Below are positions 1 through 64,000 of a stretch of 64,000 nt of DNA, piece after piece. This DNA is from Parasedimentitalea huanghaiensis (GTDB taxonomy: Bacteria > Pseudomonadota > Alphaproteobacteria > Rhodobacterales > Rhodobacteraceae). Each line of letters begins with the position of its first letter. The stretch's first letter is position 1. Location: contig NZ_WQLV01000005.1 of assembly GCF_009753675.1 (NCBI RefSeq), positions 186,001 to 250,000 of the forward strand, written 5' to 3'. Position numbers and translations under genes: made by a program. Below the pieces are notes generated by a model. The model searched no databases and was not told the DNA's origin. It worked only from the letters and a program-made list of their open reading frames with translations.

Positions 1-1
1 C

Positions 2-145
2 TATCGGGCAACGCTGGATCGCGGATATGCGGTGGTACGGGACGCAGGCCAGTTGATCACTAGCAAAGCAACAGCGGCCAAGGCTTCGGCGCTTGAGATT
101 GAGTTTTCTGATGGAACGATCAAACTGGGCGGAGCCGAGGACTAA
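2..145 (+). CDS. xseA: Exodeoxyribonuclease VII large subunit, C-terminal end (partial)
   Basis: Only the last 47 codons lie in the window; the frame enters from the left edge and stops with TAA at 143-145. The tail contains the motif LDRGYAVVRD followed by a short beta-rich end (EIEFSDGTIKLGG), which is typical of the C-terminus of the XseA subunit of exonuclease VII. That enzyme degrades single-stranded DNA in the cytoplasm together with XseB. The family call rests on this short tail alone, so it is good but not certain. Nothing can be said about the start or the operon. Confidence 0.75.
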   Translation, partial: YRATLDRGYAVVRDAGQLITSKATAAKASALEIEFSDGTIKLGGAED

Positions 146-198
146 CTATTTGTGCGTAATTTCTTTTTGCTAAAAATACTCAAATCCCGGCCTTGGTC

Positions 199-603
199 TC
201 AGACGCCGACTTCTGGTCCGTAACACAGCATATCCTCATCCAGATCCTCTACTTCGTAGAGCTCCGTAGCACGTGGGTCACTTTCGAATTGCGCGATCAG
301 GCCTTCTGGTTCCAGCGCAAATCTCCAGCATTGAGGCGTATTGTTGTCTTCATAGACAAAACAGATTTGATCGGCGTCTTCGTACCAGTGGCCTTTTTGG
401 CATCGGCCATCGAGAAATGACCACAACACCTGACGATCTGGCAGATAGCGTTCCACGCCATAGATTGTGCCCTCAAATCCATAATACAAAGTGCGTCCAA
501 GGGTGTAGCGATCAAAGGTCTCGCCGGTGAGCTGTTCGCCAGCAGTCAGCGGTGCTGGCTGCAACAATGAAAACATCAGGGGAATCATTAAAATAACGCG
601 CAT
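199..603 (-). CDS. Secreted hypothetical protein
   Basis: This is a 134-residue protein of unknown function. The first 20 or so residues are a hydrophobic signal peptide with a likely cleavage after LTAG, so the mature protein of about 112 residues should be periplasmic. The mature part is acidic and has four cysteines (in DGRCQKG, DQICFVY, PQCWRF and DMLCYGP), which could form two disulfides. It is rich in aromatic residues and has the length and composition of small conserved secreted proteins common in Rhodobacterales. It is transcribed alone, convergent with xseA. No catalytic motif was recognised. Confidence 0.7.
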   Translation of the reverse strand: MRVILMIPLMFSLLQPAPLTAGEQLTGETFDRYTLGRTLYYGFEGTIYGVERYLPDRQVLWSFLDGRCQKGHWYEDADQICFVYEDNNTPQCWRFALEPEGLIAQFESDPRATELYEVEDLDEDMLCYGPEVGV

Positions 604-630
604 GGGCCAATAGTGTCAGAAATTGCCTCT

Positions 631-1616
631 TCAGGCCACGGTGTCAGTTTTTCCAACTACGCCAAAACGCCGTGCCATCACTCTGCGCCACAAAGGTGCC
701 AACAGCGCGATGGCCTCCATTTCCGGAATCGCAAAGGGCAGTACCGGCATATCCCTGCGCAATCCTAGTTCCGGGTAGCGCCGTTGAGGGGCAAGTGGTG
801 GTCCGAATGGCGTGGCGCATTCAGCATCATCGCTGAGGAGTACCAGTGCGGAGCGTTCCAGGAATGCCCTGGCCCAACGGGTTCCACCCTCCCCGATCCT
901 GTCATGGCAGACTGCAAGCCGTAGTGCTGGACGCAATCTACCGGAAAAATTTGGAGCTGAGCGTAGCCAGTCAGCAGCAAATACAAAAGCAACAGGGGCG
1001 CACCGCCAGCAACTGTGGCCAGTATCAGTGCAAAGGATGCGCCACCACAATATCCGACATAAGGGTGGCTCCATGCTGTAGCCGGCACTGATTTACGTGT
1101 CGGGAGCCTATCGTCTGCGCGTAGTCCGGCGCGGAAAGACCCAAGCCACGCTCGCAGGAGAAAGCAGTAAACCTCTTCTCCACGGCGGGCGGTGTTTGGA
1201 TCATCACGCGTAGCCACCTGCGGATGGTGCACACGCAGATGGGCGGACACATGATGGCCGATCAACATGGTCGTGTAGATTAATGACCCAAGTCGTCGCA
1301 TCCGGCGAAGTGGATGATGGATTAATTCGTGGGCATTGGGATGTGACACTTGTCCCATAGACAATCCCACAGGCATTTTGATCAACAATAGTGCGAAATG
1401 CGCCAGTACCAAGGCAATGGAGAGCAAGTCCGCTAGCGGGAAAGCACCATCGGAGGTTGCTCTGGTCCTTTTGACAACAGCGCGCGGCCGCAATCTAGCT
1501 CTGGCAGCAGAAACCGAAGCTTCGTTTTGAAGTAAAAGCTCACGATCTTTGTTATTCGGCGACTTCGGTCGAGTTTTTTGCAACATTTGCCTGAGGCGCT
1601 TTGCAAGTGGCACCAA
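631..1616 (-). pseudogene. alkB-like alkane/fatty-acid hydroxylase, broken
   Basis: The reverse strand encodes the hallmark histidine boxes of membrane di-iron alkane 1-monooxygenases (AlkB / fatty acid desaturase superfamily): NAHELIHH, HHVSAHLRVHH and NAPRHSDHH. Also present is the family segment around VATRDDPNTARRGEE. The frame carrying these boxes stops at 765. The expected C-terminal segment (RYPELGLRRDMPVLP and then LLAPLWRRVMARR) continues in another frame down to 631, so a one-base indel lies near 775-795. The N-terminal part is also abnormal: the stretch between the first membrane segment and the first histidine box is much shorter than I expect for the family. The residues before that segment are basic and unlike AlkB. 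I therefore call it a decayed gene. A sequencing error could explain the frameshift but not the short N-terminal half. Confidence 0.7.
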
Positions 1617-1656
1617 TCCGCATTAGGTGGGTGTGAAACCCTTTGCGGAGACTAAG

Positions 1657-2727
1657 ATGGCGTTTTTCTCTAAGTTAAAAGACCGGTTGTTCAAGTCTTC
1701 TTCGAAGCTAGAGCAGGGGTTGGACGCTATTGTCGAAGATGCGGCTGAGACCGCAGCGCCATCGCCAACACCTGCACAGGAGACAACACCCGTGTCGGTT
1801 ACCACTCCAGATGTTGCTGCGGTGGCTGCTCCTGAAACGAGCTCACCGAGCTTGGTTGGCCGCTTGCTTGGCCGAAAAGCTGACGAGCCGCGCCGGGTGC
1901 TGGACGATGATATGCTGGAACAGCTCGAAGAGTTGTTGATCAGCTCGGACATGGGCGTGGATACCGCACTGCGGGTCACCGCCAATATGGCCGAGGGCCG
2001 CTTTGGCAAACGCCTGTCATCCAGTGAGATCAAAAACCTGCTGGCGGCAGAAATTGCCCGCATTATGGAAAATGTTGCCAAACCGATGCCGATCTACTCC
2101 AAGCGTCCACAAGTGGTGCTGGTGGTTGGTGTCAACGGCTCGGGTAAAACCACTACAATTGGTAAGCTGGCCAGCCAGTTTAAGGCAGCCGGAAAATCGG
2201 TGGTGATTGCTGCAGGCGACACCTTTCGCGCTGCTGCTGTGGAACAGTTGCAGGTCTGGGGAGATCGTGCCGGCGTTCCGGTTCTTACAGCCCCCGAAGG
2301 CTCAGATCCGGCCTCTCTGGCCTTTGATGCCTTGACCAAGGCGCAAGAAGACGGGGCTGATTTGCTGATGATAGATACGGCGGGAAGGCTACAAAATCGC
2401 TCTGATCTGATGGAGGAGCTGGCCAAGATTGTCCGGGTGATCCGTAAGGTTGATCCCACTGCTCCCCACAATACATTGCTGGTACTAGATGCAACCACGG
2501 GCCAAAATGCGTTGAATCAGGTCGATGTGTTCCAAAAAATTTCGGATGTTTCGGGTTTGGTGATGACCAAATTGGATGGCACGGCTCGTGGTGGTGTGCT
2601 GGTGGCTCTGGCAGATAAATTCGGCCTGCCAATCCACGCAATTGGTGTGGGTGAGCAGATTGACGATCTTGCCCCGTTTGATCCACAGGACTTTGCGGCG
2701 GCATTGACTGGCTTGGACAAAACCTGA
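1657..2727 (+). CDS. ftsY: Signal recognition particle receptor FtsY
   Basis: FtsY is the SRP receptor GTPase that docks ribosome-nascent chain complexes at the inner membrane. The 356-residue product has an acidic, Ala/Pro-rich A domain (about residues 20-75) and a helical N domain. The G domain has P-loop GVNGSGKTTTIGKLA, the DTFRAAAVEQL motif, DTAGRLQ (G3), TKLDGTARGG (G4) and the C-terminal GVGEQIDDLAPF signature. The start ATG at 1657 (MAFFSKLKDR) has a GGAG six bases upstream. An in-frame GTG at 1627 would add ten residues that do not fit the family. A hairpin follows the stop. It is co-directional with the permease and yciB downstream. Confidence 0.97.
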   Translation: MAFFSKLKDRLFKSSSKLEQGLDAIVEDAAETAAPSPTPAQETTPVSVTTPDVAAVAAPETSSPSLVGRLLGRKADEPRRVLDDDMLEQLEELLISSDMGVDTALRVTANMAEGRFGKRLSSSEIKNLLAAEIARIMENVAKPMPIYSKRPQVVLVVGVNGSGKTTTIGKLASQFKAAGKSVVIAAGDTFRAAAVEQLQVWGDRAGVPVLTAPEGSDPASLAFDALTKAQEDGADLLMIDTAGRLQNRSDLMEELAKIVRVIRKVDPTAPHNTLLVLDATTGQNALNQVDVFQKISDVSGLVMTKLDGTARGGVLVALADKFGLPIHAIGVGEQIDDLAPFDPQDFAAALTGLDKT

Positions 2728-2737
2728 TCCGGACTCT

Positions 2738-2788
2738 TCATCTAGCTGCAAATATCCTCGGGGGTCCGGGGGCAGAGAGCCCCCGGCG
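2738..2788 (+). terminator. Hairpin after ftsY with shared leader motif
   Basis: An 8-bp GC stem (2766-2773 with 2779-2786, loop AGAGA) follows the ftsY stop. It is preceded by a conserved leader TTCATCTAGC-N3-AAATATCCTCGGGGG. The same leader occurs at 6729-6756, also just upstream of a GC hairpin, after metZ. There is no T-run here, so the hairpin may protect the 3' end or act with Rho. Confidence 0.55.
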
Positions 2789-2818
2789 ATATCAACCTGA
2801 CATAAGGCAAGTAATCAC

Positions 2819-3721
2819 TTGAGCGATTGGCTGATTTCCCTGGAAGGCACACAAGCAGGTCATCAAGCGGCGTTGATACTCGCCTTGATGGCCGCTGTGC
2901 TGCATGCGGTGTTTGGGGCGCTGCAGAAAGGCCGCCATGATCCATGGTTGTCACGCGGGGCAATTGATTTTTCCTATTGCTTGATGGCGGCGCCTTTTGC
3001 TTTGTTTGTGGTGCCTTGGCCCGAACCGCATATGTGGCCCATTTTTGCAGCGGTCTGGGTTATTCATATCCTGTATAAAACCTTGCAGGCGCTGGCTTAT
3101 ACCAAAGGCTCCTATACAGTGGTCTATCCGGTCGTGCGCGGAACTGGCCCATTGTTTACTGTGATCGGGGCCTATTTTCTGTTTGGTGAAACCTTCACTT
3201 TGATCCAGTGGTCGGGCGTTCTGGTGCTTTTGTCAGGCATTTTTGGCCTGGCCGCGTATAACCTGCGCTATCTTGAAACCAATCGCGACACTCTGGTCAT
3301 TGCTTTAGCCCTTGCCGGAATTACCGGATTGTTTGTAGCGCTTTATACCACCTACGATGCATATGGTATTCGAGCCACGGCTGATCCATTCACCTTTCTC
3401 GCTTGGTTCTTCATGATAGATGGCGCGGCGTTGCCGGTCTTTGCGTTCCTGCGGTGGCGCAGAATGGCTGACCGGCCAACACCAGGTCCGCTAATGCTGC
3501 GCGGGTTCTTCGGCGGAATTGTGGCCTTTATGTCTTTTGGTGCGGTGATGCTGGCGACACGTCTCGACAAGGTTGGTGAGGCTGCAGTGCTGCGTGAAAC
3601 CTCAACAGTGTTTGCAGCGCTGATTGGCTGGCTGGTGCTAAAAGAGACCGTGGGGCCCCGCAGAATTGCGCTGATGGCTTTGATCGCGCTGGGCGCCGTG
3701 ATAGTGGAAATGGGCGGATAA
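2819..3721 (+). CDS. EamA/DMT-family membrane transporter
   Basis: The 300-residue protein has about ten hydrophobic segments in two repeated halves, as in the drug/metabolite transporter (EamA) superfamily. The half ends VVYPVVRGTGPLFTVIGAYF and LRETSTVFAALIGWLVLKE are typical paired EamA signatures. It is predicted to sit in the inner membrane and export or import a small metabolite; the substrate cannot be read from sequence. The best start is TTG at 2819 (MSDWLISLEG), preceded by a weak AAGG. It lies 91 bp after ftsY and 38 bp before yciB, an arrangement that I believe recurs in Rhodobacterales. Confidence 0.85.
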   Translation: MSDWLISLEGTQAGHQAALILALMAAVLHAVFGALQKGRHDPWLSRGAIDFSYCLMAAPFALFVVPWPEPHMWPIFAAVWVIHILYKTLQALAYTKGSYTVVYPVVRGTGPLFTVIGAYFLFGETFTLIQWSGVLVLLSGIFGLAAYNLRYLETNRDTLVIALALAGITGLFVALYTTYDAYGIRATADPFTFLAWFFMIDGAALPVFAFLRWRRMADRPTPGPLMLRGFFGGIVAFMSFGAVMLATRLDKVGEAAVLRETSTVFAALIGWLVLKETVGPRRIALMALIALGAVIVEMGG

Positions 3722-3759
3722 GGCGGCCCGCCCCGCTGAATGGAATAAAAGGACAGGCA

Positions 3760-4377
3760 ATGGCCAAAACAAAGATCAATCCAACTTTGAAGATGGTACT
3801 GGAGATGGGGCCCATCGTGCTGTTCTTTATTGGTTACCTAAAGTTGCGAGATAGTAGCTTTACCATCGCAGGAAGTGACTATCAGGGTTTTATCATTGTC
3901 ACGGCGGCCTTCATTCCATTGATGGTTCTTTCGTCAGGCATCCTGTGGAAACTCACAGGCCATTTGTCAAAAATGCAAATGGCCACCTTGGTTCTGGTAA
4001 TTGTATTTGGCAGCTTGTCGGTCTGGTTCAACGATGAACGATTTTTCAAAATGAAGCCGACAATTATCTACTTGTTGTTTGGCGGTATGTTGGGTTTTGG
4101 CCTGTTACGGGGCAAGAGCTATCTGAAGGTGGTGATGGAGGAGGTCCTGCCGATGCAGCAAGAAGGATGGATGATCCTGACCCGTCGCCTGTGTGGGTTC
4201 TTTTTGGGGCTGGCCCTATTGAACGAGTTAATCTGGCGCACGCAGAGCACTGATAACTGGGTCTATTTCAAAACATTTGGCCTGACGGCCGGGGTCTTTA
4301 TCTTCTTCATGTCCCAAAGTGCATTATTCCAAAAATACGGCGAAGAGAGCGAAGACACACCAGATGCCGCCGAATAA
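3760..4377 (+). CDS. yciB: Inner-membrane protein YciB (septation protein A family)
   Basis: The product has 205 residues and about five or six membrane segments, the usual size of YciB/IspZ. Family features are the N-terminal LKMVLEMGPIVLFFIGYL, the central FNDERFFKMKPTIIYLLFGG and NELIWRTQSTDNWVYFKTFG near the C-terminus. In enterobacteria YciB links envelope synthesis and division; its exact activity is not settled. The gene follows the DMT permease by 38 bp with AAAAGGA before the ATG, so co-transcription is likely. The last 15 residues are acidic and cytoplasmic. Confidence 0.93.
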   Translation: MAKTKINPTLKMVLEMGPIVLFFIGYLKLRDSSFTIAGSDYQGFIIVTAAFIPLMVLSSGILWKLTGHLSKMQMATLVLVIVFGSLSVWFNDERFFKMKPTIIYLLFGGMLGFGLLRGKSYLKVVMEEVLPMQQEGWMILTRRLCGFFLGLALLNELIWRTQSTDNWVYFKTFGLTAGVFIFFMSQSALFQKYGEESEDTPDAAE

Positions 4378-4437
4378 TCAAAAACTCCCGCGCCTTGGTG
4401 CCACATCACAGATGTGACCCATAAGACTTGGGCCGAG

Positions 4438-4458
4438 CAGCGCACCTACGGTGCGCTG
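4438..4458. terminator. Hairpin between convergent yciB and GST
   Basis: A perfect 9-bp stem CAGCGCACC / GGTGCGCTG with a three-base loop sits between the two convergent stops. It could terminate or stabilise transcripts from both sides. No T-run follows on either strand. Confidence 0.5.
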
Positions 4459-4468
4459 CAGCCTGCCG

Positions 4469-5167
4469 CTATCGTTTGAACAATAGATCTTGTGCCGTTT
4501 TGCTTTGCGAGCCAGTGCGCAATTCAAGGGCCAAAGCATGACCTGCAACCACTGCCGGTCGTTTGCCAACCAAGTCTAGCCAACGGGTAAGGTGGGGTTT
4601 GTCCTCCAGGGATTGCTGTTGCCCTTCCCAGAGTGAAGCCCAAGGCCAAATCGCCATATCAGCAATGCTATAGTCGTCGCCTGCCACATATTCATTCCCG
4701 GCCAACTGTCGGTCAAGTACCCCATACAGCCGGGCAACTTCTGCCCGATAGCGGTCCTTGGCATAAGGGATGTCCTGGGGGGGATCCATTTTGGGCGCAT
4801 ACTTCAAAAAATGGTGTGCTTGGCCTGCCATTGGTCCAACCCCGCCCATTTGCCACATCAACCATTGATCTACCAACAGCTTGGTTCGCTCATCCTTACC
4901 ATAGAACTGCCCGGTTTTTTGGGCCAAATACATCAGGATAGCGCCGCTCTCAAACAGTGAGATGGGGATACCGTCCGGGCCATTTGGGTCGGTGATTGCT
5001 GGCATTCGGTTGTTTGGCGCAATTTTCAGAAAGTCAGGAGCAAACTGATCTCCTTTGGAGATGTTGATCAGGTTCAGATCATAGGGCAGGCCCATTTCTT
5101 CGAGTGCGATGGAGATTTTCCATCCATTTGGTGTTGGCCAGTAATACAGCTGTATCGGCTGTTGCAT
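4469..5167 (-). CDS. Glutathione S-transferase, YfcG/YghU-like (Nu class)
   Basis: The 232-residue protein has an N-terminal thioredoxin-like domain beginning LYYWPTPNGWKISIALEE, then KIAPNNRMPAITDPNGPDG with the cis-proline. The FESGAILMYLA element binds the glutathione gamma-glutamyl group. An all-helical C-terminal domain follows (DYSIADMAIWPW is the family N-capping box). The TPNGxK motif is that of Nu-class GSTs such as E. coli YfcG, which have disulfide reductase activity. It is cytoplasmic, monocistronic and divergent from the metZ leader. The physiological substrate is unknown. Confidence 0.9.
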   Translation of the reverse strand: MQQPIQLYYWPTPNGWKISIALEEMGLPYDLNLINISKGDQFAPDFLKIAPNNRMPAITDPNGPDGIPISLFESGAILMYLAQKTGQFYGKDERTKLLVDQWLMWQMGGVGPMAGQAHHFLKYAPKMDPPQDIPYAKDRYRAEVARLYGVLDRQLAGNEYVAGDDYSIADMAIWPWASLWEGQQQSLEDKPHLTRWLDLVGKRPAVVAGHALALELRTGSQSKTAQDLLFKR

Positions 5168-5314
5168 GATTTCCCCCTAATTTGCTGATTGCGATCTTGG
5201 CCTTTTGCGAGTTGACGACAAGAGGGGAGCGGCAGCTGCTGCGCAAAAATGCGTGATGTGGGTCTCTACTGTTGCTTTCGTACAGTTCTTGTACGGTCCC
5301 TGCTCTCCACAAAC

Positions 5315-5343
5315 TTGACGTGGGCACAATGGCGTCGTAAGGG
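5315..5343 (+). promoter_or_regulatory. Candidate sigma-70 promoter of the metZ leader
   Basis: TTGACG at 5315-5320 is followed after 17 bases by TAAGGG at 5338-5343, ending just before the riboswitch. The -35 is good and the -10 poor. A small inverted repeat CGTAC-N7-GTACG lies just upstream at 5279-5295. Confidence 0.35.
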
Positions 5344-5351
5344 CGAGGGAC

Positions 5352-5412
5352 AGAACTCGTGGCGATTTGTTACCGGATTGCGGGCCACGTTAAACACACC
5401 CGCTAAAGAGGT
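5352..5412 (+). ncRNA. SAM-II riboswitch
   Basis: The leader of metZ has the SAM-II core. A 5' stem strand CTCGTGGC is followed by GATTTG, then ACCGGATTGC and the complementary strand GGGCCACG. These are followed by TTAAA, a spacer and the invariant pseudoknot strand CGCTAAAGAGG at about 5401-5411. This is the alphaproteobacterial S-adenosylmethionine sensor of methionine biosynthesis genes. An intrinsic terminator begins 14 bases downstream, so SAM binding probably favours early termination. Confidence 0.9.
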
Positions 5413-5425
5413 CAGGATGTAAAGG

Positions 5426-5460
5426 ACCCCCTTTTCGCTTGGCCGAATTGGGGTTTTTTT
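5426..5460 (+). terminator. Attenuator hairpin between SAM-II riboswitch and metZ
   Basis: ACCCC at 5426-5430 pairs with GGGGT at 5450-5454. An inner TTCG/CGAA helix lies between them, and seven T follow (5454-5460), giving an intrinsic terminator shape. It lies between the riboswitch and the metZ ribosome binding site, which suggests transcription attenuation. Confidence 0.65.
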
Positions 5461-5488
5461 ATGCGCGGAGAGCGCAGGAGGACATGTG

Positions 5489-6679
5489 ATGAGTGAGAAC
5501 TGGAACAAAGCTACCAAAATGGTACATGGTGGCACTCGGCGTAGCCAGTACAACGAAGTCAGCGAAGCAATTTTCCTGACCCAGGGATTTGTCTATGACA
5601 GTGCAGAGCAAGCCGAAGCGCGGTTTATAGAAACTGGCCCGGATGAATTCATATATGCTCGGTATGGCAATCCAACGGTTGCGATGTTCGAAGATCGCAT
5701 TGCCGCACTGGAAGGGGCCGAGGATGCCTTTGCCACCGCATCGGGGATGGCAGCGGTCAACGGCGCGTTGACATCAATGCTGAAGTCCGGCGACCATGTG
5801 GTATCAGCCAAGGCGTTGTTCGGGTCGTGTCTTTACATTCTTGAAAGTGTCTTGGGTCGTTTTGGCGTTGAGGTCACATTTGTTGATGGCACCGATCTGG
5901 ACCAATGGCGCGCCGCCATGCGTCCGGACACCAAGGCCGTGTTTTTCGAGACCATGTCAAACCCAACTCTCGAAGTGATTGACGTCGCAGCCGTGGCGGA
6001 GATCGCTCATGGGGTTGGCGCAACGGTGGTGGTCGACAATGTGTTTTCTACGCCTGTGTTTTCCAACGCCATTTCGCAGGGCGCAGATGTGGTGATTTAC
6101 TCCGCAACCAAACATATTGATGGTCAGGGGCGTGCACTTGGTGGCGTGGTATTGGGCACCAAGGATTTTATCCGTGGCACGCTGGAACCCTATATGAAAC
6201 ATACCGGCGGCTCCCTCAGCCCATTCAATGCATGGGTGTTGCTGAAAGGGCTTGAAACCATTTCCCTGCGGGTCAATGCGCAGGCGGAGAGTGCGTTGAA
6301 AATCGCAACAGCGCTTGAAGGGCATCCTGCATTGGTGCGTACACTTTATCCCGGCCTGCCGGGCCATGCACAAAACGCACTGGTTCAGCGACAGCTTGGT
6401 GGCAAGGGAGGTACGGTTTTGTCGCTTGATCTGAAAGATGGCAAAGACGCGGCGTTCAAGTTTCTGAATGCGATGAGCATTGCGGTCATTTCCAACAACC
6501 TCGGCGATGCCAAGTCCATTGCTACGCACCCTGCAACGACAACACACCAACGCCTGCCGGATGAACTGAAGGATGAGCTAGGCATTACGCCGGGACTGGT
6601 GCGTTTCTCTGTTGGGCTTGAAGATGCCGATGATTTGATTGCAGACCTAAGACAAGCACTGGACACGACACTGAGTTGA
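5489..6679 (+). CDS. metZ: O-succinylhomoserine sulfhydrylase
   Basis: This is a 396-residue PLP enzyme of the Cys/Met metabolism family. It makes homocysteine from an acylated homoserine and sulfide. The PLP lysine lies in VIYSATKHIDGQGR; other family elements are YARYGNPTV, ASGMAAVNGAL, ETMSNPTLEV and VVVDNVFSTP. The C-terminal ATHPATTTHQ and TPGLVRFSVGLED fit the family. Start ATG at 5489 has AGGAGG seven bases upstream; the GTG just before it is less well placed. It is controlled by the SAM-II riboswitch in its leader. Acyl preference (succinyl versus acetyl) cannot be fixed, but the closest family is MetZ. Confidence 0.93.
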   Translation: MSENWNKATKMVHGGTRRSQYNEVSEAIFLTQGFVYDSAEQAEARFIETGPDEFIYARYGNPTVAMFEDRIAALEGAEDAFATASGMAAVNGALTSMLKSGDHVVSAKALFGSCLYILESVLGRFGVEVTFVDGTDLDQWRAAMRPDTKAVFFETMSNPTLEVIDVAAVAEIAHGVGATVVVDNVFSTPVFSNAISQGADVVIYSATKHIDGQGRALGGVVLGTKDFIRGTLEPYMKHTGGSLSPFNAWVLLKGLETISLRVNAQAESALKIATALEGHPALVRTLYPGLPGHAQNALVQRQLGGKGGTVLSLDLKDGKDAAFKFLNAMSIAVISNNLGDAKSIATHPATTTHQRLPDELKDELGITPGLVRFSVGLEDADDLIADLRQALDTTLS

Positions 6680-6728
6680 TGTTCCCTGCAGTCAATTCAA
6701 TGAATGTTCTATCTACCCTGGTCTTTGC

Positions 6729-6803
6729 TTCATCTAGCCAAAAATATCCTCGGGGGTGAATTGGCCGCTAGGTCAAAAGGGGGCAGACAGCCCCCTTTTT
6801 TTG
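6729..6803 (+). terminator. metZ terminator with shared leader motif
   Basis: AAAAGGGGG (6775-6783), loop CAGACAG and CCCCCTTTTTTTT (6791-6803) form a textbook intrinsic terminator downstream of metZ. At 6729-6756 it is preceded by the same TTCATCTAGC-N3-AAATATCCTCGGGGG leader seen after ftsY. Confidence 0.85.
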
Positions 6804-6940
6804 TTTCCGAACATGCGGTACGGCAGCTTTGCCAACAAAACTGCCGCATTTGAGAGATCACTTTTGTATTTTCCTGGTTACATCGGTAAAATACTGGTCT
6901 GTAGCGTCTCTGCAGCTGCACAGCAAAGGAAGCCCGGCTG

Positions 6941-8044
6941 ATGACTATACACCCTCGCGACACAGATGAGGCCCCGAACCGGGATGCTGCTGAAGCGGCA
7001 CTGAAGGTGCTGCGAAATTGGGCTTTGAAGGCAAGTGTGACAGAAGTTGCTCAGCTCGATCCAGCTGTGGCGCGATTACTGCCGGGACAAGAACTGGGGA
7101 ACTATCCAGATCTGTCGCGCGACTATCCGGAAAACTTCAAATCAGACGAGCAATACCGTGCGACATTGCCGGACCTGCAAAACGGCCCAGCCAGTCTGAT
7201 CCGGGGCGCACGGCAGTTGATCCAACATGTTGGTATTTCCAATTTCCGGTTGCCTATCCGATTTCATACCCGCGATGGTGGCGATTTGACCCTGGAGGCT
7301 TCAATCACGGGTACGGTCAGTCTTGAAGGGGAAAAGAAGGGCATCAACATGTCGCGCATCATGCGGTCGTTTTATAAGCACGCGGATCGGACCTTTAGCT
7401 TTGAAGTCATGGCGACAGCCTTGGATGATTACCTTAGCGACCTGAACAGCCCAGACGCGCGTATTCAGATGCGATTTTCATTTCCTGCTCGGGTCAATAG
7501 TCTGCGTTCTGGCCTGTCGGGGTATCAATACTACGATATTGCGCTGGAACTGGTAGACCATGATGGGCGGCGCGAGGAAATCATCCATCTCGACTATGTC
7601 TATTCGTCGACTTGTCCCTGTTCGCTGGAGCTTAGCGAACATGCCCGCACCGCCCGAGGGCAACTGGCCACGCCACATTCACAACGCTCGGTGGCGCGAA
7701 TCTCGGTGCAGGTCAAACCTGGTAGCAATTGTCTGTGGTACGAAGACCTGATTGATCATTGTCGACGCGCGGTCCCAACTGAGACCCAGGTCATGGTGAA
7801 GCGCGAGGATGAGCAGGCCTTTGCGGAGCTCAATGCAGCCAATCCGATCTTCGTCGAGGATGCAGCGCGATTGTTCTGTGAAGCCTTGCAACAGGACCCT
7901 CGGATTGCCGATTTCAGGGTGGTCGCCAGCCATCAGGAAAGTCTCCATAGTCATGATGCAGTGAGTGTCCTAACGCAGGGACCCAGCTTTGTTACGCGCA
8001 GTCTTGACCCCAAGTTGTTTTCAACACTGATCCATCGCGGATGA
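6941..8044 (+). CDS. folE2: GTP cyclohydrolase FolE2 (type IB)
   Basis: FolE2 converts GTP to 7,8-dihydroneopterin triphosphate, the first step of folate and other pterins. It is the metal-promiscuous alternative to zinc-dependent FolE. The 367-residue protein has GISNFRLPIRF, the signature KKGINMSRIMRSF (about residues 129-141) and the STCPCS cysteine motif near residue 229. The C-terminal part also fits COG1469. It has a longer N-terminus than many homologues (about 55 residues before the conserved PDLQN). The ATG has AAAGGA ten bases upstream. It is alone, between the metZ terminator and trkH. Zur regulation is common for this family, but no Zur site was seen. Confidence 0.95.
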   Translation: MTIHPRDTDEAPNRDAAEAALKVLRNWALKASVTEVAQLDPAVARLLPGQELGNYPDLSRDYPENFKSDEQYRATLPDLQNGPASLIRGARQLIQHVGISNFRLPIRFHTRDGGDLTLEASITGTVSLEGEKKGINMSRIMRSFYKHADRTFSFEVMATALDDYLSDLNSPDARIQMRFSFPARVNSLRSGLSGYQYYDIALELVDHDGRREEIIHLDYVYSSTCPCSLELSEHARTARGQLATPHSQRSVARISVQVKPGSNCLWYEDLIDHCRRAVPTETQVMVKREDEQAFAELNAANPIFVEDAARLFCEALQQDPRIADFRVVASHQESLHSHDAVSVLTQGPSFVTRSLDPKLFSTLIHRG

Positions 8045-8136
8045 TCGCATTCGATCACCTGTAACGAGTGCCAACCGCTGCAAATAGGGTGCCTTTTGCT
8101 TGACAGTTGGGGCACTGGACGCCAACCCTGCGCGCT

Positions 8137-9585
8137 ATGTTGGATCTTCGCCCTGTTGGATATGTCATTGGCTTGCTGGTCGCCATTCTGGGCGGGACCA
8201 TGCTGTTTCCTTTGTTGGTCGACCTGTACGACGACCATGGCCAATGGCCGGTTTTTCTTCAGAGTGCTGTTTTCACGGTGTTGGCTGGCGGCTTGATTGC
8301 GTTGAGCTGTGCCAATGGAGTGCGCGAAGGGTTGACCATTCAGCAGACCTTTTTGCTTACCACGGGTGTCTGGCTGGCCCTGCCGCTGTTTGGTGCGCTG
8401 CCTTTTGTCCTGGGGGCCACAGAAGCACGATTTGTGGATGCCTTTTTTGAGGCTATGTCTGGGATGACCACCACGGGGTCGACCGTGCTGTCCGGCCTTG
8501 ATGACCTACCTCGCGGCATCTTGCTGTGGCGCGGCATTCTACAATGGCTGGGGGGGATCGGTATCATTGTGGTGGCAATGGTCTTTCTGCCGGAACTTCG
8601 GGTTGGGGGGATGCAAATTTTCCGATCCGAAGGGTTTGAAACCATGGGTAAAATTCTGCCACGCGCCCAGGAGATCGCTGGGCAGATATCAATGATCTAC
8701 ATTGCACTGACGTTGCTGTGCGGCTTGGTTTATGGGGCTTTGGGTATGGGGTTTTTCGACGCATTGGTGCACGCGTTGACCACCGTCTCCACGGGTGGGT
8801 TTTCCAATTATGATGAGTCGTTTGGTGCCTTTTCCGGACCCGCTGAATATGCGGCAGTGTTTTTTATGATCCTCGCAGCGCTCCCATTTGTGCGCTACGT
8901 GCAACTGCTGAACGGTCAGGGCAAGGCGCTGCTGCGGGACAGCCAAATCCATGTGTTTCTAGTGATCATCGCGGTACTGGTCGCTGTCACATCAGTGATC
9001 CTGACAACAGTTTTCCCGTATCACATTGAGCAAGCTGTCCGTGAGGCTCTGTTCAACATCACCTCAATCATATCAGGCACCGGATACGCCAGTGTTGACT
9101 ATATGAAGTGGGGCAGCTTTCTAGTCATGATGTTCTTTTTCGTCGGGCTGGTTGGAGGTTGTGCTGGGTCGACGGCCTGTTCGATAAAGATATTCCGATA
9201 TCAGTTGCTGTTTGCTTCGATCAGAGTTCAGATCCAAAGAATTCGTGCGCCTCATGGTGTTTTTATTCCACGCTATGAAGGTCGCAAAGTAGGCAATGAT
9301 GTGCTTAGCTCGGTCATCTCATTCTTTGTATTTTTCGTTGTCACCATTGGCATTGTTGCCTGGGCGCTGGCGTTGACGGGGCTGGATTTCACCACTGCTG
9401 TATCGGGGGCGGCTACTGCGGTGGCCAATGTTGGGCCGGGTCTGGGCGACCGCATTGGACCTGCAGGAAATTTTGGCGGCCTGAACGACGCAGCCAAATG
9501 GATCCTGATCGCCGCCATGTTGATTGGTCGGCTGGAACTGATGGCTGTTTATGTTCTTTTTACTGTCCGTTTCTGGAGAGCCTGA
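8137..9585 (+). CDS. trkH: Trk-type potassium uptake membrane subunit TrkH
   Basis: This is the K+ translocating subunit of the Trk system, an inner-membrane protein of the SKT superfamily. The 482-residue product has four M1-P-M2 repeats. Their selectivity-filter loops are visible: SGMTTTGSTVL, TVSTGGFSN, ISGTGYASVDY and AVANVGPGLGDRIGP. The start is taken as ATG 8137 (MLDLRPVGYV), which gives the usual length; an upstream TTG at 8107 would add ten non-hydrophobic residues. No trkA lies in the window. It is preceded by folE2 (93 bp) and convergent with the next gene. Confidence 0.95.
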   Translation: MLDLRPVGYVIGLLVAILGGTMLFPLLVDLYDDHGQWPVFLQSAVFTVLAGGLIALSCANGVREGLTIQQTFLLTTGVWLALPLFGALPFVLGATEARFVDAFFEAMSGMTTTGSTVLSGLDDLPRGILLWRGILQWLGGIGIIVVAMVFLPELRVGGMQIFRSEGFETMGKILPRAQEIAGQISMIYIALTLLCGLVYGALGMGFFDALVHALTTVSTGGFSNYDESFGAFSGPAEYAAVFFMILAALPFVRYVQLLNGQGKALLRDSQIHVFLVIIAVLVAVTSVILTTVFPYHIEQAVREALFNITSIISGTGYASVDYMKWGSFLVMMFFFVGLVGGCAGSTACSIKIFRYQLLFASIRVQIQRIRAPHGVFIPRYEGRKVGNDVLSSVISFFVFFVVTIGIVAWALALTGLDFTTAVSGAATAVANVGPGLGDRIGPAGNFGGLNDAAKWILIAAMLIGRLELMAVYVLFTVRFWRA

Positions 9586-9640
9586 CCGGCCCGCTGGACT
9601 ATCGAGCACTATTGTCCGGCGCTGCCGACGAACAGAATGC

Positions 9641-9660
9641 AGGGTGCATCTGCACACCCT
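9641..9660. terminator. Possible bidirectional hairpin
   Basis: AGGGTGCA and TGCACACCCT can pair with one bulged base between the convergent stops of trkH and the secreted protein. There is no T-run, so this is a weak call. Confidence 0.3.
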
Positions 9661-9677
9661 ACACATTGATTTAGCGT

Positions 9678-10040
9678 CTAATTTGCTTCCAGCAGGGCAT
9701 TGGGAATCTCAAACCGTTCTTCTGGAGTGATATGCACCACGGTGGTGTTTGCCAGTCGCTTTGAGGCCAGTGAGCCTGTGCTGTCGGTGGAGGTGATCTT
9801 GCCATCGGTGACATAGAGATAGCGTACCTGGCCGCCGGGAAGCAGAACGCGTAGGGTCACTGAGCCATCTTCCTTCGGCAGGATCTCAAGCGGACAGTCT
9901 GTTGAAGGCTGGCCATCCATTGCAGCGCAGGAGACGTGGCCGACTGAGCGAGTACCATCGGTGCCTGCGATGTTAGTACCACTGGCGAGCACGGGCAGGG
10001 GCAACAGGGTGGTGATGGCCAAGAAGGCAAAAAACCGCAT
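9678..10040 (-). CDS. Secreted hypothetical protein
   Basis: The 120-residue protein starts MRFFAFLAITTLLPLPVLAS, a clear signal peptide, so it is periplasmic or secreted. The ATG at 10038-10040 has AAAGGA upstream on the reverse strand. A longer in-frame extension upstream has no such site. The mature part has a cysteine pair (VSCAAMD and STDCPLE) that could form a disulfide. A beta-rich segment (LRVLLPGGQVRYLYVTDGKI) and an acidic C-terminus follow. I do not recognise a named family. It is divergent from lysC. Confidence 0.7.
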   Translation of the reverse strand: MRFFAFLAITTLLPLPVLASGTNIAGTDGTRSVGHVSCAAMDGQPSTDCPLEILPKEDGSVTLRVLLPGGQVRYLYVTDGKITSTDSTGSLASKRLANTTVVHITPEERFEIPNALLEAN

Positions 10041-10228
10041 GACTATTCCTTTCGTCGATAATGTGTTGCGGGGACTCTTGCATTGGGACCCGGGGCTGTA
10101 AACCCGGATGTGAGGCAATGTTGGCCTGCGTCGCAATACCGCGACGGTGCCGTTGCTCTTGCTCTTATTTCACAGCTCGCTTAAGACGCGGGAGATCGAA
10201 AACAGCCAGCGCACGGAGAGTGTCCCCC

Positions 10229-11467
10229 ATGCCGGTACTTGTGATGAAATTCGGCGGCACCTCGGTCGCCAACCTGGACCGGATCCGTCGGGCCGCCAAA
10301 CGTGTTGGTGTGGAAGTCGCCAAAGGCTATGACGTCATCGTCATTGTCTCGGCGATGTCAGGTAAAACCAACGAAATGGTGGGTTGGGTTGAAGAAACCT
10401 CGCCTCTGTTTGACGCCCGCGAATATGACGCCGTGGTGTCTTCGGGGGAGGCGGTTACAGCCGGGTTGATGGCGCTGACGTTGCAGGAAATGGATGTTCC
10501 GGCGAGAAGCTGGCAAGGCTGGCAAGTGCCATTGCAAACCACCAGTGCCCACAGCCAGGCGCGGATCGAAGAGATCGGCACCGACAATATCAACCAAAAG
10601 TTCGGCGAAGGGATGAAGGTGGCGGTAGTTGCCGGGTTCCAGGGGGTTAGCTCTGAGGGACGGATTACCACGTTGGGTCGCGGTGGTTCTGACACCACAG
10701 CGGTAGCCTTTGCCGCTGCATTTGGTGCCGAACGCTGCGACATCTACACCGATGTGGATGGGGTCTACACAACCGACCCGCGGATCTGCGACAAAGCTCG
10801 TAAGCTGGATAAGATTTCTTTCGAAGAAATGTTGGAGCTGGCGTCGCTGGGCGCGAAGGTTTTACAGACCCGATCTGTTGAGCTGGCAATGCGGTTTAAG
10901 GTTAAACTACGTGTTTTGAGCAGCTTTGAAGAACAATCTGATGAGGCTGGGACCTTAGTCTGTGCCGAGGAGGAAATCATGGAATCCAATGCAGTGGCCG
11001 GAGTGGCCTATTCCCGCGATGAAGCCAAGCTGACCCTGTTGTCAGTTGCTGACCGTCCAGGCATTGCGGCCATTATCTTTAACTCGCTGTCCGAGGGCGG
11101 CGTCAATGTCGACATGATTGTGCAGAACATCAGCGAAGATGGTCGCACCGATATGACGTTTTCTTGCCCAACGGATCAAGTGGCGCGCGCTGAACAGGCG
11201 TTGCTTGGTACAAAAAATGCTGGTGAATTGAACTATGCCGAGCTGGTCGCTGACAAAGATGTTGCCAAAGTTTCGGTTGTTGGAATCGGCATGCGCTCGC
11301 AGTCTGGTGTGGCTGCTAAGATGTTCAAAGTGTTGTCGGATGAAGGCGTCAACATCAAGGTGATTACGACCTCTGAGATAAAAATTTCCGTGCTGATTGA
11401 TCGGAAATACATGGAACTTGCGGTCCAAGCACTGCATGATGCCTTTGATCTGGACAAGGTTGCCTGA
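10229..11467 (+). CDS. lysC: Aspartate kinase
   Basis: Aspartokinase phosphorylates aspartate, the first step to lysine, threonine, methionine and isoleucine. The 412-residue protein has the N-terminal signature VMKFGGTSVAN, SGKTNEM, SSGEAVTAGL and GRGGSDTTAVA. The catalytic-domain end is YTDVDGVYTTDPRI. Two C-terminal ACT domains follow (LSVADRPGIAAIIF and VVGIGMRSQSGVAAKMF), which provide feedback inhibition by amino acids. The start ATG at 10229 has GGAG about 11 bases upstream. An upstream in-frame extension is arginine/cysteine rich and not part of the family. It is followed by ptsP after 44 bp. Confidence 0.96.
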   Translation: MPVLVMKFGGTSVANLDRIRRAAKRVGVEVAKGYDVIVIVSAMSGKTNEMVGWVEETSPLFDAREYDAVVSSGEAVTAGLMALTLQEMDVPARSWQGWQVPLQTTSAHSQARIEEIGTDNINQKFGEGMKVAVVAGFQGVSSEGRITTLGRGGSDTTAVAFAAAFGAERCDIYTDVDGVYTTDPRICDKARKLDKISFEEMLELASLGAKVLQTRSVELAMRFKVKLRVLSSFEEQSDEAGTLVCAEEEIMESNAVAGVAYSRDEAKLTLLSVADRPGIAAIIFNSLSEGGVNVDMIVQNISEDGRTDMTFSCPTDQVARAEQALLGTKNAGELNYAELVADKDVAKVSVVGIGMRSQSGVAAKMFKVLSDEGVNIKVITTSEIKISVLIDRKYMELAVQALHDAFDLDKVA

Positions 11468-11511
11468 CTTTATTTCGGCGACCTGACACCCGTATTGCGT
11501 GAACAGGGCCT

Positions 11512-13752
11512 ATGGCAGACAGTACAGAATCTGAAAGCCGCAAGTTACTGGGGCGGCTGAGAGAAGCGATGGCTGGCGATGACGCCGGCCAGACCAGGCT
11601 TGACAAAATCACTCATTTGATCGCTGACAGCATGAGAACCGAAGTGTGTTCGGTCTATCTGTTTCGTGACGACGAGACGCTGGAGCTCTGCGCTACTGAG
11701 GGCTTAAACCTCGAATCCGTTCACAAAACCCGCATGCGGCTAGGCGAAGGGCTGGTTGGCCGAGTCGCAAAATACGGCAAGGTCGTAAACACACCGGATG
11801 CCCCCAATGCCAAGGGTTTCCGCTATATGGCCGAGACCGGCGAAGAGCGGTTTTCATCCTTTCTAGGTATTCCTGTGCAACGTCTGGGTGAAAAGCTGGG
11901 CGTTTTGGTTGTACAGTCGCGCGATGCGCGTGAGTTTTCTGCTGATGAGGTTTATGCGCTGGAAGTGGTGGCTATGGTCATCGCTGAGATGACCGAGCTT
12001 GGCGCTTTTGTTGGTGAAGGCGCGGCGCTGTCACCGTTACATCAACAGCCGGTTCTTCTGCGTGGAACATCGGCCCAAGAGGGGACTGCTGAGGGTCATG
12101 TTTGGATGCATGAACCGAGGGTGGTGATAACCAATCCCATTGCCGATGATCCGCACCGAGAACGCGAACGCCTGCACGAGGCTGTGGACGAGTTGCGGGT
12201 TGGGGTCGATAAAATGCTGGAAATGTCGCTGGATGGTGACAAAGAGCAAGTGCAAGTGCTTGAGGCCTATCGCATGTTCGCGAACTCCAAGGGCTGGATG
12301 CGGCGGATGGAAGAGGACATCGCGTTAGGGCTAAGCGCCGAGGCGGCGGTTGAAAAAGAGCAGTCCCAGGCAAGGGCGCGGATGAGCCAGGTGCAAGACG
12401 CCTATTTGCGTGAACGGTTGAGCGATCTGGACGACCTGTCGAACCGTCTATTGCGGATCCTGACTGGACAGGGGGCGACATCGAGCGCTGATTTACCCGC
12501 CGATCCAATCTTGATTGCTCGCAATATTGGACCCGGAGATTTGTTGGAGTATGGACGTAGCCTGCGTGGGTTGGTGTTGGAAGAGGGCTCGGTTGGGTCA
12601 CATGCGGCAATTGTTGCCCGTGCACTGGCCATTCCGCTAGTCGTCAATGCCAAACGTATCACAACCGAAGCGCTGAACGGCGACCATATTATGGTCGATG
12701 GTGACCAGGGACTGGTTCACCTTCGCCCAGAGGACACAGTTTCCAGCGCATTTCGTGACAAGATCGCGATGCAAGCCAATGCGCAGGAACGATATGGTTC
12801 GGTTCGTGATCTGCCCGCAGTGACGAAAGATGGTAAGCGCGTTGACTTGCTGATGAACGCTGGGCTTATGGCGGATCTACCGTCGCTAGAGAGTTCGGGG
12901 GCCGAGGGTGTTGGGCTATTTCGAACCGAATTGCAGTTTTTGGTGCGCAACAAAATGCCTAAAAGATCCGAGTTGGTGGTTCTGTACAAGCGGGTGCTGG
13001 ACGCTGGGAATGGCAAACGAGTGGTCTTTCGCACACTGGATATCGGGTCAGATAAAGTGTTGCCCTATATGAAGCCCACCGACGAGCCAAATCCGGCCCT
13101 GGGTTGGCGTGCGATCCGGGTGGGGTTGGACAAGCCTGGAATCATGCGAATGCAGCTCCAGGCGCTGATACGGGCCGCAGACGGCCGCCCACTGACCGTC
13201 ATGTTTCCATTTGTTGCACAGTTCGAAGAGTATCGCGCCGCTCGTGCCGAGGTGGAAAAGACTCTCGAGCTTGAACGCAAATTGGGCCACGCCCTGCCAG
13301 AGGTTTTGGATGTCGGGGCCATGTTGGAAACCCCGTCATTGGCCTTTGCGCCGCAGAAGTTTTTCGAAGAGGTTGGGTTTCTCTCAATTGGTGGCAATGA
13401 TCTGAAACAGTTCTTTTTTGCAGCCGACCGTGAAAATGAACGGGTACGCAAACGCTACGATACACTGAATGTCAGCTTTTTGAGTTTGATTGAACGTATC
13501 GTTGAGCGTTGTAATTCAACCAACACACCTCTCAGCTTTTGTGGTGAAGATGCGGGGCGTCCGATTGAAGCGGTGTGTCTTGCCGCGATCGGCATTCGCA
13601 CATTGTCGATGCGTCCTGCATCAATTGGGCCGGTGAAGTCGCTGTTACTGCGTGTAGATTTAGGCGCGCTTCGTAAAATCATTGCTGATGCCCGCCATCG
13701 TGGCGACCAGTCAGTGCGCCCGGCAGTGATGGACTACCTTCGCGACCTTTGA
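11512..13752 (+). CDS. ptsP: PEP-protein phosphotransferase EI-Ntr (PtsP)
   Basis: This is enzyme I of the nitrogen phosphotransferase system, which takes phosphate from PEP to NPr and then EIIA-Ntr. It regulates nitrogen, potassium and carbon functions in the cytoplasm. The 746-residue protein has an N-terminal GAF domain (about residues 15-165; MRTEVCSVYLF, GLVGRVAKYG) and then the EI helical domain. The phosphohistidine is His364 in GSVGSHAAIVARA. The TIM-barrel PEP-binding domain carries GVGLFRTELQFL and GNDLKQFFFAADRE. It is co-directional with lysC. The ATG lies in GCCTATGGCA with only a weak ribosome binding site. No PTS partners are in the window. Confidence 0.95.
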   Translation: MADSTESESRKLLGRLREAMAGDDAGQTRLDKITHLIADSMRTEVCSVYLFRDDETLELCATEGLNLESVHKTRMRLGEGLVGRVAKYGKVVNTPDAPNAKGFRYMAETGEERFSSFLGIPVQRLGEKLGVLVVQSRDAREFSADEVYALEVVAMVIAEMTELGAFVGEGAALSPLHQQPVLLRGTSAQEGTAEGHVWMHEPRVVITNPIADDPHRERERLHEAVDELRVGVDKMLEMSLDGDKEQVQVLEAYRMFANSKGWMRRMEEDIALGLSAEAAVEKEQSQARARMSQVQDAYLRERLSDLDDLSNRLLRILTGQGATSSADLPADPILIARNIGPGDLLEYGRSLRGLVLEEGSVGSHAAIVARALAIPLVVNAKRITTEALNGDHIMVDGDQGLVHLRPEDTVSSAFRDKIAMQANAQERYGSVRDLPAVTKDGKRVDLLMNAGLMADLPSLESSGAEGVGLFRTELQFLVRNKMPKRSELVVLYKRVLDAGNGKRVVFRTLDIGSDKVLPYMKPTDEPNPALGWRAIRVGLDKPGIMRMQLQALIRAADGRPLTVMFPFVAQFEEYRAARAEVEKTLELERKLGHALPEVLDVGAMLETPSLAFAPQKFFEEVGFLSIGGNDLKQFFFAADRENERVRKRYDTLNVSFLSLIERIVERCNSTNTPLSFCGEDAGRPIEAVCLAAIGIRTLSMRPASIGPVKSLLLRVDLGALRKIIADARHRGDQSVRPAVMDYLRDL

Positions 13753-14526
13753 TTGCCTCAACAAAGTACTTGCAAGCAAGTGAATTCCGACACGATTGTT
13801 CGGCCTTTTGGCGGGGAGAGACGTGGGGAAGGGACATTCTTGCGTCTGAGGAGGGGTGAGCTGATTCAGCTTTCTCCACTTTTAGATGTCAAAATGTGTA
13901 TAAGTCAGAAGATTTGTGTACCTTTTCTCTCAATTGAACACGTTTCGTCTCGAGGTGTGTTTGACGTCCTGGCATTCAGTTGAAGACAGAAATAAGTTTG
14001 CTCTGTGATACCTTTCTTCTGCGTGATGTTTCTTTGCAGGGAACCTTCCGGTGCAAAATGGTGATCTTGAAGTTATTCAGTTTCTGCCCACAAGTTAATC
14101 ACATTATGTATGTCTTGTTGCTGATTGAAAACAAACGTTAATATCAAGTTAACCCCTGGCCGGGGGGTAGGGTCGACAATTGGGCTCAGAGGGGAGACCG
14201 CTTTTGCAAGCTGGCAAGTGTCTGCAAATGACTGCTGTGCGGCTACAAGACGAACAAAGTCGTAGCCGATGAGCAGGGTCAATGATTGTGGGCCAGCATG
14301 ACGGTTGCACGGATGAAGCGAAGTTCACGAAGTTTAAGACATTCTGCGACTGAATTGAATAACAACAAGTAAACCCAAACCCAGTTTGATCATCAAGACC
14401 CTAGCATAAGCATAGATGAGGGCAGTGCTTGCGTTGCTTGGATAACTTTCGACTACCAATTGTGATGGTTTCGCATAGCTTAGGCACCTCTTGCGGTGAA
14501 ATTAGATGGAATAAATTTTAAGTATG
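13753..14526. other. Long intergenic region without a convincing gene
   Basis: This 774-base stretch between ptsP and the anthranilate operon is AT-richer than its flanks. All open frames are short and lack family motifs, plausible starts or ribosome binding sites. A GC block at about 14153-14172 can form a short hairpin. I see no tRNA, known riboswitch or mobile-element signature. Most of it may be promoter region plus decayed sequence. Confidence 0.5.
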
Positions 14527-14546
14527 AAACTTTAAGCTTGAAGTTT
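14527..14546. promoter_or_regulatory. Palindromic operator upstream of the anthranilate operon
   Basis: A 20-bp near-perfect palindrome (one mismatched pair) with half-site AAACTTYAAG sits 57 bp before the first start codon of the operon. Its size and symmetry suit a MarR-type dimer, and a MarR gene is third in the operon. An acyl-CoA or aromatic effector is likely, but the assignment is inferred. Confidence 0.5.
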
Positions 14547-14602
14547 ACTGGCGTCGGCCTATCCTGACATATAGTGATGACAGTTTGCAGGGAGTGTGAG
14601 TG

Positions 14603-16897
14603 ATGAAAATCGCCTGTCTTGGAGGAGGCCCAGCCGGGCTGTATTTTGCGATTTCAATGAAGCTTCGCCAACCTGATACCGAAGTCACAGTGATCGAGCG
14701 CAATAAGCCGAATGACACTTTTGGTTGGGGTGTCGTGCTGTCCGATGATGCGCTGGACAATCTGACGATAAATGATCCGGTTAGCGCCGAACAGATCCGG
14801 AAGAACTTTGCCTACTGGGACGATATAGCGGTTGTACACGACGGCCAGCGTACAGTGTCGGGCGGACATGGGTTTGCCGGGATTGGGCGTCACAAAATGC
14901 TGCTGATCCTTCAGCAACGCGCGCTAGAACTTGGGGTGGATTTGCAATTTGAAACCGCTGCCAAGCCTGCTGCTGAATATCAAAAAGAATATGATCTGGT
15001 GGTTGGGTGTGACGGGCTGAATTCGGCCGTCCGTACTGAGTTTACTGATCAGTTTAAGCCCAATATTGATGTCCGCCCCTGCAAGTTTATTTGGCTTGGG
15101 ACGCATCAAAAATTCGATGACGCTTTCACCTTTATTTTTGAAAAAACCGTCCATGGTTGGGTTTGGATACACGCCTATCAATTTGATGATGATACCGCGA
15201 CAGTAATTGTCGAATGCTCGGCTGAAACTTGGGAGGCTTGGGGATTTGAGACAATGTCCAAGGAAGAAACCATCCGTACCTGTGAGCAGATCTTTGCAGA
15301 GCATTTAGATGGGCATTCACTGATTTCAAATGCTGATCATCTGCGCGGATCAGCGGTATGGATCAATTTCCCACGTGTTCTGTGTGAGACTTGGTACCAT
15401 GAAAATGTCGTGCTGTTGGGCGACGCCTCTGCCACTGCGCACTTTTCAATCGGGTCAGGTTCGCGCCTCGCTTTTGATAGCGCAATTGCGCTGGCCGAAT
15501 TTGTTTGCACCGAACCGAGCTTACCGCAAGCCTTTGAACGATATCAGGAAGAACGCAGGCTAGATGTGCTGCGTTTGCAATCTGCTGCGCGAAATTCATT
15601 GGAATGGTTCGAGGATGTGGAGCGTTATCTGGATATGGATCCAGTGACGTTTAACTACTCGCTGTTGACCCGGTCCCAACGGATCAGTCATGAAAATCTG
15701 CGTTTGCGTGACCCGGACTGGGTGGCCTCGGCCGAGAAGTGGTTTCAGACCCGCGCAGGCGCACCTACGGATGCACCGGTTAGGCCGCCAATGTTTGCGC
15801 CATTCAAGTTGCGTGAAATGGAATTGGGAAACCGTATCGTCGTGTCGCCAATGGCGCAGTACAAAGCGACGGATGGTTGCCCGAATGATTGGCATTTGAT
15901 CCACTATGGTGAACGAGCAAAAGGGGGGGCTGGACTGGTCTATACAGAGATGACCTGCGTCAGCTCTGCTGGGCGAATTACACCGGGGTGTACAGGGCTG
16001 TACGCCCCCGAGCACGAGACCGGATGGAAGCGGTTGACCGATTTTGTACACAGCGAAACCAGCAGCAAAATCTGCTGTCAGATTGGTCACTCCGGGCGTA
16101 AGGGGTCGACCCAGTTGGGGTGGCAGGAAATGGACGCCCCTTTGGCTGATGGAAACTGGGATCTCGTTTCAGCCTCGGCCATCCCGTGGTCGGAAAACAA
16201 TGCCACCCCGCAAGAGATTACGCGCGTAGAAATGGACGTGATCCGGGATGAATTTGTCGCCTCCACCGAGATGGCCAACCGCGCCGGGTTTGACATGATC
16301 GAGCTGCACGCCGCTCATGGATATCTGATTTCATCCTTTATCTCGCCACTTTCGAACCAACGGTCGGATGACTACGGTGGGGATTTGGAAAGCCGGATGC
16401 GATACCCACTGGAGGTGTTCGAAGCTATGCGGGCTGTTTGGCCTGAAGATAAGCCTATGTCAGTGCGGATTTCTGCCAATGATTGGGCGGGTCAAGATGG
16501 TGTGACGCCAGCAGAGGCAGTGCAGATTGCTGCGATGTTCAGTGCCGCCGGTGCAGACATCATTGATGTATCAGCCGGTCAGACTTCGGTCGAGGCGCAG
16601 CCGGTTTATGGTCGGATGTTCCAAACACCGTTTTCTGACCAGATTCGTAATCAGGCTGGTATAGCCACTATGGCCGTCGGTAATATCTATGAGGCGGACC
16701 ACGCCAATTCGATTTTGATGGCTGGGCGAGCTGATCTGGTCTGTGTTGGACGCCCACACTTGGCGGACCCGTATTGGATCCTACGCGAGGCTGCAAAGAT
16801 TGGGGACCGTCATGCAAACTGGCCCCTGCCTTATCAGCCTGGACGCGATCAGATTTGGCGGCTGGCAGATCGTGAAGCGGAGGTGATCCGAGCATGA
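14603..16897 (+). CDS. abmA: 2-aminobenzoyl-CoA monooxygenase/reductase
   Basis: This is a 764-residue fusion of two flavoproteins. Residues 1-380 are an FAD aromatic hydroxylase: [10 protein letters not shown] at the N-terminus, [10 protein letters not shown], and [16 protein letters not shown] for FAD. Residues 395-764 are an Old Yellow Enzyme-type reductase ([48 protein letters not shown]). This architecture is that of the Azoarcus evansii 2-aminobenzoyl-CoA monooxygenase/reductase, which hydroxylates and then reduces anthraniloyl-CoA. Salicylyl-CoA 5-hydroxylase shares only the first half. It starts an operon with an SDR, MarR, hydratase, acyl-CoA dehydrogenase and CoA ligase. ATG 14603 is chosen over the GTG just before it for ribosome-site spacing. 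Confidence 0.88.
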
Positions 16898-17649
16898 ACG
16901 TGGCGGGTAAACACGTGGTGATCTCGGGCGGGGGCTCCGGTGTTGGTGCAGAAATGGCGGCTCAGTTCGCGCAAAACGAGGCTAATGTGACCATTCTGGG
17001 GCGCCGGGCGGATGTGCTTGATGAAGTTGCACAAAGTTCCGGGGCCTTACCTGTGGCCTGTGATGTGACCGATCGCGAGGGTCTGAACGCCGGGTTGGCC
17101 GTAGCGGTGGGGATGAATGGGCCGATCAATATCGCCATTGCAAATGCGGGTTCGGCGCCCAGCATGCCATTTGAAAAGATGAACCAAGAGGATTTTCAGT
17201 CGGCCCTCTCGGTCAATTTAACCGGAGTATTCAACCTTTGGCAGGCATGCCTGGAAGGAATGAAAGCTCAAGGATGGGGGCGGCTTATCGCTATTTCCTC
17301 AACCGCTGGGTTGAAGGGGTACCCCTATGTCTCGGGGTACTGTGCGGCCAAACATGGGGTTGTCGGGTTAACCCGAGCATTGGCGGTTGAACTGGCACGA
17401 AGCGGCGTGACGGTGAATGCGATCTGCCCAGGTTTTGTTGAAACACCATTGCTGCAACGATCTATTGAGACCATCGTGGCTAAAACTGGGATGAGTGCGG
17501 ATAAGGCTGCGAAATCACTTCGTGCCGGAAATCCGCAGGGCCGGTTTATACAACCCGGTGAAGTGGCTGATGCTGCGCTGTGGCTGGCAAGTGAGGCAGC
17601 TGCTTCGGTGAACGGGACCGCGTTGCCGATTACTGGAGGTGAGATTTGA
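16894..17649 (+). CDS. Short-chain dehydrogenase/reductase
   Basis: The 251-residue protein is a classical SDR with the NAD(P) loop [10 protein letters not shown], the NAG motif (IANAGSAP), catalytic Ser in AISSTAG, YCAAK for Tyr/Lys, and the CPGFVETPL segment. Its start overlaps the abmA stop by four bases (ATGA), so it is translationally coupled. In the anthraniloyl-CoA pathway a hydroxyacyl-CoA dehydrogenase step follows ring reduction, which is the likely role. The exact substrate is inferred from context only. The C-terminal [12 protein letters not shown] fits a cofactor-side end. Confidence 0.88.
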
Positions 17650-18119
17650 CCAAGACAATTGCAGTAGACACGCAGGCGTCCAAAGATCGACTGAGGTTAT
17701 GGCTGCGGGTGTTAAAGGCAACCCGAGCTGTTGAAAACGAAGTGCGTGAAAACCTGCGCCGCGAATTTTCATCGACACTCCCTCGATTTGATGTGATGGC
17801 GGCCCTGACACAACACAATGATGGGCTGAAGATGAGTGGCTTATCGACGGTTCTTAAAGTGTCGAATGGCAATGTCACCGGTATTGTTGAGCGGTTGGTC
17901 GAAGATGGTTTGGTGATCCGTGAAAAGGTGCCCGGCGACCGGCGCGCAAGTCTGGTCAAGATGACCGCCAAGGGGCGCGCAGAATTTGCCAAGCAGGCGG
18001 CAGCGCACGAGCAATGGATTGATACAATGTTTGCAGGTGTTGCAGCCGAGCAGGTGGTGCCGATTGCAGATGCACTGGATGCCGTTGCACGACAACTAGA
18101 CGATAAGGACGAGCGATGA
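17646..18119 (+). CDS. MarR-family transcriptional regulator
   Basis: The 157-residue protein has the MarR winged helix-turn-helix with recognition part [20 protein letters not shown]. The wing motif is [15 protein letters not shown], followed by a C-terminal dimerisation helix. It starts at TTG 17646 inside the SDR stop (four-base overlap); no later start keeps the N-terminal helix. It lies inside the operon it probably controls, an autoregulatory arrangement. The likely operator is the palindrome at 14527-14546. By analogy with other MarR proteins in aromatic-CoA operons, a CoA thioester may be the inducer. Confidence 0.9.
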
Positions 18120-18919
18120 TCAACATGGAACCAAAGCACTTTTTGTGCGCGGTCAACGATGGCGTTGCAACCATCTCGCTGGATCACCCGGAACGTAAAA
18201 ATCCCCTGAGTTTTGACAGCTACGCCGAACTGCGGGATTGGTTCAGAGCATTGGTGTATTGTGAGGACGTTAAAGCTGTGGTGTTTGCACCAAACGGCGG
18301 CAATTTCAGTTCGGGTGGGGATGTGCATGATATCATCGGACCATTGACCCGGATGAGTATGAAAGAGCTGTTGGAATTTACCCGCATGACTGGCGATCTG
18401 GTTAAAGCTATCGTGAACTGTGGCAAGCCAGTCATCGCAGCTATTGATGGTGTTTGTGTCGGGGCTGGGGCCATCATCGCTATGGCTTCGGATCTGCGTA
18501 TTGCAACACCAGAGGCAAAGACTGCATTTCTGTTTACGCGGGTCGGATTGGCCGGATGTGATATGGGCGCTTGTGCGATTTTGCCCAGGATCATTGGCCA
18601 GGGCCGGGCAGCGGAACTGCTGTATACCGGTCGCTCGATGAGTGCCGAAGAAGGGGCCAACTGGGGGTTTCACAATAAGGTGGTGCCTGCGGACAAACTG
18701 CTTGAAGAGGCGCAGGCCTGGGCTGTGCGTATCGTGGCCGGGCCAAACTTTGGACATATGATGACCAAGACTATGTTGGCGCAGGAGTGGTCGATGTCGA
18801 TTGAACAGGCGATCGAGGCAGAGGCGCAAGCGCAGGCAATTTGTATGCAAACGGCGGATTTCACCCGCGCCTATGAGGCCTTTGTGAACAAGGAAAAGCC
18901 ACTGTTCGAGGGCAACTGA
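18116..18919 (+). CDS. Enoyl-CoA hydratase/isomerase family protein
   Basis: The 267-residue crotonase-fold protein has the oxyanion-hole motifs [13 protein letters not shown] and [16 protein letters not shown], and the segment [15 protein letters not shown] with the second catalytic position. It starts by an ATGA overlap with the MarR gene; a second ATG two codons later is possible. In this operon it probably acts on the non-aromatic CoA thioester formed by abmA, by hydration, isomerisation or ring opening. Specificity cannot be read from the motifs. Confidence 0.88.
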
Positions 18920-18923
18920 TGGA

Positions 18924-18943
18924 TGGTGCGTGCGAGCACGCAC
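18924..18943 (+). terminator. Intercistronic hairpin
   Basis: GGTGCGTGC and GCACGCACC form a perfect 9-bp stem with a two-base loop, four bases after the hydratase stop. It lies within the operon and has no T-run. It may split expression or protect the upstream message. Confidence 0.45.
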
Positions 18944-19037
18944 CTTACGCCCGAAACGATAGGGGGCCACGAGTGGCACCTAAAAGACGCCTCTGGTGGA
19001 GGTTGTTAAGACAGGAATACCCAGGGGGAGGCTAGAT

Positions 19038-20198
19038 ATGGCAGACCGGACATTTTTGAACTGGCCTTTTTTTGAGGATCGTCATAAGGCGCTTGCAGAA
19101 GAGCTCGAGCATTGGGCAAGTAAGAACCTGGCAGGAATTGATCATCGAAACGTAGATGAAAGTTGTCGTTGCTTGGTGGCGGAACTTGGTGCAGCAGGTT
19201 GGACCCAACATTCTGGTGCTGGAACAGGTGAGGTTCTGGATGTTCGTAGCCTGTGTCTGATCCGTGAAACACTGGCGCGTCATGATGGTTTGGCCGATTT
19301 TGCCTTTGCAATGCAGGGACTTGGCACAGGAGCGATCTCTCTGTTTGGCACCCTGGACCAGCAAGAACAGTGGCTGCCTTTGACCCGGTCGGGACAGGCC
19401 ATTGCCGGATTCGCGCTGACAGAGCCGCAGTCGGGATCGGATGTGGCCAATTCCACCATGACTGCGGTTAGGGATGGCAATGACTATGTGCTGAACGGTG
19501 AAAAGACCTGGATCTCTAACGGCGGTATTGCAGATGTCTACACTCTGATTGCGCGCACTGGCGAGGCTCCGGGGGCCAAAGGGTTGAGTGCCTTCGTCGT
19601 TCCCGCAGATTTGCCCGGACTGGAAGTAGTTGAACGCTTAACTACTATTGCACCGCACCCTTTGGCGCGCTTGCGGTTCAGTGATTGCCGCGTCCCCGCC
19701 AGAGCCTTGCTGGGCCAGCCCGGAGCGGGTTTCAAGATTGCGATGTCGGTACTGGATGTGTTTCGTTCAACTGTTGCGGCAGCGGCGCTGGGGTTTGCCC
19801 GTCGCGCCTTGGATGAGGCGCTGGACCGAGTTTCAACGCGTCAAGTACAGGGGGCTCCACTGTTTGACCTGCAGATGGTGCAAGGACACATTGCTGACAT
19901 GGCCCTGGATGTGGATGCTGCGGCATTGCTGACTTATCGGGCTGCCTGGGCCAAGGATAGCGGCGCGGCGCGGGTCACGCGTGAGGCCGCAATGGCCAAG
20001 TTGTTTTCAACAGACCAGGCGCAGCAAGTGATTGACAAGGCAGTGCAATTGCATGGTGGTGATGGAGTGCGGCATGGTCAAAAGGTTGAAGAATTATACC
20101 GTGATATTCGCGCCTTACGTATCTACGAAGGTGCTTCGGACGTGCAGCGCGTGGTGATCGCACGGCAGGCTATGGCTGCCTATTTGGGAGGAATGTGA
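19038..20198 (+). CDS. Acyl-CoA dehydrogenase
   Basis: The 386-residue flavoprotein has the ACAD signatures [17 protein letters not shown] (FAD/substrate loop) and EKTWISNGG. Near the C-terminus are [20 protein letters not shown] and [17 protein letters not shown]. It should oxidise a CoA ester and pass electrons to ETF. ATG 19038 (MADRTF) has GGGAGG upstream. An upstream in-frame ATG at 18996 would give 14 extra residues without a good ribosome site. The gene follows a hairpin and overlaps the ligase start. Homologues occur in the Azoarcus anthranilate clusters, which supports a role in the beta-oxidation-like steps after ring reduction. Confidence 0.9.
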
Positions 20199-21817
20199 TG
20201 CTTGGAGTGAGTGCACATATCGATACATTTACCCGGGATAATCTACCACCGGTGGATCAGTGGCCTGAGTTCCTGCTGGATGGATATGACTACCCGGAGC
20301 AGTTGAATGCTGCGGTTGAGCTGACAGACGCAATGGTCGCAAAGGGATTTGGTGATCATACCGCCCTGATCGGCAACGGGCGCCGGCGCACCTATAAAGA
20401 GCTTTCGGACTGGACCAACCGGTTGGCACATGTGTTGAGCGAAGATCTGGGTGTTGAGCCCGGAAATCGGGTGCTTATCCGATCTGCCAATAATCCGGCG
20501 ATGGTGGCCTGCTGGCTGGCGGCCACCAAAGTAGGTGCTGTGGTGGCCAATACTATGCCGATGCTGCGTTCAGGAGAACTGTCGGCAATTGTTGATAAGG
20601 CTGAGATCAGTCATGCGCTGTGCGATACGCGACTGATGGAGGAGCTTGAGATCTGTGCCAAAGGATCAAATTTTCTGAAATCCGTAGTAGGGTTTGACGG
20701 CACAGAGAACCACAATGCCGAGCTGGATCACCTGGCGCTTGAAAAGCCGGTGACCTATCAGGCCGTGACTACGGGGCGTGATGATGTGGCGCTGTTGGGG
20801 TTCACATCAGGCACCACCGGTTCCCCCAAAGCAACCATGCATTTTCATCGTGACTTACTGATTATTGCGGACGGGTATGCCCGCGAAGTGTTGGACGTCA
20901 GCCCGGAAGACGTGTTTGTCGGTTCCCCGCCTTTGGCCTTTACTTTTGGTTTGGGTGGATTGGCAATTTTTCCATTACGCTTTGGGGCAGCTGCTACATT
21001 ACTTGAAGATGCCTCGCCTCCAAATCTGATCGAGATTATTGAGAAATATAGAGCGACTGTCTGCTTTACCGCCCCCACAGCCTACCGTGTTATGTTGCGG
21101 GCGATGGAGGAGGGGGCAGACCTTTCCAGTCTACGTGCAGCAGTTTCAGCAGGAGAAACTCTTCCCGCGCCGGTCTATGACGATTGGATGGCGAAAACTG
21201 GCAAGCCGATGCTGGATGGCATCGGTGCCACCGAGATGCTTCATATCTTTGTGACCAATCGGTTCTCGGACCATCGCCCGGCCTGCACAGGTAAGCCCGT
21301 GTCTGGTTATCAAGTGAAAATTCTGGGCCAGGATGGTGTTGAAGTGCCGAGTGGTGAAGTTGGGCGACTGGCTGTCAAAGGGCCGACCGGGTGTCGCTAT
21401 CTGGCGGATGACCGGCAGGGGGCCTATGTGAAGGATGGCTGGAACATCACCGGCGATAGTTTCAGAATGGACAAGGACGGGTATCTTCATTTTGCAGCGC
21501 GAAATGACGATATGATCATCTCGTCTGGGTATAACATCGCCGGTCCTGAAGTCGAGGCGGCCTTGCTAAGTCATGCGTCTGTGGTGGAATGCGCAGTGGT
21601 TGGGGCGCCGGACGAGGCACGGGGTGAAATTGTGCAGGCCCATGTGGTGCTGGCACAGGGCATGTTGGCTGACGAGGCCATGATCAAAGAGCTGCAAACC
21701 CATGTCAAAGCGGTGATCGCGCCATACAAATACCCTCGATCTCTGGTCTTTACGCCTTCGTTGCCAAAAACTGCGACCGGAAAGATTCAGCGTTTCCTTC
21801 TGAAGGAGCAACCTTAG
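20198..21817 (+). CDS. abmG: 2-aminobenzoate-CoA ligase
   Basis: The 539-residue protein is an AMP-forming acyl-CoA synthetase of the benzoate-CoA ligase branch. The P-loop is LLGFTSGTTGSPKATMHFHR. Other core motifs are DGIGATEMLHIFVTNR, GDSFRMDKDGYLHFAARNDD, SSGYNIAGPEVE and the catalytic lysine in KTATGKIQRFLL. It activates the aromatic acid, and neighbouring abmA indicates anthranilate. It is coupled to the dehydrogenase stop by TGATG; an overlapping GTG three bases earlier is less likely. It closes the abm operon. Benzoate or another aromatic acid is possible if the context is misread. Confidence 0.88.
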   Translation: MLGVSAHIDTFTRDNLPPVDQWPEFLLDGYDYPEQLNAAVELTDAMVAKGFGDHTALIGNGRRRTYKELSDWTNRLAHVLSEDLGVEPGNRVLIRSANNPAMVACWLAATKVGAVVANTMPMLRSGELSAIVDKAEISHALCDTRLMEELEICAKGSNFLKSVVGFDGTENHNAELDHLALEKPVTYQAVTTGRDDVALLGFTSGTTGSPKATMHFHRDLLIIADGYAREVLDVSPEDVFVGSPPLAFTFGLGGLAIFPLRFGAAATLLEDASPPNLIEIIEKYRATVCFTAPTAYRVMLRAMEEGADLSSLRAAVSAGETLPAPVYDDWMAKTGKPMLDGIGATEMLHIFVTNRFSDHRPACTGKPVSGYQVKILGQDGVEVPSGEVGRLAVKGPTGCRYLADDRQGAYVKDGWNITGDSFRMDKDGYLHFAARNDDMIISSGYNIAGPEVEAALLSHASVVECAVVGAPDEARGEIVQAHVVLAQGMLADEAMIKELQTHVKAVIAPYKYPRSLVFTPSLPKTATGKIQRFLLKEQP

Positions 21818-21881
21818 CGGGTAGGACTATTTTGCCACAGTTCGCCCTTAGGTCAATCAAATGCTTGTGACCAAGCGGAAA

Positions 21882-21903
21882 GGTTAATACTAGGTTAATA
21901 GTA
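21882..21903. repeat. Tandem 11-bp direct repeat
   Basis: GGTTAATACTA and GGTTAATAGTA lie head to tail with one difference. They sit in the 208-base gap before the dehydratase-like gene, one helical turn apart. They could be paired regulator sites or part of a promoter. Confidence 0.45.
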
Positions 21904-22025
21904 GTTCGGCTATTTGCCGGATTTTGCGAGTTTGCCTGCGAATATTTGTACAGGCCTGGTACTCTTTCTTCTCGGAAATTTTGTGACTGAAACGTGCGAC
22001 TTTCCTGAAGGATAGGGCTTGCCTC

Positions 22026-23012
22026 ATGAACTTGGCTATTCGAACCAATATAGATGAAATTTGCGCTGAGCGTGCAATCAATTGGCCAGTCGGGGTTCTA
22101 AATCAGAGCCCGTTCTGGAGCGAGGATCCTGTGGCGGGTGTCCAAGGGAGTTGGCTCAGCAGAGATTGGCTGCATCTTGCGCCGATGCTTGGGGTCAATT
22201 TTTCCGATTTGGTGCTACAGACACGGTTACCAGCCAATTTAGCAGCCACTGATTTCCTGACAGAAGCTGGTGCGTTATATACGACGGGCAGTGAGGAGCA
22301 GCCTGTAGTGGGTGGAGTTCCAGCTATTGGTGGTGTTTTCAGTGTGCTCCAGCACGCAAGGGCTTTGGCCTGTGACCTCGGAGCGTTTCGTGAAGGTAGT
22401 GACCCGATTGAATTGACCTCGCCACAGATCCGCCAGAAGTTTTCGCAACACACCATCAGTGTTGCGGCGCCCAGCAATATCGGCCTGGCCGTCGGTGTGG
22501 CTGCACGGGCCTTGGGATTTCAGGCGGAAGTGCATCTGGCTGCCTCTGCGCCACAATGGAAAATTGATGCATTGCGCGCACTTGGGGCTACTGTGGCTTG
22601 CCATTTGGGGCATTTCCCCGACGCGGTCCGAGTTGTGCAGGCTCAGGCCGAAGCTGATCCGTCGGTGTTCTATGTAGGGGATGTGAACGAGCCTCTGCTA
22701 GCGGTTGGGTATGACGCGATGGCACTTGGATTACAGGCGCGACTTGTTCTGCACGGGGTATCGGTCAACCGCGACACGCCGCTGTTTTTGTATTTCCCCA
22801 AGAAAAGTCTGTATGGGCAACTCGCTTCCGGAATGGATGCTGCCGCGAGCCGAATTTTCGGTGACGACCTGCGTTGCATTCATGATGTACCAAAACCCGA
22901 CAATACTATGTCTGATACAGTAGCCAGTGACGATCAAAAGCAACTTAATGGTTCGACAAGGGGTATTGCTGGAGGCACAGATCGAGCAACCATTGTCGTT
23001 TGGACATTCTGA
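22026..23012 (+). CDS. D-serine dehydratase-like protein without catalytic lysine
   Basis: The 328-residue frame aligns by eye with E. coli DsdA over most of its length. Matching parts are SPQIRQKFSQHTISVAAPSN against the SPEFKQFFSQ region, ALGFQAEVHLAASAPQWK, and DPSVFYVGDVNEPLLAVGY. The PLP-lysine motif SIKARGG of DsdA is replaced by GVPAIGG, with Pro99 where Lys118 should be. The SxGN phosphate element is altered, and the glycine-rich loop after FLYFP reads KKSLYGQLASG. About 100 C-terminal residues are missing. A DsdA reaction is therefore not expected: it is either a pseudoenzyme or a decaying gene with an open frame. The start ATG has only a distant GAAGGA. It stands apart from the abm operon by 208 bases. 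Confidence 0.6.
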   Translation: MNLAIRTNIDEICAERAINWPVGVLNQSPFWSEDPVAGVQGSWLSRDWLHLAPMLGVNFSDLVLQTRLPANLAATDFLTEAGALYTTGSEEQPVVGGVPAIGGVFSVLQHARALACDLGAFREGSDPIELTSPQIRQKFSQHTISVAAPSNIGLAVGVAARALGFQAEVHLAASAPQWKIDALRALGATVACHLGHFPDAVRVVQAQAEADPSVFYVGDVNEPLLAVGYDAMALGLQARLVLHGVSVNRDTPLFLYFPKKSLYGQLASGMDAAASRIFGDDLRCIHDVPKPDNTMSDTVASDDQKQLNGSTRGIAGGTDRATIVVWTF

Positions 23013-23177
23013 TTGGCGGTTGTTGATCTTGACGTTCATCACTGAACCGCAGCTTGGAGCTTCCATTTTCAGATAACCCCTCAGTGCATCGCCATTTGCC
23101 TCTGATGGGTCAGCCCACTGGGCTTTTACCCGGTCTTCAAACTCGCGCAGGCTGTCTTCGTTGGTGGATAGTTGTGT

Positions 23178-23789
23178 TCATAGCGTGCGTTTGAGTTGTG
23201 CGTTTTCTGCTTCTAGTTCGGACAGGCGTTTGCGCAGCAGGGCCAGTTCCGGCTCCAACTCCTCCAGAGTGAAGCGGCGCGGGATATGGCGTGGGCAGTT
23301 CCAGTCAAACGCAGACAGACGGATCTTGACGATGCGTTCAACGGTTTCTTTGCCAGCGTGCAGTTGCCCAAGAAGTTGCGGGTCGGTCTCTGGGTCGATT
23401 AGTTCAACCTCACCCCATAGTTTTAGGCGCCGCTGATTTGGATAATCCATTGCAATGATCGACAGGCGGCTGGAGTGGGCCAGGTTACCTGCGCTGATGT
23501 ATTGGCGATTTCCGCGATAGTCAGCGTAGGCGATCGTCTGGTCATCCAGAATTTTGATGAAGCCAGGTGTGCCACCCCGAAACTGTACGTAGGGCCAGCC
23601 GCTTTCCGAGACACTGGCCTGAAAAAAGCCGTCACGTTCGCTCAGGAACGCTGCTTCTTCCGGACCAAGACGGTCTCCGCCCCAACGCTCGTCCGACAGG
23701 AATTTACCGTATGCCTTGGAGGATCCGTGTCGTTCCTGTTCGGCGCGAACTTTTGGTGTGAAGGCAATATCTGCAAATGCGAGAGGCAT
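23178..23789 (-). CDS. Pyridoxamine 5'-phosphate oxidase-family flavoprotein
   Basis: The 203-residue protein has the split-barrel FMN fold segments: FQASVSESGWPYVQFRGG, DDQTIAYADYRGNRQYIS and IDPETDPQLL. This is the family called PNPOx-like, flavin-nucleotide-binding proteins. The C-terminal 45 residues contain a predicted coiled coil (LRKRLSELEAENAQLKR). Start ATG at 23787-23789 (MPLAFADIAF) has AAGGAGA upstream on its strand; a 13-residue upstream extension is basic and unlikely. It is 22 bp downstream of the DUF1348 gene in the same direction, so the two form an operon. Substrate unknown. Confidence 0.85.
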   Translation of the reverse strand: MPLAFADIAFTPKVRAEQERHGSSKAYGKFLSDERWGGDRLGPEEAAFLSERDGFFQASVSESGWPYVQFRGGTPGFIKILDDQTIAYADYRGNRQYISAGNLAHSSRLSIIAMDYPNQRRLKLWGEVELIDPETDPQLLGQLHAGKETVERIVKIRLSAFDWNCPRHIPRRFTLEELEPELALLRKRLSELEAENAQLKRTL

Positions 23790-23811
23790 CTTTCTTCTCC
23801 TTCTTTCAACT

Positions 23812-24276
23812 TTAAAGACCAAGGTCACTTAGGGTGGGGTGATCCTCAGGTCGGGGGCCTTGAGGCCAAAAAAATAGCCGTTGTTCTGGAGTGATTGTCA
23901 GATCGTTGATGCTGGCAATGCGACGGGCCATGCGGCCATCTGCTGCGAACTCCCAGTTTTCGTTACCGTAGGAGCGGGTCCAGTTGCCTGCCAGGTCGCA
24001 GCTCTCATATGCAAAGCGGACAGCAATGCGGTTCCCAGCTGCGGCCCAAAGCTCTTTGATAAGTCGGTATTCATGTTCACTGGCCCACTTGCGGGTCAGA
24101 AAAGCGTGGATTTCGGTATGACCTGACAAAATTTCAGACCGGTTCCGCCATTGGCTGGTTTCCGTATAGGCTGCAGTTACAACATCCGGATTCCTGCTGT
24201 TCCAGGCGTTTTCAGCCATCCGGACCTTGCTCTCGGCAGACGGCGTGTCAAATGGAGGGAGAGGCGGGCGGGTCAT
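23812..24276 (-). CDS. DUF1348 / SnoaL-like (NTF2-fold) protein
   Basis: The 154-residue protein has the DUF1348 signature: [55 protein letters not shown] and [20 protein letters not shown]. It has an NTF2-like cone fold as in SnoaL cyclases, but the family has no settled function. It is the first gene of a two-gene unit with the PPOX protein. Upstream there are two groups of TetR-type inverted repeats, which suggests induction by a small molecule. Confidence 0.85.
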
Positions 24277-24302
24277 TTGCGTTTTCCAATGCAGATAATG
24301 AT

Positions 24303-24350
24303 GTACAGATCGGTAACCTTACGGTTTGAGCTAGATGTACCAATCTGTAC
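24303..24350. promoter_or_regulatory. Inverted-repeat operator pair (TetR type)
   Basis: GTACAGATCGGTA (24303-24315) and TACCAATCTGTAC (24338-24350) are inverted copies, 12 of 13 identical. They lie in the promoter region of the DUF1348/PPOX unit. Each is a TACNGAT-N-GGTA type site typical of TetR/AcrR operators. Confidence 0.55.
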
Positions 24351-24465
24351 TTGAAGTCAATTGGTTTCACTGGATTTTGCGCAATCACGATCGGCATATG
24401 TGGAAATTTCTTGTAAAAACACGAAAAAAGGGCCGAAAAATCTTACATATTTATGTAATATTGTG

Positions 24466-24481
24466 TACTGATCGGTCAGTA
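24466..24481. promoter_or_regulatory. Third TetR-type palindrome
   Basis: TACTGATCGGTCAGTA is a 16-bp palindrome with one mismatched pair. It shares the TACTGATCGGT core with the sites at 24303 and 24338. No TetR gene is adjacent. Confidence 0.5.
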
Positions 24482-24696
24482 AATTTGGCTGTGGGGGGAG
24501 CTGGTCGCAATTAGGCGAGCGGTTGATCATGACGGGGTGGTCGGTGATCTGATCAATTGGACAATAGAGGAAATTGCCGGAACAGAGGTGTTCAACTGGA
24601 TGCTGGGAGCGCTAGAATGGGCTATTGCCCAGAATAATGTGGTCTTGCCGTCTCTAGCTAGGGGGCGGCACAATGGGGTGGCCTGAGTGGCGCGGG
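24482..24696. other. Intergenic remainder, possible coding remnant
   Basis: Together with the operator zone this makes a 420-base gap. From about 24482 to 24686 one plus-strand frame stays open (about 67 codons, ending at TGA) but has no usable start and no family I recognise. It may be a remnant of a deleted gene, possibly the missing regulator's neighbour, or chance. Confidence 0.3.
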
Positions 24697-25632
24697 TCAA
24701 TCCCCTAGGGGTTGGGGCCCGGTTCTGCCATGGTATGCGGTGAGGGAAGCCCGGATTCGGCGCAGGTTTTCCGTTGTTTCGTGCGCCATCTCTTGGGCAA
24801 CAGACATGGCAAGAGCGTCGACGATGATCATGTGAATGTAGCGCGAAGATGTTGGTTTGTGGATGTCTCGGTCTTCGGGAAGGTCCACCAGGATCGGGAC
24901 CGAACAGACATCAGCCAGTTTGGTTCCAGGCTTGGTAATGCAGATGGTCGTAGCGCCGTAATTGTTTGCGATTTTGGCGGCACCAATAATGGCGTCTGCT
25001 TCGCCACTGGCAGAGACCAGGAATAATACATCGCCTTCCTTTAGTGTGGCTGCGCGCATTTGCAGGGTGTAGCTGTCGCTGGTCGACATGGATGGAATAC
25101 CCAACCGGAAAAATCGATTGGCCGCTTCCTGTGCTACAGTCGAGGATCCACCGCCAATCCCGGCAAATAGTAGGTGGCGGGTGTCCAAGAGGGCGGCTTT
25201 GGCGCAATCTAGAACAAACGGGTCGATCTGACGGCGCATGACGTTTGCTGTCGCATTAATGGCGTTGAGGATCTGGTCAATGGCGCTGTCACCCGCTGTC
25301 GGACCAGCTTTCGGATCCGCCGACAAATATTGCATGCTCACCGCAAGGTTTTGCGCCAATCTCAGCTTGAATTCACGGTACCCGTCGCAGCCAAGCGTCC
25401 GGCAGAACCGGATCACCGTTGGGGTGCTGACATTGCACTGACCTGCCAGCTCGGCAATTGTCATCGCGCTGATGTCTTCCAGATGGTCCTTGACGTAATT
25501 CGCTACTCTTTGCTCTTGGGTCGCCAGCTTGCCATCGTGGTGATACAGCGCTGAGATAACGTCCGCGACACCGGGCTGACCTTTTTGTGGCGGTAGATCA
25601 ACGCCGTTCGTTTCAGTGGAATCAGCGGGCAC
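24697..25632 (-). CDS. RpiR-family regulator (HTH + SIS domain)
   Basis: The 311-residue protein has an N-terminal HTH_6 domain (QEQRVANYVKDHLEDISAMT, CNVSTPTVIRFCRTLGCDG) and a C-terminal SIS sugar-phosphate-binding domain (LFAGIGGGSSTVAQEAANRF, LFLVSASGEADAIIGAAK). RpiR/HexR proteins sense phosphosugars such as KDPG. GTG at 25632 is chosen because GAGGAG lies six bases upstream on its strand. An in-frame ATG at 25674 overlaps a candidate operator. It is divergent from the TRAP operon with three TGTAA-type sites between, so it very likely controls that operon and itself. Confidence 0.92.
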   Translation of the reverse strand: MPADSTETNGVDLPPQKGQPGVADVISALYHHDGKLATQEQRVANYVKDHLEDISAMTIAELAGQCNVSTPTVIRFCRTLGCDGYREFKLRLAQNLAVSMQYLSADPKAGPTAGDSAIDQILNAINATANVMRRQIDPFVLDCAKAALLDTRHLLFAGIGGGSSTVAQEAANRFFRLGIPSMSTSDSYTLQMRAATLKEGDVLFLVSASGEADAIIGAAKIANNYGATTICITKPGTKLADVCSVPILVDLPEDRDIHKPTSSRYIHMIIVDALAMSVAQEMAHETTENLRRIRASLTAYHGRTGPQPLGD

Positions 25633-25673
25633 TGTGCTCTCCTCAACTACATGCGGCCTGTAACTAAGATACA

Positions 25674-25796
25674 TATCAACTCTAATTACACAAGCAAAAG
25701 CCAAGTTTTCCCGTGGTTTGAGCGAAATGTGTAACTCCGTAACGAAATGGGCTTGATTTACGATGCGAGTCGCGACTTAATGTAACTCAATTACAT
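25674..25796. promoter_or_regulatory. Three RpiR/HexR-like operator sites
   Basis: The clearest site is ATGTAACTCAATTACAT at 25780-25796, a 17-bp palindrome that resembles the HexR consensus (TGTAAT-N-ATTACA). A second copy lies at 25674-25691 (TGTAATTAGAGTTGATA on the reverse strand) and a weaker one at 25730-25745 (TGTAACTCCGTAACGA). They fill the divergent promoter of the RpiR gene and the TRAP operon. Confidence 0.65.
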
Positions 25797-25819
25797 GTTC
25801 GTTTCAGGGGAGGAAACAG

Positions 25820-26341
25820 GTGCGTAACTGGGCAGAAGTAACCAGTGCAAGGATCAACACTGTCGTCGAAGCTATTGTCGCAGCTTTGATGCTTGCTTTG
25901 GTTCTTGACGTCTGGTTGGGGGTGATGGACCGCTATTATTTCCATTGGCAATTGCCCTGGCCCGAGGTTCTGGCCCGCTATCTGATGATCTGGGCTGCGA
26001 TGCTGGCGGTGTCATCGGGTGTGGCCCGGCGGGACCATATTGGTCTGACAGCGTTTATTATGGCCATACCATTCAAGCTTCGCCGCGCCCTCCTGATCTG
26101 TATGGATCTGCTCGCTCTTGCGCTGTTTCTATACGTGGCCTGGTTTGGCATTGGATTTGCACAAAGCGGGGCTCCACGCCATGCGATGATTTTTGGGGCT
26201 AGCCTTGCCCCATTCTACGCAGCCATCCCAGCAGCGGCCTTCATGTCCTCCTTACAGCTCGTTCTCGTTCTATTGCGCGATCTGGGATCTCACATTGATG
26301 AACCGCCATTTGCCGATCATTTGGAGGAGGAGCTGCCATGA
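25820..26341 (+). CDS. TRAP transporter small permease (DctQ)
   Basis: The 173-residue membrane protein has four hydrophobic helices and the DctQ-typical WPEVLARYLMIWAAMLAVSSG followed by ARRDHIGLTAFI. It is the small integral subunit of a tripartite ATP-independent periplasmic transporter. The start is GTG 25820 with GGGGAGG upstream. The stop overlaps dctM by four bases. It opens the operon controlled by the RpiR regulator. Confidence 0.93.
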   Translation: MRNWAEVTSARINTVVEAIVAALMLALVLDVWLGVMDRYYFHWQLPWPEVLARYLMIWAAMLAVSSGVARRDHIGLTAFIMAIPFKLRRALLICMDLLALALFLYVAWFGIGFAQSGAPRHAMIFGASLAPFYAAIPAAAFMSSLQLVLVLLRDLGSHIDEPPFADHLEEELP

Positions 26342-27621
26342 TCGTTGCTATCTGTTTTGTCACGCTCGTCCTGTTTGGTATGCCAATTGGTTTTGCCATC
26401 GGCCTGGCAGGAGTTGTGGGCCTAATCGATATGGGCGGAACCCAGTTTCTGCAAATTGGCCCAAGCAAGATCTTCAACGGGCTGAATATTTTTCCGTTCC
26501 TGGCCATGCCATTCTTTATCCTGGCTGGTGAAATCATGAATGACATCGGCATCACAAGCCGCTTGGTCAAGCTGGCACAAGTGTTGGTGGGACGGTTTCG
26601 TGGTGGGCTGGCACATACCAATATGCTGGCGTCGGTGTTCTTTGCTGGGCTAACCGGTTCCGCTACTGCAGATGCTGCTGCCTTTGGTCGTACACTGGTC
26701 CCGGCGATGGTTAAAGAAGGCTATGATCGCGACTATGCCTGTGCGGTCACTGCGGCAGGGTCGATCATTGGGCCAACCATTCCGCCTTCAGGTCTAATGG
26801 TCGTCTATGGTTCGCTGATGGGCGTTTCGATTGCAGGACTGTTTGCTGCAGGGGTGTTGCCTGGACTGGTGATTTGTGTGGTCTGTATGGCGGTGATTGC
26901 CATTGGCGGTAAACGCGAAAATCTGCCCAAAGCTATTCGTGGTGCCAGTCCGCGTGAGATATGGGATACATTCGTGTCGTCATTAACTGCCTTGGCCATG
27001 CCGGTGATCATTCTGGGCGGTATCTTAGGTGGCATCGTGACGCCAACCGAAGCAGCATCCATTGCCGTGGCTTATGCCCTGTTCATTGGTATTTTTGTCT
27101 ACCGCACACTGACGTTTAAAGGGTTCTACGGCATGCTGGTACGCACGGCGCGTATCATGGGTGTGATTTTTGTTATCATCGCGTTTGCTGGCATTCTTGG
27201 CTGGTGGATGAGCTTTGAGCGTATCCCTCAGCTGATCGCCGAAACAGTGTTGGGCCTGTCCGACAATCGCTATGCTGTGATCGCAATTATCATTGGACTG
27301 TTGCTGGTTGTTGGCATGGTGATGGATATCACCGCGATCCTGATCATTCTGGCTCCGGTTCTGGTGCCTCTGACCGAACAGGTCGGGCTCGAGCCGATCC
27401 ATGCAGGCATTATCTTTGTTCTGGCACTCAATATCTCACTGATGACGCCACCGGTCGGGGCCTGCCTATTTGTTCTGTCGTCAGTCACCGGTGAAAAACT
27501 GGAACGCATTTCGATCAAGCTAATGCCGTTCCTGATTGCTGAAATTGCCATCCTGTTTGCCTTTGCCTTTTGGGAGGATGCCGCCCTTTGGCTGCCTCGC
27601 CTGCTTGGCTACGCACAATAA
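26338..27621 (+). CDS. TRAP transporter large permease (DctM)
   Basis: The 427-residue protein has about 12 membrane segments and the DctM/UctM signatures PFFILAGEIMNDIGI, FFAGLTGSATADAAAFG, IIGPTIPPSGLMVVYG and LALNISLMTPPVGACLFV. It is the Na+-coupled translocating subunit of the TRAP system. It is coupled to dctQ by ATGA and followed by dctP after 41 bp. Confidence 0.96.
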   Translation: MIVAICFVTLVLFGMPIGFAIGLAGVVGLIDMGGTQFLQIGPSKIFNGLNIFPFLAMPFFILAGEIMNDIGITSRLVKLAQVLVGRFRGGLAHTNMLASVFFAGLTGSATADAAAFGRTLVPAMVKEGYDRDYACAVTAAGSIIGPTIPPSGLMVVYGSLMGVSIAGLFAAGVLPGLVICVVCMAVIAIGGKRENLPKAIRGASPREIWDTFVSSLTALAMPVIILGGILGGIVTPTEAASIAVAYALFIGIFVYRTLTFKGFYGMLVRTARIMGVIFVIIAFAGILGWWMSFERIPQLIAETVLGLSDNRYAVIAIIIGLLLVVGMVMDITAILIILAPVLVPLTEQVGLEPIHAGIIFVLALNISLMTPPVGACLFVLSSVTGEKLERISIKLMPFLIAEIAILFAFAFWEDAALWLPRLLGYAQ

Positions 27622-27662
27622 CGACCAACCAAAATCAAAACCAAAACCAACTGGAGGAAACT

Positions 27663-28703
27663 ATGAAAACGATTATCAAAGGTCTGGCCATTGCCGCGAC
27701 GATGACAGCCGGCAGTGCCTATGCTGAAGGTGGCGTGATCAAATTCGGCCATGACAACAAAACCGACCCGTTTGAAAACCCGGCACACGCCTGTACCGCT
27801 GTGTTCTCGAACATTGTCACCGCTGACACCAACGGCTCTGTTTCAGTCGAAGTCTTTGGCTCCAACCAATTGGGGTCCGCGTCTGAGCACGTTCAGCAGG
27901 TCCGCGATGGTATCATTCAGGCAACCTTGACATCCACAGGTGCGCTGGCCAGCTACTACCCGCGTATTGACGTGCTGAATCTGCCGTTTGCTTTCGACGG
28001 CAATGCATCGACCTACGAGGTTTTTGACGGCGCATTTGGCAAAGAACTAGCAGCCGATATTGAAGCCGAACTGGGTGATGTGGTTGTGCTTGGCTTCCCG
28101 GACACAGGTGGCTTCTTTGCAGTGACCAACTCCAAACACGCCATTGCCGATTTGAAGGACTTTGACGGTATCCGCATTCGTACAATGACCCTACCGTCGC
28201 ACCAGAAAATCATGCAGTCGCTGGGTGCCGAAGCCTATCCTTTGTCCTGGGGTGAAGTATATTCGGGTCTGCAAACTGGTGTGATCGACGGTCAGATGAA
28301 CCCGGTTCCAATCATCTCTTTTGCAAACTTCGCCGAAGTACAAAAGTACATGACACTGACCAACCACCTGTTCTCGCCTTATACTTTCATGATCAACCGC
28401 GCGTTTTATGAAGGTCTGAGTGACAGTGAGCAGGCGACGTTGCATACCGCAGCTGAAAACTGTGTTGCTGCAAGTCGTGGGTTGTCGCGCATCATCGAAG
28501 CTTCTGATCGTGGTCTCGCAGGCCTGATGGATCAGATCGAAGTGACGGCTTTGTCCGCCGACCAGCGTGCCGCCATGGCCGGAGCTGCTCAGCCAGCCTT
28601 TGAGGCCCACGTTGCCGAAAACATGGATGCCCGCGCAGGCGAGCTGTTGGACATGTTCAAGTCTGAAGTTGCTGCTGCAAACGCTGCTGCTTACCTCAAT
28701 TAA
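27663..28703 (+). CDS. TRAP transporter substrate-binding protein (DctP)
   Basis: The 346-residue protein starts MKTIIKGLAIAATMTAGSAYA, a Sec signal peptide. It has the DctP fold elements LGSASEHVQQVRDGIIQATL, VLNLPFAFDG, FDGIRIRTM and SLGAEAYPLSWGEVYSGLQTG. The arginine in the GIRIRTM segment is the one that usually binds the carboxylate of the ligand, so an acidic substrate is likely, in keeping with a sugar acid. GGAGG precedes the ATG at 27663. Two strong hairpins follow the stop, which may raise the level of this protein over the downstream enzymes. Confidence 0.94.
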   Translation: MKTIIKGLAIAATMTAGSAYAEGGVIKFGHDNKTDPFENPAHACTAVFSNIVTADTNGSVSVEVFGSNQLGSASEHVQQVRDGIIQATLTSTGALASYYPRIDVLNLPFAFDGNASTYEVFDGAFGKELAADIEAELGDVVVLGFPDTGGFFAVTNSKHAIADLKDFDGIRIRTMTLPSHQKIMQSLGAEAYPLSWGEVYSGLQTGVIDGQMNPVPIISFANFAEVQKYMTLTNHLFSPYTFMINRAFYEGLSDSEQATLHTAAENCVAASRGLSRIIEASDRGLAGLMDQIEVTALSADQRAAMAGAAQPAFEAHVAENMDARAGELLDMFKSEVAAANAAAYLN

Positions 28704-28707
28704 CTCA

Positions 28708-28767
28708 CTCCCACCCCACCTGCGGCAACGTGGGTGGGGAGCGGGCAGGTATCCACTGGATACCTGC
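28708..28767 (+). other. Two intercistronic hairpins after dctP
   Basis: The first stem (28708-28719 with 28730-28741) pairs over 12 positions with two mismatches. The second is a perfect 10-bp stem GCAGGTATCC / GGATACCTGC with loop ACT (28745-28767). They lie between the binding protein and the enzyme genes. Partial termination or 3'-end protection would favour binding-protein synthesis. Confidence 0.6.
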
Positions 28768-28795
28768 CTACCTATTCAGACTAAAGGATCGAAAC

Positions 28796-30262
28796 ATGCG
28801 GGTCTTCTGCGCCTCGATTGCTACCGAAACCAACACGTTTTCGCCTCTACGCACCGATTTTACCGATTTCGAACAAAGCTTCTATGCGGCTCCGGGGGAC
28901 CATCCGGAAACGCCGACCCTCTGTAGCGCCGTGTTTCCGGCCCTCCGTAAACGTGCGCGAGCCGGAGAGATTGAGTTGGTTGAGGGCACTGCCACATGGG
29001 CTGAACCCGGTGGCTTGGTCAACGCGCGAACCTGGGCGCGACTGCGCGATGAAGTGCTGGACCAGCTGCGCGCTGCCCTTCCGGTTGACGCTGTCGTACT
29101 GGGTTTACATGGCGCGATGATTGCCGATGGCTGCGTCGATTGCGAAGGTGTTCTGATTGAAGCCGTACGTCAGATTACGGGTCCCAAGACCAAGATCGGG
29201 GTTACCTTCGATCCGCACAGTCACCTTAGCGCACGTCGGGTCGAAAACGCTGATGTTATTACTGTATTTAAAGAATTTCCGCACACCGACTTTGCCGAAA
29301 CCGGTGAAAACTGTGTTGATCTGACCCTACGAGCCGCGCGTTCAGAAATCACGCCAACCTTGTCGGTGTTTGATGTGCGTATGATTGATGTGCTGCCAAC
29401 TAGCCGCGCCCCAATGCGCGGGTTCGTGGATAAAATGCTAGCCCTAGAGGCGGATGGATCTGCGCTTTCCATATCCACCATTCACGGCTTCATGGCCGGG
29501 GACTCGCCGGATTTGGGGGCCAAAATTATCGTGATTTCGGACGGCAACCAAAATGCTGGCGATAAGCTTGCCCATGATCTGGGGATGGAGTTGTTTTCAT
29601 TTCGTGGAACAACCAAGCCAGAATTTTTGACCGTCGAGGATGCGCTCACGGCTGCCAACGATGCAAAGGCAGGCCCGGTTGTGATCGCGGATGTCTGGGA
29701 TAATCCTGGAGGCGGCGTTGCTGGGGATTCCACAATTCTGCTCCGCGCCGCGCTTGAGATGAAGTTAAAATCTCTGGCGCTGGCCACAATCTGGGACCCG
29801 ATGGCTGTGCGCCTGTGTCATGCTGCCGGAGAAGGGGCACAACTTGACCTGCGTTTTGGTGGCAAAACCTCTGCCTTTGCCGGTGCTCCAATTGATGCCG
29901 CGGTAACGGTGGTGAAGGTTGCCAGCGATGCGGTGCAGAGCTTTGGTGCGTCTGTTGTTCCCTTGGGCGACTGTGCGGTAATTCGCATTGATGAGGTTGA
30001 GGTGGTGTTGAACTCCAACCGCTCTCAGGCGTTTTCGCCGGACTTGTTCACCAATCTTGGGGTCGATATCGGGTCCAGAAAAATATTGGTTGTGAAATCG
30101 ACTAATCATTTCCACGGGGCATTTGCCACGGTCGCCTCTGAAATTCTATATGCCGCGGTTAACGGGCCGTATCCCAATGACCCGACACAAACCAAATACA
30201 CCCGACTAACGCGGCCTTTGTGGCCGATCGCTGCAAATCCATTCGAGGTTGAGAACGCATGA
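28796..30262 (+). CDS. M81-family metallohydrolase (MlrC-like)
   Basis: The 488-residue protein belongs to the microcystinase C family (DUF1485 plus MlrC C-terminal domain). It begins MRVFCASIATETNTFSPLRT. Asp139, His141 and His163 (TFDPHSH and FPHTD) have the same spacing as the MlrC zinc ligands Asp167, His169 and His191 as I recall them, so a metal site should be intact. WDNPGGGVAGDSTILLRAAL marks the C-terminal half. MlrC cleaves an amide bond of linear microcystin. In this operon a small N-acyl or lactam amide of the imported acid is the more likely substrate. ATG 28796 has AAAGGA upstream. It overlaps the next start by four bases. Confidence 0.9.
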   Translation: MRVFCASIATETNTFSPLRTDFTDFEQSFYAAPGDHPETPTLCSAVFPALRKRARAGEIELVEGTATWAEPGGLVNARTWARLRDEVLDQLRAALPVDAVVLGLHGAMIADGCVDCEGVLIEAVRQITGPKTKIGVTFDPHSHLSARRVENADVITVFKEFPHTDFAETGENCVDLTLRAARSEITPTLSVFDVRMIDVLPTSRAPMRGFVDKMLALEADGSALSISTIHGFMAGDSPDLGAKIIVISDGNQNAGDKLAHDLGMELFSFRGTTKPEFLTVEDALTAANDAKAGPVVIADVWDNPGGGVAGDSTILLRAALEMKLKSLALATIWDPMAVRLCHAAGEGAQLDLRFGGKTSAFAGAPIDAAVTVVKVASDAVQSFGASVVPLGDCAVIRIDEVEVVLNSNRSQAFSPDLFTNLGVDIGSRKILVVKSTNHFHGAFATVASEILYAAVNGPYPNDPTQTKYTRLTRPLWPIAANPFEVENA

Positions 30263-31314
30263 CCTTTCCCGATATTGACACGCCTGCGGTGCTGGTTGAT
30301 CTGGACATTGCCGAGGCAAACATCGACCGATTTCAAGCCCATTGTGATGAATATGGCCTGAAGCTGCGCCCACATATTAAAACTCACAAATTGCCGAGAT
30401 TGGCGCAACGGCAGATACAGGCCGGGGCGATTGGCATCACATGCCAAAAGGTCAGCGAAGCCGAAGCAATGATTTCTGAAGGTGGCATCGAAGATGTGCT
30501 GATCACTTTCAACATTTTTGGCGCAGACAAACTGTCCCGGCTGAAAAAGCTGGCTCAAAAGGTTCGTCTCAGTGTCGTGGCCGACAACGTCGCGACAATT
30601 GACGGGCTGGCTGGGACCTTTTGTGACGCGGATGTACCGCTTACTATTCTTGTCGAATGTGACACGGGAGGTGCGCGTTGCGGGGTGACCACTAGTGAGG
30701 CAGCGGCTGAATTGGCCGCTTACATTGATGGCCAAAGCGGACTGATGTTTGGTGGGTTAATGACCTACCCGCCGACGGGCCAAGAACCTGCAGTTCAGGA
30801 CTGGCTGACCAAAGCGAAAAAGATGATTGAGACTTCGGGGGTATCGGTTCCGATAATTTCAAACGGTGGGTCTCCCGGCATGTGGCAAGCGCAAGATGTA
30901 CCGGTAGCCACCGAATACCGGATTGGGACCTATGTCTATAACGATCGTTCACTGCAGGATCGTGGCGTTTGTACTTGGGATGATTGCGCTCTTAGTGTCT
31001 TGGTCACTGTTATTTCCGTCCCATCCGCGGGGCGCGCCGTTGTTGATGCAGGAACCAAGGTTTTGACTTCGGATCTGTTAGGGCTGGATGGGCATGGTCA
31101 TGTATTGGGTCGCCCCGACATCAAAGTGGCGGGCCTGTCCGAAGAACATGGAGTGCTGACAGCGGATGATATCAACTTAAACGTCGGCGACCGCCTTCGC
31201 ATTATTCCAAACCACGTCTGTGTGGTCAGCAATATGTTGGACGAGGTACAGTTGATCCGAGGGGGAACAGCTCTGGGTGCAAGTCCAGTGGTGGCTCGGG
31301 GCAAGGTGTGGTGA
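30259..31314 (+). CDS. DSD1/D-threonine aldolase-fold PLP enzyme
   Basis: The 351-residue protein has an alanine-racemase-like PLP barrel with Lys41 in RPHIKTHK and a C-terminal D-serine dehydratase-like domain. His319 and Cys321 (PNHVCVV) match the zinc pair of eukaryotic-type D-serine dehydratase. Relatives include D-threonine aldolase, D-threo-3-hydroxyaspartate dehydratase and, as I recall, Pseudomonas D-glucosaminate dehydratase. The neighbouring KdgK-type kinase and RidA favour a dehydratase making a 2-keto-3-deoxy acid through an enamine. The start overlaps the M81 stop (ATGA). Confidence 0.87.
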   Translation: MTFPDIDTPAVLVDLDIAEANIDRFQAHCDEYGLKLRPHIKTHKLPRLAQRQIQAGAIGITCQKVSEAEAMISEGGIEDVLITFNIFGADKLSRLKKLAQKVRLSVVADNVATIDGLAGTFCDADVPLTILVECDTGGARCGVTTSEAAAELAAYIDGQSGLMFGGLMTYPPTGQEPAVQDWLTKAKKMIETSGVSVPIISNGGSPGMWQAQDVPVATEYRIGTYVYNDRSLQDRGVCTWDDCALSVLVTVISVPSAGRAVVDAGTKVLTSDLLGLDGHGHVLGRPDIKVAGLSEEHGVLTADDINLNVGDRLRIIPNHVCVVSNMLDEVQLIRGGTALGASPVVARGKVW

Positions 31315-31318
31315 TCAG

Positions 31319-32209
31319 ATGAGTGCGCTCATATGTCTTGGCGAACCACTTTGTGAATTGAATGCTCAGCCTGATGGTTCTTTTCGGGCGGGCTTTGGCG
31401 GGGATGTGTCCAACGTTGCCATTGCAGCCGCAAGACAGGGTGTGGACGTTGGTCTGATCTCGCGGGTTGGAGATGATCCATTTGGACGTGATCTTTGTCA
31501 GCTATGGCAGCGTGAAGGGGTTTCGGCAGATCATGTAAAGGTGGTGCCGGGGCAGGAAACCGGGATCTATTTTGTGTTTCATGATGCGGAGGGGCATCAC
31601 TTTGTCTATCGGCGCAAGGGCTCTGCCGCCAGCCAGATGACGGCAGATGACCTGCCTGACGACGCGATTGCCAAGGCCCGTATGTTCTATTCTTCAGGCA
31701 TTGGGCTTGGGGTCAGTAGCTGCCTGCGCGACGCAACTTTTCAGGCCGTGGCGACTGCGCGGAAAAACAACGTGGCGGTGGCATTCGACCCGAACTTGCG
31801 CACTGCGCTTTGGTCACTGGAACAGGCACGCTCGGTGACACATGACCTAATGCAATGTTGCGACATTGCCTTGCCAGGGTTGGATGACGCGCGCCAGTTG
31901 ACTGGCTTGCACAACCCCGAGGACATTATCGCATTCTACCATGATCTGGGGGTCAAAATTGTTGCCCTGACACTGGGTGCAGATGGTGTATCCGTTTCTG
32001 GTGGCGATGATGTTGTTACCATTCCCGGTACACCAGTGCAGGCCAAAGACGCAACCGGAGCAGGCGACTGTTTCAATGGGCTCTTTCTGGCGAACTATCT
32101 GCGTGACGGCGATATCTTGAACGCTGCAAAAATCGCCAACAGCGGAGCAGCCTTGTCCACCACTGGCTATGGCGCGGTTGATTCAATCCCGTTCAATCAC
32201 ACACTCTAA
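31319..32209 (+). CDS. kdgK: PfkB-family sugar kinase, 2-keto-3-deoxygluconate kinase-like
   Basis: The 296-residue ribokinase-fold protein has the N-terminal GFGGDVSNVAIAAARQGVDV motif (PfkB signature 1). The C-terminal DATGAGDCFNGLF carries catalytic Asp250. VAFDPNLRTALWS, after which the family binds the keto acid, resembles KdgK rather than ribokinase or fructokinase. It would phosphorylate 2-keto-3-deoxygluconate to KDPG, the classic effector of HexR-type RpiR regulators. ATG 31319 is five bases after the previous stop. Specificity among 2-keto-3-deoxy acids is not certain. Confidence 0.85.
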   Translation: MSALICLGEPLCELNAQPDGSFRAGFGGDVSNVAIAAARQGVDVGLISRVGDDPFGRDLCQLWQREGVSADHVKVVPGQETGIYFVFHDAEGHHFVYRRKGSAASQMTADDLPDDAIAKARMFYSSGIGLGVSSCLRDATFQAVATARKNNVAVAFDPNLRTALWSLEQARSVTHDLMQCCDIALPGLDDARQLTGLHNPEDIIAFYHDLGVKIVALTLGADGVSVSGGDDVVTIPGTPVQAKDATGAGDCFNGLFLANYLRDGDILNAAKIANSGAALSTTGYGAVDSIPFNHTL

Positions 32210-32230
32210 ACTTTAAAAGGACTATCTAAA

Positions 32231-32629
32231 ATGAGTAGCAAGAAAATCGTGCGTTTAGGCGATGATCGTACCGGGGCAGGTGGCCAGGCCCTGCCATTTG
32301 CGCCAGCGGTTCGTGCCGGTGATTTTGTCTTTATTTCCGGTCAGGTGGCCATGAAGGAAAACGGCGAAATAGAAGCCGGTGGTATCGAAAGTCAGACCCG
32401 CAAAACTATGGAGAACCTGATTGCCGCTTTGGCGCTGGCTGATTGCACATTGGAGGACATCGCCAAGGTTGGCGTTTGGTTGGATGATCCGCGTGACTTC
32501 TGGACCTTCAACCGGGTCTACGCGAGTTATTTCCCCAATGGTGGTCCTGCCCGGTCGACCGTGCGCTCGCAGATCATGGTTGATGCCAAAGTTGAGATCG
32601 ACGCGATGGTTTATAAACCGTTGGACTAA
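32231..32629 (+). CDS. RidA-family enamine/imine deaminase
   Basis: The 132-residue YjgF/YER057c/UK114 protein has the RidA core FISGQVAMKENGEI, GPARSTVRSQIM with the substrate-carboxylate Arg108, and Glu122 in VEIDAMV. RidA proteins hydrolyse reactive enamines and imines from PLP dehydratases. It closes an operon whose PLP enzyme would release such an intermediate, which supports a dehydratase role for the gene at 30259. AAAAGGA precedes the ATG. Confidence 0.93.
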   Translation: MSSKKIVRLGDDRTGAGGQALPFAPAVRAGDFVFISGQVAMKENGEIEAGGIESQTRKTMENLIAALALADCTLEDIAKVGVWLDDPRDFWTFNRVYASYFPNGGPARSTVRSQIMVDAKVEIDAMVYKPLD

Positions 32630-32725
32630 AGATGGTGAGCTAAAACCTGAAGACCGGACCCTGACAATGCGAGTGTTTGGGTTCGGTTGCAGGTGAAAGC
32701 CTTGTAATTTGATGGAATAAATATC

Positions 32726-32779
32726 TTGACAATTTAACTGGGTTAATAGCATTCCTCTGGTTAACGGATGCATCCGTTA
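32726..32779 (+). promoter_or_regulatory. Promoter region with perfect 18-bp palindrome
   Basis: TTGACA at 32726-32731 is a strong -35 candidate, but no good -10 is evident (TAGCAT at 32747-32752 has 15-bp spacing). TAACGGATGCATCCGTTA at 32762-32779 is a perfect 18-bp palindrome 23 bp before the binding-protein start. It is placed where a repressor would block transcription. It does not match the Fur, RirA, Irr or Zur motifs I know. Confidence 0.6.
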
Positions 32780-32801
32780 GCCTAATAATTTGGAGAGACC
32801 C

Positions 32802-33956
32802 ATGACAGTCAGTCTTCTGACACGGGGTCTTTGCTCCGCTGCCGCAGCTACTGCGATTTCTTTCGCATCCGCCACGTTCGCTTTGGCCGAGACCGTAACC
32901 ATAACTGATATCGCCGGCCGTACGGTCGAAGTCGAAAAGAACCCACAAAAAGTTGTTCTGGGCGAAGGTCGGATGATTTATTCGATCGCGCTGTTAGACA
33001 GTGACAACCCATTCCAGCGTATCGTCGGTTGGAAAGACGACATGGTCAAATATGACCCGGATGCTTACCGTAAATATCAGGCCGTCTTCCCCGAAGCTGC
33101 TGACATTCCGAGTTTTGGCAGCCCATATGCTGACGAATGGAACCTCGAGTCGGTGATTTCACTGGGTACCGAAGTGGTACTGATGAACCTTGGCAACCTG
33201 ATGAAGGCCCAGGAAAGCGGTATCATTGAGAAGCTGGAAGAGGCTGGTGTTGCTACTGTTTTTGTCGATTTCCGGCAGGACCCTACTCAGAATACAGTGC
33301 CTAGTATCCAGTTGTTGGGACGGATCTTTGATAAGCGGGACGAGGCAGATACCTTTACCGACTATTATCAGGCGCAGATGAAGAAAATCTACAGCCGCGT
33401 TGAATCCATCCCCGCAGAAGACCGCCCGATTGTGTTTATCGAGCGCGCGGCAGGCTATAATCCGGCCAAGTGTTGTGGTACCTTTGGAGCCGCAAATTTG
33501 GGACGTCTGGTTGATCTGGCCGGTGGTCGCAACTGGGGTTCGCTTAAATTCCCTGGGTTCAAAACCGCTGTGAGCCTGGAAGCTATTTTTGCCGACGACC
33601 CTGAAGTGATCATCGGAACTGGTGCAAACTGGGCAGAGGCAAATCCGGCAACCGCTGCGGTTTTGTTCGGCTATGAAGCCAGTGAAGACATGGTTCAAGA
33701 GCGTCTTGGCGCACTGGCTGCCCGTGAAGGCTGGTCAGATCTGTCGGCGGTCAAGAATGGTAATTTCCACTCAATCTATCACCAGTTCTACAACAGTCCT
33801 TACCACTTTGTAGCGATGCAAGCTTTTGCCAAATGGTTGCATCCTGATCTGTTCGCGGATCTGGATCCAGAAGCCACGATGATTGAACTGCATGAGAAGT
33901 TCCTGCCAATCGATTACTCCGGCGTTTTCTGGGGCAGCCTATCAGCTGGCGGTTGA
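32802..33956 (+). CDS. FecB/BtuF-type ABC substrate-binding protein
   Basis: The 384-residue protein has a signal peptide ending near ATFALAE and then two lobes of the periplasmic metal-chelate-binding fold (TVTITDIAGRTVEVEKNPQKVV start, FKTAVSLEAIFADDPEVIIG). It should capture a siderophore, corrinoid or other metal chelate. An unusual CC pair is found in NPAKCCGTFGAANLG. ATG 32802 has GGAGAG upstream; an in-frame start four codons earlier is less likely. It heads the operon with FecCD, an ATPase and a methyltransferase. The ligand is unknown. Confidence 0.88.
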   Translation: MTVSLLTRGLCSAAAATAISFASATFALAETVTITDIAGRTVEVEKNPQKVVLGEGRMIYSIALLDSDNPFQRIVGWKDDMVKYDPDAYRKYQAVFPEAADIPSFGSPYADEWNLESVISLGTEVVLMNLGNLMKAQESGIIEKLEEAGVATVFVDFRQDPTQNTVPSIQLLGRIFDKRDEADTFTDYYQAQMKKIYSRVESIPAEDRPIVFIERAAGYNPAKCCGTFGAANLGRLVDLAGGRNWGSLKFPGFKTAVSLEAIFADDPEVIIGTGANWAEANPATAAVLFGYEASEDMVQERLGALAAREGWSDLSAVKNGNFHSIYHQFYNSPYHFVAMQAFAKWLHPDLFADLDPEATMIELHEKFLPIDYSGVFWGSLSAGG

Positions 33957-33971
33957 GCCCTTAGGTCTATT

Positions 33972-33993
33972 GGTTCCGCCTTTGGGCGGGACC
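33972..33993 (+). other. Intercistronic hairpin after the binding protein
   Basis: GGTTCCGCC and GGCGGGACC form a 9-bp stem (one G-T pair) with loop TTTG. It sits between the binding-protein stop and the permease start, as in the TRAP operon. Confidence 0.55.
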
Positions 33994-34018
33994 ATTCATC
34001 CAATTAGAGATCTTCAAT

Positions 34019-35080
34019 ATGTCAATTAATGTGAGCCCCGCAGAGATGCGGCAGGCCTATGCATCCCAAGTGATGCGGCGCTATGTGATGATTGCCTGCG
34101 TGGCAGGCCTTCTCCTTCTCAGCTTCGTCCTCGACGTAGCTACAGGCCCTGGTCACTACCCGTTGTCTACCGTCCTCGAAGTCTTTGCAGACCCAATGTC
34201 GCACGGCGTGCGTCTCAAGGTGATTGTATGGGACTATCGTTTGCCAGTGGCTGTGACCGCTGTGCTGGTCGGCGCGTTGCTGGCTGTGGCCGGTGCGCAG
34301 ATGCAGACGATCCTGAACAACCCTTTGGCTGAGCCCTTTACCCTTGGTGTGTCAGCTGCGGCCAGTTTTGGCGCATCGCTGGCCATCGTTCTGGGATTTA
34401 GCATCGTCCCTGCGGTGGGCGGGCTTTTGGTCACCACAAATGCCTTCTTCTTTGCGCTGTTGACCTGCGGCTTCATCCTGTTTGCGACCCGCTTAAAAGG
34501 TGTCGGATCAGAAACCATGATCCTGTTTGGGATTGCGATTTTCTTTACGTTTTCTGCCTTGTTGGCCCTGATGCAGTACATGGCGTCTGAAGATCAAATT
34601 GCGCGGATCGTGTTTTGGATGATGGGCTCATTAAGCCGGGCAAGTTGGGAGAAAATCTCACTTGGCACACTGTTGCTTGGGGTCGCGATCCCTTTCAGCT
34701 TGCTGAGAACCTGGCCTATGACGGCGCTGCGGATGGGCGAGGCAACGGCAGAAAGTCTGGGTGTTGATGTGGCGCGTCTTCGGGTCGAGATGCTGATTTG
34801 CATTTCGCTGCTGGCAGCGACGGCGGTGTCCTTTGTTGGAACCGTTGGCTTCATTGGTCTTGTTGGGCCTCATATTGCGCGCCTGTTGGTGGGCGAGGAT
34901 CAACGGTTCTTTGTCCCACTTTCAGCGCTGGTCGGGGCATTGGTGCTTTCGCTGACCTCGTTGATTTCGAAATCCATCACACCCGGGATCATTTACCCGA
35001 TCGGCATTATTACGTCGCTGATTGGTGTTCCGGTTTTCATTTCCATCATCCTCAGTTCACGACGGGAGAAGCTATCATGA
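34019..35080 (+). CDS. FecCD-family ABC permease
   Basis: The 353-residue protein has about ten membrane helices. FecCD signatures are VGALLAVAGAQMQTILNNPLAEP and the coupling segment FVGTVGFIGLVGPHIARLLVG. It forms the homodimeric channel of a siderophore/cobalamin-type importer. The start ATG follows the hairpin after the binding-protein gene. The stop overlaps the ATPase start (ATGA). The C-terminal SSRREKLS is cytoplasmic. Confidence 0.95.
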   Translation: MSINVSPAEMRQAYASQVMRRYVMIACVAGLLLLSFVLDVATGPGHYPLSTVLEVFADPMSHGVRLKVIVWDYRLPVAVTAVLVGALLAVAGAQMQTILNNPLAEPFTLGVSAAASFGASLAIVLGFSIVPAVGGLLVTTNAFFFALLTCGFILFATRLKGVGSETMILFGIAIFFTFSALLALMQYMASEDQIARIVFWMMGSLSRASWEKISLGTLLLGVAIPFSLLRTWPMTALRMGEATAESLGVDVARLRVEMLICISLLAATAVSFVGTVGFIGLVGPHIARLLVGEDQRFFVPLSALVGALVLSLTSLISKSITPGIIYPIGIITSLIGVPVFISIILSSRREKLS

Positions 35081-35850
35081 CCCTAACGATCGAGCATCTG
35101 GCGGCCGGGTATGGCAACCGTACAGTTCTGAGCGATATCTCGGTGCCAGAAATTGAAGACGGGGCATTTGTGGGACTCATCGGGCCCAATGCGTCAGGAA
35201 AATCTACTTTGTTCAAAACCTTGGCGGGCCTAATCCCGGCTCGTGCAGGGACGATCCGGTTGAATGATGATGATGTTACACATATGCGTCGCCGGGACCG
35301 GTCCCAGCGGTTCGGCTATATGCCACAGGCCTTTGGCTGCAATGCATTGCTGACAGTGTTCGAAAGTGTGTTGTTGGCATTAAAACAAACCTCCGGATGG
35401 CGGGTCGAGGCTGAAAATCTGGATCAGGTCTCTGATATCCTTGCCGCATTAGGTCTGTCGCATTTGTCTAATCGCGGTATCGCTGATCTCAGCGGTGGTC
35501 AGGCACAGATGGTGGCGGTGGCCCAAACGCTGGTCCGCGCGCCGGATGTGATTTTGTTGGATGAACCAACCAGTGCCTTGGATTTACACCATCAGTTGTC
35601 GATCATGACATCAATTAAAACGGAGGTCAGACGGCATAGACCAGTGGTCATTGCGGCCCTGCATGATCTGAATCTTGCTGCAAAATTTTGTGACCGGTTG
35701 ATCCTGTTGCGAGACGGGAAAATTCTAGCGGATGGGACGCCTGAAACCATCCTTGCACTGTCAGAAATTGGCGAGACCTATAAGGTGGAAACGGACTTGG
35801 AACGAACCACACGAGGTGCGCTCTACGTTGACGCACGTCTTTCAGCGTGA
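35077..35850 (+). CDS. ABC importer ATP-binding protein (FecE type)
   Basis: The 257-residue ATPase has Walker A GPNASGKST, Q-loop YMPQAFG, signature LSGGQAQMVAVAQ, Walker B VILLDEPTSALD and the H-loop ALHDLNLA. These are typical of metal-chelate importers (COG1120). It pairs with the FecCD permease upstream and is translationally coupled to it. The stop overlaps the methyltransferase start (TGATG), so all four proteins come from one transcript. Confidence 0.96.
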   Translation: MTLTIEHLAAGYGNRTVLSDISVPEIEDGAFVGLIGPNASGKSTLFKTLAGLIPARAGTIRLNDDDVTHMRRRDRSQRFGYMPQAFGCNALLTVFESVLLALKQTSGWRVEAENLDQVSDILAALGLSHLSNRGIADLSGGQAQMVAVAQTLVRAPDVILLDEPTSALDLHHQLSIMTSIKTEVRRHRPVVIAALHDLNLAAKFCDRLILLRDGKILADGTPETILALSEIGETYKVETDLERTTRGALYVDARLSA

Positions 35851-36638
35851 TGGATATTCGTGGGCATAATTTTGACCTGAAAGAAGAAATTCGAAGCTAT
35901 TGGTCGGATCGTGCAGCCACGTTTGATGATAGCCCTTCGCATCTTATTGAAAATCAGTACGGATTAGCCGTATGGCAGAATTTTATTCGTCGCTCATTTG
36001 AGCTTGGGCCGGACCAAATGCTGGTCGGAAAGCAGGTGCTTGATATTGCATGCGGCACAGGTGAGATCAGCCGGGTACTGTGCAGTCTTGGTGCTGAGGT
36101 CGTGGGGCTGGATTTCTCCGAAAAAATGCATGACAGAGCTAAAGAGAAGCTCATGGGGAAGTCGTGGACACCGTTGCTGTGCGATGCAGAAAACTTGTTA
36201 GGAGTAGCTGACGATGCGTTTGACTTTGCTGTAACACGACACCTCGCTTGGACACTCACCAAGCCAGAGAAAGCATATGCGGAATGGCGTCGTGTTTTAA
36301 AGCCAGGAGGGCGTCTGTTGCTCGTTGATGGCAACTGGGAACAGGGCCATTCGTTTTTGTATCGGTTGCGGCGCCAAATTGCTGACTTCCTTTCTCCGCT
36401 CCCGGAAAAATCTCCAGACGAGACGACCAAAGATCAAAGGATCCGCAAGCAACTGCCATACCGAAACGGGCTCACTCTGGAACACCTTCGCCATGACCTG
36501 ATTCAAGCGGGGTTTGTAATCGTGCAGAAGGTTAGTGTATCCACACTTTATGGGCAGGGAATGAAAGCCTGGCCTCTTTCTGTGCGACTGCGACAAAGTA
36601 GTGAAAATCGGTTTGCGCTGGTCTGTACCGCGTCTTGA
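35850..36638 (+). CDS. SAM-dependent class I methyltransferase
   Basis: The 262-residue protein has motif I VLDIACGTGEISRVL, an acidic loop VVGLDFSEKM, and the post-motif VLKPGGRLLLVDGNW, as in UbiE/methyltransferase-11 proteins. The C-terminal 100 residues are helical and basic. It overlaps the ABC ATPase stop, so it belongs functionally to the importer. It may modify the imported chelate or a chelator made elsewhere; there is no direct evidence for either. ATG 35850 is preferred to the GTG three bases earlier. Confidence 0.88.
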   Translation: MDIRGHNFDLKEEIRSYWSDRAATFDDSPSHLIENQYGLAVWQNFIRRSFELGPDQMLVGKQVLDIACGTGEISRVLCSLGAEVVGLDFSEKMHDRAKEKLMGKSWTPLLCDAENLLGVADDAFDFAVTRHLAWTLTKPEKAYAEWRRVLKPGGRLLLVDGNWEQGHSFLYRLRRQIADFLSPLPEKSPDETTKDQRIRKQLPYRNGLTLEHLRHDLIQAGFVIVQKVSVSTLYGQGMKAWPLSVRLRQSSENRFALVCTAS

Positions 36639-36829
36639 ATACTTGAATATGCGTTCCAACCAACTGTAAGCGCCGAGCTCGAAAAGTCGCGCATGGTTCA
36701 ACATGCCAAACCAGTGCTCGAGATGGGTAGTCGCGTCCGCTCAAAGTAGTTTTCAAGTGACTTGAAGTCTGACAATCATGAGCGCATCTGGTGGGCTGTT
36801 GGCCTGCAAAGCAAACGAAGGGACGCAAC

Positions 36830-37540
36830 ATGCTGGAAGTCTGTGTCGATACGATTGATGGCGTGATTGCTGCAATGAATGGCGGGGCAGGGCGGGTAGA
36901 GCTGTGTTCATCGCTCTCTGAGGGCGGGCTGACGCCGTCTGCAGGCCTGATGCATGCCGCAGCCGCGATCCCCGTGCCGTGTTATGCAATGATCCGCCCG
37001 CGTAGTGGCTTGTTTGAGTTTTCTGACGCTGAGGCCAGTATTATGTTGGCTGATATTGCGATGGTACGTGAGGCCGGGCTAGCAGGGGTTGTGTTGGGCG
37101 CGCAGAATGCTGCGCGCGGTCTAAATGTGCCAATGTTGGCAACATTGATGGCGGCTGCTGGCGATTTGGGGACAACCTTGCACAGGGTCATCGACGTAGT
37201 ACCTGAGCCTCTTGTCGCGCTTAGTCAGGCGATTGATCTAGGGTTTGAGCGGGTTCTGACTTCTGGTGCTGAACCATTTGCGCAAGACGGCACAAAGTTG
37301 ATTGCGCAGATGGTAACGCAAGCTGCTGGGCGTATTTCAATAATGCCAGGCTGCGGGCTGACCGCTGACAATGTAGCTGAAGTGATTGCAGTTACTGGGG
37401 TGCAAGAGGTTCACGCCTCTTGCAATGTCAGGGTGGCAGGCGATTTGGCATTTTCGGATTTCGATCCGCCCAGTGGACGCTTCGAAACGTCAGAAATGAG
37501 GGTGCGAGAGATGGTTAATCAGATGTCAGGCAAAAACTGA
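36830..37540 (+). CDS. cutC: CutC family protein
   Basis: The 236-residue TIM-barrel protein has the CutC features MLEVCVDTIDGVIAAMNGGA, RVELCSSLSEGGLTPS, CYAMIRPRSGLFEFS and LHRVIDVVPEP. CutC has been linked to copper homeostasis, but its enzymatic role is unsettled. ATG 36830 has GAAGGGA upstream. It is separated from the importer operon by 191 bases that hold no feature I recognise, so it may have its own promoter. Confidence 0.93.
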   Translation: MLEVCVDTIDGVIAAMNGGAGRVELCSSLSEGGLTPSAGLMHAAAAIPVPCYAMIRPRSGLFEFSDAEASIMLADIAMVREAGLAGVVLGAQNAARGLNVPMLATLMAAAGDLGTTLHRVIDVVPEPLVALSQAIDLGFERVLTSGAEPFAQDGTKLIAQMVTQAAGRISIMPGCGLTADNVAEVIAVTGVQEVHASCNVRVAGDLAFSDFDPPSGRFETSEMRVREMVNQMSGKN

Positions 37541-37653
37541 TTCCGAGGCATTGCAGCGAGTTTGAGTCTAGCAGTTTACTGATCTGGTTACAGTAGGAAC
37601 CAGATATTTAAGCCATGGGCTGTTCCTCAGTTTCGCGCTGATCAGAATGACTT

Positions 37654-39636
37654 CTACAGTTTTGGCTCGACCTTTGAGGCAAGCGTTTTTTCTAATGCTT
37701 CCAGCAATTCTATGCGCCGGACAGGTTTTGTTAGGCGTATGTCCTCAGATCTTACTTCATTTCTGCGGACGGTTGCTTCGCTGGCGTAACCAGACAAAAA
37801 GACTACCGGGAGATCCTCTGCTTGTTTCCGCAACAACTGTGCGAGCGTGGTCCCTTGGAGAGAGCCAGGCATGACGATGTCAGTTAACAACAGATCAAAA
37901 GACGGGTCTGCTTCAAATATCTCCCGTGCTTCATCGCCCGACCGTGCTGCGGTGACCGCATACCCAGCCTGACGGAGTGTCGCGAGTAAGATCTCCAAAA
38001 CTTCTTTTTCGTCTTCAGCGACAAGAATTTTAAAACCTGCTCCATTTGCAGTTCTTGTTTTCGCGGTCTCGACAGAGGGCGTCTCAATTTTGCTGCTCAG
38101 AGCTTTGAAGTACAGTTTGAATGTCGTGCCTACACCGGGTTCAGAATACACCTGCACGGTGCCACCTGACTGGTGCATGAAACCCTGTACCATCGAAAGG
38201 CCCAATCCAGATCCTGCACCGGGTGCTTTGGTTGTGAAAAAGGGTTCATAGATTTCTCTTAGGATGTTTGCGGGTATACCTTCGCCAGTGTCACTGATGG
38301 CCAACATCACATATTGACCGGGTGAAACTTCATCATTCCGCTGAAAACTAAAGTCGCTGTCTATTTTGACATTAGCGGCCTCAATGGTCAGCTCGCCCCC
38401 TTTAGCCATCGCATCACGGGCATTTAGGATCAAATTGAGCAGGGCATTTTCAGTTGAGCCTGGGTCTGCGGAAATTGGCCACAGATCGGTCGGCAGTGAG
38501 GTTTTAATACTGATATTCTCGGGCAGAGTACGGGCAATCCAGCTATTGGTCTGCTCGACAACGGAGTGGAGATCAAGAATTTGAGGTTTCAATTTTGCCT
38601 GTCGGGCAAAACTCAGCATGCTTCCGGTCAGCTCAACCCCTCGCATCGTTGCCTGAATTGCCATCTGTATCAACTCGTTGACGCCGCTGTCCTCGATGTC
38701 GTCCTGAGCAAGCTCAAGGCTGCCAAGGATCACCGCAAGCAGGTTGTTGAAATCATGCGCAACGCCACCTGTCAGCTTGCCAATGGTTTCCAGCTTCTGA
38801 GATTGCCTAATTTGTTCATCACGCTGGATTTCAGCTGTGATGTTTTGCATCGTCCCATAGTAAGAAACCGGGGCACCAGTAATGCCAGTTTCGATTGCGC
38901 CATTCACCTTAATATGAACTTCTTTGCCGCTGGTATGGGGAACACGCGTCCGGTATTCGAAAGCGCCACTTTTCTCTACAGCTTCGTCGATAAGACCTTC
39001 GATCATCGCACGGTCTTCTTCTGCTCGAAGCTTGCGGGCAAATTCCAAAGTGGGTTGGAAGCTAAATGGTTCATACCCAAGGATCTTATAGACTCCTTGC
39101 GACCAAATGAGCTCGTCCGTGGCCAGATCAACAGTCCAATTTCCAAGGCGTGCCATTTCTTCAGCATGTAGCAGGTCACGTTTTGTCCGTGTCAATTCGT
39201 CCATGACCCGGACGATGCCGATCATTTTCTGGGGTTCACCATTTTCATCGCGGACCAATGATCCATAGGTATTGGCCCATACGAAGTGACCTGAGCTATG
39301 TCGCATCCGGCAGAGAGTTTCATAAGGGACGCCATCCTCAAAAAGACGGCGAGTAGAGGCTTGAATGGCCTCGACGTCTTCGGGGTGGATTAGGTCACGC
39401 AGCACATCAAGACGACTACCTCTGTAAAGCTGCTTCAGGCCAGTCAACTGTACCATCCCGCGGCTGACGTCTAGCTGGTCTGCTTTTACATCCCATAACC
39501 ATAACCCGATCCCGGCGTCAGTCAGAGCTTTCGTAAACTCTTGTGGCACCAATTCAGTTATCTTTTGAAACACTGGATCATCTTGGTTTTGGTCCACGGC
39601 GTCGCATCTCCGCAATACGTGAAGTTGTTCACTCAT
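37654..39636 (-). CDS. Cytoplasmic hybrid histidine kinase (PAS-PAS-HK-REC)
   Basis: The 660-residue protein has no membrane segment. Two PAS domains (about residues 35-155 and 165-280; WLWDVKADQLDVS, YKILGYEPFSFQPTLE) precede the phosphoacceptor His294 in LTGGVAHDFNNLLAVI. The ATPase domain follows (NLILNARDAM, DTGEGIP, PFFTTKAPGAGSGLGL). A C-terminal receiver domain has LLLTDIVMPGSLQG as its phosphorylation site and the KPVRRIELLEAL end. No separate response regulator is adjacent. It is closely similar to the kinase at 45607-48315 in the His, ATPase and receiver parts. The PAS domains suggest a soluble redox, light or ligand cue. Confidence 0.92.
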   Translation of the reverse strand: MSEQLHVLRRCDAVDQNQDDPVFQKITELVPQEFTKALTDAGIGLWLWDVKADQLDVSRGMVQLTGLKQLYRGSRLDVLRDLIHPEDVEAIQASTRRLFEDGVPYETLCRMRHSSGHFVWANTYGSLVRDENGEPQKMIGIVRVMDELTRTKRDLLHAEEMARLGNWTVDLATDELIWSQGVYKILGYEPFSFQPTLEFARKLRAEEDRAMIEGLIDEAVEKSGAFEYRTRVPHTSGKEVHIKVNGAIETGITGAPVSYYGTMQNITAEIQRDEQIRQSQKLETIGKLTGGVAHDFNNLLAVILGSLELAQDDIEDSGVNELIQMAIQATMRGVELTGSMLSFARQAKLKPQILDLHSVVEQTNSWIARTLPENISIKTSLPTDLWPISADPGSTENALLNLILNARDAMAKGGELTIEAANVKIDSDFSFQRNDEVSPGQYVMLAISDTGEGIPANILREIYEPFFTTKAPGAGSGLGLSMVQGFMHQSGGTVQVYSEPGVGTTFKLYFKALSSKIETPSVETAKTRTANGAGFKILVAEDEKEVLEILLATLRQAGYAVTAARSGDEAREIFEADPSFDLLLTDIVMPGSLQGTTLAQLLRKQAEDLPVVFLSGYASEATVRRNEVRSEDIRLTKPVRRIELLEALEKTLASKVEPKL

Positions 39637-39875
39637 TACACATTAGAACAGGGCCAACACTTGTTGATGGTAAGGAAATACAGCCGGATTTCAAGGCATC
39701 TTGGCATACTATTGGTTTGATTGGATTGGAGTTGGAACAATTTCATCATCGAAAGAGTTGAGTGAGAACAGTCTGACGGCGTGGTCTCCTTCAGTTCATC
39801 TTCCCGGGCTATCTGCCATAAGATATGATGTGGGCATCCGGTCAGAGGGCGTGTATCAGCAAGGCCTCAGAGAAA

Positions 39876-40940
39876 ATGGAGACAAGCCCGTTGCTAGATC
39901 TTTCACATGTTCACACTGTCCTTTCCGAATTCTATGATCTGACCCCTTCGGCTGAGCTTGCTGCGTCGATGTCGGAGACTTACGCCAAGATGGAACGCGT
40001 CGTTACACCGCCCGACTGGGCTGTATATGCGCCTTACGTTAGGGCAATCAATGCGCTGAAGAAAGAGCGTAATGCAGTGATTTTAGGTCATAATTATATG
40101 ACCCCGGAAATTTTCCATGGTGTGTCTGACTTCGTTGGCGACAGCTTGCAGCTGGCCATGAAGGCGGGTGAAGTTGAAGCGGATGTCATTGTACAGGCAG
40201 GCGTTCATTTCATGGCTGAAACTTCGAAAATCCTTAGTCCGGAAAAGACAGTTTTGATGCCGGACATGGGTGCGGGTTGTTCGTTGGCTGAGTCGATAAC
40301 TGCAGAAGGTGTTGAGGAAATGCGCGCCAAGTACCCAGGCGCGCCGGTTGTTTCCTATGTGAACACAACGGCAGAGGTGAAGGCCGCATCAGATATCTGC
40401 TGTACGTCCTCGAATGCGGTCCAGATTGTGAACGCGATGGAGAGCGACACGGTCATCATGACGCCGGATCAATACCTGGCACAGAACGTGGCCAATGAAA
40501 GCCACAAGAATGTGGTGTTCTGGCCTGGCTCTTGCATCGTGCACGAGCAATATACTCCACAAGATCTGCGGGACTTTCGCCAGTGGAACCCTGATGTTCG
40601 TCTGATCGCTCACCCGGAATGCCCGCCCAATGTCGTGGCAGAGGCCGATTTTAGTGGGTCTACCAGTGGTATCCTCAAATATGTTCGCGAGGAAAAACCC
40701 AAACAGGCGATGCTGATCACAGAGTGCTCGATGGCGTCGAACATTGCTGATGAACTGCCCCAAGTAGATTTCATTGGCCCCTGCAACATGTGCCCTTACA
40801 TGAAGAAGATCACGCTCGAGAAGATCCTCTATGTCTTGCACACGATGGAGGGGCAGGTTGTGGTGGATGCTCTGGTTGCAGACAAGGCGCGCCAGTCCGT
40901 ACAGGCGATGATCGATCTCTCTCGTAAGCTGGGCCTGTGA
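39876..40940 (+). CDS. nadA: Quinolinate synthase NadA
   Basis: NadA condenses iminoaspartate with dihydroxyacetone phosphate to quinolinate, in the cytoplasm. The 354-residue protein has NAVILGHNYMTPEIF, FMAETSKIL, SYVNTTAEVKA and FWPGSCIVHE. Fe-S ligands are Cys135 (GAGCSLAE), Cys220 (GSCIVHE) and one of Cys303/Cys306 (CNMCPYM). ATG 39876 is chosen by length; its ribosome site is weak. It starts the nadABC operon, and nadB begins seven bases after its stop. Confidence 0.96.
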   Translation: METSPLLDLSHVHTVLSEFYDLTPSAELAASMSETYAKMERVVTPPDWAVYAPYVRAINALKKERNAVILGHNYMTPEIFHGVSDFVGDSLQLAMKAGEVEADVIVQAGVHFMAETSKILSPEKTVLMPDMGAGCSLAESITAEGVEEMRAKYPGAPVVSYVNTTAEVKAASDICCTSSNAVQIVNAMESDTVIMTPDQYLAQNVANESHKNVVFWPGSCIVHEQYTPQDLRDFRQWNPDVRLIAHPECPPNVVAEADFSGSTSGILKYVREEKPKQAMLITECSMASNIADELPQVDFIGPCNMCPYMKKITLEKILYVLHTMEGQVVVDALVADKARQSVQAMIDLSRKLGL

Positions 40941-40947
40941 CGCTTCG

Positions 40948-42513
40948 ATGAACGAGGTTTTCACTGACCGCATCGTGATTGTTGGTGCTGGACTGGGTGC
41001 ATTATATGCTGCGCTAAAGTTGGCACCGCATCCAGTGGTCGTTGTTTCACCCGAAAGTTTGGGCAAAGGGACAAGTTCATCTTGGGCCCAGGGCGGTGTG
41101 GCCGCGGCGATGGATCCGGCAGATAGCCCTAAAGACCATGCCCGTGACACGGTTAACGCCGGGGCGGGTGTGGTAGATGCCGAAGTGGCTGAGTTGGTGA
41201 CCCAAGAGGCTCGGGATTACATCCTTGATCTGACCTCTATGGGCACGCCTTTTGATCGCACCAAAGATGGTGGATATGTCTTATCGCGTGAAGCGGCGCA
41301 TGGGTTTGCTCGGGTTGTACGCGTCAAGGGTGATCAGGCCGGGGCAGGGATCATGGGTGCGCTGATCGAACAAGTCAGGGCAACGCCTTCGATCCAAGTT
41401 CTTGAAGGTATGATGGCGGTGGCGCTGGACGTTGATGCTGGCCGTGTGACTGGGATCGAGATCCAGGATGCAGATGAAGACTCGGCACCTGTTATGCTGC
41501 GCGGAACCGGGGTTCTTTTGGCCGGAGGTGGTTCAGGCGGGTTGTATGCACTTACCACAAATCCGCCTCGTATTCGCGGACAAGTGATTGGCATGGCAGC
41601 GCGCGCTGGCGCGTTGATCGCGGATGCCGAATTCGTACAGTTTCATCCAACCGCGATGGATGTTGGTGAAGACCCGGCGCCACTTGCAACAGAAGCACTG
41701 CGCGGTGAGGGAGCAATACTAATCAATCGCCATAGTGAACGCTTCATGCAAGCGGTTCACCCTGATGCCGAGCTTGCCCCACGGGATGTGGTGGCTCGGG
41801 CGATATTTGCTCAAGTGCAAGCGGGGAACTGTCCGGTCCTTGATACCCGCAAAGACATCGGCGCGCATATCACCGATCTGTTCCCTTCGGTTGTTGAACA
41901 CTGCGTTCGAAATGGGATCGACCCGGTGAATGATCCGATCCCTATCGCCCCGGCGGCGCATTACCACATGGGCGGTGTCAAAACGGGTACCGATGGTCGC
42001 GCCAGCTTGCGAGGCTTGTGGGTTTGTGGGGAAGCGTCCTCGACCGGCCTGCATGGGGCCAATCGGCTTGCGTCAAACGGGCTGTTAGAGGCGTTGGTCT
42101 ACGCACGTATTTGTGCACTGAGCATTGCCGCCGATTTAGGCGAAGTGAAAATTGCCAATCCAATTGATATTCAGTTCGAAACCTGCGGTGTTCGGGCTGA
42201 TCCCAAGGCCGTGGCTGAACTGCGCAAAACAATGACCCAGTTCGTTGGCGTGGTACGCGATGCCGAGGGATTAACAACAGCCCTTCGCAAGATCGCTACG
42301 CTTGAAGCGAGCCAGCGCGATAGTGCGTCATTTTTGAACATGTGCGCGACCGCCACATTGATCGCTGCGTCTGCTCTTGTGCGACAGGAAAGTCGCGGCG
42401 CGCACGAACGTTCTGACTTTCCTGTCGCCTCAGAGAAGTTTGCACAACGATCACAAATGCTATTCGCCGAAGCGCTCACCATTCGGGCACAGGCATGTGA
42501 GGAAAAAGTATGA
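40948..42513 (+). CDS. nadB: L-aspartate oxidase NadB
   Basis: This FAD enzyme oxidises aspartate to iminoaspartate for NadA. The 521-residue product has RIVIVGAGLGALYAALKL (FAD loop), SSSWAQGGVAAAMDPADS, FVQFHPTAMDVG and HYHMGGVKTGTDGRASLRG. WVCGEASSTGLHGANRLASN, typical of the succinate dehydrogenase/aspartate oxidase family, is also present. It lies between nadA and nadC, with an ATGA overlap to nadC. Confidence 0.97.
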   Translation: MNEVFTDRIVIVGAGLGALYAALKLAPHPVVVVSPESLGKGTSSSWAQGGVAAAMDPADSPKDHARDTVNAGAGVVDAEVAELVTQEARDYILDLTSMGTPFDRTKDGGYVLSREAAHGFARVVRVKGDQAGAGIMGALIEQVRATPSIQVLEGMMAVALDVDAGRVTGIEIQDADEDSAPVMLRGTGVLLAGGGSGGLYALTTNPPRIRGQVIGMAARAGALIADAEFVQFHPTAMDVGEDPAPLATEALRGEGAILINRHSERFMQAVHPDAELAPRDVVARAIFAQVQAGNCPVLDTRKDIGAHITDLFPSVVEHCVRNGIDPVNDPIPIAPAAHYHMGGVKTGTDGRASLRGLWVCGEASSTGLHGANRLASNGLLEALVYARICALSIAADLGEVKIANPIDIQFETCGVRADPKAVAELRKTMTQFVGVVRDAEGLTTALRKIATLEASQRDSASFLNMCATATLIAASALVRQESRGAHERSDFPVASEKFAQRSQMLFAEALTIRAQACEEKV

Positions 42514-43367
42514 GTTTTGCCACCGTTCCCGACCTTGTTTTGGAACCTATGATCCGTAATGCTTTGATGGAGGATCTTGGTAGTTATGGGGACATTACCA
42601 CCCGAACCGTTATTGCAGCCGATACACTCTATGAAGCTGCAATTAATGCCCGCGAAGAGGCCGTGGTCTCTGGTATGCAGGTGGCCGCCATTGCGTTTCG
42701 TTTGGTGGACCCATCACTTGAAATTGCTATTCAAATTCCCGATGGGCAATGCTGTCAGAAAGGGGATACGCTGATGACGATAAAAGGGTCAGCAGCGTCG
42801 ATCTTGTCGGGCGAGCGTGTCGCACTGAATTTTGCTGGACGGCTCACTGGAATTGCGACCATGACGGCTGCCTTTGTGGCCGAAACTAAGGGCACCAAGA
42901 CACGCGTGACCTGTACGCGTAAAACTACACCAGGCCTGCGGCTGGTCGAAAAACTCGCTGTACTGCATGGCGGTGGGTTCAATCATCGGTTTTCCCTGTC
43001 AGACGCCATCATGATCAAAGATAACCATATCGCGGCGGCAGGGGGTATCCGGCAAGTTCTGGAAGCAACCAATGCAACCGCCAGTCACATGGTCGCTGTC
43101 GAGATTGAGGTAGACAGGTTGGACCAACTGGCAGAGGTTCTTGATGTCGGCGGGGCCTCGGTGGTGTTGCTTGACAATATGGATAACGCCATGTTGGGTG
43201 AGGCCGTGAAACTGGTGGCTGGACGGATGAAGACCGAAGCCAGCGGTAATGTGAAACTCGATCGCATTGCTTCGATTGCCTCGACCGGAGTGGACTACAT
43301 CTCGTCAGGCGCCCTGACGCACTCTGCCCCAACAATTGATCTGGGACTGGATTTTGATGAGGTCTGA
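42510..43367 (+). CDS. nadC: Nicotinate-nucleotide pyrophosphorylase NadC
   Basis: NadC converts quinolinate and PRPP to nicotinate mononucleotide. The 285-residue protein has LMEDLGSYGDITTRTV, ALNFAGRLTGIATMTA, CTRKTTPGLRLVEKLAV, GGGFNHRFSLSDAIMIKDNH and EIEVDRLDQ. The end is DYISSGALTHSAPTIDLGLD. It completes the operon for de novo NAD synthesis. No regulator site was found upstream of nadA. Confidence 0.97.
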   Translation: MSFATVPDLVLEPMIRNALMEDLGSYGDITTRTVIAADTLYEAAINAREEAVVSGMQVAAIAFRLVDPSLEIAIQIPDGQCCQKGDTLMTIKGSAASILSGERVALNFAGRLTGIATMTAAFVAETKGTKTRVTCTRKTTPGLRLVEKLAVLHGGGFNHRFSLSDAIMIKDNHIAAAGGIRQVLEATNATASHMVAVEIEVDRLDQLAEVLDVGGASVVLLDNMDNAMLGEAVKLVAGRMKTEASGNVKLDRIASIASTGVDYISSGALTHSAPTIDLGLDFDEV

Positions 43368-43407
43368 TCGTGTCCGGGCAAGGCAGTACTGTAATGCCTC
43401 TCCTAGG

Positions 43408-44070
43408 CTAAAAATCGGTATCCTGCACCTCAGCCCATTTGCGTCTTAGCTCAACTCCTTCTCCCTCAAACCCTTCGGTCAGTAGGTCACATGAGAGTAT
43501 GCGATCGGATCTGAAGTGTCGAAAATCATGGCGCAGTTCGCACCAGGCAGCGATCACGACCGCTTCAGCATAGTAAACCAGTGCAATGGGTCGTATTTTG
43601 CGTTTGGTCGATTTGTGTTCAACATCTTGGTAGATCAGGCCAAGTTTGGTTTCTTGCCGGATAGCATTTCGAATTTCGGCAAGGTCAATATGGCCGGGAA
43701 CTTTTGCACCCCAACTGGATGAGAATAAGTTCTCACTGAGTTGGGTGGCTTCGGAAAGTTTCCTCATCGCGCGCAGCGCGGCTTTCTCCAGGCTCTTGTC
43801 GCCAGTTCTGGAGATCATGCTCAGCCCAACTGAAATGGCTTCTGCTTCTTCAATGTCAAAGTTAACCGGCGGTAGATTGTACCCGGGTCGCATGACATAT
43901 CCGATGCCTGCCTCGCCTTCGATGGGGACCCTCATCGACTGAAGTGATGCGATGTCGCGGTAAATTGTACGCTTTGTTACCTCCAGAATGTCGGCAATGT
44001 TCTGGGCGGTACACGGACCATTGGCGCTTCGAAGCAGCTGAATAATCTCGAACATGCGAGCAGACCGCAT
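43408..44070 (-). CDS. WYL-domain (YafY-like) transcriptional regulator
   Basis: The 220-residue protein has an N-terminal DeoR-type HTH (RMFEIIQLLRSANGPCTAQN, LEVTKRTIYRDIASLQSM) and a WYL region with LIYQDVEHKSTKRKIRPIAL and AWCELRHDFRHFRSDRI. Such regulators bind small ligands or nucleic acid through WYL. It is divergent from the PII-like gene, with a perfect 13-bp inverted repeat between them. It probably regulates itself and that gene pair. Confidence 0.93.
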   Translation of the reverse strand: MRSARMFEIIQLLRSANGPCTAQNIADILEVTKRTIYRDIASLQSMRVPIEGEAGIGYVMRPGYNLPPVNFDIEEAEAISVGLSMISRTGDKSLEKAALRAMRKLSEATQLSENLFSSSWGAKVPGHIDLAEIRNAIRQETKLGLIYQDVEHKSTKRKIRPIALVYYAEAVVIAAWCELRHDFRHFRSDRILSCDLLTEGFEGEGVELRRKWAEVQDTDF

Positions 44071-44109
44071 CCTGTTTCCCCTTGGTTAGAACATTCCTGC
44101 AGATAACAC

Positions 44110-44141
44110 ATCACTGCTGACAGATACATGTCAGCAGTGAT
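44110..44141. promoter_or_regulatory. Perfect 13-bp inverted repeat operator
   Basis: ATCACTGCTGACA (44110-44122) and TGTCAGCAGTGAT (44129-44141) flank a six-base spacer. The repeat lies 39 bases from the WYL regulator start and 44 from the divergent gene. The inner TGACA-N6-TGTCA matches what I recall of YafY-type operators. Confidence 0.75.
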
Positions 44142-44185
44142 CCGGTAGCAAACTGATAACGCAATTCGGAAACGGGAAATCACAC

Positions 44186-44638
44186 ATGATACAAAGCATT
44201 ATTCAAGCCGGTTTTGACACCAGACCGATTACCATGGAACCGCTTTGGCTGGTTCAGTATCAGGCTCCATCGGCAGATGTTGATCGAGTATTCGATGAGG
44301 TTTTAAAAATCGATTCGTTGCAACAAGGTAAGACGGATTGCAACGGATATCTCGCACCGGGCGGGGTCGAATATTATCGCCCGCTGGAAGGAACACCAAC
44401 TGGCGCGGAAGATGAAATCCGGCGCCGTCCTGACGTAGGTGAAATGCGGTTTTTCATCCCACGTGAGGCTGACGCGCTCAATCAGATCATCGAGGCGATC
44501 TATGAGGTGCACAGCTATTACGAACCCGTCATTACCGTGCAGGAGGTCCTGCGGAGCACCTGCAAAGGATTAGATGACCAAGCCAATCCTCATCGCTGGT
44601 GGAATAAAAGTGGCGATTGGAAAACAGCAAGTGAGTGA
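44186..44638 (+). CDS. PII-like (YqfO/NIF3-insert, COG3323-type) protein
   Basis: The 150-residue protein resembles the PII-like domain found as an insert in YqfO/NIF3 proteins and as a free protein. The ferredoxin-like core holds DVDRVFDEVLKIDS, DCNGYLAPGGVEYYRPLEG, GEMRFFIPREADALNQII and VHSYYEPVITVQEV. Free members are sometimes misnamed RtxA-like toxins. Function is unknown; metal or nucleotide binding is possible. It overlaps the EamA permease by eight bases and is controlled by the WYL operator, so the pair may sense and export a compound. Confidence 0.75.
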   Translation: MIQSIIQAGFDTRPITMEPLWLVQYQAPSADVDRVFDEVLKIDSLQQGKTDCNGYLAPGGVEYYRPLEGTPTGAEDEIRRRPDVGEMRFFIPREADALNQIIEAIYEVHSYYEPVITVQEVLRSTCKGLDDQANPHRWWNKSGDWKTASE

Positions 44639-45515
44639 GGCAGTTTTTGCCCAACGAAACGGTCACCAATTGGGCTTACTCCTAGTGACCGTTTCTGCCG
44701 TAGCCTGGAGCACAGCCGGCTTGTTTACACGTCTGATACCGCTTGATACCGGAACTATTTTGGTGTGGCGGGGCGTGTTTGGAGCGGTTGGAATTCTTAC
44801 ACTGGCATTCGCGATACAGGGGCGCAATGCAATCCGTGATATCCGCAAAATGGGGGGTGCAGGATGGTCGTTTGCAATGGTTTCAGCCGTTGGAATGTTG
44901 TGCTTTATCACGTCGTTGCGCATGACAACCGTAGCACATGTTTCGATCATTTATGCGACGGTGCCATTGGTTGCCGCTGCGCTTGCCTGGGTTTTAATCG
45001 GTGAAAGACCCGCGCGCAGCGCTGTTGTAGCAAGTGTCTTTTCGCTTTTTGGTGTGGGTATTATTGTTGGGCTTGGTGCCGAAGGAAATCTTGTCGGCAA
45101 TGTATTGGCATTTGGAATGACGTTTTCACTTGCGGTAATGATGGTAATATCGCGCCGCTTCCAGGATATCCCAATCTTGCCCGCCGCCTGTGTTTCCGCG
45201 CTATTAAGTAGCGTTGCGGCTTTCCCATTCAGCAATGGTCTCTTTGTTAGTGGCTATGACATGAGTCTTCTTGCTTTGTTTGGCCTTGTAAACTCTGCAA
45301 TTGGCCTGGCGCTCTTTACCGTTGGAGCGCGGATGATCCCCGCAATCGAAACTGCGCTGATTGGTGCACTAGACGCACCTCTTGCTCCCATTTGGGTGTG
45401 GCTGTGCTTTGCCGAAATTCCAAGTGCTGAAACTATAACTGGCGGCGCTATGGTTTTCATTGCGGTGGTTTTACACATCCTTCAGCAAAGTGGGCAGTCT
45501 ACGAAAACTCACTAA
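44631..45515 (+). CDS. EamA-family membrane transporter
   Basis: The product is about 294 residues with ten hydrophobic segments in two EamA halves (SAVAWSTAGLFTRLIPLDTG; ALIGALDAPLAPIWVWLCF). The start is taken as GTG 44631, inside the end of the previous gene. An in-frame ATG at 44574 would overlap that gene by 65 bases. It forms a unit with the PII-like gene and is likely under the WYL regulator. The substrate is unknown. Confidence 0.88.
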   Translation: MSEAVFAQRNGHQLGLLLVTVSAVAWSTAGLFTRLIPLDTGTILVWRGVFGAVGILTLAFAIQGRNAIRDIRKMGGAGWSFAMVSAVGMLCFITSLRMTTVAHVSIIYATVPLVAAALAWVLIGERPARSAVVASVFSLFGVGIIVGLGAEGNLVGNVLAFGMTFSLAVMMVISRRFQDIPILPAACVSALLSSVAAFPFSNGLFVSGYDMSLLALFGLVNSAIGLALFTVGARMIPAIETALIGALDAPLAPIWVWLCFAEIPSAETITGGAMVFIAVVLHILQQSGQSTKTH

Positions 45516-45606
45516 CTCGTTACGGTTTCGGGATGTGGTTTGCCTTTGTCATGGTATCAAAAGACAAGAGAACTTCGGCCCACATCGCAAAAAATGGCTT
45601 CAAAAA

Positions 45607-48315
45607 TCAGGCCGAGTGTTGAAGTGCGGCTTCGATCACTGAAAGAAGTTCGTTACGTCGGATTGGCTTAGTCAGTTGAAACGATTGAGGTCCCAGTTGT
45701 TGGGTTTGGTTATCTTGTGGAGCGTCATTTCCAACATAGCCGGACATGATGACAACTGGTAAACCGGGGCATATTTGGGAAACGTAGCGCGCCAATTCAG
45801 CCCCTTGGGTCTCCCCTGGCATAACAAGATCGGTGATAAGCAAATCGAATTCAGGATCATCGTCAAACAGAGCCTTGGCTGCGTCACCCGAGTTGGCGGA
45901 TGACACAATATAGCCAGCACGTTTTAAGATCAATTTGATGATGTCCAGAACATCCTGTTGATCTTCAACAACTAAAACTCGAGCCCCTGAAGTTGTTGCG
46001 ATGGCTGCATGTTCCATTTCTTTTTTTGGTCTGACAGGGGTACCTGTTCCTGCATCAAAATAGAGTGTGAATGTCGTTCCTACGCCGAGCTCAGTAGTGA
46101 CGCGGACAGTGCCTCTGGATTGCCGCATAAACCCTTGAATCATTGACAGGCCAAGCCCTGAACCTGAACCAATTGGTTTTGTGGTGAAAAAGGGTTCAAA
46201 AATTTTTGCAATAATCTCTTGAGAGATCCCGTGCCCGCTGTCGCTGACAGCAACAGTTACATACCGTCCTGTCTTTAGTTCGTCAGCCTGGTAGGGTTTC
46301 GATGTTTCATCAAATGTGACATTCGCTGTTGTGATGGACAACTCGCCTCCATCGGGCATGGCGTCTCGGGCGTTTACGATCAAATTTAACACCGCACTTT
46401 CCGCAGCGCTCCGGTCTATTTCAACAGCCCACAAATTGGACTCGAGCACCGTTACAAAATCGATGTATTCCGGAAGGGCTCGGTGGATCCAATTTTTGGT
46501 ATCCAGAATAAGTGCATTCAAGTCGGTGCTTTCTGGGGCCAATTGTGAACGACGTGCGAAGGCCAGCATGCTTTTGGTCAAATCTGCACCACGTCGGGTC
46601 GCGCCAATGCTGGCATCAATGAACTTCAAGTTCTCCGGGTCGGTTATTTCATCACGGAGCAATTCTTGGTTTCCCATGATAACCGCAAGAAGGTTGTTGA
46701 AATCGTGGGCTACACCTCCTGTTAGCTGGCCGACGGCCTCTAACCGTTGAGATTGTCTGAGTTTTTCTTCCGTTATCTTTTTCTCTGTTACGTCGGATTG
46801 GACGGCAATTGACAAGCTGCCATGCAAGGGATGCTCAAATTTGGTCGCTGAGACTTCACACCAGAAAACGGTTCCATCCTTTTTGATACTTCGAATTTCC
46901 CCTACCCAACTTCCATTGGCTTCAATTTCACCATGTATATGTGCGGTGGTCTGCTCGGGTGTCTTGTCTTTTTCAGCACTGGTTGTTCCAACAAACTCAC
47001 CTATGAGTTCACCTTCTTCATAGCCAAACATGGTATCGTACATCGCGTTTGTGTAGATAATAATCCCGTCCGAGATACGAGAAGCCTGAACACCTTCACT
47101 CATTCCTTCAATGATTTCGCCACGAAATGTGAGTTCTGTTTCTGCTTTTTTAAACTCGGTTATATCCAAAATGCTGACGGGAATGCTTCGGAACCCATCT
47201 TCTGTCTCAGGAAGGGGAAGTGAAATCACACCGACAATCTCGACGCCATCGAGAGTTTTGAAGGTGGTTTCCGCCCTGAATGTACTGTGCTTAGCCCAGA
47301 TTGCGCAAAGCTGATCCTTAAACATTTCCATCGTTGATGGGTTGAAAGTTTTATTACTATGCTCAAGCAGCTCGGCCTCTGACGAGGCATTAAAAAGTCT
47401 AAGTGTTGCGAGATTTGCGCTGAGAATGTTGATCGTCGTAAAAATGTCCCAGGTCGCATCCTCATTGTTGTCAAGGTACTCGCGTAAATCGGTTACCCCA
47501 TCCTCTCGTAACTGATTTAGAGTTTTGAAAACATTAGAATAGTCGGCGTTTGAAAGGGAGACTTCACTGTTTTCGAAGAGCCGTCGGAAACGAACTTCTT
47601 CCTGTAGAAGACGCTCAATAGCCTCGGATCGATCGCGCGAAAGCTGATTGTACTCAAGGGCGATTGCGCCCAGCTCGTCGTTTTTGTGAGAGGCAGAGAC
47701 AGGCAGTTCTTGCGCTCCATCATGGATCAAACCCGAGAGTTTTCGAAGCGGTCTGGTTAACATGTTGTGGAATAGAACAGTGAGAATGATCGCCAGAAAG
47801 ACGTTCCTCAGAATTCCGAAACTGAGGATCAAACCCGAGCGTTGAAAAAATGCTTGCGCGATCACATTTGTGTCCACGCTGATAGTTAGATCGCCAGCAT
47901 GAAAACCTGTCTGCTTGTCTGTTAGTCGTGTCGAAAATGACTTTGCTTCGCCAAATATGCCTTCGGCCAACCAGGAAAATGAGTTCTTTAGTTGAGGTCG
48001 ACTCTTAAAGTACATGGTGTCGTTGTAGCTATCGATGATCTTCGCTTCGACGACAGCAGGCTTTTGAAAAAGGCCGTTGACCACCGTTTGCGCCAACTCT
48101 TTATCCAGACCATAGGCGGCTTGAAACGCAGTCTGCTCGAATGCCCTAAGGGATTGTTTGAATGTCTTATCAGTCTGGTCAATTTCGCTCCGCAAATCGG
48201 CGGCAATCTGAAGGGCACCAAACCCAATTCCCAATACAAACCCGGTGATGACGGCTGCACGCGCTTGTTTGAAAGATAGGCTTTTCGTGAACTTTTTGGA
48301 CAACGAAGTTTCCAT
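45607..48315 (-). CDS. Membrane hybrid histidine kinase (HAMP-PAS-PAS-HK-REC)
   Basis: The 902-residue kinase has a first membrane helix at about residues 20-41, a periplasmic domain of about 120 residues, and a second helix at about 163-187 followed by HAMP (TRPLRKLSGLIHDG). Then come two PAS domains and His537 in LTGGVAHDFNNLLAVI. ATPase motifs are NLIVNARDAM, DSGHGIS and TTKPIGSGSGLGL. A C-terminal receiver has DLLITDLVMPGETQG. The start ATG at 48313-48315 lies eight bases after the stop of the solute-binding gene upstream, so the two are coupled. The kinase probably responds to that binding protein. The catalytic parts are paralogous to the kinase at 37654-39636. Confidence 0.92.
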   Translation of the reverse strand: METSLSKKFTKSLSFKQARAAVITGFVLGIGFGALQIAADLRSEIDQTDKTFKQSLRAFEQTAFQAAYGLDKELAQTVVNGLFQKPAVVEAKIIDSYNDTMYFKSRPQLKNSFSWLAEGIFGEAKSFSTRLTDKQTGFHAGDLTISVDTNVIAQAFFQRSGLILSFGILRNVFLAIILTVLFHNMLTRPLRKLSGLIHDGAQELPVSASHKNDELGAIALEYNQLSRDRSEAIERLLQEEVRFRRLFENSEVSLSNADYSNVFKTLNQLREDGVTDLREYLDNNEDATWDIFTTINILSANLATLRLFNASSEAELLEHSNKTFNPSTMEMFKDQLCAIWAKHSTFRAETTFKTLDGVEIVGVISLPLPETEDGFRSIPVSILDITEFKKAETELTFRGEIIEGMSEGVQASRISDGIIIYTNAMYDTMFGYEEGELIGEFVGTTSAEKDKTPEQTTAHIHGEIEANGSWVGEIRSIKKDGTVFWCEVSATKFEHPLHGSLSIAVQSDVTEKKITEEKLRQSQRLEAVGQLTGGVAHDFNNLLAVIMGNQELLRDEITDPENLKFIDASIGATRRGADLTKSMLAFARRSQLAPESTDLNALILDTKNWIHRALPEYIDFVTVLESNLWAVEIDRSAAESAVLNLIVNARDAMPDGGELSITTANVTFDETSKPYQADELKTGRYVTVAVSDSGHGISQEIIAKIFEPFFTTKPIGSGSGLGLSMIQGFMRQSRGTVRVTTELGVGTTFTLYFDAGTGTPVRPKKEMEHAAIATTSGARVLVVEDQQDVLDIIKLILKRAGYIVSSANSGDAAKALFDDDPEFDLLITDLVMPGETQGAELARYVSQICPGLPVVIMSGYVGNDAPQDNQTQQLGPQSFQLTKPIRRNELLSVIEAALQHSA

Positions 48316-48322
48316 CCTCGAC

Positions 48323-49072
48323 TTAGCTGAAATCGTCGGGAATATAGCGTTTGAGAAGCCGGGTGAATACACCTTCTATTCGAAGTTCGTTTGTAACCTC
48401 TTGCAGCCGTAGTATTACATCATCCGGCACCTGACCTTTGCCGCAATGTAGCCATAACGATGCGTGGATGATTGGTAAAATGCCACCAATATCTTCGCGA
48501 CTAATTTGCTCGGCGGCAAAATAGTAGAAGATGCTGAGTTCAGACCCGGCAACGGCGTCAACCCGGCCCGCTTTGAACAGGCGCACACTTTGCTCATACC
48601 CATTTGTTGGAACCTGCGTGATATTGGGGTCTGATGATATCGGGGAATCTGCGAAGCTACCTCGTGTTATTGCCAGACGCAGGCCATGTATATCTTCAAT
48701 CCGTGTGATTGGGACACCTTCACGCGTAATAATGGCTGCATCAAATCGATTGAGAATTTTGGCTACTGGCTGGAACTTTCTTTCGCTCCAGGGGGTAAGC
48801 GCAATGACAACGCAATCTGTGAGACCACGCTCCAGGTTTTTCATGGCCCGTGCCATAGGAAGCACTTCATCTTCAACAGGAATGCCCATCCGTTCGGAAA
48901 TAGCGGTGTCTATATCGACCATTAAGCCGAGGCGACCGCCGGGGTCATCATGGAGGACATAGGGAACGAGATCCACAGCTGCAAAGCTTAAGCTCTCTGC
49001 AAAAACGGGTTTGGCGAAAAAGGCCAGGCCGAGCATACTAAGGCATGTAGCCATCGATTTAGCGAAGTTCAT
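48323..49072 (-). CDS. Periplasmic solute-binding protein (family 3 type)
   Basis: The 249-residue protein has a signal peptide ending at KPVFAES and a bacterial extracellular binding-protein fold 3 layout: GRLGLMVDIDTAISERMGI, MARAMKNLERGLTDCVVI, GLRLAITRGSFADS and FKAGRVDAVAGSELSIFYY. No permease or ATPase genes are nearby. It is directly upstream of, and coupled to, a membrane histidine kinase, so a sensory rather than transport role is likely. The ligand is unknown. Confidence 0.85.
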   Translation of the reverse strand: MNFAKSMATCLSMLGLAFFAKPVFAESLSFAAVDLVPYVLHDDPGGRLGLMVDIDTAISERMGIPVEDEVLPMARAMKNLERGLTDCVVIALTPWSERKFQPVAKILNRFDAAIITREGVPITRIEDIHGLRLAITRGSFADSPISSDPNITQVPTNGYEQSVRLFKAGRVDAVAGSELSIFYYFAAEQISREDIGGILPIIHASLWLHCGKGQVPDDVILRLQEVTNELRIEGVFTRLLKRYIPDDFS

Positions 49073-49292
49073 TTGCCCTCACTTTTCTTACGTCTGTGCA
49101 ATTTATAGTTCGCCCAGCAATTGTTGATCCTTACATGTTGTGACCATTTGATATTGGAATCAAGTCTGCGCCTCATAGATTGAGTTCTCAGCTTGCGATC
49201 TGGTCGCCTAGCTGCTGATGACGGTGTGTCGCCACAGCTTCTATAGCTGAATTGCGAAATTGAGAGGGCCTTCGCTCCAGAACACTGAAAAC

Positions 49293-49931
49293 CTATGCAG
49301 TAATTGGTGCTTCTTTGGACTTCTGGGCAAGCAGAATAGTCATGCCATAGCACTCTGGGTCTTCAGGCACGAATTGCCGTATTTGGATGCTTAAGCTTGA
49401 GAGGATGCTGTCGTATTCCTCTGGAGACAGACTTGCATGATAGATTGGATCATCCCCAACACATCCTGCGACCTCACCATCACGCGGGCCGACTGTAAGC
49501 AATAAAACACCATCCGGGTGAAGATGATTGGCGAGACAGGGAAGCACACTTCGTTGTTCGTCACGTGTTAAGTGGAAAAAGCTGTTCCAACCAATGATAC
49601 CGTGAAACCGTTCGGAGAATTCAAATGAGCGCATGTCCCCAAGTCTCCAATCACCACTCGGGATGTTCGAACGGGCCATGTCTATCATGTTTGATGATGC
49701 ATCCAGCCCAACAACCGTATGACCATGCCCCATGAAATACGAGGCGATCGGCTCTGCAGGGCCACAACCCAAATCCAGAATTTTGCCACCTTCTGGTATC
49801 CATTTCAGAAACCGGTCAAGCCATGATTTCTCAATCAACGACTTTGGGCGTTCATCGGCAAATCTGCGAGCGTTGCGCTGATAAGTCACCTGTGTCTGTA
49901 GTGCCAGATCTGAAATGTCTCTATCGCTCAA
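49293..49931 (-). CDS. SAM-dependent class I methyltransferase
   Basis: The product is about 212 residues. Motif I is KILDLGCGPAEPIASYF; also present are VVGLDASSNMIDMAR, GIIGWNSFFHLTRDEQ and LHPDGVLLLTVGPRDGEV. This resembles small-molecule methyltransferases of the Methyltransf_25/11 type. The start is taken as TTG 49931 because GGAGG lies eight bases upstream on its strand and MSDRDISDLALQTQVTYQ suits the family. A more distal TTG at 50018 would add 29 residues. No neighbour indicates a substrate. 220 bases downstream are empty. Confidence 0.8.
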   Translation of the reverse strand: MSDRDISDLALQTQVTYQRNARRFADERPKSLIEKSWLDRFLKWIPEGGKILDLGCGPAEPIASYFMGHGHTVVGLDASSNMIDMARSNIPSGDWRLGDMRSFEFSERFHGIIGWNSFFHLTRDEQRSVLPCLANHLHPDGVLLLTVGPRDGEVAGCVGDDPIYHASLSPEEYDSILSSLSIQIRQFVPEDPECYGMTILLAQKSKEAPITA

Positions 49932-50208
49932 CTGGCAGCCCTCCAAAATGCTTCTCCAATGTAGTCGGGAAGGTTCAAGCTTCAACCATAGGTTTGTCAG
50001 TGTTGTTAATTTTGACAAACGTTCCTGAGGGCAGCAAGAAAGTCGGCGCAGCGAAACGGCAGGAACAATCAGTTGTACCCAAAGTTGTTCAGGTTTGTCC
50101 TTCGGTGCTGATTGCTATCTTCGCGTAACAAGACCAATTGATCTAGGCCCCGTCGAGGTATTGCGTCCCATAGGTGCTCGTGGACTACTTGTGTGGTCAA
50201 TCATATCA

Positions 50209-51093
50209 TTATCTCTGCAGGCGCAGCTCAGTTTTGAATTTCTCGCCTAAAAACCGCATGACGATATTTATGCGCTCGACACGTCTCAGGTCAGGATGTG
50301 TCAGGATCCAAAGGCTGTTTTTGCCAGCCAGCTCAAGCGTGAAACATCGCTCTAGGTCATCACGGGACAGGTCGTCCGGTAACAGAGCAAGACCATGACC
50401 CGCTGCCGCAAGGGATGACATGGTGGTCAGATCGTCCGTATGCGTGCGCGACAGAAGATCATTTTGCCGCTCGAGCCAAGTGTAGCCCTCAAGTGTCGTC
50501 AAACGCCCGCTTGCACCAATGAATGTGTGACCTGTTAGGTCCTGACTGGATTCAGGTTTTCCATGTCGCTCAAAATAGCTGGGCGCACCATACATCCCCC
50601 ACCTGATAGACATCAGCTTGCGGCCCACCAGATGATCAGGTGGAGATTTCGTGACGCGCAGGGCTACGTCCGCCTGCCTGGTCGACATGTTCAACTCATC
50701 GTTGGTCACCAGGAGCGTGACAGCAATTTCCGGGTAGAGCGTTGAAAGCTCCAGTAAAAAACTTGGCAAAAAATGCTGAGCAAAGCTACTGGGAGCGGTC
50801 ACGATGACCGTGCCCCCGGGGGTTCGGTCGTCACCAACGATTTCACGTGCCGCGTCTTCGACGATACCGGACATGATACGTACTTTGCCAAGCAGGCGCA
50901 GGCCTGTTTCTGTTAGTTCGTAGCGCCCCTGAATGCGGTCAAAAAGCCGGGAGCCGATACTGCTTTCAAATGCCTTTAAACGGCGAAACACCGTTGTGTG
51001 GCTCATCCCAAGGACATCCGCCGCGGTTGTGAGATTTCGTTGTTCGGCGACTGTGTAGAAAATCTTGAGGTCGTTCCAGTCCATTTGTACCAT
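50209..51093 (-). CDS. LysR-family transcriptional regulator
   Basis: The 294-residue protein has an N-terminal LysR HTH (WNDLKIFYTVAEQRNLTTAA, LGMSHTTVFRRLKAFE) and a periplasmic-binding-like effector domain (GGTVIVTAPSSFAQHFLPSF, DVALRVTKSPPDHLVGRKL). The start may be the ATG at 51093 or the one three codons later. It is divergent from the VOC-GST pair 93 bases away, which are its most likely targets. Confidence 0.92.
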   Translation of the reverse strand: MVQMDWNDLKIFYTVAEQRNLTTAADVLGMSHTTVFRRLKAFESSIGSRLFDRIQGRYELTETGLRLLGKVRIMSGIVEDAAREIVGDDRTPGGTVIVTAPSSFAQHFLPSFLLELSTLYPEIAVTLLVTNDELNMSTRQADVALRVTKSPPDHLVGRKLMSIRWGMYGAPSYFERHGKPESSQDLTGHTFIGASGRLTTLEGYTWLERQNDLLSRTHTDDLTTMSSLAAAGHGLALLPDDLSRDDLERCFTLELAGKNSLWILTHPDLRRVERINIVMRFLGEKFKTELRLQR

Positions 51094-51186
51094 TTCAAAT
51101 TTGAAAACTGAAAGTTAAGAATCGCTCATTTCGTGCATCTGCGCAATACCCTAATCAAAGAGGCAATCTAAAATAAGGACTAATCA

Positions 51187-51570
51187 ATGATTGGCTACAT
51201 CTCAGTTGGAACCAATGACCTTGCGCGCAGCTCGGCCTATTACGATACCATTTTGGGGATGCTGGGCGCGTCTCGTATCATGGAAATGGACGACTTCATT
51301 GTTTGGGGCACCAAAAATGGAGCAGCGAATTTCTCTGTCCATGTTCCAGAAAACAAAACCGCAGCAACTGTGGGCAATGGAATGATGATTGCGCTGCATG
51401 CTGAAAATCCGGAAATGGTCAACGTAGTTCATGCCAAGGCAATCGAACTTGGCAGTGAAGACTGTGGTGCACCGGGACCGCGCCATGGTGACAGTGGATT
51501 TTTTGCAGCCTATTTCCGAGATCCGGATGGCAACAAGCTCAACCTTCATTGCATGATAGGCACAACCTGA
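51187..51570 (+). CDS. VOC-superfamily (glyoxalase/bleomycin-resistance fold) protein
   Basis: The 127-residue protein has the two beta-alpha-beta-beta-beta modules of the vicinal oxygen chelate fold: IGYISVGTNDLARSSAYYDT at the start and FAAYFRDPDGNKLNLHCM at the end. Members bind a divalent metal and act as lyases, dioxygenases or resistance proteins. It is coupled to the following GST (TGATG), and a LysR regulator is divergent. A role in detoxifying an electrophile is likely, but the substrate is not known. Confidence 0.88.
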   Translation: MIGYISVGTNDLARSSAYYDTILGMLGASRIMEMDDFIVWGTKNGAANFSVHVPENKTAATVGNGMMIALHAENPEMVNVVHAKAIELGSEDCGAPGPRHGDSGFFAAYFRDPDGNKLNLHCMIGTT

Positions 51571-52241
51571 TGTCGACATCGCAGTTCCACATCATAGGTC
51601 ACGAACTTTGCCCTTATGTCCAGCGAGCAGTCATCACCATGCTGGAGCTGGGCATTCCCTTTGACCGGACCGACATCGAACTGAACAACAAACCTGACTG
51701 GCTTTCAAAGCTTTCTCCGACAGGCAAAGTTCCCGTCTTGATCGTGGATCAAACCACCGCGATGTTCGAATCCACTGTGATTTCTGAGTACTTGCAGGAG
51801 AACGGTGCACAGGCCTTTCATCCGAGCGACGCATTGGATCGCGGATTGCATAGGGCGTGGATTGCATATGGTGACCAAATTCTGGATGTCATCGCCACCA
51901 TTATCTACCGCACACAGACTGAAACTGAACAGGTCGAGGCTTTTGGCAAGATTGCTGGAATGTTTGCAATACTCGACAAACAAGTGAGTGAAGGCCCCTA
52001 TTTTGCGGGAAGCCAATTCCAACTCATAGATGCGGTCTACGCAACAGTGTTCCGTTTCCTTCCTGCTTTGGGCCTCCTTGCAACGATGGACTTACTCGCA
52101 GCCTGTCCAAGGCTGAGACGGTGGAGCCATGCGTTGGCACATCGTTCGTCCGTTGTCAGTGCTGTGCCAAACCAATTTGACGTGATGTTAAGGCAATTCA
52201 TCGCGGACCAGAGCAGCTTTGCAGCGGCGCAGTTGCGGTAG
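51570..52241 (+). CDS. Glutathione S-transferase family protein
   Basis: The 223-residue protein has an N-terminal thioredoxin-fold part with HELCPYVQRAVITMLELGIP. The CPY-Q motif is like that of omega/lambda-class and chlorophenol-type GSTs. KLSPTGKVPVLIVDQ and FESTVISEYLQ form the glutathione site. A helical C-terminal domain follows. The catalytic residue is probably the cysteine in CPY, typical of thiol-transferase GSTs. It starts inside the VOC stop (TGATG). The two enzymes likely act on the same compound. Confidence 0.9.
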   Translation: MSTSQFHIIGHELCPYVQRAVITMLELGIPFDRTDIELNNKPDWLSKLSPTGKVPVLIVDQTTAMFESTVISEYLQENGAQAFHPSDALDRGLHRAWIAYGDQILDVIATIIYRTQTETEQVEAFGKIAGMFAILDKQVSEGPYFAGSQFQLIDAVYATVFRFLPALGLLATMDLLAACPRLRRWSHALAHRSSVVSAVPNQFDVMLRQFIADQSSFAAAQLR

Positions 52242-52273
52242 TACTTTTCTGCTTTGCGAAACGATCATGAAAA

Positions 52274-52300
52274 GGCACGCGGCGAACGGCGTCGCGTGCC
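52274..52300. terminator. Hairpin between convergent genes
   Basis: GGCACGCG and CGCGTGCC form a perfect 8-bp stem around an 11-base loop after the GST, facing the convergent flavoprotein gene. No T-run follows. Confidence 0.45.
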
Positions 52301-52396
52301 AATGTGTGTCTGTCAGTTTAAGGCAAGCGGGTAGGGGTCGCGTCATACTGCATTTTGTGTTGAACTGCTCAAGAAGGTGTTTTGCAGCTTTGCAGT

Positions 52397-54442
52397 TCAG
52401 ACATCCTTCATCAGACGCAACGCGTCATAGATCGCTGCATGTGTATTGCGGGCGGAAACGGCATCACCAATGCGGAACAGCTGGAACTGCCCAGTTGTGT
52501 TACGGGTGACGGTCTGGGGATTGCCCGCGATGAGCGCTTCGTGATCCACAGCGCCCTGATTTGAAGACAAAGGTTTCAGATCAAAGTAGAGGTCGTCTAA
52601 CGGCAAGGTGCCGTAATTGACGATAACCTGTTCATACTCTGCCTTATAGGTGTGATCACTGTAGTCTGTGCCAACTGTTGCAGTCAGTTTATTGCCTTCG
52701 CGTTTCACGTCGAGCAGGCGGCGGGCGAGGGTGAACGTCACGTCCTTGTCTTGGAGTGATCGCATGTAGGGCACGAGGTTCATTGCCATTACGTCAGGTG
52801 CAAAGGTGCGATCAGGTGTCATAATTTCAACGACTGCGCCAGCCTTTGCCACTACCTCCGCTGCCTGCAATGCCGGGTGGTCACCGCTTTCGTCATAGAT
52901 CAGGACGGTATCTGCAGGTTTCACATCGCCCGAAATGATATCCCAGGTTGTCACCACATTGGGCTGTTCGTCTGATTGTTCAAACAGTGCGATGTTGGGC
53001 ATCCCCCCGGTTGCAACAATCACCACATCGGGATTAAGCGCGGTTACGTCTTCGACTTCAGCCCAGGCGTTGAACTGAAATGTAACATCGCGGGCGGCAC
53101 ACTGTGACATGCGCCAGTCGATGATCGACATCATTTCACGTCGCCGTGGGTTTTGCGCAGTCAGACGAATTTGTCCTCCAGGGTCAGCAGCGGCCTCAAA
53201 CACCGTAACATCATGCCCACGTTCTGATGCGACGCGTGCCGCTTCCAATCCGGCTGGACCTGCACCGATAATTACAACCTTTTTCTTATTATCGGCCTGC
53301 GTGATCTCATGTGGCATAGATAGCTCGCGGCCGGTGGCTGCGTTGTGGATGCAAAGTGCGTCGCCAGCCTGATAGATCCGATCGAGACAATATGTGGCGC
53401 CAACACAGGGGCGGATTTCATTTTCTCGGCCCTCAACTATCTTACGCACGATATGGGGGTCGGCCATATGCGCGCGGGTCATTCCAACCATATCCAGCAG
53501 CCCGGCCTGCACTGCATGACGGGCCGTGGCAACATCGGGGATCTTGGCAGCATGAAACGTTGGCATACCAGTTGCCTTCTTCACGTCGCCGGCAAAATCC
53601 AGATGAGGCGCGTTTTTCATGCCTTGCACCGGGATCACATCGGTCATTGCGGGATCGGTGTGGATGCGGCCCCGGATCACATTGAGAAAGTCAATCTTAC
53701 CGGTGGCGGCCAGCCGTTTGGAAATCTCCAACCCTTCTGTATGAGAGATGCCACCCTTTTGCGCTTCATCGGCCGTGTAGCGTAGGCCCACGATGAATTC
53801 GGCTCCCACGCGCTTGCGAATTGCGTCTAAAACATCCATCGGGAACCGCATGCGGTTTTCTAGAGTGTCGGCGCCATAGGGACCTGTCAGGTCGTTGGTC
53901 AGAGGCGACCAGAACTGATCCAGCAGATGACCGTAGACCTGCAATTCAATGCCGTCCATTCCGCCTGCCTGCATGCGCTCTGCTGCGTCAGCAAAGTCGG
54001 AAATGATCCGTTCGATATCCCAGTCTTCGATGAGCTTTGGAAAGGCGCGATGGGCAGGCTCACGATGTCTGGAGGAGGATACAGAGGGCAGCCAATGCCC
54101 TTTGTTCCAGGTTGTGCGTCGTCCAAGATGGGTCAGTTGTATCATCGCGGCGCAGCCGTGCTCATGTACCGCATCGGTCAGGTTCTGGATCCATGGAACG
54201 ACATCGTCGCGATAGGCAAGGATATTGTTAAATACAGGTGGGCTGTCCTTACTGACCGCAGCTGATCCTGCAGTCATCACCATAGCCACACCAGCTTTGG
54301 CGCGTTCCGCATGATAGGCCGCATAGCGTTCTTTGGGCATTCCATCTTCTGGGTAAGCAGGTTCATGGCTGGTTGTCATGATCCGGTTGCGCAGGGTTAG
54401 GTGCTTGAGTTGAAATGGCTGAAGCAAGGGGTCGTTGGACAT
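52397..54442 (-). CDS. FMN/4Fe-4S/FAD oxidoreductase (DgcA/TMADH-like)
   Basis: The 681-residue protein has an Old Yellow Enzyme barrel (residues 1-345), a cluster-binding linker and a C-terminal FAD/NAD domain (VVIIGAGPAGLEAARVASER). This is the layout of trimethylamine dehydrogenase, dimethylglycine demethylase, histamine dehydrogenase and dienoyl-CoA reductase. In the linker Cys346, Cys352 and Cys364 are kept, but Ala349 replaces the second cysteine of the canonical C-x2-C-x2-C motif. I recall the same CVGA-type motif from DgcA-like N-demethylases, so an N-methylated amine substrate is my first guess. It is divergent from a TetR gene with twin operators. Confidence 0.85.
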   Translation of the reverse strand: MSNDPLLQPFQLKHLTLRNRIMTTSHEPAYPEDGMPKERYAAYHAERAKAGVAMVMTAGSAAVSKDSPPVFNNILAYRDDVVPWIQNLTDAVHEHGCAAMIQLTHLGRRTTWNKGHWLPSVSSSRHREPAHRAFPKLIEDWDIERIISDFADAAERMQAGGMDGIELQVYGHLLDQFWSPLTNDLTGPYGADTLENRMRFPMDVLDAIRKRVGAEFIVGLRYTADEAQKGGISHTEGLEISKRLAATGKIDFLNVIRGRIHTDPAMTDVIPVQGMKNAPHLDFAGDVKKATGMPTFHAAKIPDVATARHAVQAGLLDMVGMTRAHMADPHIVRKIVEGRENEIRPCVGATYCLDRIYQAGDALCIHNAATGRELSMPHEITQADNKKKVVIIGAGPAGLEAARVASERGHDVTVFEAAADPGGQIRLTAQNPRRREMMSIIDWRMSQCAARDVTFQFNAWAEVEDVTALNPDVVIVATGGMPNIALFEQSDEQPNVVTTWDIISGDVKPADTVLIYDESGDHPALQAAEVVAKAGAVVEIMTPDRTFAPDVMAMNLVPYMRSLQDKDVTFTLARRLLDVKREGNKLTATVGTDYSDHTYKAEYEQVIVNYGTLPLDDLYFDLKPLSSNQGAVDHEALIAGNPQTVTRNTTGQFQLFRIGDAVSARNTHAAIYDALRLMKDV

Positions 54443-54478
54443 TGGGCAACCTCTGGGGAGTGGCTGAAGAATCGATCA

Positions 54479-54525
54479 TGACACATGTGTCAGGTTATGC
54501 TTTACACAATTGACACTTATGTCAA
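54479..54525. promoter_or_regulatory. Twin TetR operators TGACA-N4-TGTCA
   Basis: TGACACATGTGTCA at 54479-54492 is a perfect 14-bp palindrome. TTGACACTTATGTCAA at 54510-54525 has the same TGACA-N4-TGTCA design. Their centres are 32 bp apart, about three helical turns. They lie between the flavoprotein gene and the divergent TetR gene and so can control both. Confidence 0.8.
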
Positions 54526-54543
54526 GTGCACTAGAGTCAAACC

Positions 54544-55173
54544 ATGAAAACCGCCCTACAACGCCGCGCACGTGCGACCCGAAGCATTTGGCTTGACGCT
54601 GCATATGACCTGTTTGTGCAGGACGGTATCGAAGCTGTCAAAATCATGCCTCTTGCGAAGAAGCTAAATCTGACCAGAACTGGATTTTACTGGCATTTCA
54701 AAGATCTGGCCGAGTTGCACGACGCGCTTGTCGATATTTGGCAGGCTCGCAATACCGGCATCATACTTGAACGCTGCTCTGCCCCTGCGGATAGTCTGTG
54801 TTCCGCTTTATTCAACCTGACTGATTGTTGGATTGATCCTGATCTTTTTGATGCGCCACTTGACTTGGCAATCCACAATTGGGCCCGCAACGATAGTAAA
54901 TTGCAAAAATTGGTGGAGGCTTCGGATGCGGACCGATTAGAGGCGGTTCGGGCAGTATTTCTACGATTTGGTGTGACGCCGGACGCAGCTCACTATCGGG
55001 CATTGACGACGATCCTGACGCAAAGCGGGTATTATTCGAAGCCTATCATCGAGGCTCGTTTGGATCGTGCACTTGCTGGGTGCCATTACGTAGAGGTGTT
55101 TGCTGGCGAACCGCCCACCCAGCAGGAGATCGATGACTTTTTAAGTCGTCATCGTGAGGGAGTACCCGGCTGA
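54544..55173 (+). CDS. TetR-family transcriptional regulator
   Basis: The 209-residue protein has a TetR N-terminal HTH (IWLDAAYDLFVQDGIEAVKI, LNLTRTGFYWHFKDLAELHDA) and an all-helical ligand domain. It is divergent from the demethylase-like flavoprotein, with twin palindromes at 54479-54525 between them. It probably represses that gene and itself until the substrate is present. The ligand is unknown. Confidence 0.92.
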   Translation: MKTALQRRARATRSIWLDAAYDLFVQDGIEAVKIMPLAKKLNLTRTGFYWHFKDLAELHDALVDIWQARNTGIILERCSAPADSLCSALFNLTDCWIDPDLFDAPLDLAIHNWARNDSKLQKLVEASDADRLEAVRAVFLRFGVTPDAAHYRALTTILTQSGYYSKPIIEARLDRALAGCHYVEVFAGEPPTQQEIDDFLSRHREGVPG

Positions 55174-55195
55174 TTGGCCTGATACCGCAGTGTCC

Positions 55196-55535
55196 GATCC
55201 CGTGGCCTCCGTTATTGTAGACAGTTACATTGCGACGGGCAGAACCCAAGTCACGGGGACCCGAAACCGGATACCGAAAGTCGGCAGTCTCAATGGTCTT
55301 AGGTGGGTTATGCCGGACTTCAGTCACTTGGGTCACATCTTTGAACTTGAGGCAGATAACTCGTTGCGAGAATTTGAGGAAGTCCGAGCGTTGGCGGAAG
55401 AGGAAAACTTCCAGCTTACCGCTGCGCCCGTGCACGGTGATGATCCGAACAAACTGGAGCAGTTGGCAATGGGCACCGCCCAGACGAAGGTCAACGGTGT
55501 AGAGCTGATCTATCTCGGTTATCCCCTTTTTTGGA
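55196..55535 (+). pseudogene. Relic of an ABC_sub_bind (PF04392-type) protein
   Basis: The frame encodes SDPVASVIVDSYIATGRTQV followed by VTGTRNRIPKVG, LREFEEVRALAEEENFQL and KVNGVELIYLG. This pattern matches the middle of ABC substrate-binding lipoproteins of the PF04392 type. The N-terminal third (signal peptide) and the C-terminal part are missing. The frame runs on to 55978 but overlaps the LysR gene on the other strand and loses all similarity. From 55536 to 55777 I see nothing else. I read this as a gene remnant; it follows the TetR gene by only 22 bp. Confidence 0.5.
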
Positions 55536-55777
55536 GACCCGACCTGACACATTCACGCAAATGGCAACATCGCATGGCCTGCCAGCCGCAGTATACCGCT
55601 ATCGCTAATATAGCTGCGCAGATCGTGTATTTTGAACCCGCCAACTTCACGCAGTTTTTCAAGTCGCAAATTTGGAATGACACCCAACCAATTTCGGAAA
55701 AAAACGGCAGGGAAACAACGACAAGTGAACATGCTGTTTTTGAGGTACGCTACAACTGCATCGGCGGTCGCGCTTCG

Positions 55778-56677
55778 TCAGAACGTGTTCGTTGCGGTTC
55801 CCTGGATCTGATGTTTACGTGTGTAAATCGCCTCCACCAAGAAACGAACACAGATCCGCACCCGTTCGGTTGCGACCAGATCTGGATGTGTCAGTGCCCA
55901 AGTTGGCAGGGCGTGTGCGCTTTGGGGGGCTGTCAGGCGAACCAATGCAAGGTCGGGATCTGCGGCAAAGCAGTTTAGGTATCCAAATCCCATTCCCGAC
56001 CTGATCGCACTTTGCTGTGCCTGCATGTCAGAGATGACATGGGCCACTTTGCAACCTGAATACGGTGAAGCATCGCGCCAGTGCGCCTGAACACCTTTAC
56101 CGCCTAGAGCTACCCATTTGGCATTTGGAGCGTCTCCGGTAAAGCTGTGCCCGTCGATGTAGTCCTGCGTGGCATAGATCGTATTGGCAAAATCTGGTAG
56201 TCGATGAGAGACCAGACCGTCGTCGGGCTGTACTTGAAACCGAATGGCAATGTCGGCATTGCGTCGTCGCAGGTCGGCCACGTCAAAGGTGGCATCGACC
56301 TCGATTTCAATCTGTGGGTAGCGCTCTGTAAAATCGGCCAGAATTGGCATCAGCAAGTCTTGCGCCAAGAGCGGGGGCGTTGATATGCGCACCAACCCTG
56401 CCAGGCGGGCATCACGGCCAAACACCTCGCGTTCCATACTCAGGATTTCGCTTTCCACCCGCTCGGCCCGCTCAACGAGAGCCTCTCCGACATCGGTCAA
56501 AACAAACCCATCGGGCTGACGTATAAACAACTTAATACCCAGCTGGTCTTCCATCGCCTGCAGCCGACGCGACACCGTCGAATGGCTGACATTTAGATGC
56601 TTGGCTGCGGCACGCACTGACCACCCACGTAGGATTGCTAGAAAAAATCGCAGGTCATCCCATTCAAAAACCTTCAT
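55778..56677 (-). CDS. LysR-family transcriptional regulator
   Basis: The 299-residue protein has a LysR HTH (WDDLRFFLAILRGWSVRAAA, NVSHSTVSRRLQAMEDQLG) and an effector domain (LVRISTPPLLAQDLLMPILA, NADIAIRFQVQPDDGLVSHR). It is divergent from the NmrA-type gene 157 bases away, a common pairing. The C-terminal tail (YTRKHQIQGTATNTF) is beyond the fold. Confidence 0.92.
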   Translation of the reverse strand: MKVFEWDDLRFFLAILRGWSVRAAAKHLNVSHSTVSRRLQAMEDQLGIKLFIRQPDGFVLTDVGEALVERAERVESEILSMEREVFGRDARLAGLVRISTPPLLAQDLLMPILADFTERYPQIEIEVDATFDVADLRRRNADIAIRFQVQPDDGLVSHRLPDFANTIYATQDYIDGHSFTGDAPNAKWVALGGKGVQAHWRDASPYSGCKVAHVISDMQAQQSAIRSGMGFGYLNCFAADPDLALVRLTAPQSAHALPTWALTHPDLVATERVRICVRFLVEAIYTRKHQIQGTATNTF

Positions 56678-56833
56678 CGCGATCTCTCAAATTGTTGGTG
56701 GTGAACTGGTGAAGTGGTGCACAAACGGAACGACATGTTTCGATTATAGCCAGTTCTTCACCGTATTTGCACCTGATATCTCCAAGTGCAAACGTAACAT
56801 CGCCCCACCAGCGGGCACACAGGAGATCAGAAA

Positions 56834-57698
56834 ATGGAAAATCAAATTCTTATCATAGGCGGCACTGGCAACATCGGCACCCCGTTTGGTCGACCTTCTG
56901 AAAGGTAGCGATCAAAGCTATCGCGTTATGGTGCGCAGCGACGAAAACGAGACCAAGATGACGTCGTTGGGTATTCCTACCGTCCGCGCTGAGTTGGGAG
57001 ATTGGCGAAGCGTTGAGGCCGCCCTGGAAGGCGTGGATACCATATTTCTTCTTAGCGCCCCATCGCCAGTCATGTCCGACCTGCATAAAGGGCTGATTGA
57101 TCGCGCCATATCTGCAGATGTCCGCAAAATTGTGCGGCTTTCGGCGGAGCCAGCCAAATATAGTGAAGGCCTTCCGATGTATGAACAACATGCTGAGGTT
57201 GATGACTATCTGGTGGCGAGTGGGCTGGACTATGTCATTCTGAGACCCCATTATTTCATGCAGAATATCCCACAGATGCACGCGTCTTTCATGAAGGACA
57301 GTCAGATGTTTGCGCAATACATGGGTGACACGCGCATTCCGATGGTTGACGCGCGGGATATTGCTAAGGCCGCCTTGGCTGGACTGACCTCGGATGCATT
57401 CAATGGCAAAATTCATTACATAACCGGTCCGCAGTCGATCAGTTTTGACGATGTTGCCAAGGCATTTTCAAGGCCTCTTGGTAAAGATATCAGCTACGTC
57501 AACTTACCTTATGAGGATCAGAAAGCTGGGCTCGAAGCCTATGGAACCCCTGACATGATTGTTCAAACGGTCATGAGTCTGTTCAAGCGCTGGTCGGACG
57601 GTGAGGACCAACCGACAACCAGTGATTACGAGAAAATCACTGGAGAAAAGGCAACTGACATCAACACCTTCGCAGCAGAGGTTGCAGGGTCGTTTTGA
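56834..57698 (+). pseudogene. NmrA-type NAD(P)-binding protein, one-base frameshift
   Basis: The gene starts at ATG 56834 with GGAGA upstream and encodes MENQILIIGGTGNIGTP, a complete NAD(P) loop. That frame then ends a few codons later. The rest of the protein (LVDLLKGSDQSYRV through NTFAAEVAGSF, 270 residues) continues in the +1 frame from 56886. Removing one T from TTT at 56885-56887 restores a protein of about 288 residues. The body has NmrA/SDR-a5 features (DTIFLLSAPSPVM, YVILRPHYFMQN, VDARDIAKAAL). It may be inactive, or the extra base may be a sequencing error. Confidence 0.75.
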
Positions 57699-57829
57699 CC
57701 AACCCTTGACCGTAGATGGTGCTTTCAGGTTGCCGGAGGTATGGTCTTCACATGCAACATGGCGTTTATCCAAGCCCGAGCTGAATATACCGGTATCGCC
57801 ATTCGCCATTCCACACTAGGGATTACAGG

Positions 57830-57864
57830 GGCCGGTGTATCCAACAGTGGATAGCACCGGCCTT
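57830..57864. terminator. Strong hairpin between convergent genes
   Basis: GGCCGGTGTATCCA pairs with TGGATAGCACCGGCC over 14 bp with a single bulged base and a four-base loop. It separates the NmrA-type gene from the convergent NsrR-type gene. Only a short TT follows the stem. Confidence 0.65.
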
Positions 57865-57891
57865 AAGGCAGTGAGACGCGGCTAGTGTAAT

Positions 57892-58341
57892 CTAAGCGAT
57901 TTCAGAGTTCACCATGTCTAGCAACTTGGTCATCCCGGGGGACATCCGGGGAAGATCAGACAGGGTAAATTGTTCTAAACTTTGAAAAAAAGCTTCTTGT
58001 GCGGTGTCGAGAATAACCGATAATCCGCACGCAGTTGAGAACCTACAGTTGCCGCCGTCAGGCGACATACATTCGACCAAAGGTTTGTCTGCTTCGAGGG
58101 CGCGAAAAACTTTGCCGAGGTTTATCTCGTCAGGTTGCTTTGCCAGCTTCAGCCCGCCGCCACGGCCACGAGATGAGATGGCATAGCCTTCGTTGACCAA
58201 CCAGCCAGTGATCTTGGCGAGGTGATTGTATTTTGCATCATGCAACTCGGCAATTTGCCGGGTTGACAGCAACTGGTCAGGCGAAGCTGCCAGATGGATC
58301 AATATGCGAAGAGCGTAGTCTGAAAATTTCGATAACTGCAT
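57892..58341 (-). CDS. nsrR: Rrf2-family NsrR-type regulator
   Basis: The 149-residue protein has the Rrf2 winged HTH (MQLSKFSDYALRILIHLAAS, STRQIAELHDAKYNHLAKI, ISSRGRGGGLKLA). Three cysteines are spaced as in NsrR (ECMSPDGGNCRFSTACGL). NsrR holds a nitric-oxide-sensitive Fe-S cluster and represses NO-detoxification genes. It is divergent from norS, with two related operator-like sites in between, so it very likely controls the nor operon. IscR-type proteins also have three cysteines, but the HTH and spacing favour NsrR. Confidence 0.9.
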   Translation of the reverse strand: MQLSKFSDYALRILIHLAASPDQLLSTRQIAELHDAKYNHLAKITGWLVNEGYAISSRGRGGGLKLAKQPDEINLGKVFRALEADKPLVECMSPDGGNCRFSTACGLSVILDTAQEAFFQSLEQFTLSDLPRMSPGMTKLLDMVNSEIA

Positions 58342-58365
58342 AGGACACTGGTAGCATCCTATATC

Positions 58366-58408
58366 TGGTATTCAAAGTGCAAATTAAAATTGACATTTGA
58401 AATACCAA
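58366..58408. promoter_or_regulatory. Two NsrR-like operator sites
   Basis: TGGTATTCAAAGTGCA (58366-58381, plus strand) and TTGGTATTTCAAATGTCAA (58390-58408, read on the minus strand) are inverted copies of one imperfect palindrome with an ATTT-C-AAAT centre. This is like the NsrR consensus. They lie between nsrR and norS. Confidence 0.6.
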
Positions 58409-58449
58409 TTTGTACCCAGAACGAGAAGCACAACTAAAGTGAGGCCAAT

Positions 58450-58953
58450 ATGCAGCTTTCGATTCTTCTTATAACTCTGGGTCTGATGGGCGTGGCTGGG
58501 TGGCTGATCCTGCGTGCGGTCTGGGCCACAGAAGGGCCCTCGGCACCCAAAACCATTAACCGAACCCGGTCCTGCTTCCTGTGGGGGATGATAGCCGTTG
58601 GGGTTGTCATTTCAGTTGGATCACTACGGGAATGGCCGCACACATCCGCAGCTGACGATGCCCTGATCGTGAATATCACCAGCGGTCAATGGTGGTGGGA
58701 AACCGACACCACGGAAATTCCTCTTGGGCAGCAAGTGGAGTTCCGGGTCACAACCGAGGACGTCAACCACGGATTGGGCATCTATGACCCGGACATGAAC
58801 CTGGTGGCGCAGGTTCAGGCAATGCCAAGCTATACAAACAAGGTTGTCCACACCTTTGACAAGGCCGGGCAATACCAGATCCTCTGTATGGAATTCTGCG
58901 GCATCGCGCACCACGACATGACTTATGACTTTGAAGTACTGGAGCAAAACTGA
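58450..58953 (+). CDS. norS: CuA-containing subunit of sNOR-type NO reductase
   Basis: The 167-residue protein has two N-terminal membrane helices (about 5-23 and 42-58) and a periplasmic cupredoxin domain. All CuA ligands are visible: His107 (DVNHGLG) and Cys146, Glu148, Cys150, His154, Met157 (CMEFCGIAHHDM). It would pass electrons from a soluble donor to the catalytic subunit. It looks like a short ba3-type cytochrome oxidase subunit II. The gene order norS-norY-senC-orf1 and the NsrR neighbour indicate the NO-reductase class described in Nitrosomonas. Coupled to norY by TGATG. Confidence 0.82.
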   Translation: MQLSILLITLGLMGVAGWLILRAVWATEGPSAPKTINRTRSCFLWGMIAVGVVISVGSLREWPHTSAADDALIVNITSGQWWWETDTTEIPLGQQVEFRVTTEDVNHGLGIYDPDMNLVAQVQAMPSYTNKVVHTFDKAGQYQILCMEFCGIAHHDMTYDFEVLEQN

Positions 58954-60407
58954 TGTCTGCAACTGATGTGTATTCCGCTGAGAGCGGACCAAACCCACAA
59001 GAGGCCTTGGTGAAATTCACTATGCTTTTGGGAGGTGTGGTGTTCCTGCTCATGATGGTTTTTGGGTTGATTATGCGGGTCGCGCAGGGGGATCTGATTT
59101 CTCTGGATCCTGAGATGTTCTACCTGTTGCTGACGGCTCATGGAGCAGGGATGGTCGGATCCGCCGCATTGTCCGGTGCAGCGATCCTTTGGTTCTTCTC
59201 TGCGCGCCATTTGAACCTGAGATCCAGCATCTACATCGCGTTTTTGGGCCTGTTTCTGGCGGGTGTGGTGTTGATCCTTGGGTCTATCTTTATCGGCGGA
59301 TATGGTGGGGCATGGACGTTCTTGTTCCCACTGCCAGCCATGTCTGGTGGTTTATGGGAGGCCTGGGCCGGTGTTATGTTCTGCGTTGGCTATTTGCTGA
59401 TTGGCGTTGGATTCCTGTTGTATTACCTTGAACTGGGGTTGAAAATTGCCAGTCGTTACAACGGTCTTCTGGGTGGTTTGGGCTGGCGTTACCTTTTTGC
59501 CAACAACAGCACTGATGTTCCGCCTCCAACCATTGTGGCCGCATCCAGTGTGTTGGTTTTCAATACGATTGGGATTGTATTTGGGGCAGCCGTATTGGCA
59601 GCGAGCATCGTTAATCTGCTGCTCCCCAGTTTTGAGGTTGATCCGCTCTTAGCCAAGAACGCGATTTACTTCTTTGGGCATGTTTTCATCAATGCGACGA
59701 TCTACATGGCAGTCACAGCGGTATACGAGATCTTGCCGGACTATACCGGGCGCCCTTGGAAATCGACCAAGCTGTTTATCGGTGCCTGGGCCGCTGTCGT
59801 GATCTTTGTTCAGGCGGTGTACTTCCACCACCTGCTGCAAGACGTAAACATGCCGGCTTGGACCATGGCTGTGGGCCAGGTCGTCTCATACGCATCAGGC
59901 GTGCCATTGATTGGTGTCACGGTGTTTTCCCTGGCGGTTTACATCAAGGGATCAGGGCTGAAGTGGGATCTCCCCATCAGTTTGCTGACATTGGGTGTGG
60001 TCGGCTGGGGGCTGGGATCCATTCCGGCGATGGTTGATGGCATGGTCTCGGTGAACAAGCTGATGCACAACACACAATGGGTCCCCGGCCATTTTCATAC
60101 CTACCTGTTGCTGGGAGAGGTCGCCATGGCTTTTGGTTTTGCAGCTTGGCTGGTTCGGGACAAAGCAGTCACAACACTATCCAGCCTGGATCGTCTGGTG
60201 TTTCGCGCCTACGTGTTCGGCGGCGCTGGGTTTGTTTTGGTCTTCCTGTGGTCTGGGGCCAGTTCGATTCCGCGTCGCTGGGCGGTGCACTATGAACAGT
60301 GGCAGTTGCAAAGCCAGTTGGCGAGCGGCTTTGCCCTGATTGTGGTGCTGGCCACCTTGGTATTGGTTGTGCGGTATGTGGCTGGTCTGGCGAGGCGGTC
60401 ACAATGA
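58953..60407 (+). CDS. norY: Heme-copper NO reductase catalytic subunit (sNOR type)
   Basis: The 484-residue protein has about 12 membrane helices and the heme-copper pattern. His63 and His382 suit the low-spin heme, His380 (GHFHTYLL) the high-spin heme, and His243, His292 and His293 the second metal. The tyrosine normally four residues after the first metal histidine (H-x3-Y, cross-linked in oxygen reductases) is Asn247 (GHVFINATIY). Loss of this tyrosine is the hallmark of NO reductases. With NsrR upstream and a NirC-type channel downstream, reduction of NO to N2O is the most likely role. The possibility of residual O2 reduction remains. Confidence 0.8.
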   Translation: MSATDVYSAESGPNPQEALVKFTMLLGGVVFLLMMVFGLIMRVAQGDLISLDPEMFYLLLTAHGAGMVGSAALSGAAILWFFSARHLNLRSSIYIAFLGLFLAGVVLILGSIFIGGYGGAWTFLFPLPAMSGGLWEAWAGVMFCVGYLLIGVGFLLYYLELGLKIASRYNGLLGGLGWRYLFANNSTDVPPPTIVAASSVLVFNTIGIVFGAAVLAASIVNLLLPSFEVDPLLAKNAIYFFGHVFINATIYMAVTAVYEILPDYTGRPWKSTKLFIGAWAAVVIFVQAVYFHHLLQDVNMPAWTMAVGQVVSYASGVPLIGVTVFSLAVYIKGSGLKWDLPISLLTLGVVGWGLGSIPAMVDGMVSVNKLMHNTQWVPGHFHTYLLLGEVAMAFGFAAWLVRDKAVTTLSSLDRLVFRAYVFGGAGFVLVFLWSGASSIPRRWAVHYEQWQLQSQLASGFALIVVLATLVLVVRYVAGLARRSQ

Positions 60408-60994
60408 AACAGGTGACTTTCACCCTTAGCGCAGCCCTGTTGGGCTGTGCTGCGATCTGGCAAGCTACAGACGGGGGGCGGGCGGTGACCGCCGAGGGGG
60501 CACGGCGTGTCCAGATAGCTGAAAATCCAGTACATGTTCCGCCCGTTTCGCTGGAGACAATGGATGGCAGTCTGCAAATGTGGCCCGCGCAGGGGCAACC
60601 CATCCTGCTGGAGTTCATTTACACCACCTGTCCAACAATCTGTCAGACATCAGGCGGTGACTTTGCTGAGTTGCGGGATCATTTGACGGACAAGGGGCTG
60701 GATGTGCCGATGTATTCTGTCAGCTTTGATCCAGTCACAGATGCCTTGCCGGAACTGCAGTCATATGGCGAAGCTCATGGTGCATCTGGTCAGCCCTGGA
60801 CTATAGCGAGACCGGAAACAGACGCAGTGGCAGGGCTTTTAGATTTGTTCCGCGTCACTGTCATACCGGACCGTTGGGGTGGTTATCAGCACAACATCGC
60901 AGTTTTGGTCATTAATCCAAACGGAGAGTTCGCAGGCGCATACGATACACGGGCGTTCGCAGACATCCGTTCAGCAGTTGAGGCAATGCTGTGA
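60404..60994 (+). CDS. senC: SCO1/SenC-type copper-delivery protein
   Basis: The 196-residue protein has an N-terminal signal/anchor and a thioredoxin-like SCO domain. The copper site is FIYTTCPTICQTSGG (CxxxC), and the third ligand histidine is probably in GGYQHNIAVLV. It should load copper into the CuA site of NorS. It starts by an ATGA overlap with norY and ends overlapping orf1. SenC in this position is part of the published norSY-senC-orf1 order. Confidence 0.9.
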   Translation: MKQVTFTLSAALLGCAAIWQATDGGRAVTAEGARRVQIAENPVHVPPVSLETMDGSLQMWPAQGQPILLEFIYTTCPTICQTSGGDFAELRDHLTDKGLDVPMYSVSFDPVTDALPELQSYGEAHGASGQPWTIARPETDAVAGLLDLFRVTVIPDRWGGYQHNIAVLVINPNGEFAGAYDTRAFADIRSAVEAML

Positions 60995-61566
60995 TCCGAA
61001 TTGTCATGGCTGGTACTGCTTTTTCAGTTGCTTGTAGCCTGCAGCCTTTGGTTGGACAGGACCCTGTGATCCATGTTTTGGCGCAGTTTCCTGCCTTGAT
61101 CCTTGCGGGGAGCCTGTTGGGGGGGCGGTTTCGACTACCACAACACCTCACGGGCCCCACATTGGTTTTGGCACTTGTGTCTCTGGCAATCTGGATGTTG
61201 CCCCGTTCCTTGGATGCCGCTTTGTTGGATCCGGTTTGGATGGTGGCCAAATTTGTTACGCTCCCGCTTTGCGTGGGGCTGCCACTTGCTGCCGCCTGGT
61301 CTCACGTTGGTTCTGTACTGCGCGGGTTCCTGAAAGCACAGGCCATTTCAATGCTGCTGTTCCTAGGCTTCCTCTACACACATGCTCCGATGCGACTTTG
61401 CAATTCATACCTGGTGGATGACCAGCAACGTCTGGGGCTTGGATTTGTTTACCTCGCCTGCGCGTTGATCCTCTGGTGGATCATCCCGGTGTTCTTTGGG
61501 CAAATCTCATCAAATAAGAAAGACGACGACAATGACGTTTCACGACACCGTATCGAACTTCGCTGA
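60991..61566 (+). CDS. Membrane protein, orf1 of the norSY cluster
   Basis: The 191-residue protein has about five hydrophobic segments and no recognised motif except a charged C-terminal tail (SSNKKDDDNDVSRHRIELR). It begins with GTG 60991, overlapping the senC stop, and its end overlaps the nirC start by 35 bases. It stands where orf1 lies in the Nitrosomonas cluster. A role in assembly of the reductase or its hemes is plausible but unproven. Confidence 0.75.
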   Translation: MIRIVMAGTAFSVACSLQPLVGQDPVIHVLAQFPALILAGSLLGGRFRLPQHLTGPTLVLALVSLAIWMLPRSLDAALLDPVWMVAKFVTLPLCVGLPLAAAWSHVGSVLRGFLKAQAISMLLFLGFLYTHAPMRLCNSYLVDDQQRLGLGFVYLACALILWWIIPVFFGQISSNKKDDDNDVSRHRIELR

Positions 61567-62311
61567 TCTCGCGGTGAAAAAGCGCAAACACCTGCGCAAG
61601 GACCCACTGGGTTTCTTTGTTCTCTCGATGATGGCTGGAGCTTATGTTGGGCTGGGTATCCTGCTGATTTTCTCAGTCGGTCAAGGGGTTGATCCGGGTA
61701 TTCGCCCGGTGGTGATGGGGGCAAGTTTTGGCATCGCCTTGATGTTGGTGATCTACGCGGGTTCAGAACTCTTCACCGGCCATACAATGTACATGACACT
61801 AGGACTGTTAACCGGACGCACGGGCTTAGGTGACCTGATCCGGTGTTGGCTGGCAAGCTGGTCAGGCAATTTGCTCGGGGCGAGCTTACTTGCAGTGGTG
61901 TTCGTTTACGGAGGTGGTGGTCTGATATTGGGGGCCGAAGAAAATAGCCTGCTACATCTGATTGCCGAGAAGAAAATGAAAGGCGATGGCCTAGGGTTGT
62001 TTTTGAAAGGGATGCTCTGCAATTGGCTGGTTTGCCTGGCAATCTGGACTGGCGCGCGCACGTCGAATGACATGGCCAAAATCGCCCTCATCTGGTTCTG
62101 CCTCTACGCCTTTATCGCCGCAGGGTTTGAGCACTCGGTGGCCAATATGACGGTCTTTGCAATTGCTTTGCTGTCCGAGCATTCAGAAAGTGTGTCGCTG
62201 GCAGGCGCGTTGAGAAATCTGGCTTATGTCAGTGCAGGAAATGCCGTCGCTGGGGCTATTTTCATGGGCGGTGGTTATTGGGTCGCTGCGGGTCGACCCA
62301 AAAGCGCCTAA
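61532..62311 (+). CDS. Formate/nitrite transporter family channel (NirC-like)
   Basis: The 259-residue protein has six membrane helices and FNT signatures: GAYVGLGILLIFSVGQG, AGSELFTGHTMYMTLGLL, GMLCNWLVCLAIWTGAR and WFCLYAFIAAGFEHSVANMT, where the last has the central pore histidine. It likely conducts nitrite (or formate) across the inner membrane. Its position behind the NO-reductase genes and NsrR favours nitrite. ATG 61532 overlaps the end of orf1. It meets ccoS tail to tail with overlapping stop codons. Confidence 0.88.
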   Translation: MTFHDTVSNFADLAVKKRKHLRKDPLGFFVLSMMAGAYVGLGILLIFSVGQGVDPGIRPVVMGASFGIALMLVIYAGSELFTGHTMYMTLGLLTGRTGLGDLIRCWLASWSGNLLGASLLAVVFVYGGGGLILGAEENSLLHLIAEKKMKGDGLGLFLKGMLCNWLVCLAIWTGARTSNDMAKIALIWFCLYAFIAAGFEHSVANMTVFAIALLSEHSESVSLAGALRNLAYVSAGNAVAGAIFMGGGYWVAAGRPKSA

Positions 62312-62487
62312 CCGCGCAGATTGTCCCGCTCTTGTGATGAGAGCGGGACATCTTCGGCCTCGAGCATTCGGGCTGCATCGCCTTCGGGATCGGCATATTG
62401 ATCGGTACGAACCGTCCACAAAAATCCTGCAAACGTTACAACCGCCAAGATAATAGAGAGCGGGATGAGATAGGTGATTGCTATCAT
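62308..62487 (-). CDS. ccoS: cbb3 oxidase assembly protein CcoS
   Basis: The 59-residue protein has a single membrane helix (MIAITYLIPLSIILAVVTFA) followed by the CcoS motif FLWTVRTDQYADPEGDAARM. CcoS is needed to insert cofactors into cbb3-type cytochrome oxidase. The start overlaps the ccoI stop (ATGA), which fixes it against a longer in-frame extension. Its stop codon overlaps that of the convergent nirC-like gene. Confidence 0.93.
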   Translation of the reverse strand: MIAITYLIPLSIILAVVTFAGFLWTVRTDQYADPEGDAARMLEAEDVPLSSQERDNLRG

Positions 62488-64000
62488 TTTTGACCTTTCA
62501 GACGCAGCCCGTTGGTGAGTACGATCAGCGACGAAGAGGACATCAGCAATGCCGCGATCAAAGGATTGAGCATTCCACACAGGGCCAGTGGAACGGTGAT
62601 GACGTTATAAACCGTTGCAAACCAAAGGTTCTGTTTGATCAGCTGACTGGCCTGACGGGCCAGAACAATGGCGTCGGTGATCAGGCAGAGACGGGGTTGC
62701 AGCAATAGGATATCAGCAGCGACCTGAGCAATTTGTGTTGCACCTGAAAATGAAGCTGAAACCGAGGCTCCACCCAACGCCGCACTATCGTTGATACCGT
62801 CGCCAACCATCAGGGCGGTAGTGTTCCCAGATTGCAGTGTTTGAACAACCTGCAATTTGTCCTTTGGTTTCTGTTCGCCCAGCCAATCGGAAAAGCCCTG
62901 TTCCTGGGCAAAACGTTTTACGGCAAGTTTGGTATCACCAGACAGCAGCGTAACGGGTAGGGATAGCTTGCTGGTCTGCGCTAGGAAGACACCCAAATCC
63001 GCACGGGGGGCCTCGTCAAAGGTGATCTGTTCAATCTCCCCCGAAGGGGCGCGATACCAAAGCGACGGCTTTTCCTGCTCCTTGGTTTGTGCGCCGGTAA
63101 ATTCTGCAGAACCAAGACGGGCGCCACTTGGCGCTTCGACTCCTTGCCCTTGAACTTCAACCGCGCCAGTGACAGCCGCTACGCTATGTTCGCCCATCAA
63201 GGCACGGGCCAGTGGATGTTGGCTGGAGGCAGCAAGGCTCCGTGCGTTATTCAGGACCGACACATCAAGACCGGTTGTAACAGTGAGGGTTGGGTTTGAT
63301 GCAGTTCCGGTTTTGTCGAGGTATATGTGTTCGACCGCACCGAGAGTTTCCAATGCGTCACCCGACTTCACCACAACACCCGCGCGCATGAGCAAGTTAA
63401 CTGCCCGGGTTGTCACTGCCGGGGTTGCCAGACCCGCAGCGCAGGGGCATGTGACGACCAATACAGCGACAGCGATCATCAGCGCATCTGCAAAGCTTGC
63501 GCCCAATGCAAAATACCACAGCAAAAATCCAATTCCGCCGCCGCCCAGAACCAGTGGAATATATCCAGCGGCAAAACGGTCTGAGAGTTTTTGCATTGCC
63601 CCTTTATGTGCCACGACATCATCAACCAGTTGCGCCATCTGCCCGATATAGGCTGCGTCTCCAACCCGGGTGACCTGTATTTCTGCGGGCCCGGTTTGCA
63701 ACACTGCACCGGCTGCTATTTCAGATCCTTTGATGGCGCAGCGTGGCAGAGTCTCACCGGTAAGGATGCTTTCATCCAGCTCTACTTGTTGACTTAGAAG
63801 GACACCGTCAGCGGGCACGCGTTCCCCAGATGCAACAAGAACCCGGTCGCCAGAGCGTAATGCGTCTGCGGGAATGTCGACCGTGGTGTTGTCTGGTTCC
63901 ATGCGATGGGCAGTGATCTCCATCAGTGTTCGTAAATTTCCAGCAGCATCCCCAGAACGCCGCCGCAACGATTGTTCCAACACTCGGCCAATCAACAAGA
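62484..64000 (-). CDS. ccoI: Copper-translocating P-type ATPase CcoI/FixI (partial)
   Basis: About 505 C-terminal residues are present; the N-terminus lies beyond the right edge. Visible are the actuator motif LTGETLPR, CPC in the membrane helix (VLVVTCPCAAGLATP), phosphorylation site DKTGTASNP, and the hinge MVGDGINDSAALGGASVS. FixI/CcoI supplies copper for cbb3 oxidase assembly. The DKTGTA-S variant differs from the usual DKTGTLT. It is coupled to ccoS, so this is the end of a ccoGHIS-type operon running leftwards. Confidence 0.95.
   Translation of the reverse strand, partial: LLIGRVLEQSLRRRSGDAAGNLRTLMEITAHRMEPDNTTVDIPADALRSGDRVLVASGERVPADGVLLSQQVELDESILTGETLPRCAIKGSEIAAGAVLQTGPAEIQVTRVGDAAYIGQMAQLVDDVVAHKGAMQKLSDRFAAGYIPLVLGGGGIGFLLWYFALGASFADALMIAVAVLVVTCPCAAGLATPAVTTRAVNLLMRAGVVVKSGDALETLGAVEHIYLDKTGTASNPTLTVTTGLDVSVLNNARSLAASSQHPLARALMGEHSVAAVTGAVEVQGQGVEAPSGARLGSAEFTGAQTKEQEKPSLWYRAPSGEIEQITFDEAPRADLGVFLAQTSKLSLPVTLLSGDTKLAVKRFAQEQGFSDWLGEQKPKDKLQVVQTLQSGNTTALMVGDGINDSAALGGASVSASFSGATQIAQVAADILLLQPRLCLITDAIVLARQASQLIKQNLWFATVYNVITVPLALCGMLNPLIAALLMSSSSLIVLTNGLRLKGQK

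Follow-up and report, generated by a model that had tools for sequence, protein, structure and literature searches.

What is the substrate of an operon that joins a TRAP importer to an M81-family metallohydrolase, a PLP enzyme of the DSD1 fold, a PfkB kinase and RidA? We analysed such an operon in a 64,000-nucleotide stretch of the Parasedimentitalea huanghaiensis genome (the window), for which a sequence-only reading had proposed the use of an N-substituted amino-sugar acid. All eight genes that it named are present at the positions claimed, and their families are confirmed, with every Pfam match above its cut-off (Table 1). Judged by gene context, relatedness and motifs, which do not separate gluco- from other hexosaminates, the operon probably encodes a pathway for scavenging 2-acetamido-2-deoxy-D-gluconate (N-acetylglucosaminate, GlcNAc1A), the acid found at the ends of chitin chains cut by LPMOs.

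Table 1. Features of the operon, in window positions.
Feature	Position	Strand	Basis
RpiR/HexR-type regulator	24697..25704	-	longest ORF; Pfam HTH_6 + SIS
HexR-like operator TGTAACTCAATTACA	25781..25795	.	between regulator and dctQ
DctQ, TRAP small permease	25820..26341	+	Pfam DctQ; 83-90% identity to loci L137, L138
DctM, TRAP large permease	26338..27621	+	Pfam DctM; TIGR00786 above cut-off
DctP, TRAP solute-binding protein, predicted sugar-acid binder	27663..28703	+	Pfam DctP; 7bbr match; Arg173
M81 (MlrC-like) metallohydrolase, predicted GlcNAc1A deacetylase	28796..30262	+	Pfam DUF1485 + MlrC_C; ligands; clade with Rheinheimera M81
DSD1/D-TA-fold PLP enzyme, predicted D-glucosaminate ammonia-lyase (product KDG)	30259..31314	+	Pfam Ala_racemase_N + D-ser_dehydrat; HVC
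PfkB kinase, predicted 2-keto-3-deoxygluconate (KDG) kinase	31319..32209	+	Pfam PfkB; best NCBIfam model NF040938
RidA enamine/imine deaminase	32231..32629	+	Pfam Ribonuc_L-PSP; 43% to OngD of locus L130

Overlaps of 4 bases join dctQ to dctM and the M81 gene to the PLP gene; the starts of DctP (27663), M81 (28796) and, probably, the kinase (31319) were refined by eye and differ from those of the longest ORFs. The same order, with the RpiR gene beside DctQMP-M81-PLP-kinase-RidA, was found again in Phaeobacter, Parasedimentitalea, Roseobacter, Tritonibacter and Labrenzia loci and is therefore far from a chance arrangement. Our counts of neighbouring genes refer to named M81 loci that are the best 80 of at least 567 confirmed relatives, a non-random sample in which some loci share contigs with loci fetched earlier and importer and enzyme classes follow thresholds that we set; for example, a Stappia locus (L164) resembling the peptide-ABC loci is classed as 'other'. 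Neighbourhoods from the first phylum searches are part of the places found, chosen by identity and interest. The gene maps of relatives are simple ORF calls with blastp labels, made without a gene finder, and because the genomes are partly drafts or MAGs, gene absences in them are provisional. Among the best 80 of at least 567 loci, a PLP gene of the window kind lies at most 9 kb from the M81 gene in 47, and the 32 TRAP loci in this set include 24 with the PLP gene and 11 with the kinase.

The closest described system is the ong route of Pseudoalteromonas prydzensis, in which GlcNAc1A is converted to glucosaminate, KDG and KDPG; the available text of PMC9537276 reports the full pathway from Gammaproteobacteria and one betaproteobacterium only, and describes ongD as required for growth on GlcNAc1A. 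The earlier proposal of uptake, deacylation, dehydration and deamination, RidA and a KDG kinase leading to KDPG coincides with this published logic. At the level of protein families, both systems share an RpiR regulator (37% to OngR) and RidA (43% to the OngD of L130). The window also has candidates for the KDG kinase, the deacylase and the PLP deaminase of fold type III, and the predicted intermediates are the same. However, the window has an M81 metallohydrolase where ong has OngB, a deacetylase of the D-aminoacylase fold (PMC12017989), its PLP enzyme is of the D-TA family and only 24% identical to OngC, and its importer is a TRAP DctQMP system in place of the sodium:solute symporter OngIT. 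The window operon also lacks a GH20, a TonB receptor and an LPMO, and has a HexR-like operator. No blast match to OngB better than E 0.06 was found in the operon, and matches in the host genome reach at most 27 bits, apart from one distant amidohydrolase (25%, 48.5 bits) whose gene is remote from the operon; that genome has a single GH20, on another contig, and no AA10 LPMO. We thus rejected membership in the ong family, given the missing OngB, the missing OngC-clade PLP enzyme and the TRAP importer. Most likely, the operon works like the ong pathway while standing outside that family.

A link between the two systems is provided by ong-type clusters that contain an M81 gene, found at three Rheinheimera loci (L191, L199, L210) and in a gammaproteobacterial MAG (L192). 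Each carries an M81 protein of the window clade (55-56%) together with OngC (43-46%), OngD (71-75%) and the GH20 OngA (36-38%), and an OngR-like RpiR is labelled in all four (47-48% in three); at L199, the locus for which Pfam was used, a sodium:solute symporter and a TonB receptor were also confirmed. None of the four clusters has OngB, and no close OngB was found in the three Rheinheimera genomes searched (best match 40% over 83 aa, 23 bits) with a genuine OngB query (823 bits to PpOngB, 9kb1). All three of these genomes encode an AA10 LPMO, and no kinase was seen in the fetched DNA of the four loci. As the Rheinheimera evidence comes from one lineage, it counts as one event, and the placement of these sequences beside the TRAP group in the M81 tree is weak (85/69). 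Two other candidate links were dropped: at L095 (M81 52%, beside an OngC-like enzyme) a neighbouring ORF reads by eye like a peptide-binding protein, which suggests a peptide importer, and the Ponticoccus block L098, with an OngC-like enzyme near TRAP-M81, recurs in Agrobacterium, where the fetched DNA shows no M81.

The best-known member of the M81 family degrades a cyanobacterial toxin, and to our knowledge little beyond this enzyme, MlrC, has been characterised in a widespread family. According to the accessible part of PMC12474180, MlrC cuts the Adda-Glu bond of microcystin products, and the zinc ligands are Glu, His, Asp, His and His. The window protein has both Pfam domains and, as had been claimed, all of these ligands (E11, H105, D139, H141, H163), which are kept in all 80 of the best 80 of at least 567 relatives. 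In a fold search with its predicted model (pLDDT 88), the only clear matches were MlrC (7ylq; 37% identity, Foldseek E 1.5e-52, TM 0.86) and 3iuu. MlrC shares the two-domain fold and identical metal ligands, and it too frees an amine, that of a glutamate residue. However, the window protein falls short of the MlrC microcystinase model (374.3 bits, cut-off 999), no other mlr gene families occur in its operon, and it belongs to a clade with amino-sugar contexts: in the M81 tree, architectures of this type form one 39-row clade (100/98) separate from 13 paralogs (98/99). No description of an M81 protein as an amino-sugar-acid deacetylase was found in the literature searched, in agreement with the sequence-only reading.

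The PLP enzyme shares fold and domains with BhcC, D-threonine aldolase and D-threo-3-hydroxyaspartate dehydratase, all of fold type III. Its metal site, His-Val-Cys, has the His-x-Cys form of fold-III D-amino-acid dehydratases (HAC in 3wqc, HPC in OngC), whereas the aldolases 4v15, 7dib and 6qkb have His-x-Asp (HVD or HCD), which is absent here. His-x-Cys is present in 45 of the 47 PLP relatives from the best 80 of at least 567 loci; the two remaining ORFs do not contain this part of the protein. The motif makes a purely aldolase activity, which the sequence-only reading had named as an outcome that would count against it, unlikely. A Pseudomonas D-glucosaminate dehydratase of this fold, mentioned in the sequence-only reading, was not found in the literature searched; the documented enzyme with a glucosaminate role is OngC of Pseudoalteromonas, which is also active on D-Ser and D-Thr (available text of PMC9537276). 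The window enzyme lies outside the OngC clade, in a separate well-supported group of the tree.

The kinase scores best against NF040938, a KDG/KDGal kinase model (190.8 bits, below the cut-off of 400), and is 27% identical to the ong KdgK. Two KDG-type subfamilies occupy its slot, with NF040938 nearest in the window, L034 and L039 and NF052444 nearest in L033 and L079, all below cut-off. Two of the four relatives viewed at 46-49% adjoin an IlvD/Edd dehydratase, one of them also Eda; the other two adjoin RraA and dehydrogenase-like genes, with no Entner-Doudoroff neighbour. A Vibrio plasmid locus (L110), chosen for its kinase as a possible ong cluster, was rejected, its kinase alone matching the references. 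In DctP, which has a signal-peptide-like N-terminus by eye, the arginine noted earlier does align, as R173, with that of 4p47 and 7bbr, and all 19 aligned DctPs have it. The second-best PDB match is 7bbr (144.6 bits), titled a sugar acid binding protein, from Advenella mimigardefordensis; it shares the DctP family and the conserved Arg but is only 26% identical in structural alignment, and the ligand of the window protein is a prediction. A fold search with the predicted model (mean pLDDT 73) does not discriminate ligands, ectoine binders scoring equally high.

Of the alternatives, the one that survives best, although we consider it unlikely, assigns the operon to the breakdown of an N-acylated D-amino acid or of a small peptide of D-amino acids. 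M81 would then be a deacylase or peptidase, the PLP enzyme would be a dehydratase of the D-serine/D-threonine type that supplies RidA, and the kinase would belong to a side path. The bond cut by MlrC and the D-Ser and D-Thr activity of OngC would fit, as would the peptide-type ABC ATPases that, judging from weak blastp matches, seem to replace TRAP in 11 of the best 80 of at least 567 loci. Moreover, relatives of the PLP enzyme at 60-62% in Sinorhizobium, Pararhizobium and Shinella, which sit within its tree group, adjoin an amino-acid ABC importer in two of three cases, with neither M81 nor a KDG-type kinase in the fetched flanks of any. However, such a function would not predict KDG-type kinases or a HexR-like operator, and the same holds for GH20 neighbours, the SDR and importer pattern described below, and M81 in ong-type clusters without OngB. 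Less likely still is the same chemistry on a different 2-acetamido aldonate, such as N-acetyl-galactosaminate, N-acetyl-mannosaminate or a C1-oxidised disaccharide acid. The bifunctional KDG/KDGal model preferred by the kinase, the action of GH20 enzymes on both GlcNAc and GalNAc, and the several importer types among the best 80 of at least 567 relatives favor such a substrate, but GlcNAc1A has an abundant known source and a known pathway, of which Rheinheimera carries both LPMO and OngC. Finally, a D-threonine or 3-hydroxyaspartate aldolase in glycolate/glyoxylate metabolism, suggested by the best PDB match (D-threonine aldolase) and the sole NCBIfam match (BhcC, 203 of the 690 bits required), is highly improbable given the His-x-Cys motif, a separate His-x-Asp paralog in the host genome (L128) and operon families other than those we take to be the bhc partners.

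If the operon serves GlcNAc1A scavenging, the TRAP transporter would import the acid, and M81, as a non-orthologous stand-in for OngB, would strip the acetate to give D-glucosaminate, a role suggested by the M81 proteins of its clade in the Rheinheimera clusters. The PLP enzyme, a distant stand-in for OngC and by its metal site a dehydratase, would then eliminate water, RidA would hydrolyse the enamine/imine to KDG and ammonia, and the kinase would form KDPG for cleavage by a KDPG aldolase; genes of that family are present elsewhere in the host genome.

The relatives hint at a second use of the same enzymes. Among the best 80 of at least 567 loci, an SDR oxidoreductase, detected with reference sequences from two sugar-ABC-type loci (L099 and L106), occurs in 21 of 21 sugar-ABC loci versus 0 of 32 TRAP loci (naive Fisher p 3e-15, which does not account for shared ancestry). 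This distribution is expected if the acid is made inside the cell in one case and imported in the other; where the importer takes up neutral sugar, this acid would come from an initial oxidation of N-acetylhexosamine by the SDR. GH20 adjoins the TRAP cluster in two close relatives, L137 (34.8% identity, below our GH20 threshold) and L139, thus in 2 of the 32 TRAP loci among the best 80 of at least 567, and is also found in Rhizobium and Rhodobacteraceae-type clusters. We tentatively suggest, as a single reading, that the M81 clade of the window consists of independently evolved aldonate carbohydrate de-N-acetylases that may serve two modules. One would scavenge LPMO-made GlcNAc1A (the TRAP, peptide-ABC and Rheinheimera ong types). 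The other might be a non-phosphorylating oxidative N-acetylhexosamine route of those Rhizobiales and Rhodobacterales that combine a sugar-ABC importer with GH20 and SDR; it would lead from GlcNAc via the lactone/acid and glucosaminate to KDG, bypassing NagK, NagA and NagB.

The ong pathway itself is known; what would be new is the predicted use of GlcNAc1A by an M81 protein and a D-TA-family PLP enzyme that are unrelated or distantly related to the ong enzymes. If this is true, marine and soil Alphaproteobacteria share a GlcNAc1A pathway built from different parts, and oxidised chitin would be cross-fed to bacteria such as this host, whose genome lacks an AA10 LPMO. Part of the M81 family would also gain a metabolic role, which would bear on Aeromonas, where the accessible part of PMC11653859 leaves the deacetylase point open and does not exclude other deacetylases.

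Regulation by KDPG through a HexR-type protein had likewise been proposed, and a HexR-like operator does lie upstream of the operon. The regulator scores best against the NCBIfam HexR model (181.8 bits, cut-off 296), and the palindrome TGTAAN5TTACA has its sole exact match in the 64-kb window at 25781..25795 (the HexR motif is quoted as TGTAATTAAATTACA in the available part of PMC11906056). Near-matches are enriched at the equivalent place in TRAP relatives (38 in 22.4 kb, against 6 in 645 kb); the operator was seen in 0 of 21 sugar-ABC and 0 of 4 ong-type loci, and weakly in peptide-ABC loci (5 of 9). The regulator may thus repress the operon via the palindrome at 25781, with KDPG releasing the repression. 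A near-operator at 25659-25673 falls within the 5' end of the regulator's longest ORF, and the true start of this gene is therefore probably further in.

Taken as a whole, the operon is probably a scavenging pathway for N-acetylglucosaminate (GlcNAc1A), and we infer both its substrate and every one of its reactions. Its eight genes lie in a conserved order, and the gene set, coordinates and order proposed in a sequence-only reading of this DNA are all present, as is the intact metal site ascribed there to the M81 (MlrC-like) hydrolase. That finding was sound and its interpretation largely right; the proposed chain of reactions follows the logic of the ong route of Pseudoalteromonas, which had already been published (PMC9537276). 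According to that paper, the ong cluster of P. prydzensis handles GlcNAc1A, the acid end of LPMO-cut chitin, which enters through a sodium symporter; OngB (D-aminoacylase fold) removes its acetyl group and OngC, a fold-type III PLP enzyme, deaminates the product to 2-keto-3-deoxygluconate (KDG), which KdgK then phosphorylates. OngD (RidA) is required for growth, with its role in the pathway not established, the RpiR repressor OngR governs part of the cluster, and the complete pathway is described from Gammaproteobacteria and one betaproteobacterium only. As far as the accessible portions go, OngB is also the subject of PMC12017989, and work on Aeromonas leaves room for other deacetylases (PMC11653859). 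New here are M81 and D-threonine aldolase-like (D-TA) family enzymes in a GlcNAc1A-type pathway, in Alphaproteobacteria, and M81 in ong-type clusters of Rheinheimera.

Features of the operon and its flanks (window coordinates; start codons are likely ones, judged by eye)
Feature	Position	Strand	Remarks
D-serine ammonia-lyase-like ORF	22026-23012	+	328 aa; model positions 65-333 of 444, without the C-terminal part
RpiR regulator		minus	divergent from the rest; Pfam above cut-off
TGTAAN5TTACA	25781		before dctQ; sole exact copy in the 64-kb window
dctQ		opposite to RpiR	Pfam above cut-off
dctM		opposite to RpiR	Pfam above cut-off
dctP	start 27663	opposite to RpiR	Pfam above cut-off
M81 hydrolase	start 28796	opposite to RpiR	Pfam above cut-off
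Fold-type III PLP enzyme		opposite to RpiR	Pfam above cut-off
PfkB kinase	start 31319	opposite to RpiR	Pfam above cut-off
ridA		opposite to RpiR	Pfam above cut-off
Next gene downstream	32790		best model ferrichrome/ferrioxamine binding protein, under that model's cut-off
Binding protein with permease-, ATPase- and methyltransferase-like ORFs	32790-36638	+	binding protein by model match, the ORFs by eye

The gene next downstream lies outside the operon; in Shinella sp. WSC3-e a related D-TA gene is likewise found near siderophore uptake genes. The upstream ammonia-lyase-like ORF is possibly a decayed dsdA.

In alignments with PDB entries, the aldolases 4v15, 7dib and 6qkb have Asp as their second metal ligand, and both the window PLP enzyme and the D-threo-3-hydroxyaspartate dehydratase 3wqc have Cys, the aligned residues being those that we take to be the metal ligands. 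The resulting HxC motif recurs in OngC and in 45 of 47 relatives, with the remaining two ORFs not covering that region, and a BhcC-like paralog in the window's genome has HxD. Because HxC is shared by the window enzyme, its relatives and OngC, while the aldolases have HxD, the window enzyme should be a dehydratase, an activity that fits the RidA gene in the operon; the sequence-only reading had named a PLP enzyme acting only as a D-threonine aldolase or D-serine dehydratase as one case against itself, and the motif makes the aldolase unlikely. An alternative is that the operon serves an N-acylated D-amino acid or a small D-amino-acid peptide. Relatives of the PLP enzyme at 60-62% identity in Sinorhizobium, Pararhizobium and Shinella fall inside the TRAP-linked group of the tree, two of the three adjoin an amino-acid ABC importer, and neither M81 nor a KDG-type kinase was found in their fetched flanks. 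These contexts count against a strict sugar role of the enzyme, but such breadth is no disproof, since OngC deaminates D-Ser and D-Thr too (PMC9537276, available text). For the window kinase the top-scoring model is that of KDG/KDGal kinase (190.8 against a cut-off of 400 bits), and the kinases of two operons of the same kind (L033, L079) score best with the second KDG kinase model, likewise under its cut-off. Among four kinase relatives of 46-49% identity checked for neighbours, those of Ruegeria and Roseivivax accompany an IlvD/Edd dehydratase, in Ruegeria also Eda, and those of Neorhizobium and Pantoea stand beside RraA and dehydrogenase-like genes. With these neighbours and an amidohydrolase of the window's own genome that is distantly like OngB (25%, 48.5 bits) weighed in, we hold GlcNAc1A to be the probable substrate and the D-amino-acid derivative an unlikely one.

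The operon is not a member of the ong cluster proper. Compared with the reference cluster on a P. shioyasakiensis megaplasmid (whose OngB scores 823 bits against solved PpOngB, 9kb1), M81 has no match to OngB, and the PLP enzyme is only 24% identical to OngC, which forms a separate, well supported group in the PLP tree (with a long-branch warning for the OngC rows). RpiR (37%) and RidA (43%) agree with their ong counterparts at family level, and the kinase has 27% identity to that of the cluster. In the genome that carries the window, OngB has matches of at most 27 bits besides the distant amidohydrolase, none of them close, and we found no AA10 LPMO. The KDPG-aldolase family has three matches in this genome, of which two are strong. 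The genome's single GH20 gene (contig C5, L222 9899-11869) lies among peptide-type ABC transporter-like ORFs (blastp and inspection by eye), perhaps a chitooligosaccharide uptake locus.

An M81 alignment scan of named genomes gave at least 567 loci, the best 80 of which (54-86% identity to the window M81) were classed by our own thresholds into 32 TRAP, 21 sugar-ABC, 11 peptide-ABC, 4 ong and 12 other. The four ong-type loci, from Rheinheimera sp. A13L, R. pacifica, R. aquimaris and a gammaproteobacterial MAG, encode OngC (43-46%), OngD (71-75%), GH20 (36-38%) and an OngR-like RpiR, with symporter and TonB receptor confirmed by Pfam in R. pacifica. Each has an M81 of 55-56% identity, and their fetched DNA shows neither an OngB label nor a kinase; in the available assemblies of the three Rheinheimera genomes the best OngB match reaches 40% over 83 residues (23 bits), and none is close. 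AA10 LPMOs occur in all three, against none of eight other M81 genomes tested, and two of the three (L199 11493-14717, L210 11456-14623) encode a GH20 joined to an SMP-30/gluconolactonase domain, a fusion that would be in keeping with an aldonolactone. The Rheinheimera, MAG and window proteins belong to one M81 clade of 39 rows (support 100/98), from which 13 paralogs are separate; the place of the ong-type proteins inside the clade is weakly supported (85/69). Since these loci are of one lineage, the replacement counts as one event. Judged from gene context and relatedness, M81 is likely the deacetylase in OngB's role. Among the matches listed from openly accessible literature, outside which most subscription journals fall, we found no role for M81 in amino-sugar or chitin catabolism; the family is named in work on microcystin (PMC12474180, in part) and, by topic only, on drought response in Arthrobacter. 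In three uncultured marine alphaproteobacterial genomes (L181, L184, L188) an M81 of this clade is present, and none of the genes in the DNA fetched around it was labelled as a partner. The GH20 gene of five GH20/SDR-type clusters (L042, L044, L045, L048, L090) has a further, distant M81 paralog (27-33%) as its neighbour.

The regulator is best matched by the HexR model (181.8 against a cut-off of 296 bits). With at most one mismatch allowed, operator-like sites lie near dctQ in 25 of the 32 TRAP loci and, in 22 of the 32, close to the start of the RpiR gene (38 sites in 22.4 kb versus 6 in 645 kb elsewhere); the latter position has them in 5/9 peptide-ABC, 0/21 sugar-ABC and 0/4 ong loci. One relative locus, L138, carries TGTAATTAAATTACA, the HexR motif quoted in the accessible part of PMC11906056. 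In Pseudomonas it is apo HexR that acts as the repressor, and its ligand is KDPG, the phosphate of KDG (PMC5489143); KDPG would control the present operon as well.

Sequence comparison gives 4p47 and 7bbr as the best matches of the window DctP, and 7bbr binds a sugar acid; a fold search did not discriminate between ligands. An SDR oxidoreductase, counted at 45% identity or more to two reference sequences, accompanies all 21 sugar-ABC loci and 3 of the 12 others, and none of the TRAP (0/32), peptide-ABC (0/11) or ong (0/4) loci. Most simply read, TRAP and ong types would take up the acid itself and sugar-ABC types would import an N-acetylhexosamine and oxidise it first, which is fitted by clusters of Rhizobium and the Rhodobacteraceae family joining GH20, SDR, RpiR, RidA, M81 and PLP genes. 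GH20 flanks the TRAP cluster in two close relatives (L137 and L139, 2/32), and the kinase is present in 11/32 TRAP, 3/11 peptide-ABC and 0/21 sugar-ABC loci. Between M81 and PLP genes, a TRAP-type cluster of a Ruegeria MAG (L145 11425-15800) holds sugar-ABC-like transporter genes, and in a Roseovarius MAG (L154 11845-12929) nothing is seen there but a short ORF resembling an ABC ATPase and a kinase ORF that is shortened; both arrangements are possible traces of importer exchange. An uncharacterised protein of about 160 aa with no Pfam or NCBIfam match (L106 11488-11970; also L042, L043, L079, L090, L195 and others) is a recurrent neighbour of M81/PLP in clusters of the sugar-ABC and GH20 types and in some of the TRAP type, and looks like a conserved extra partner.
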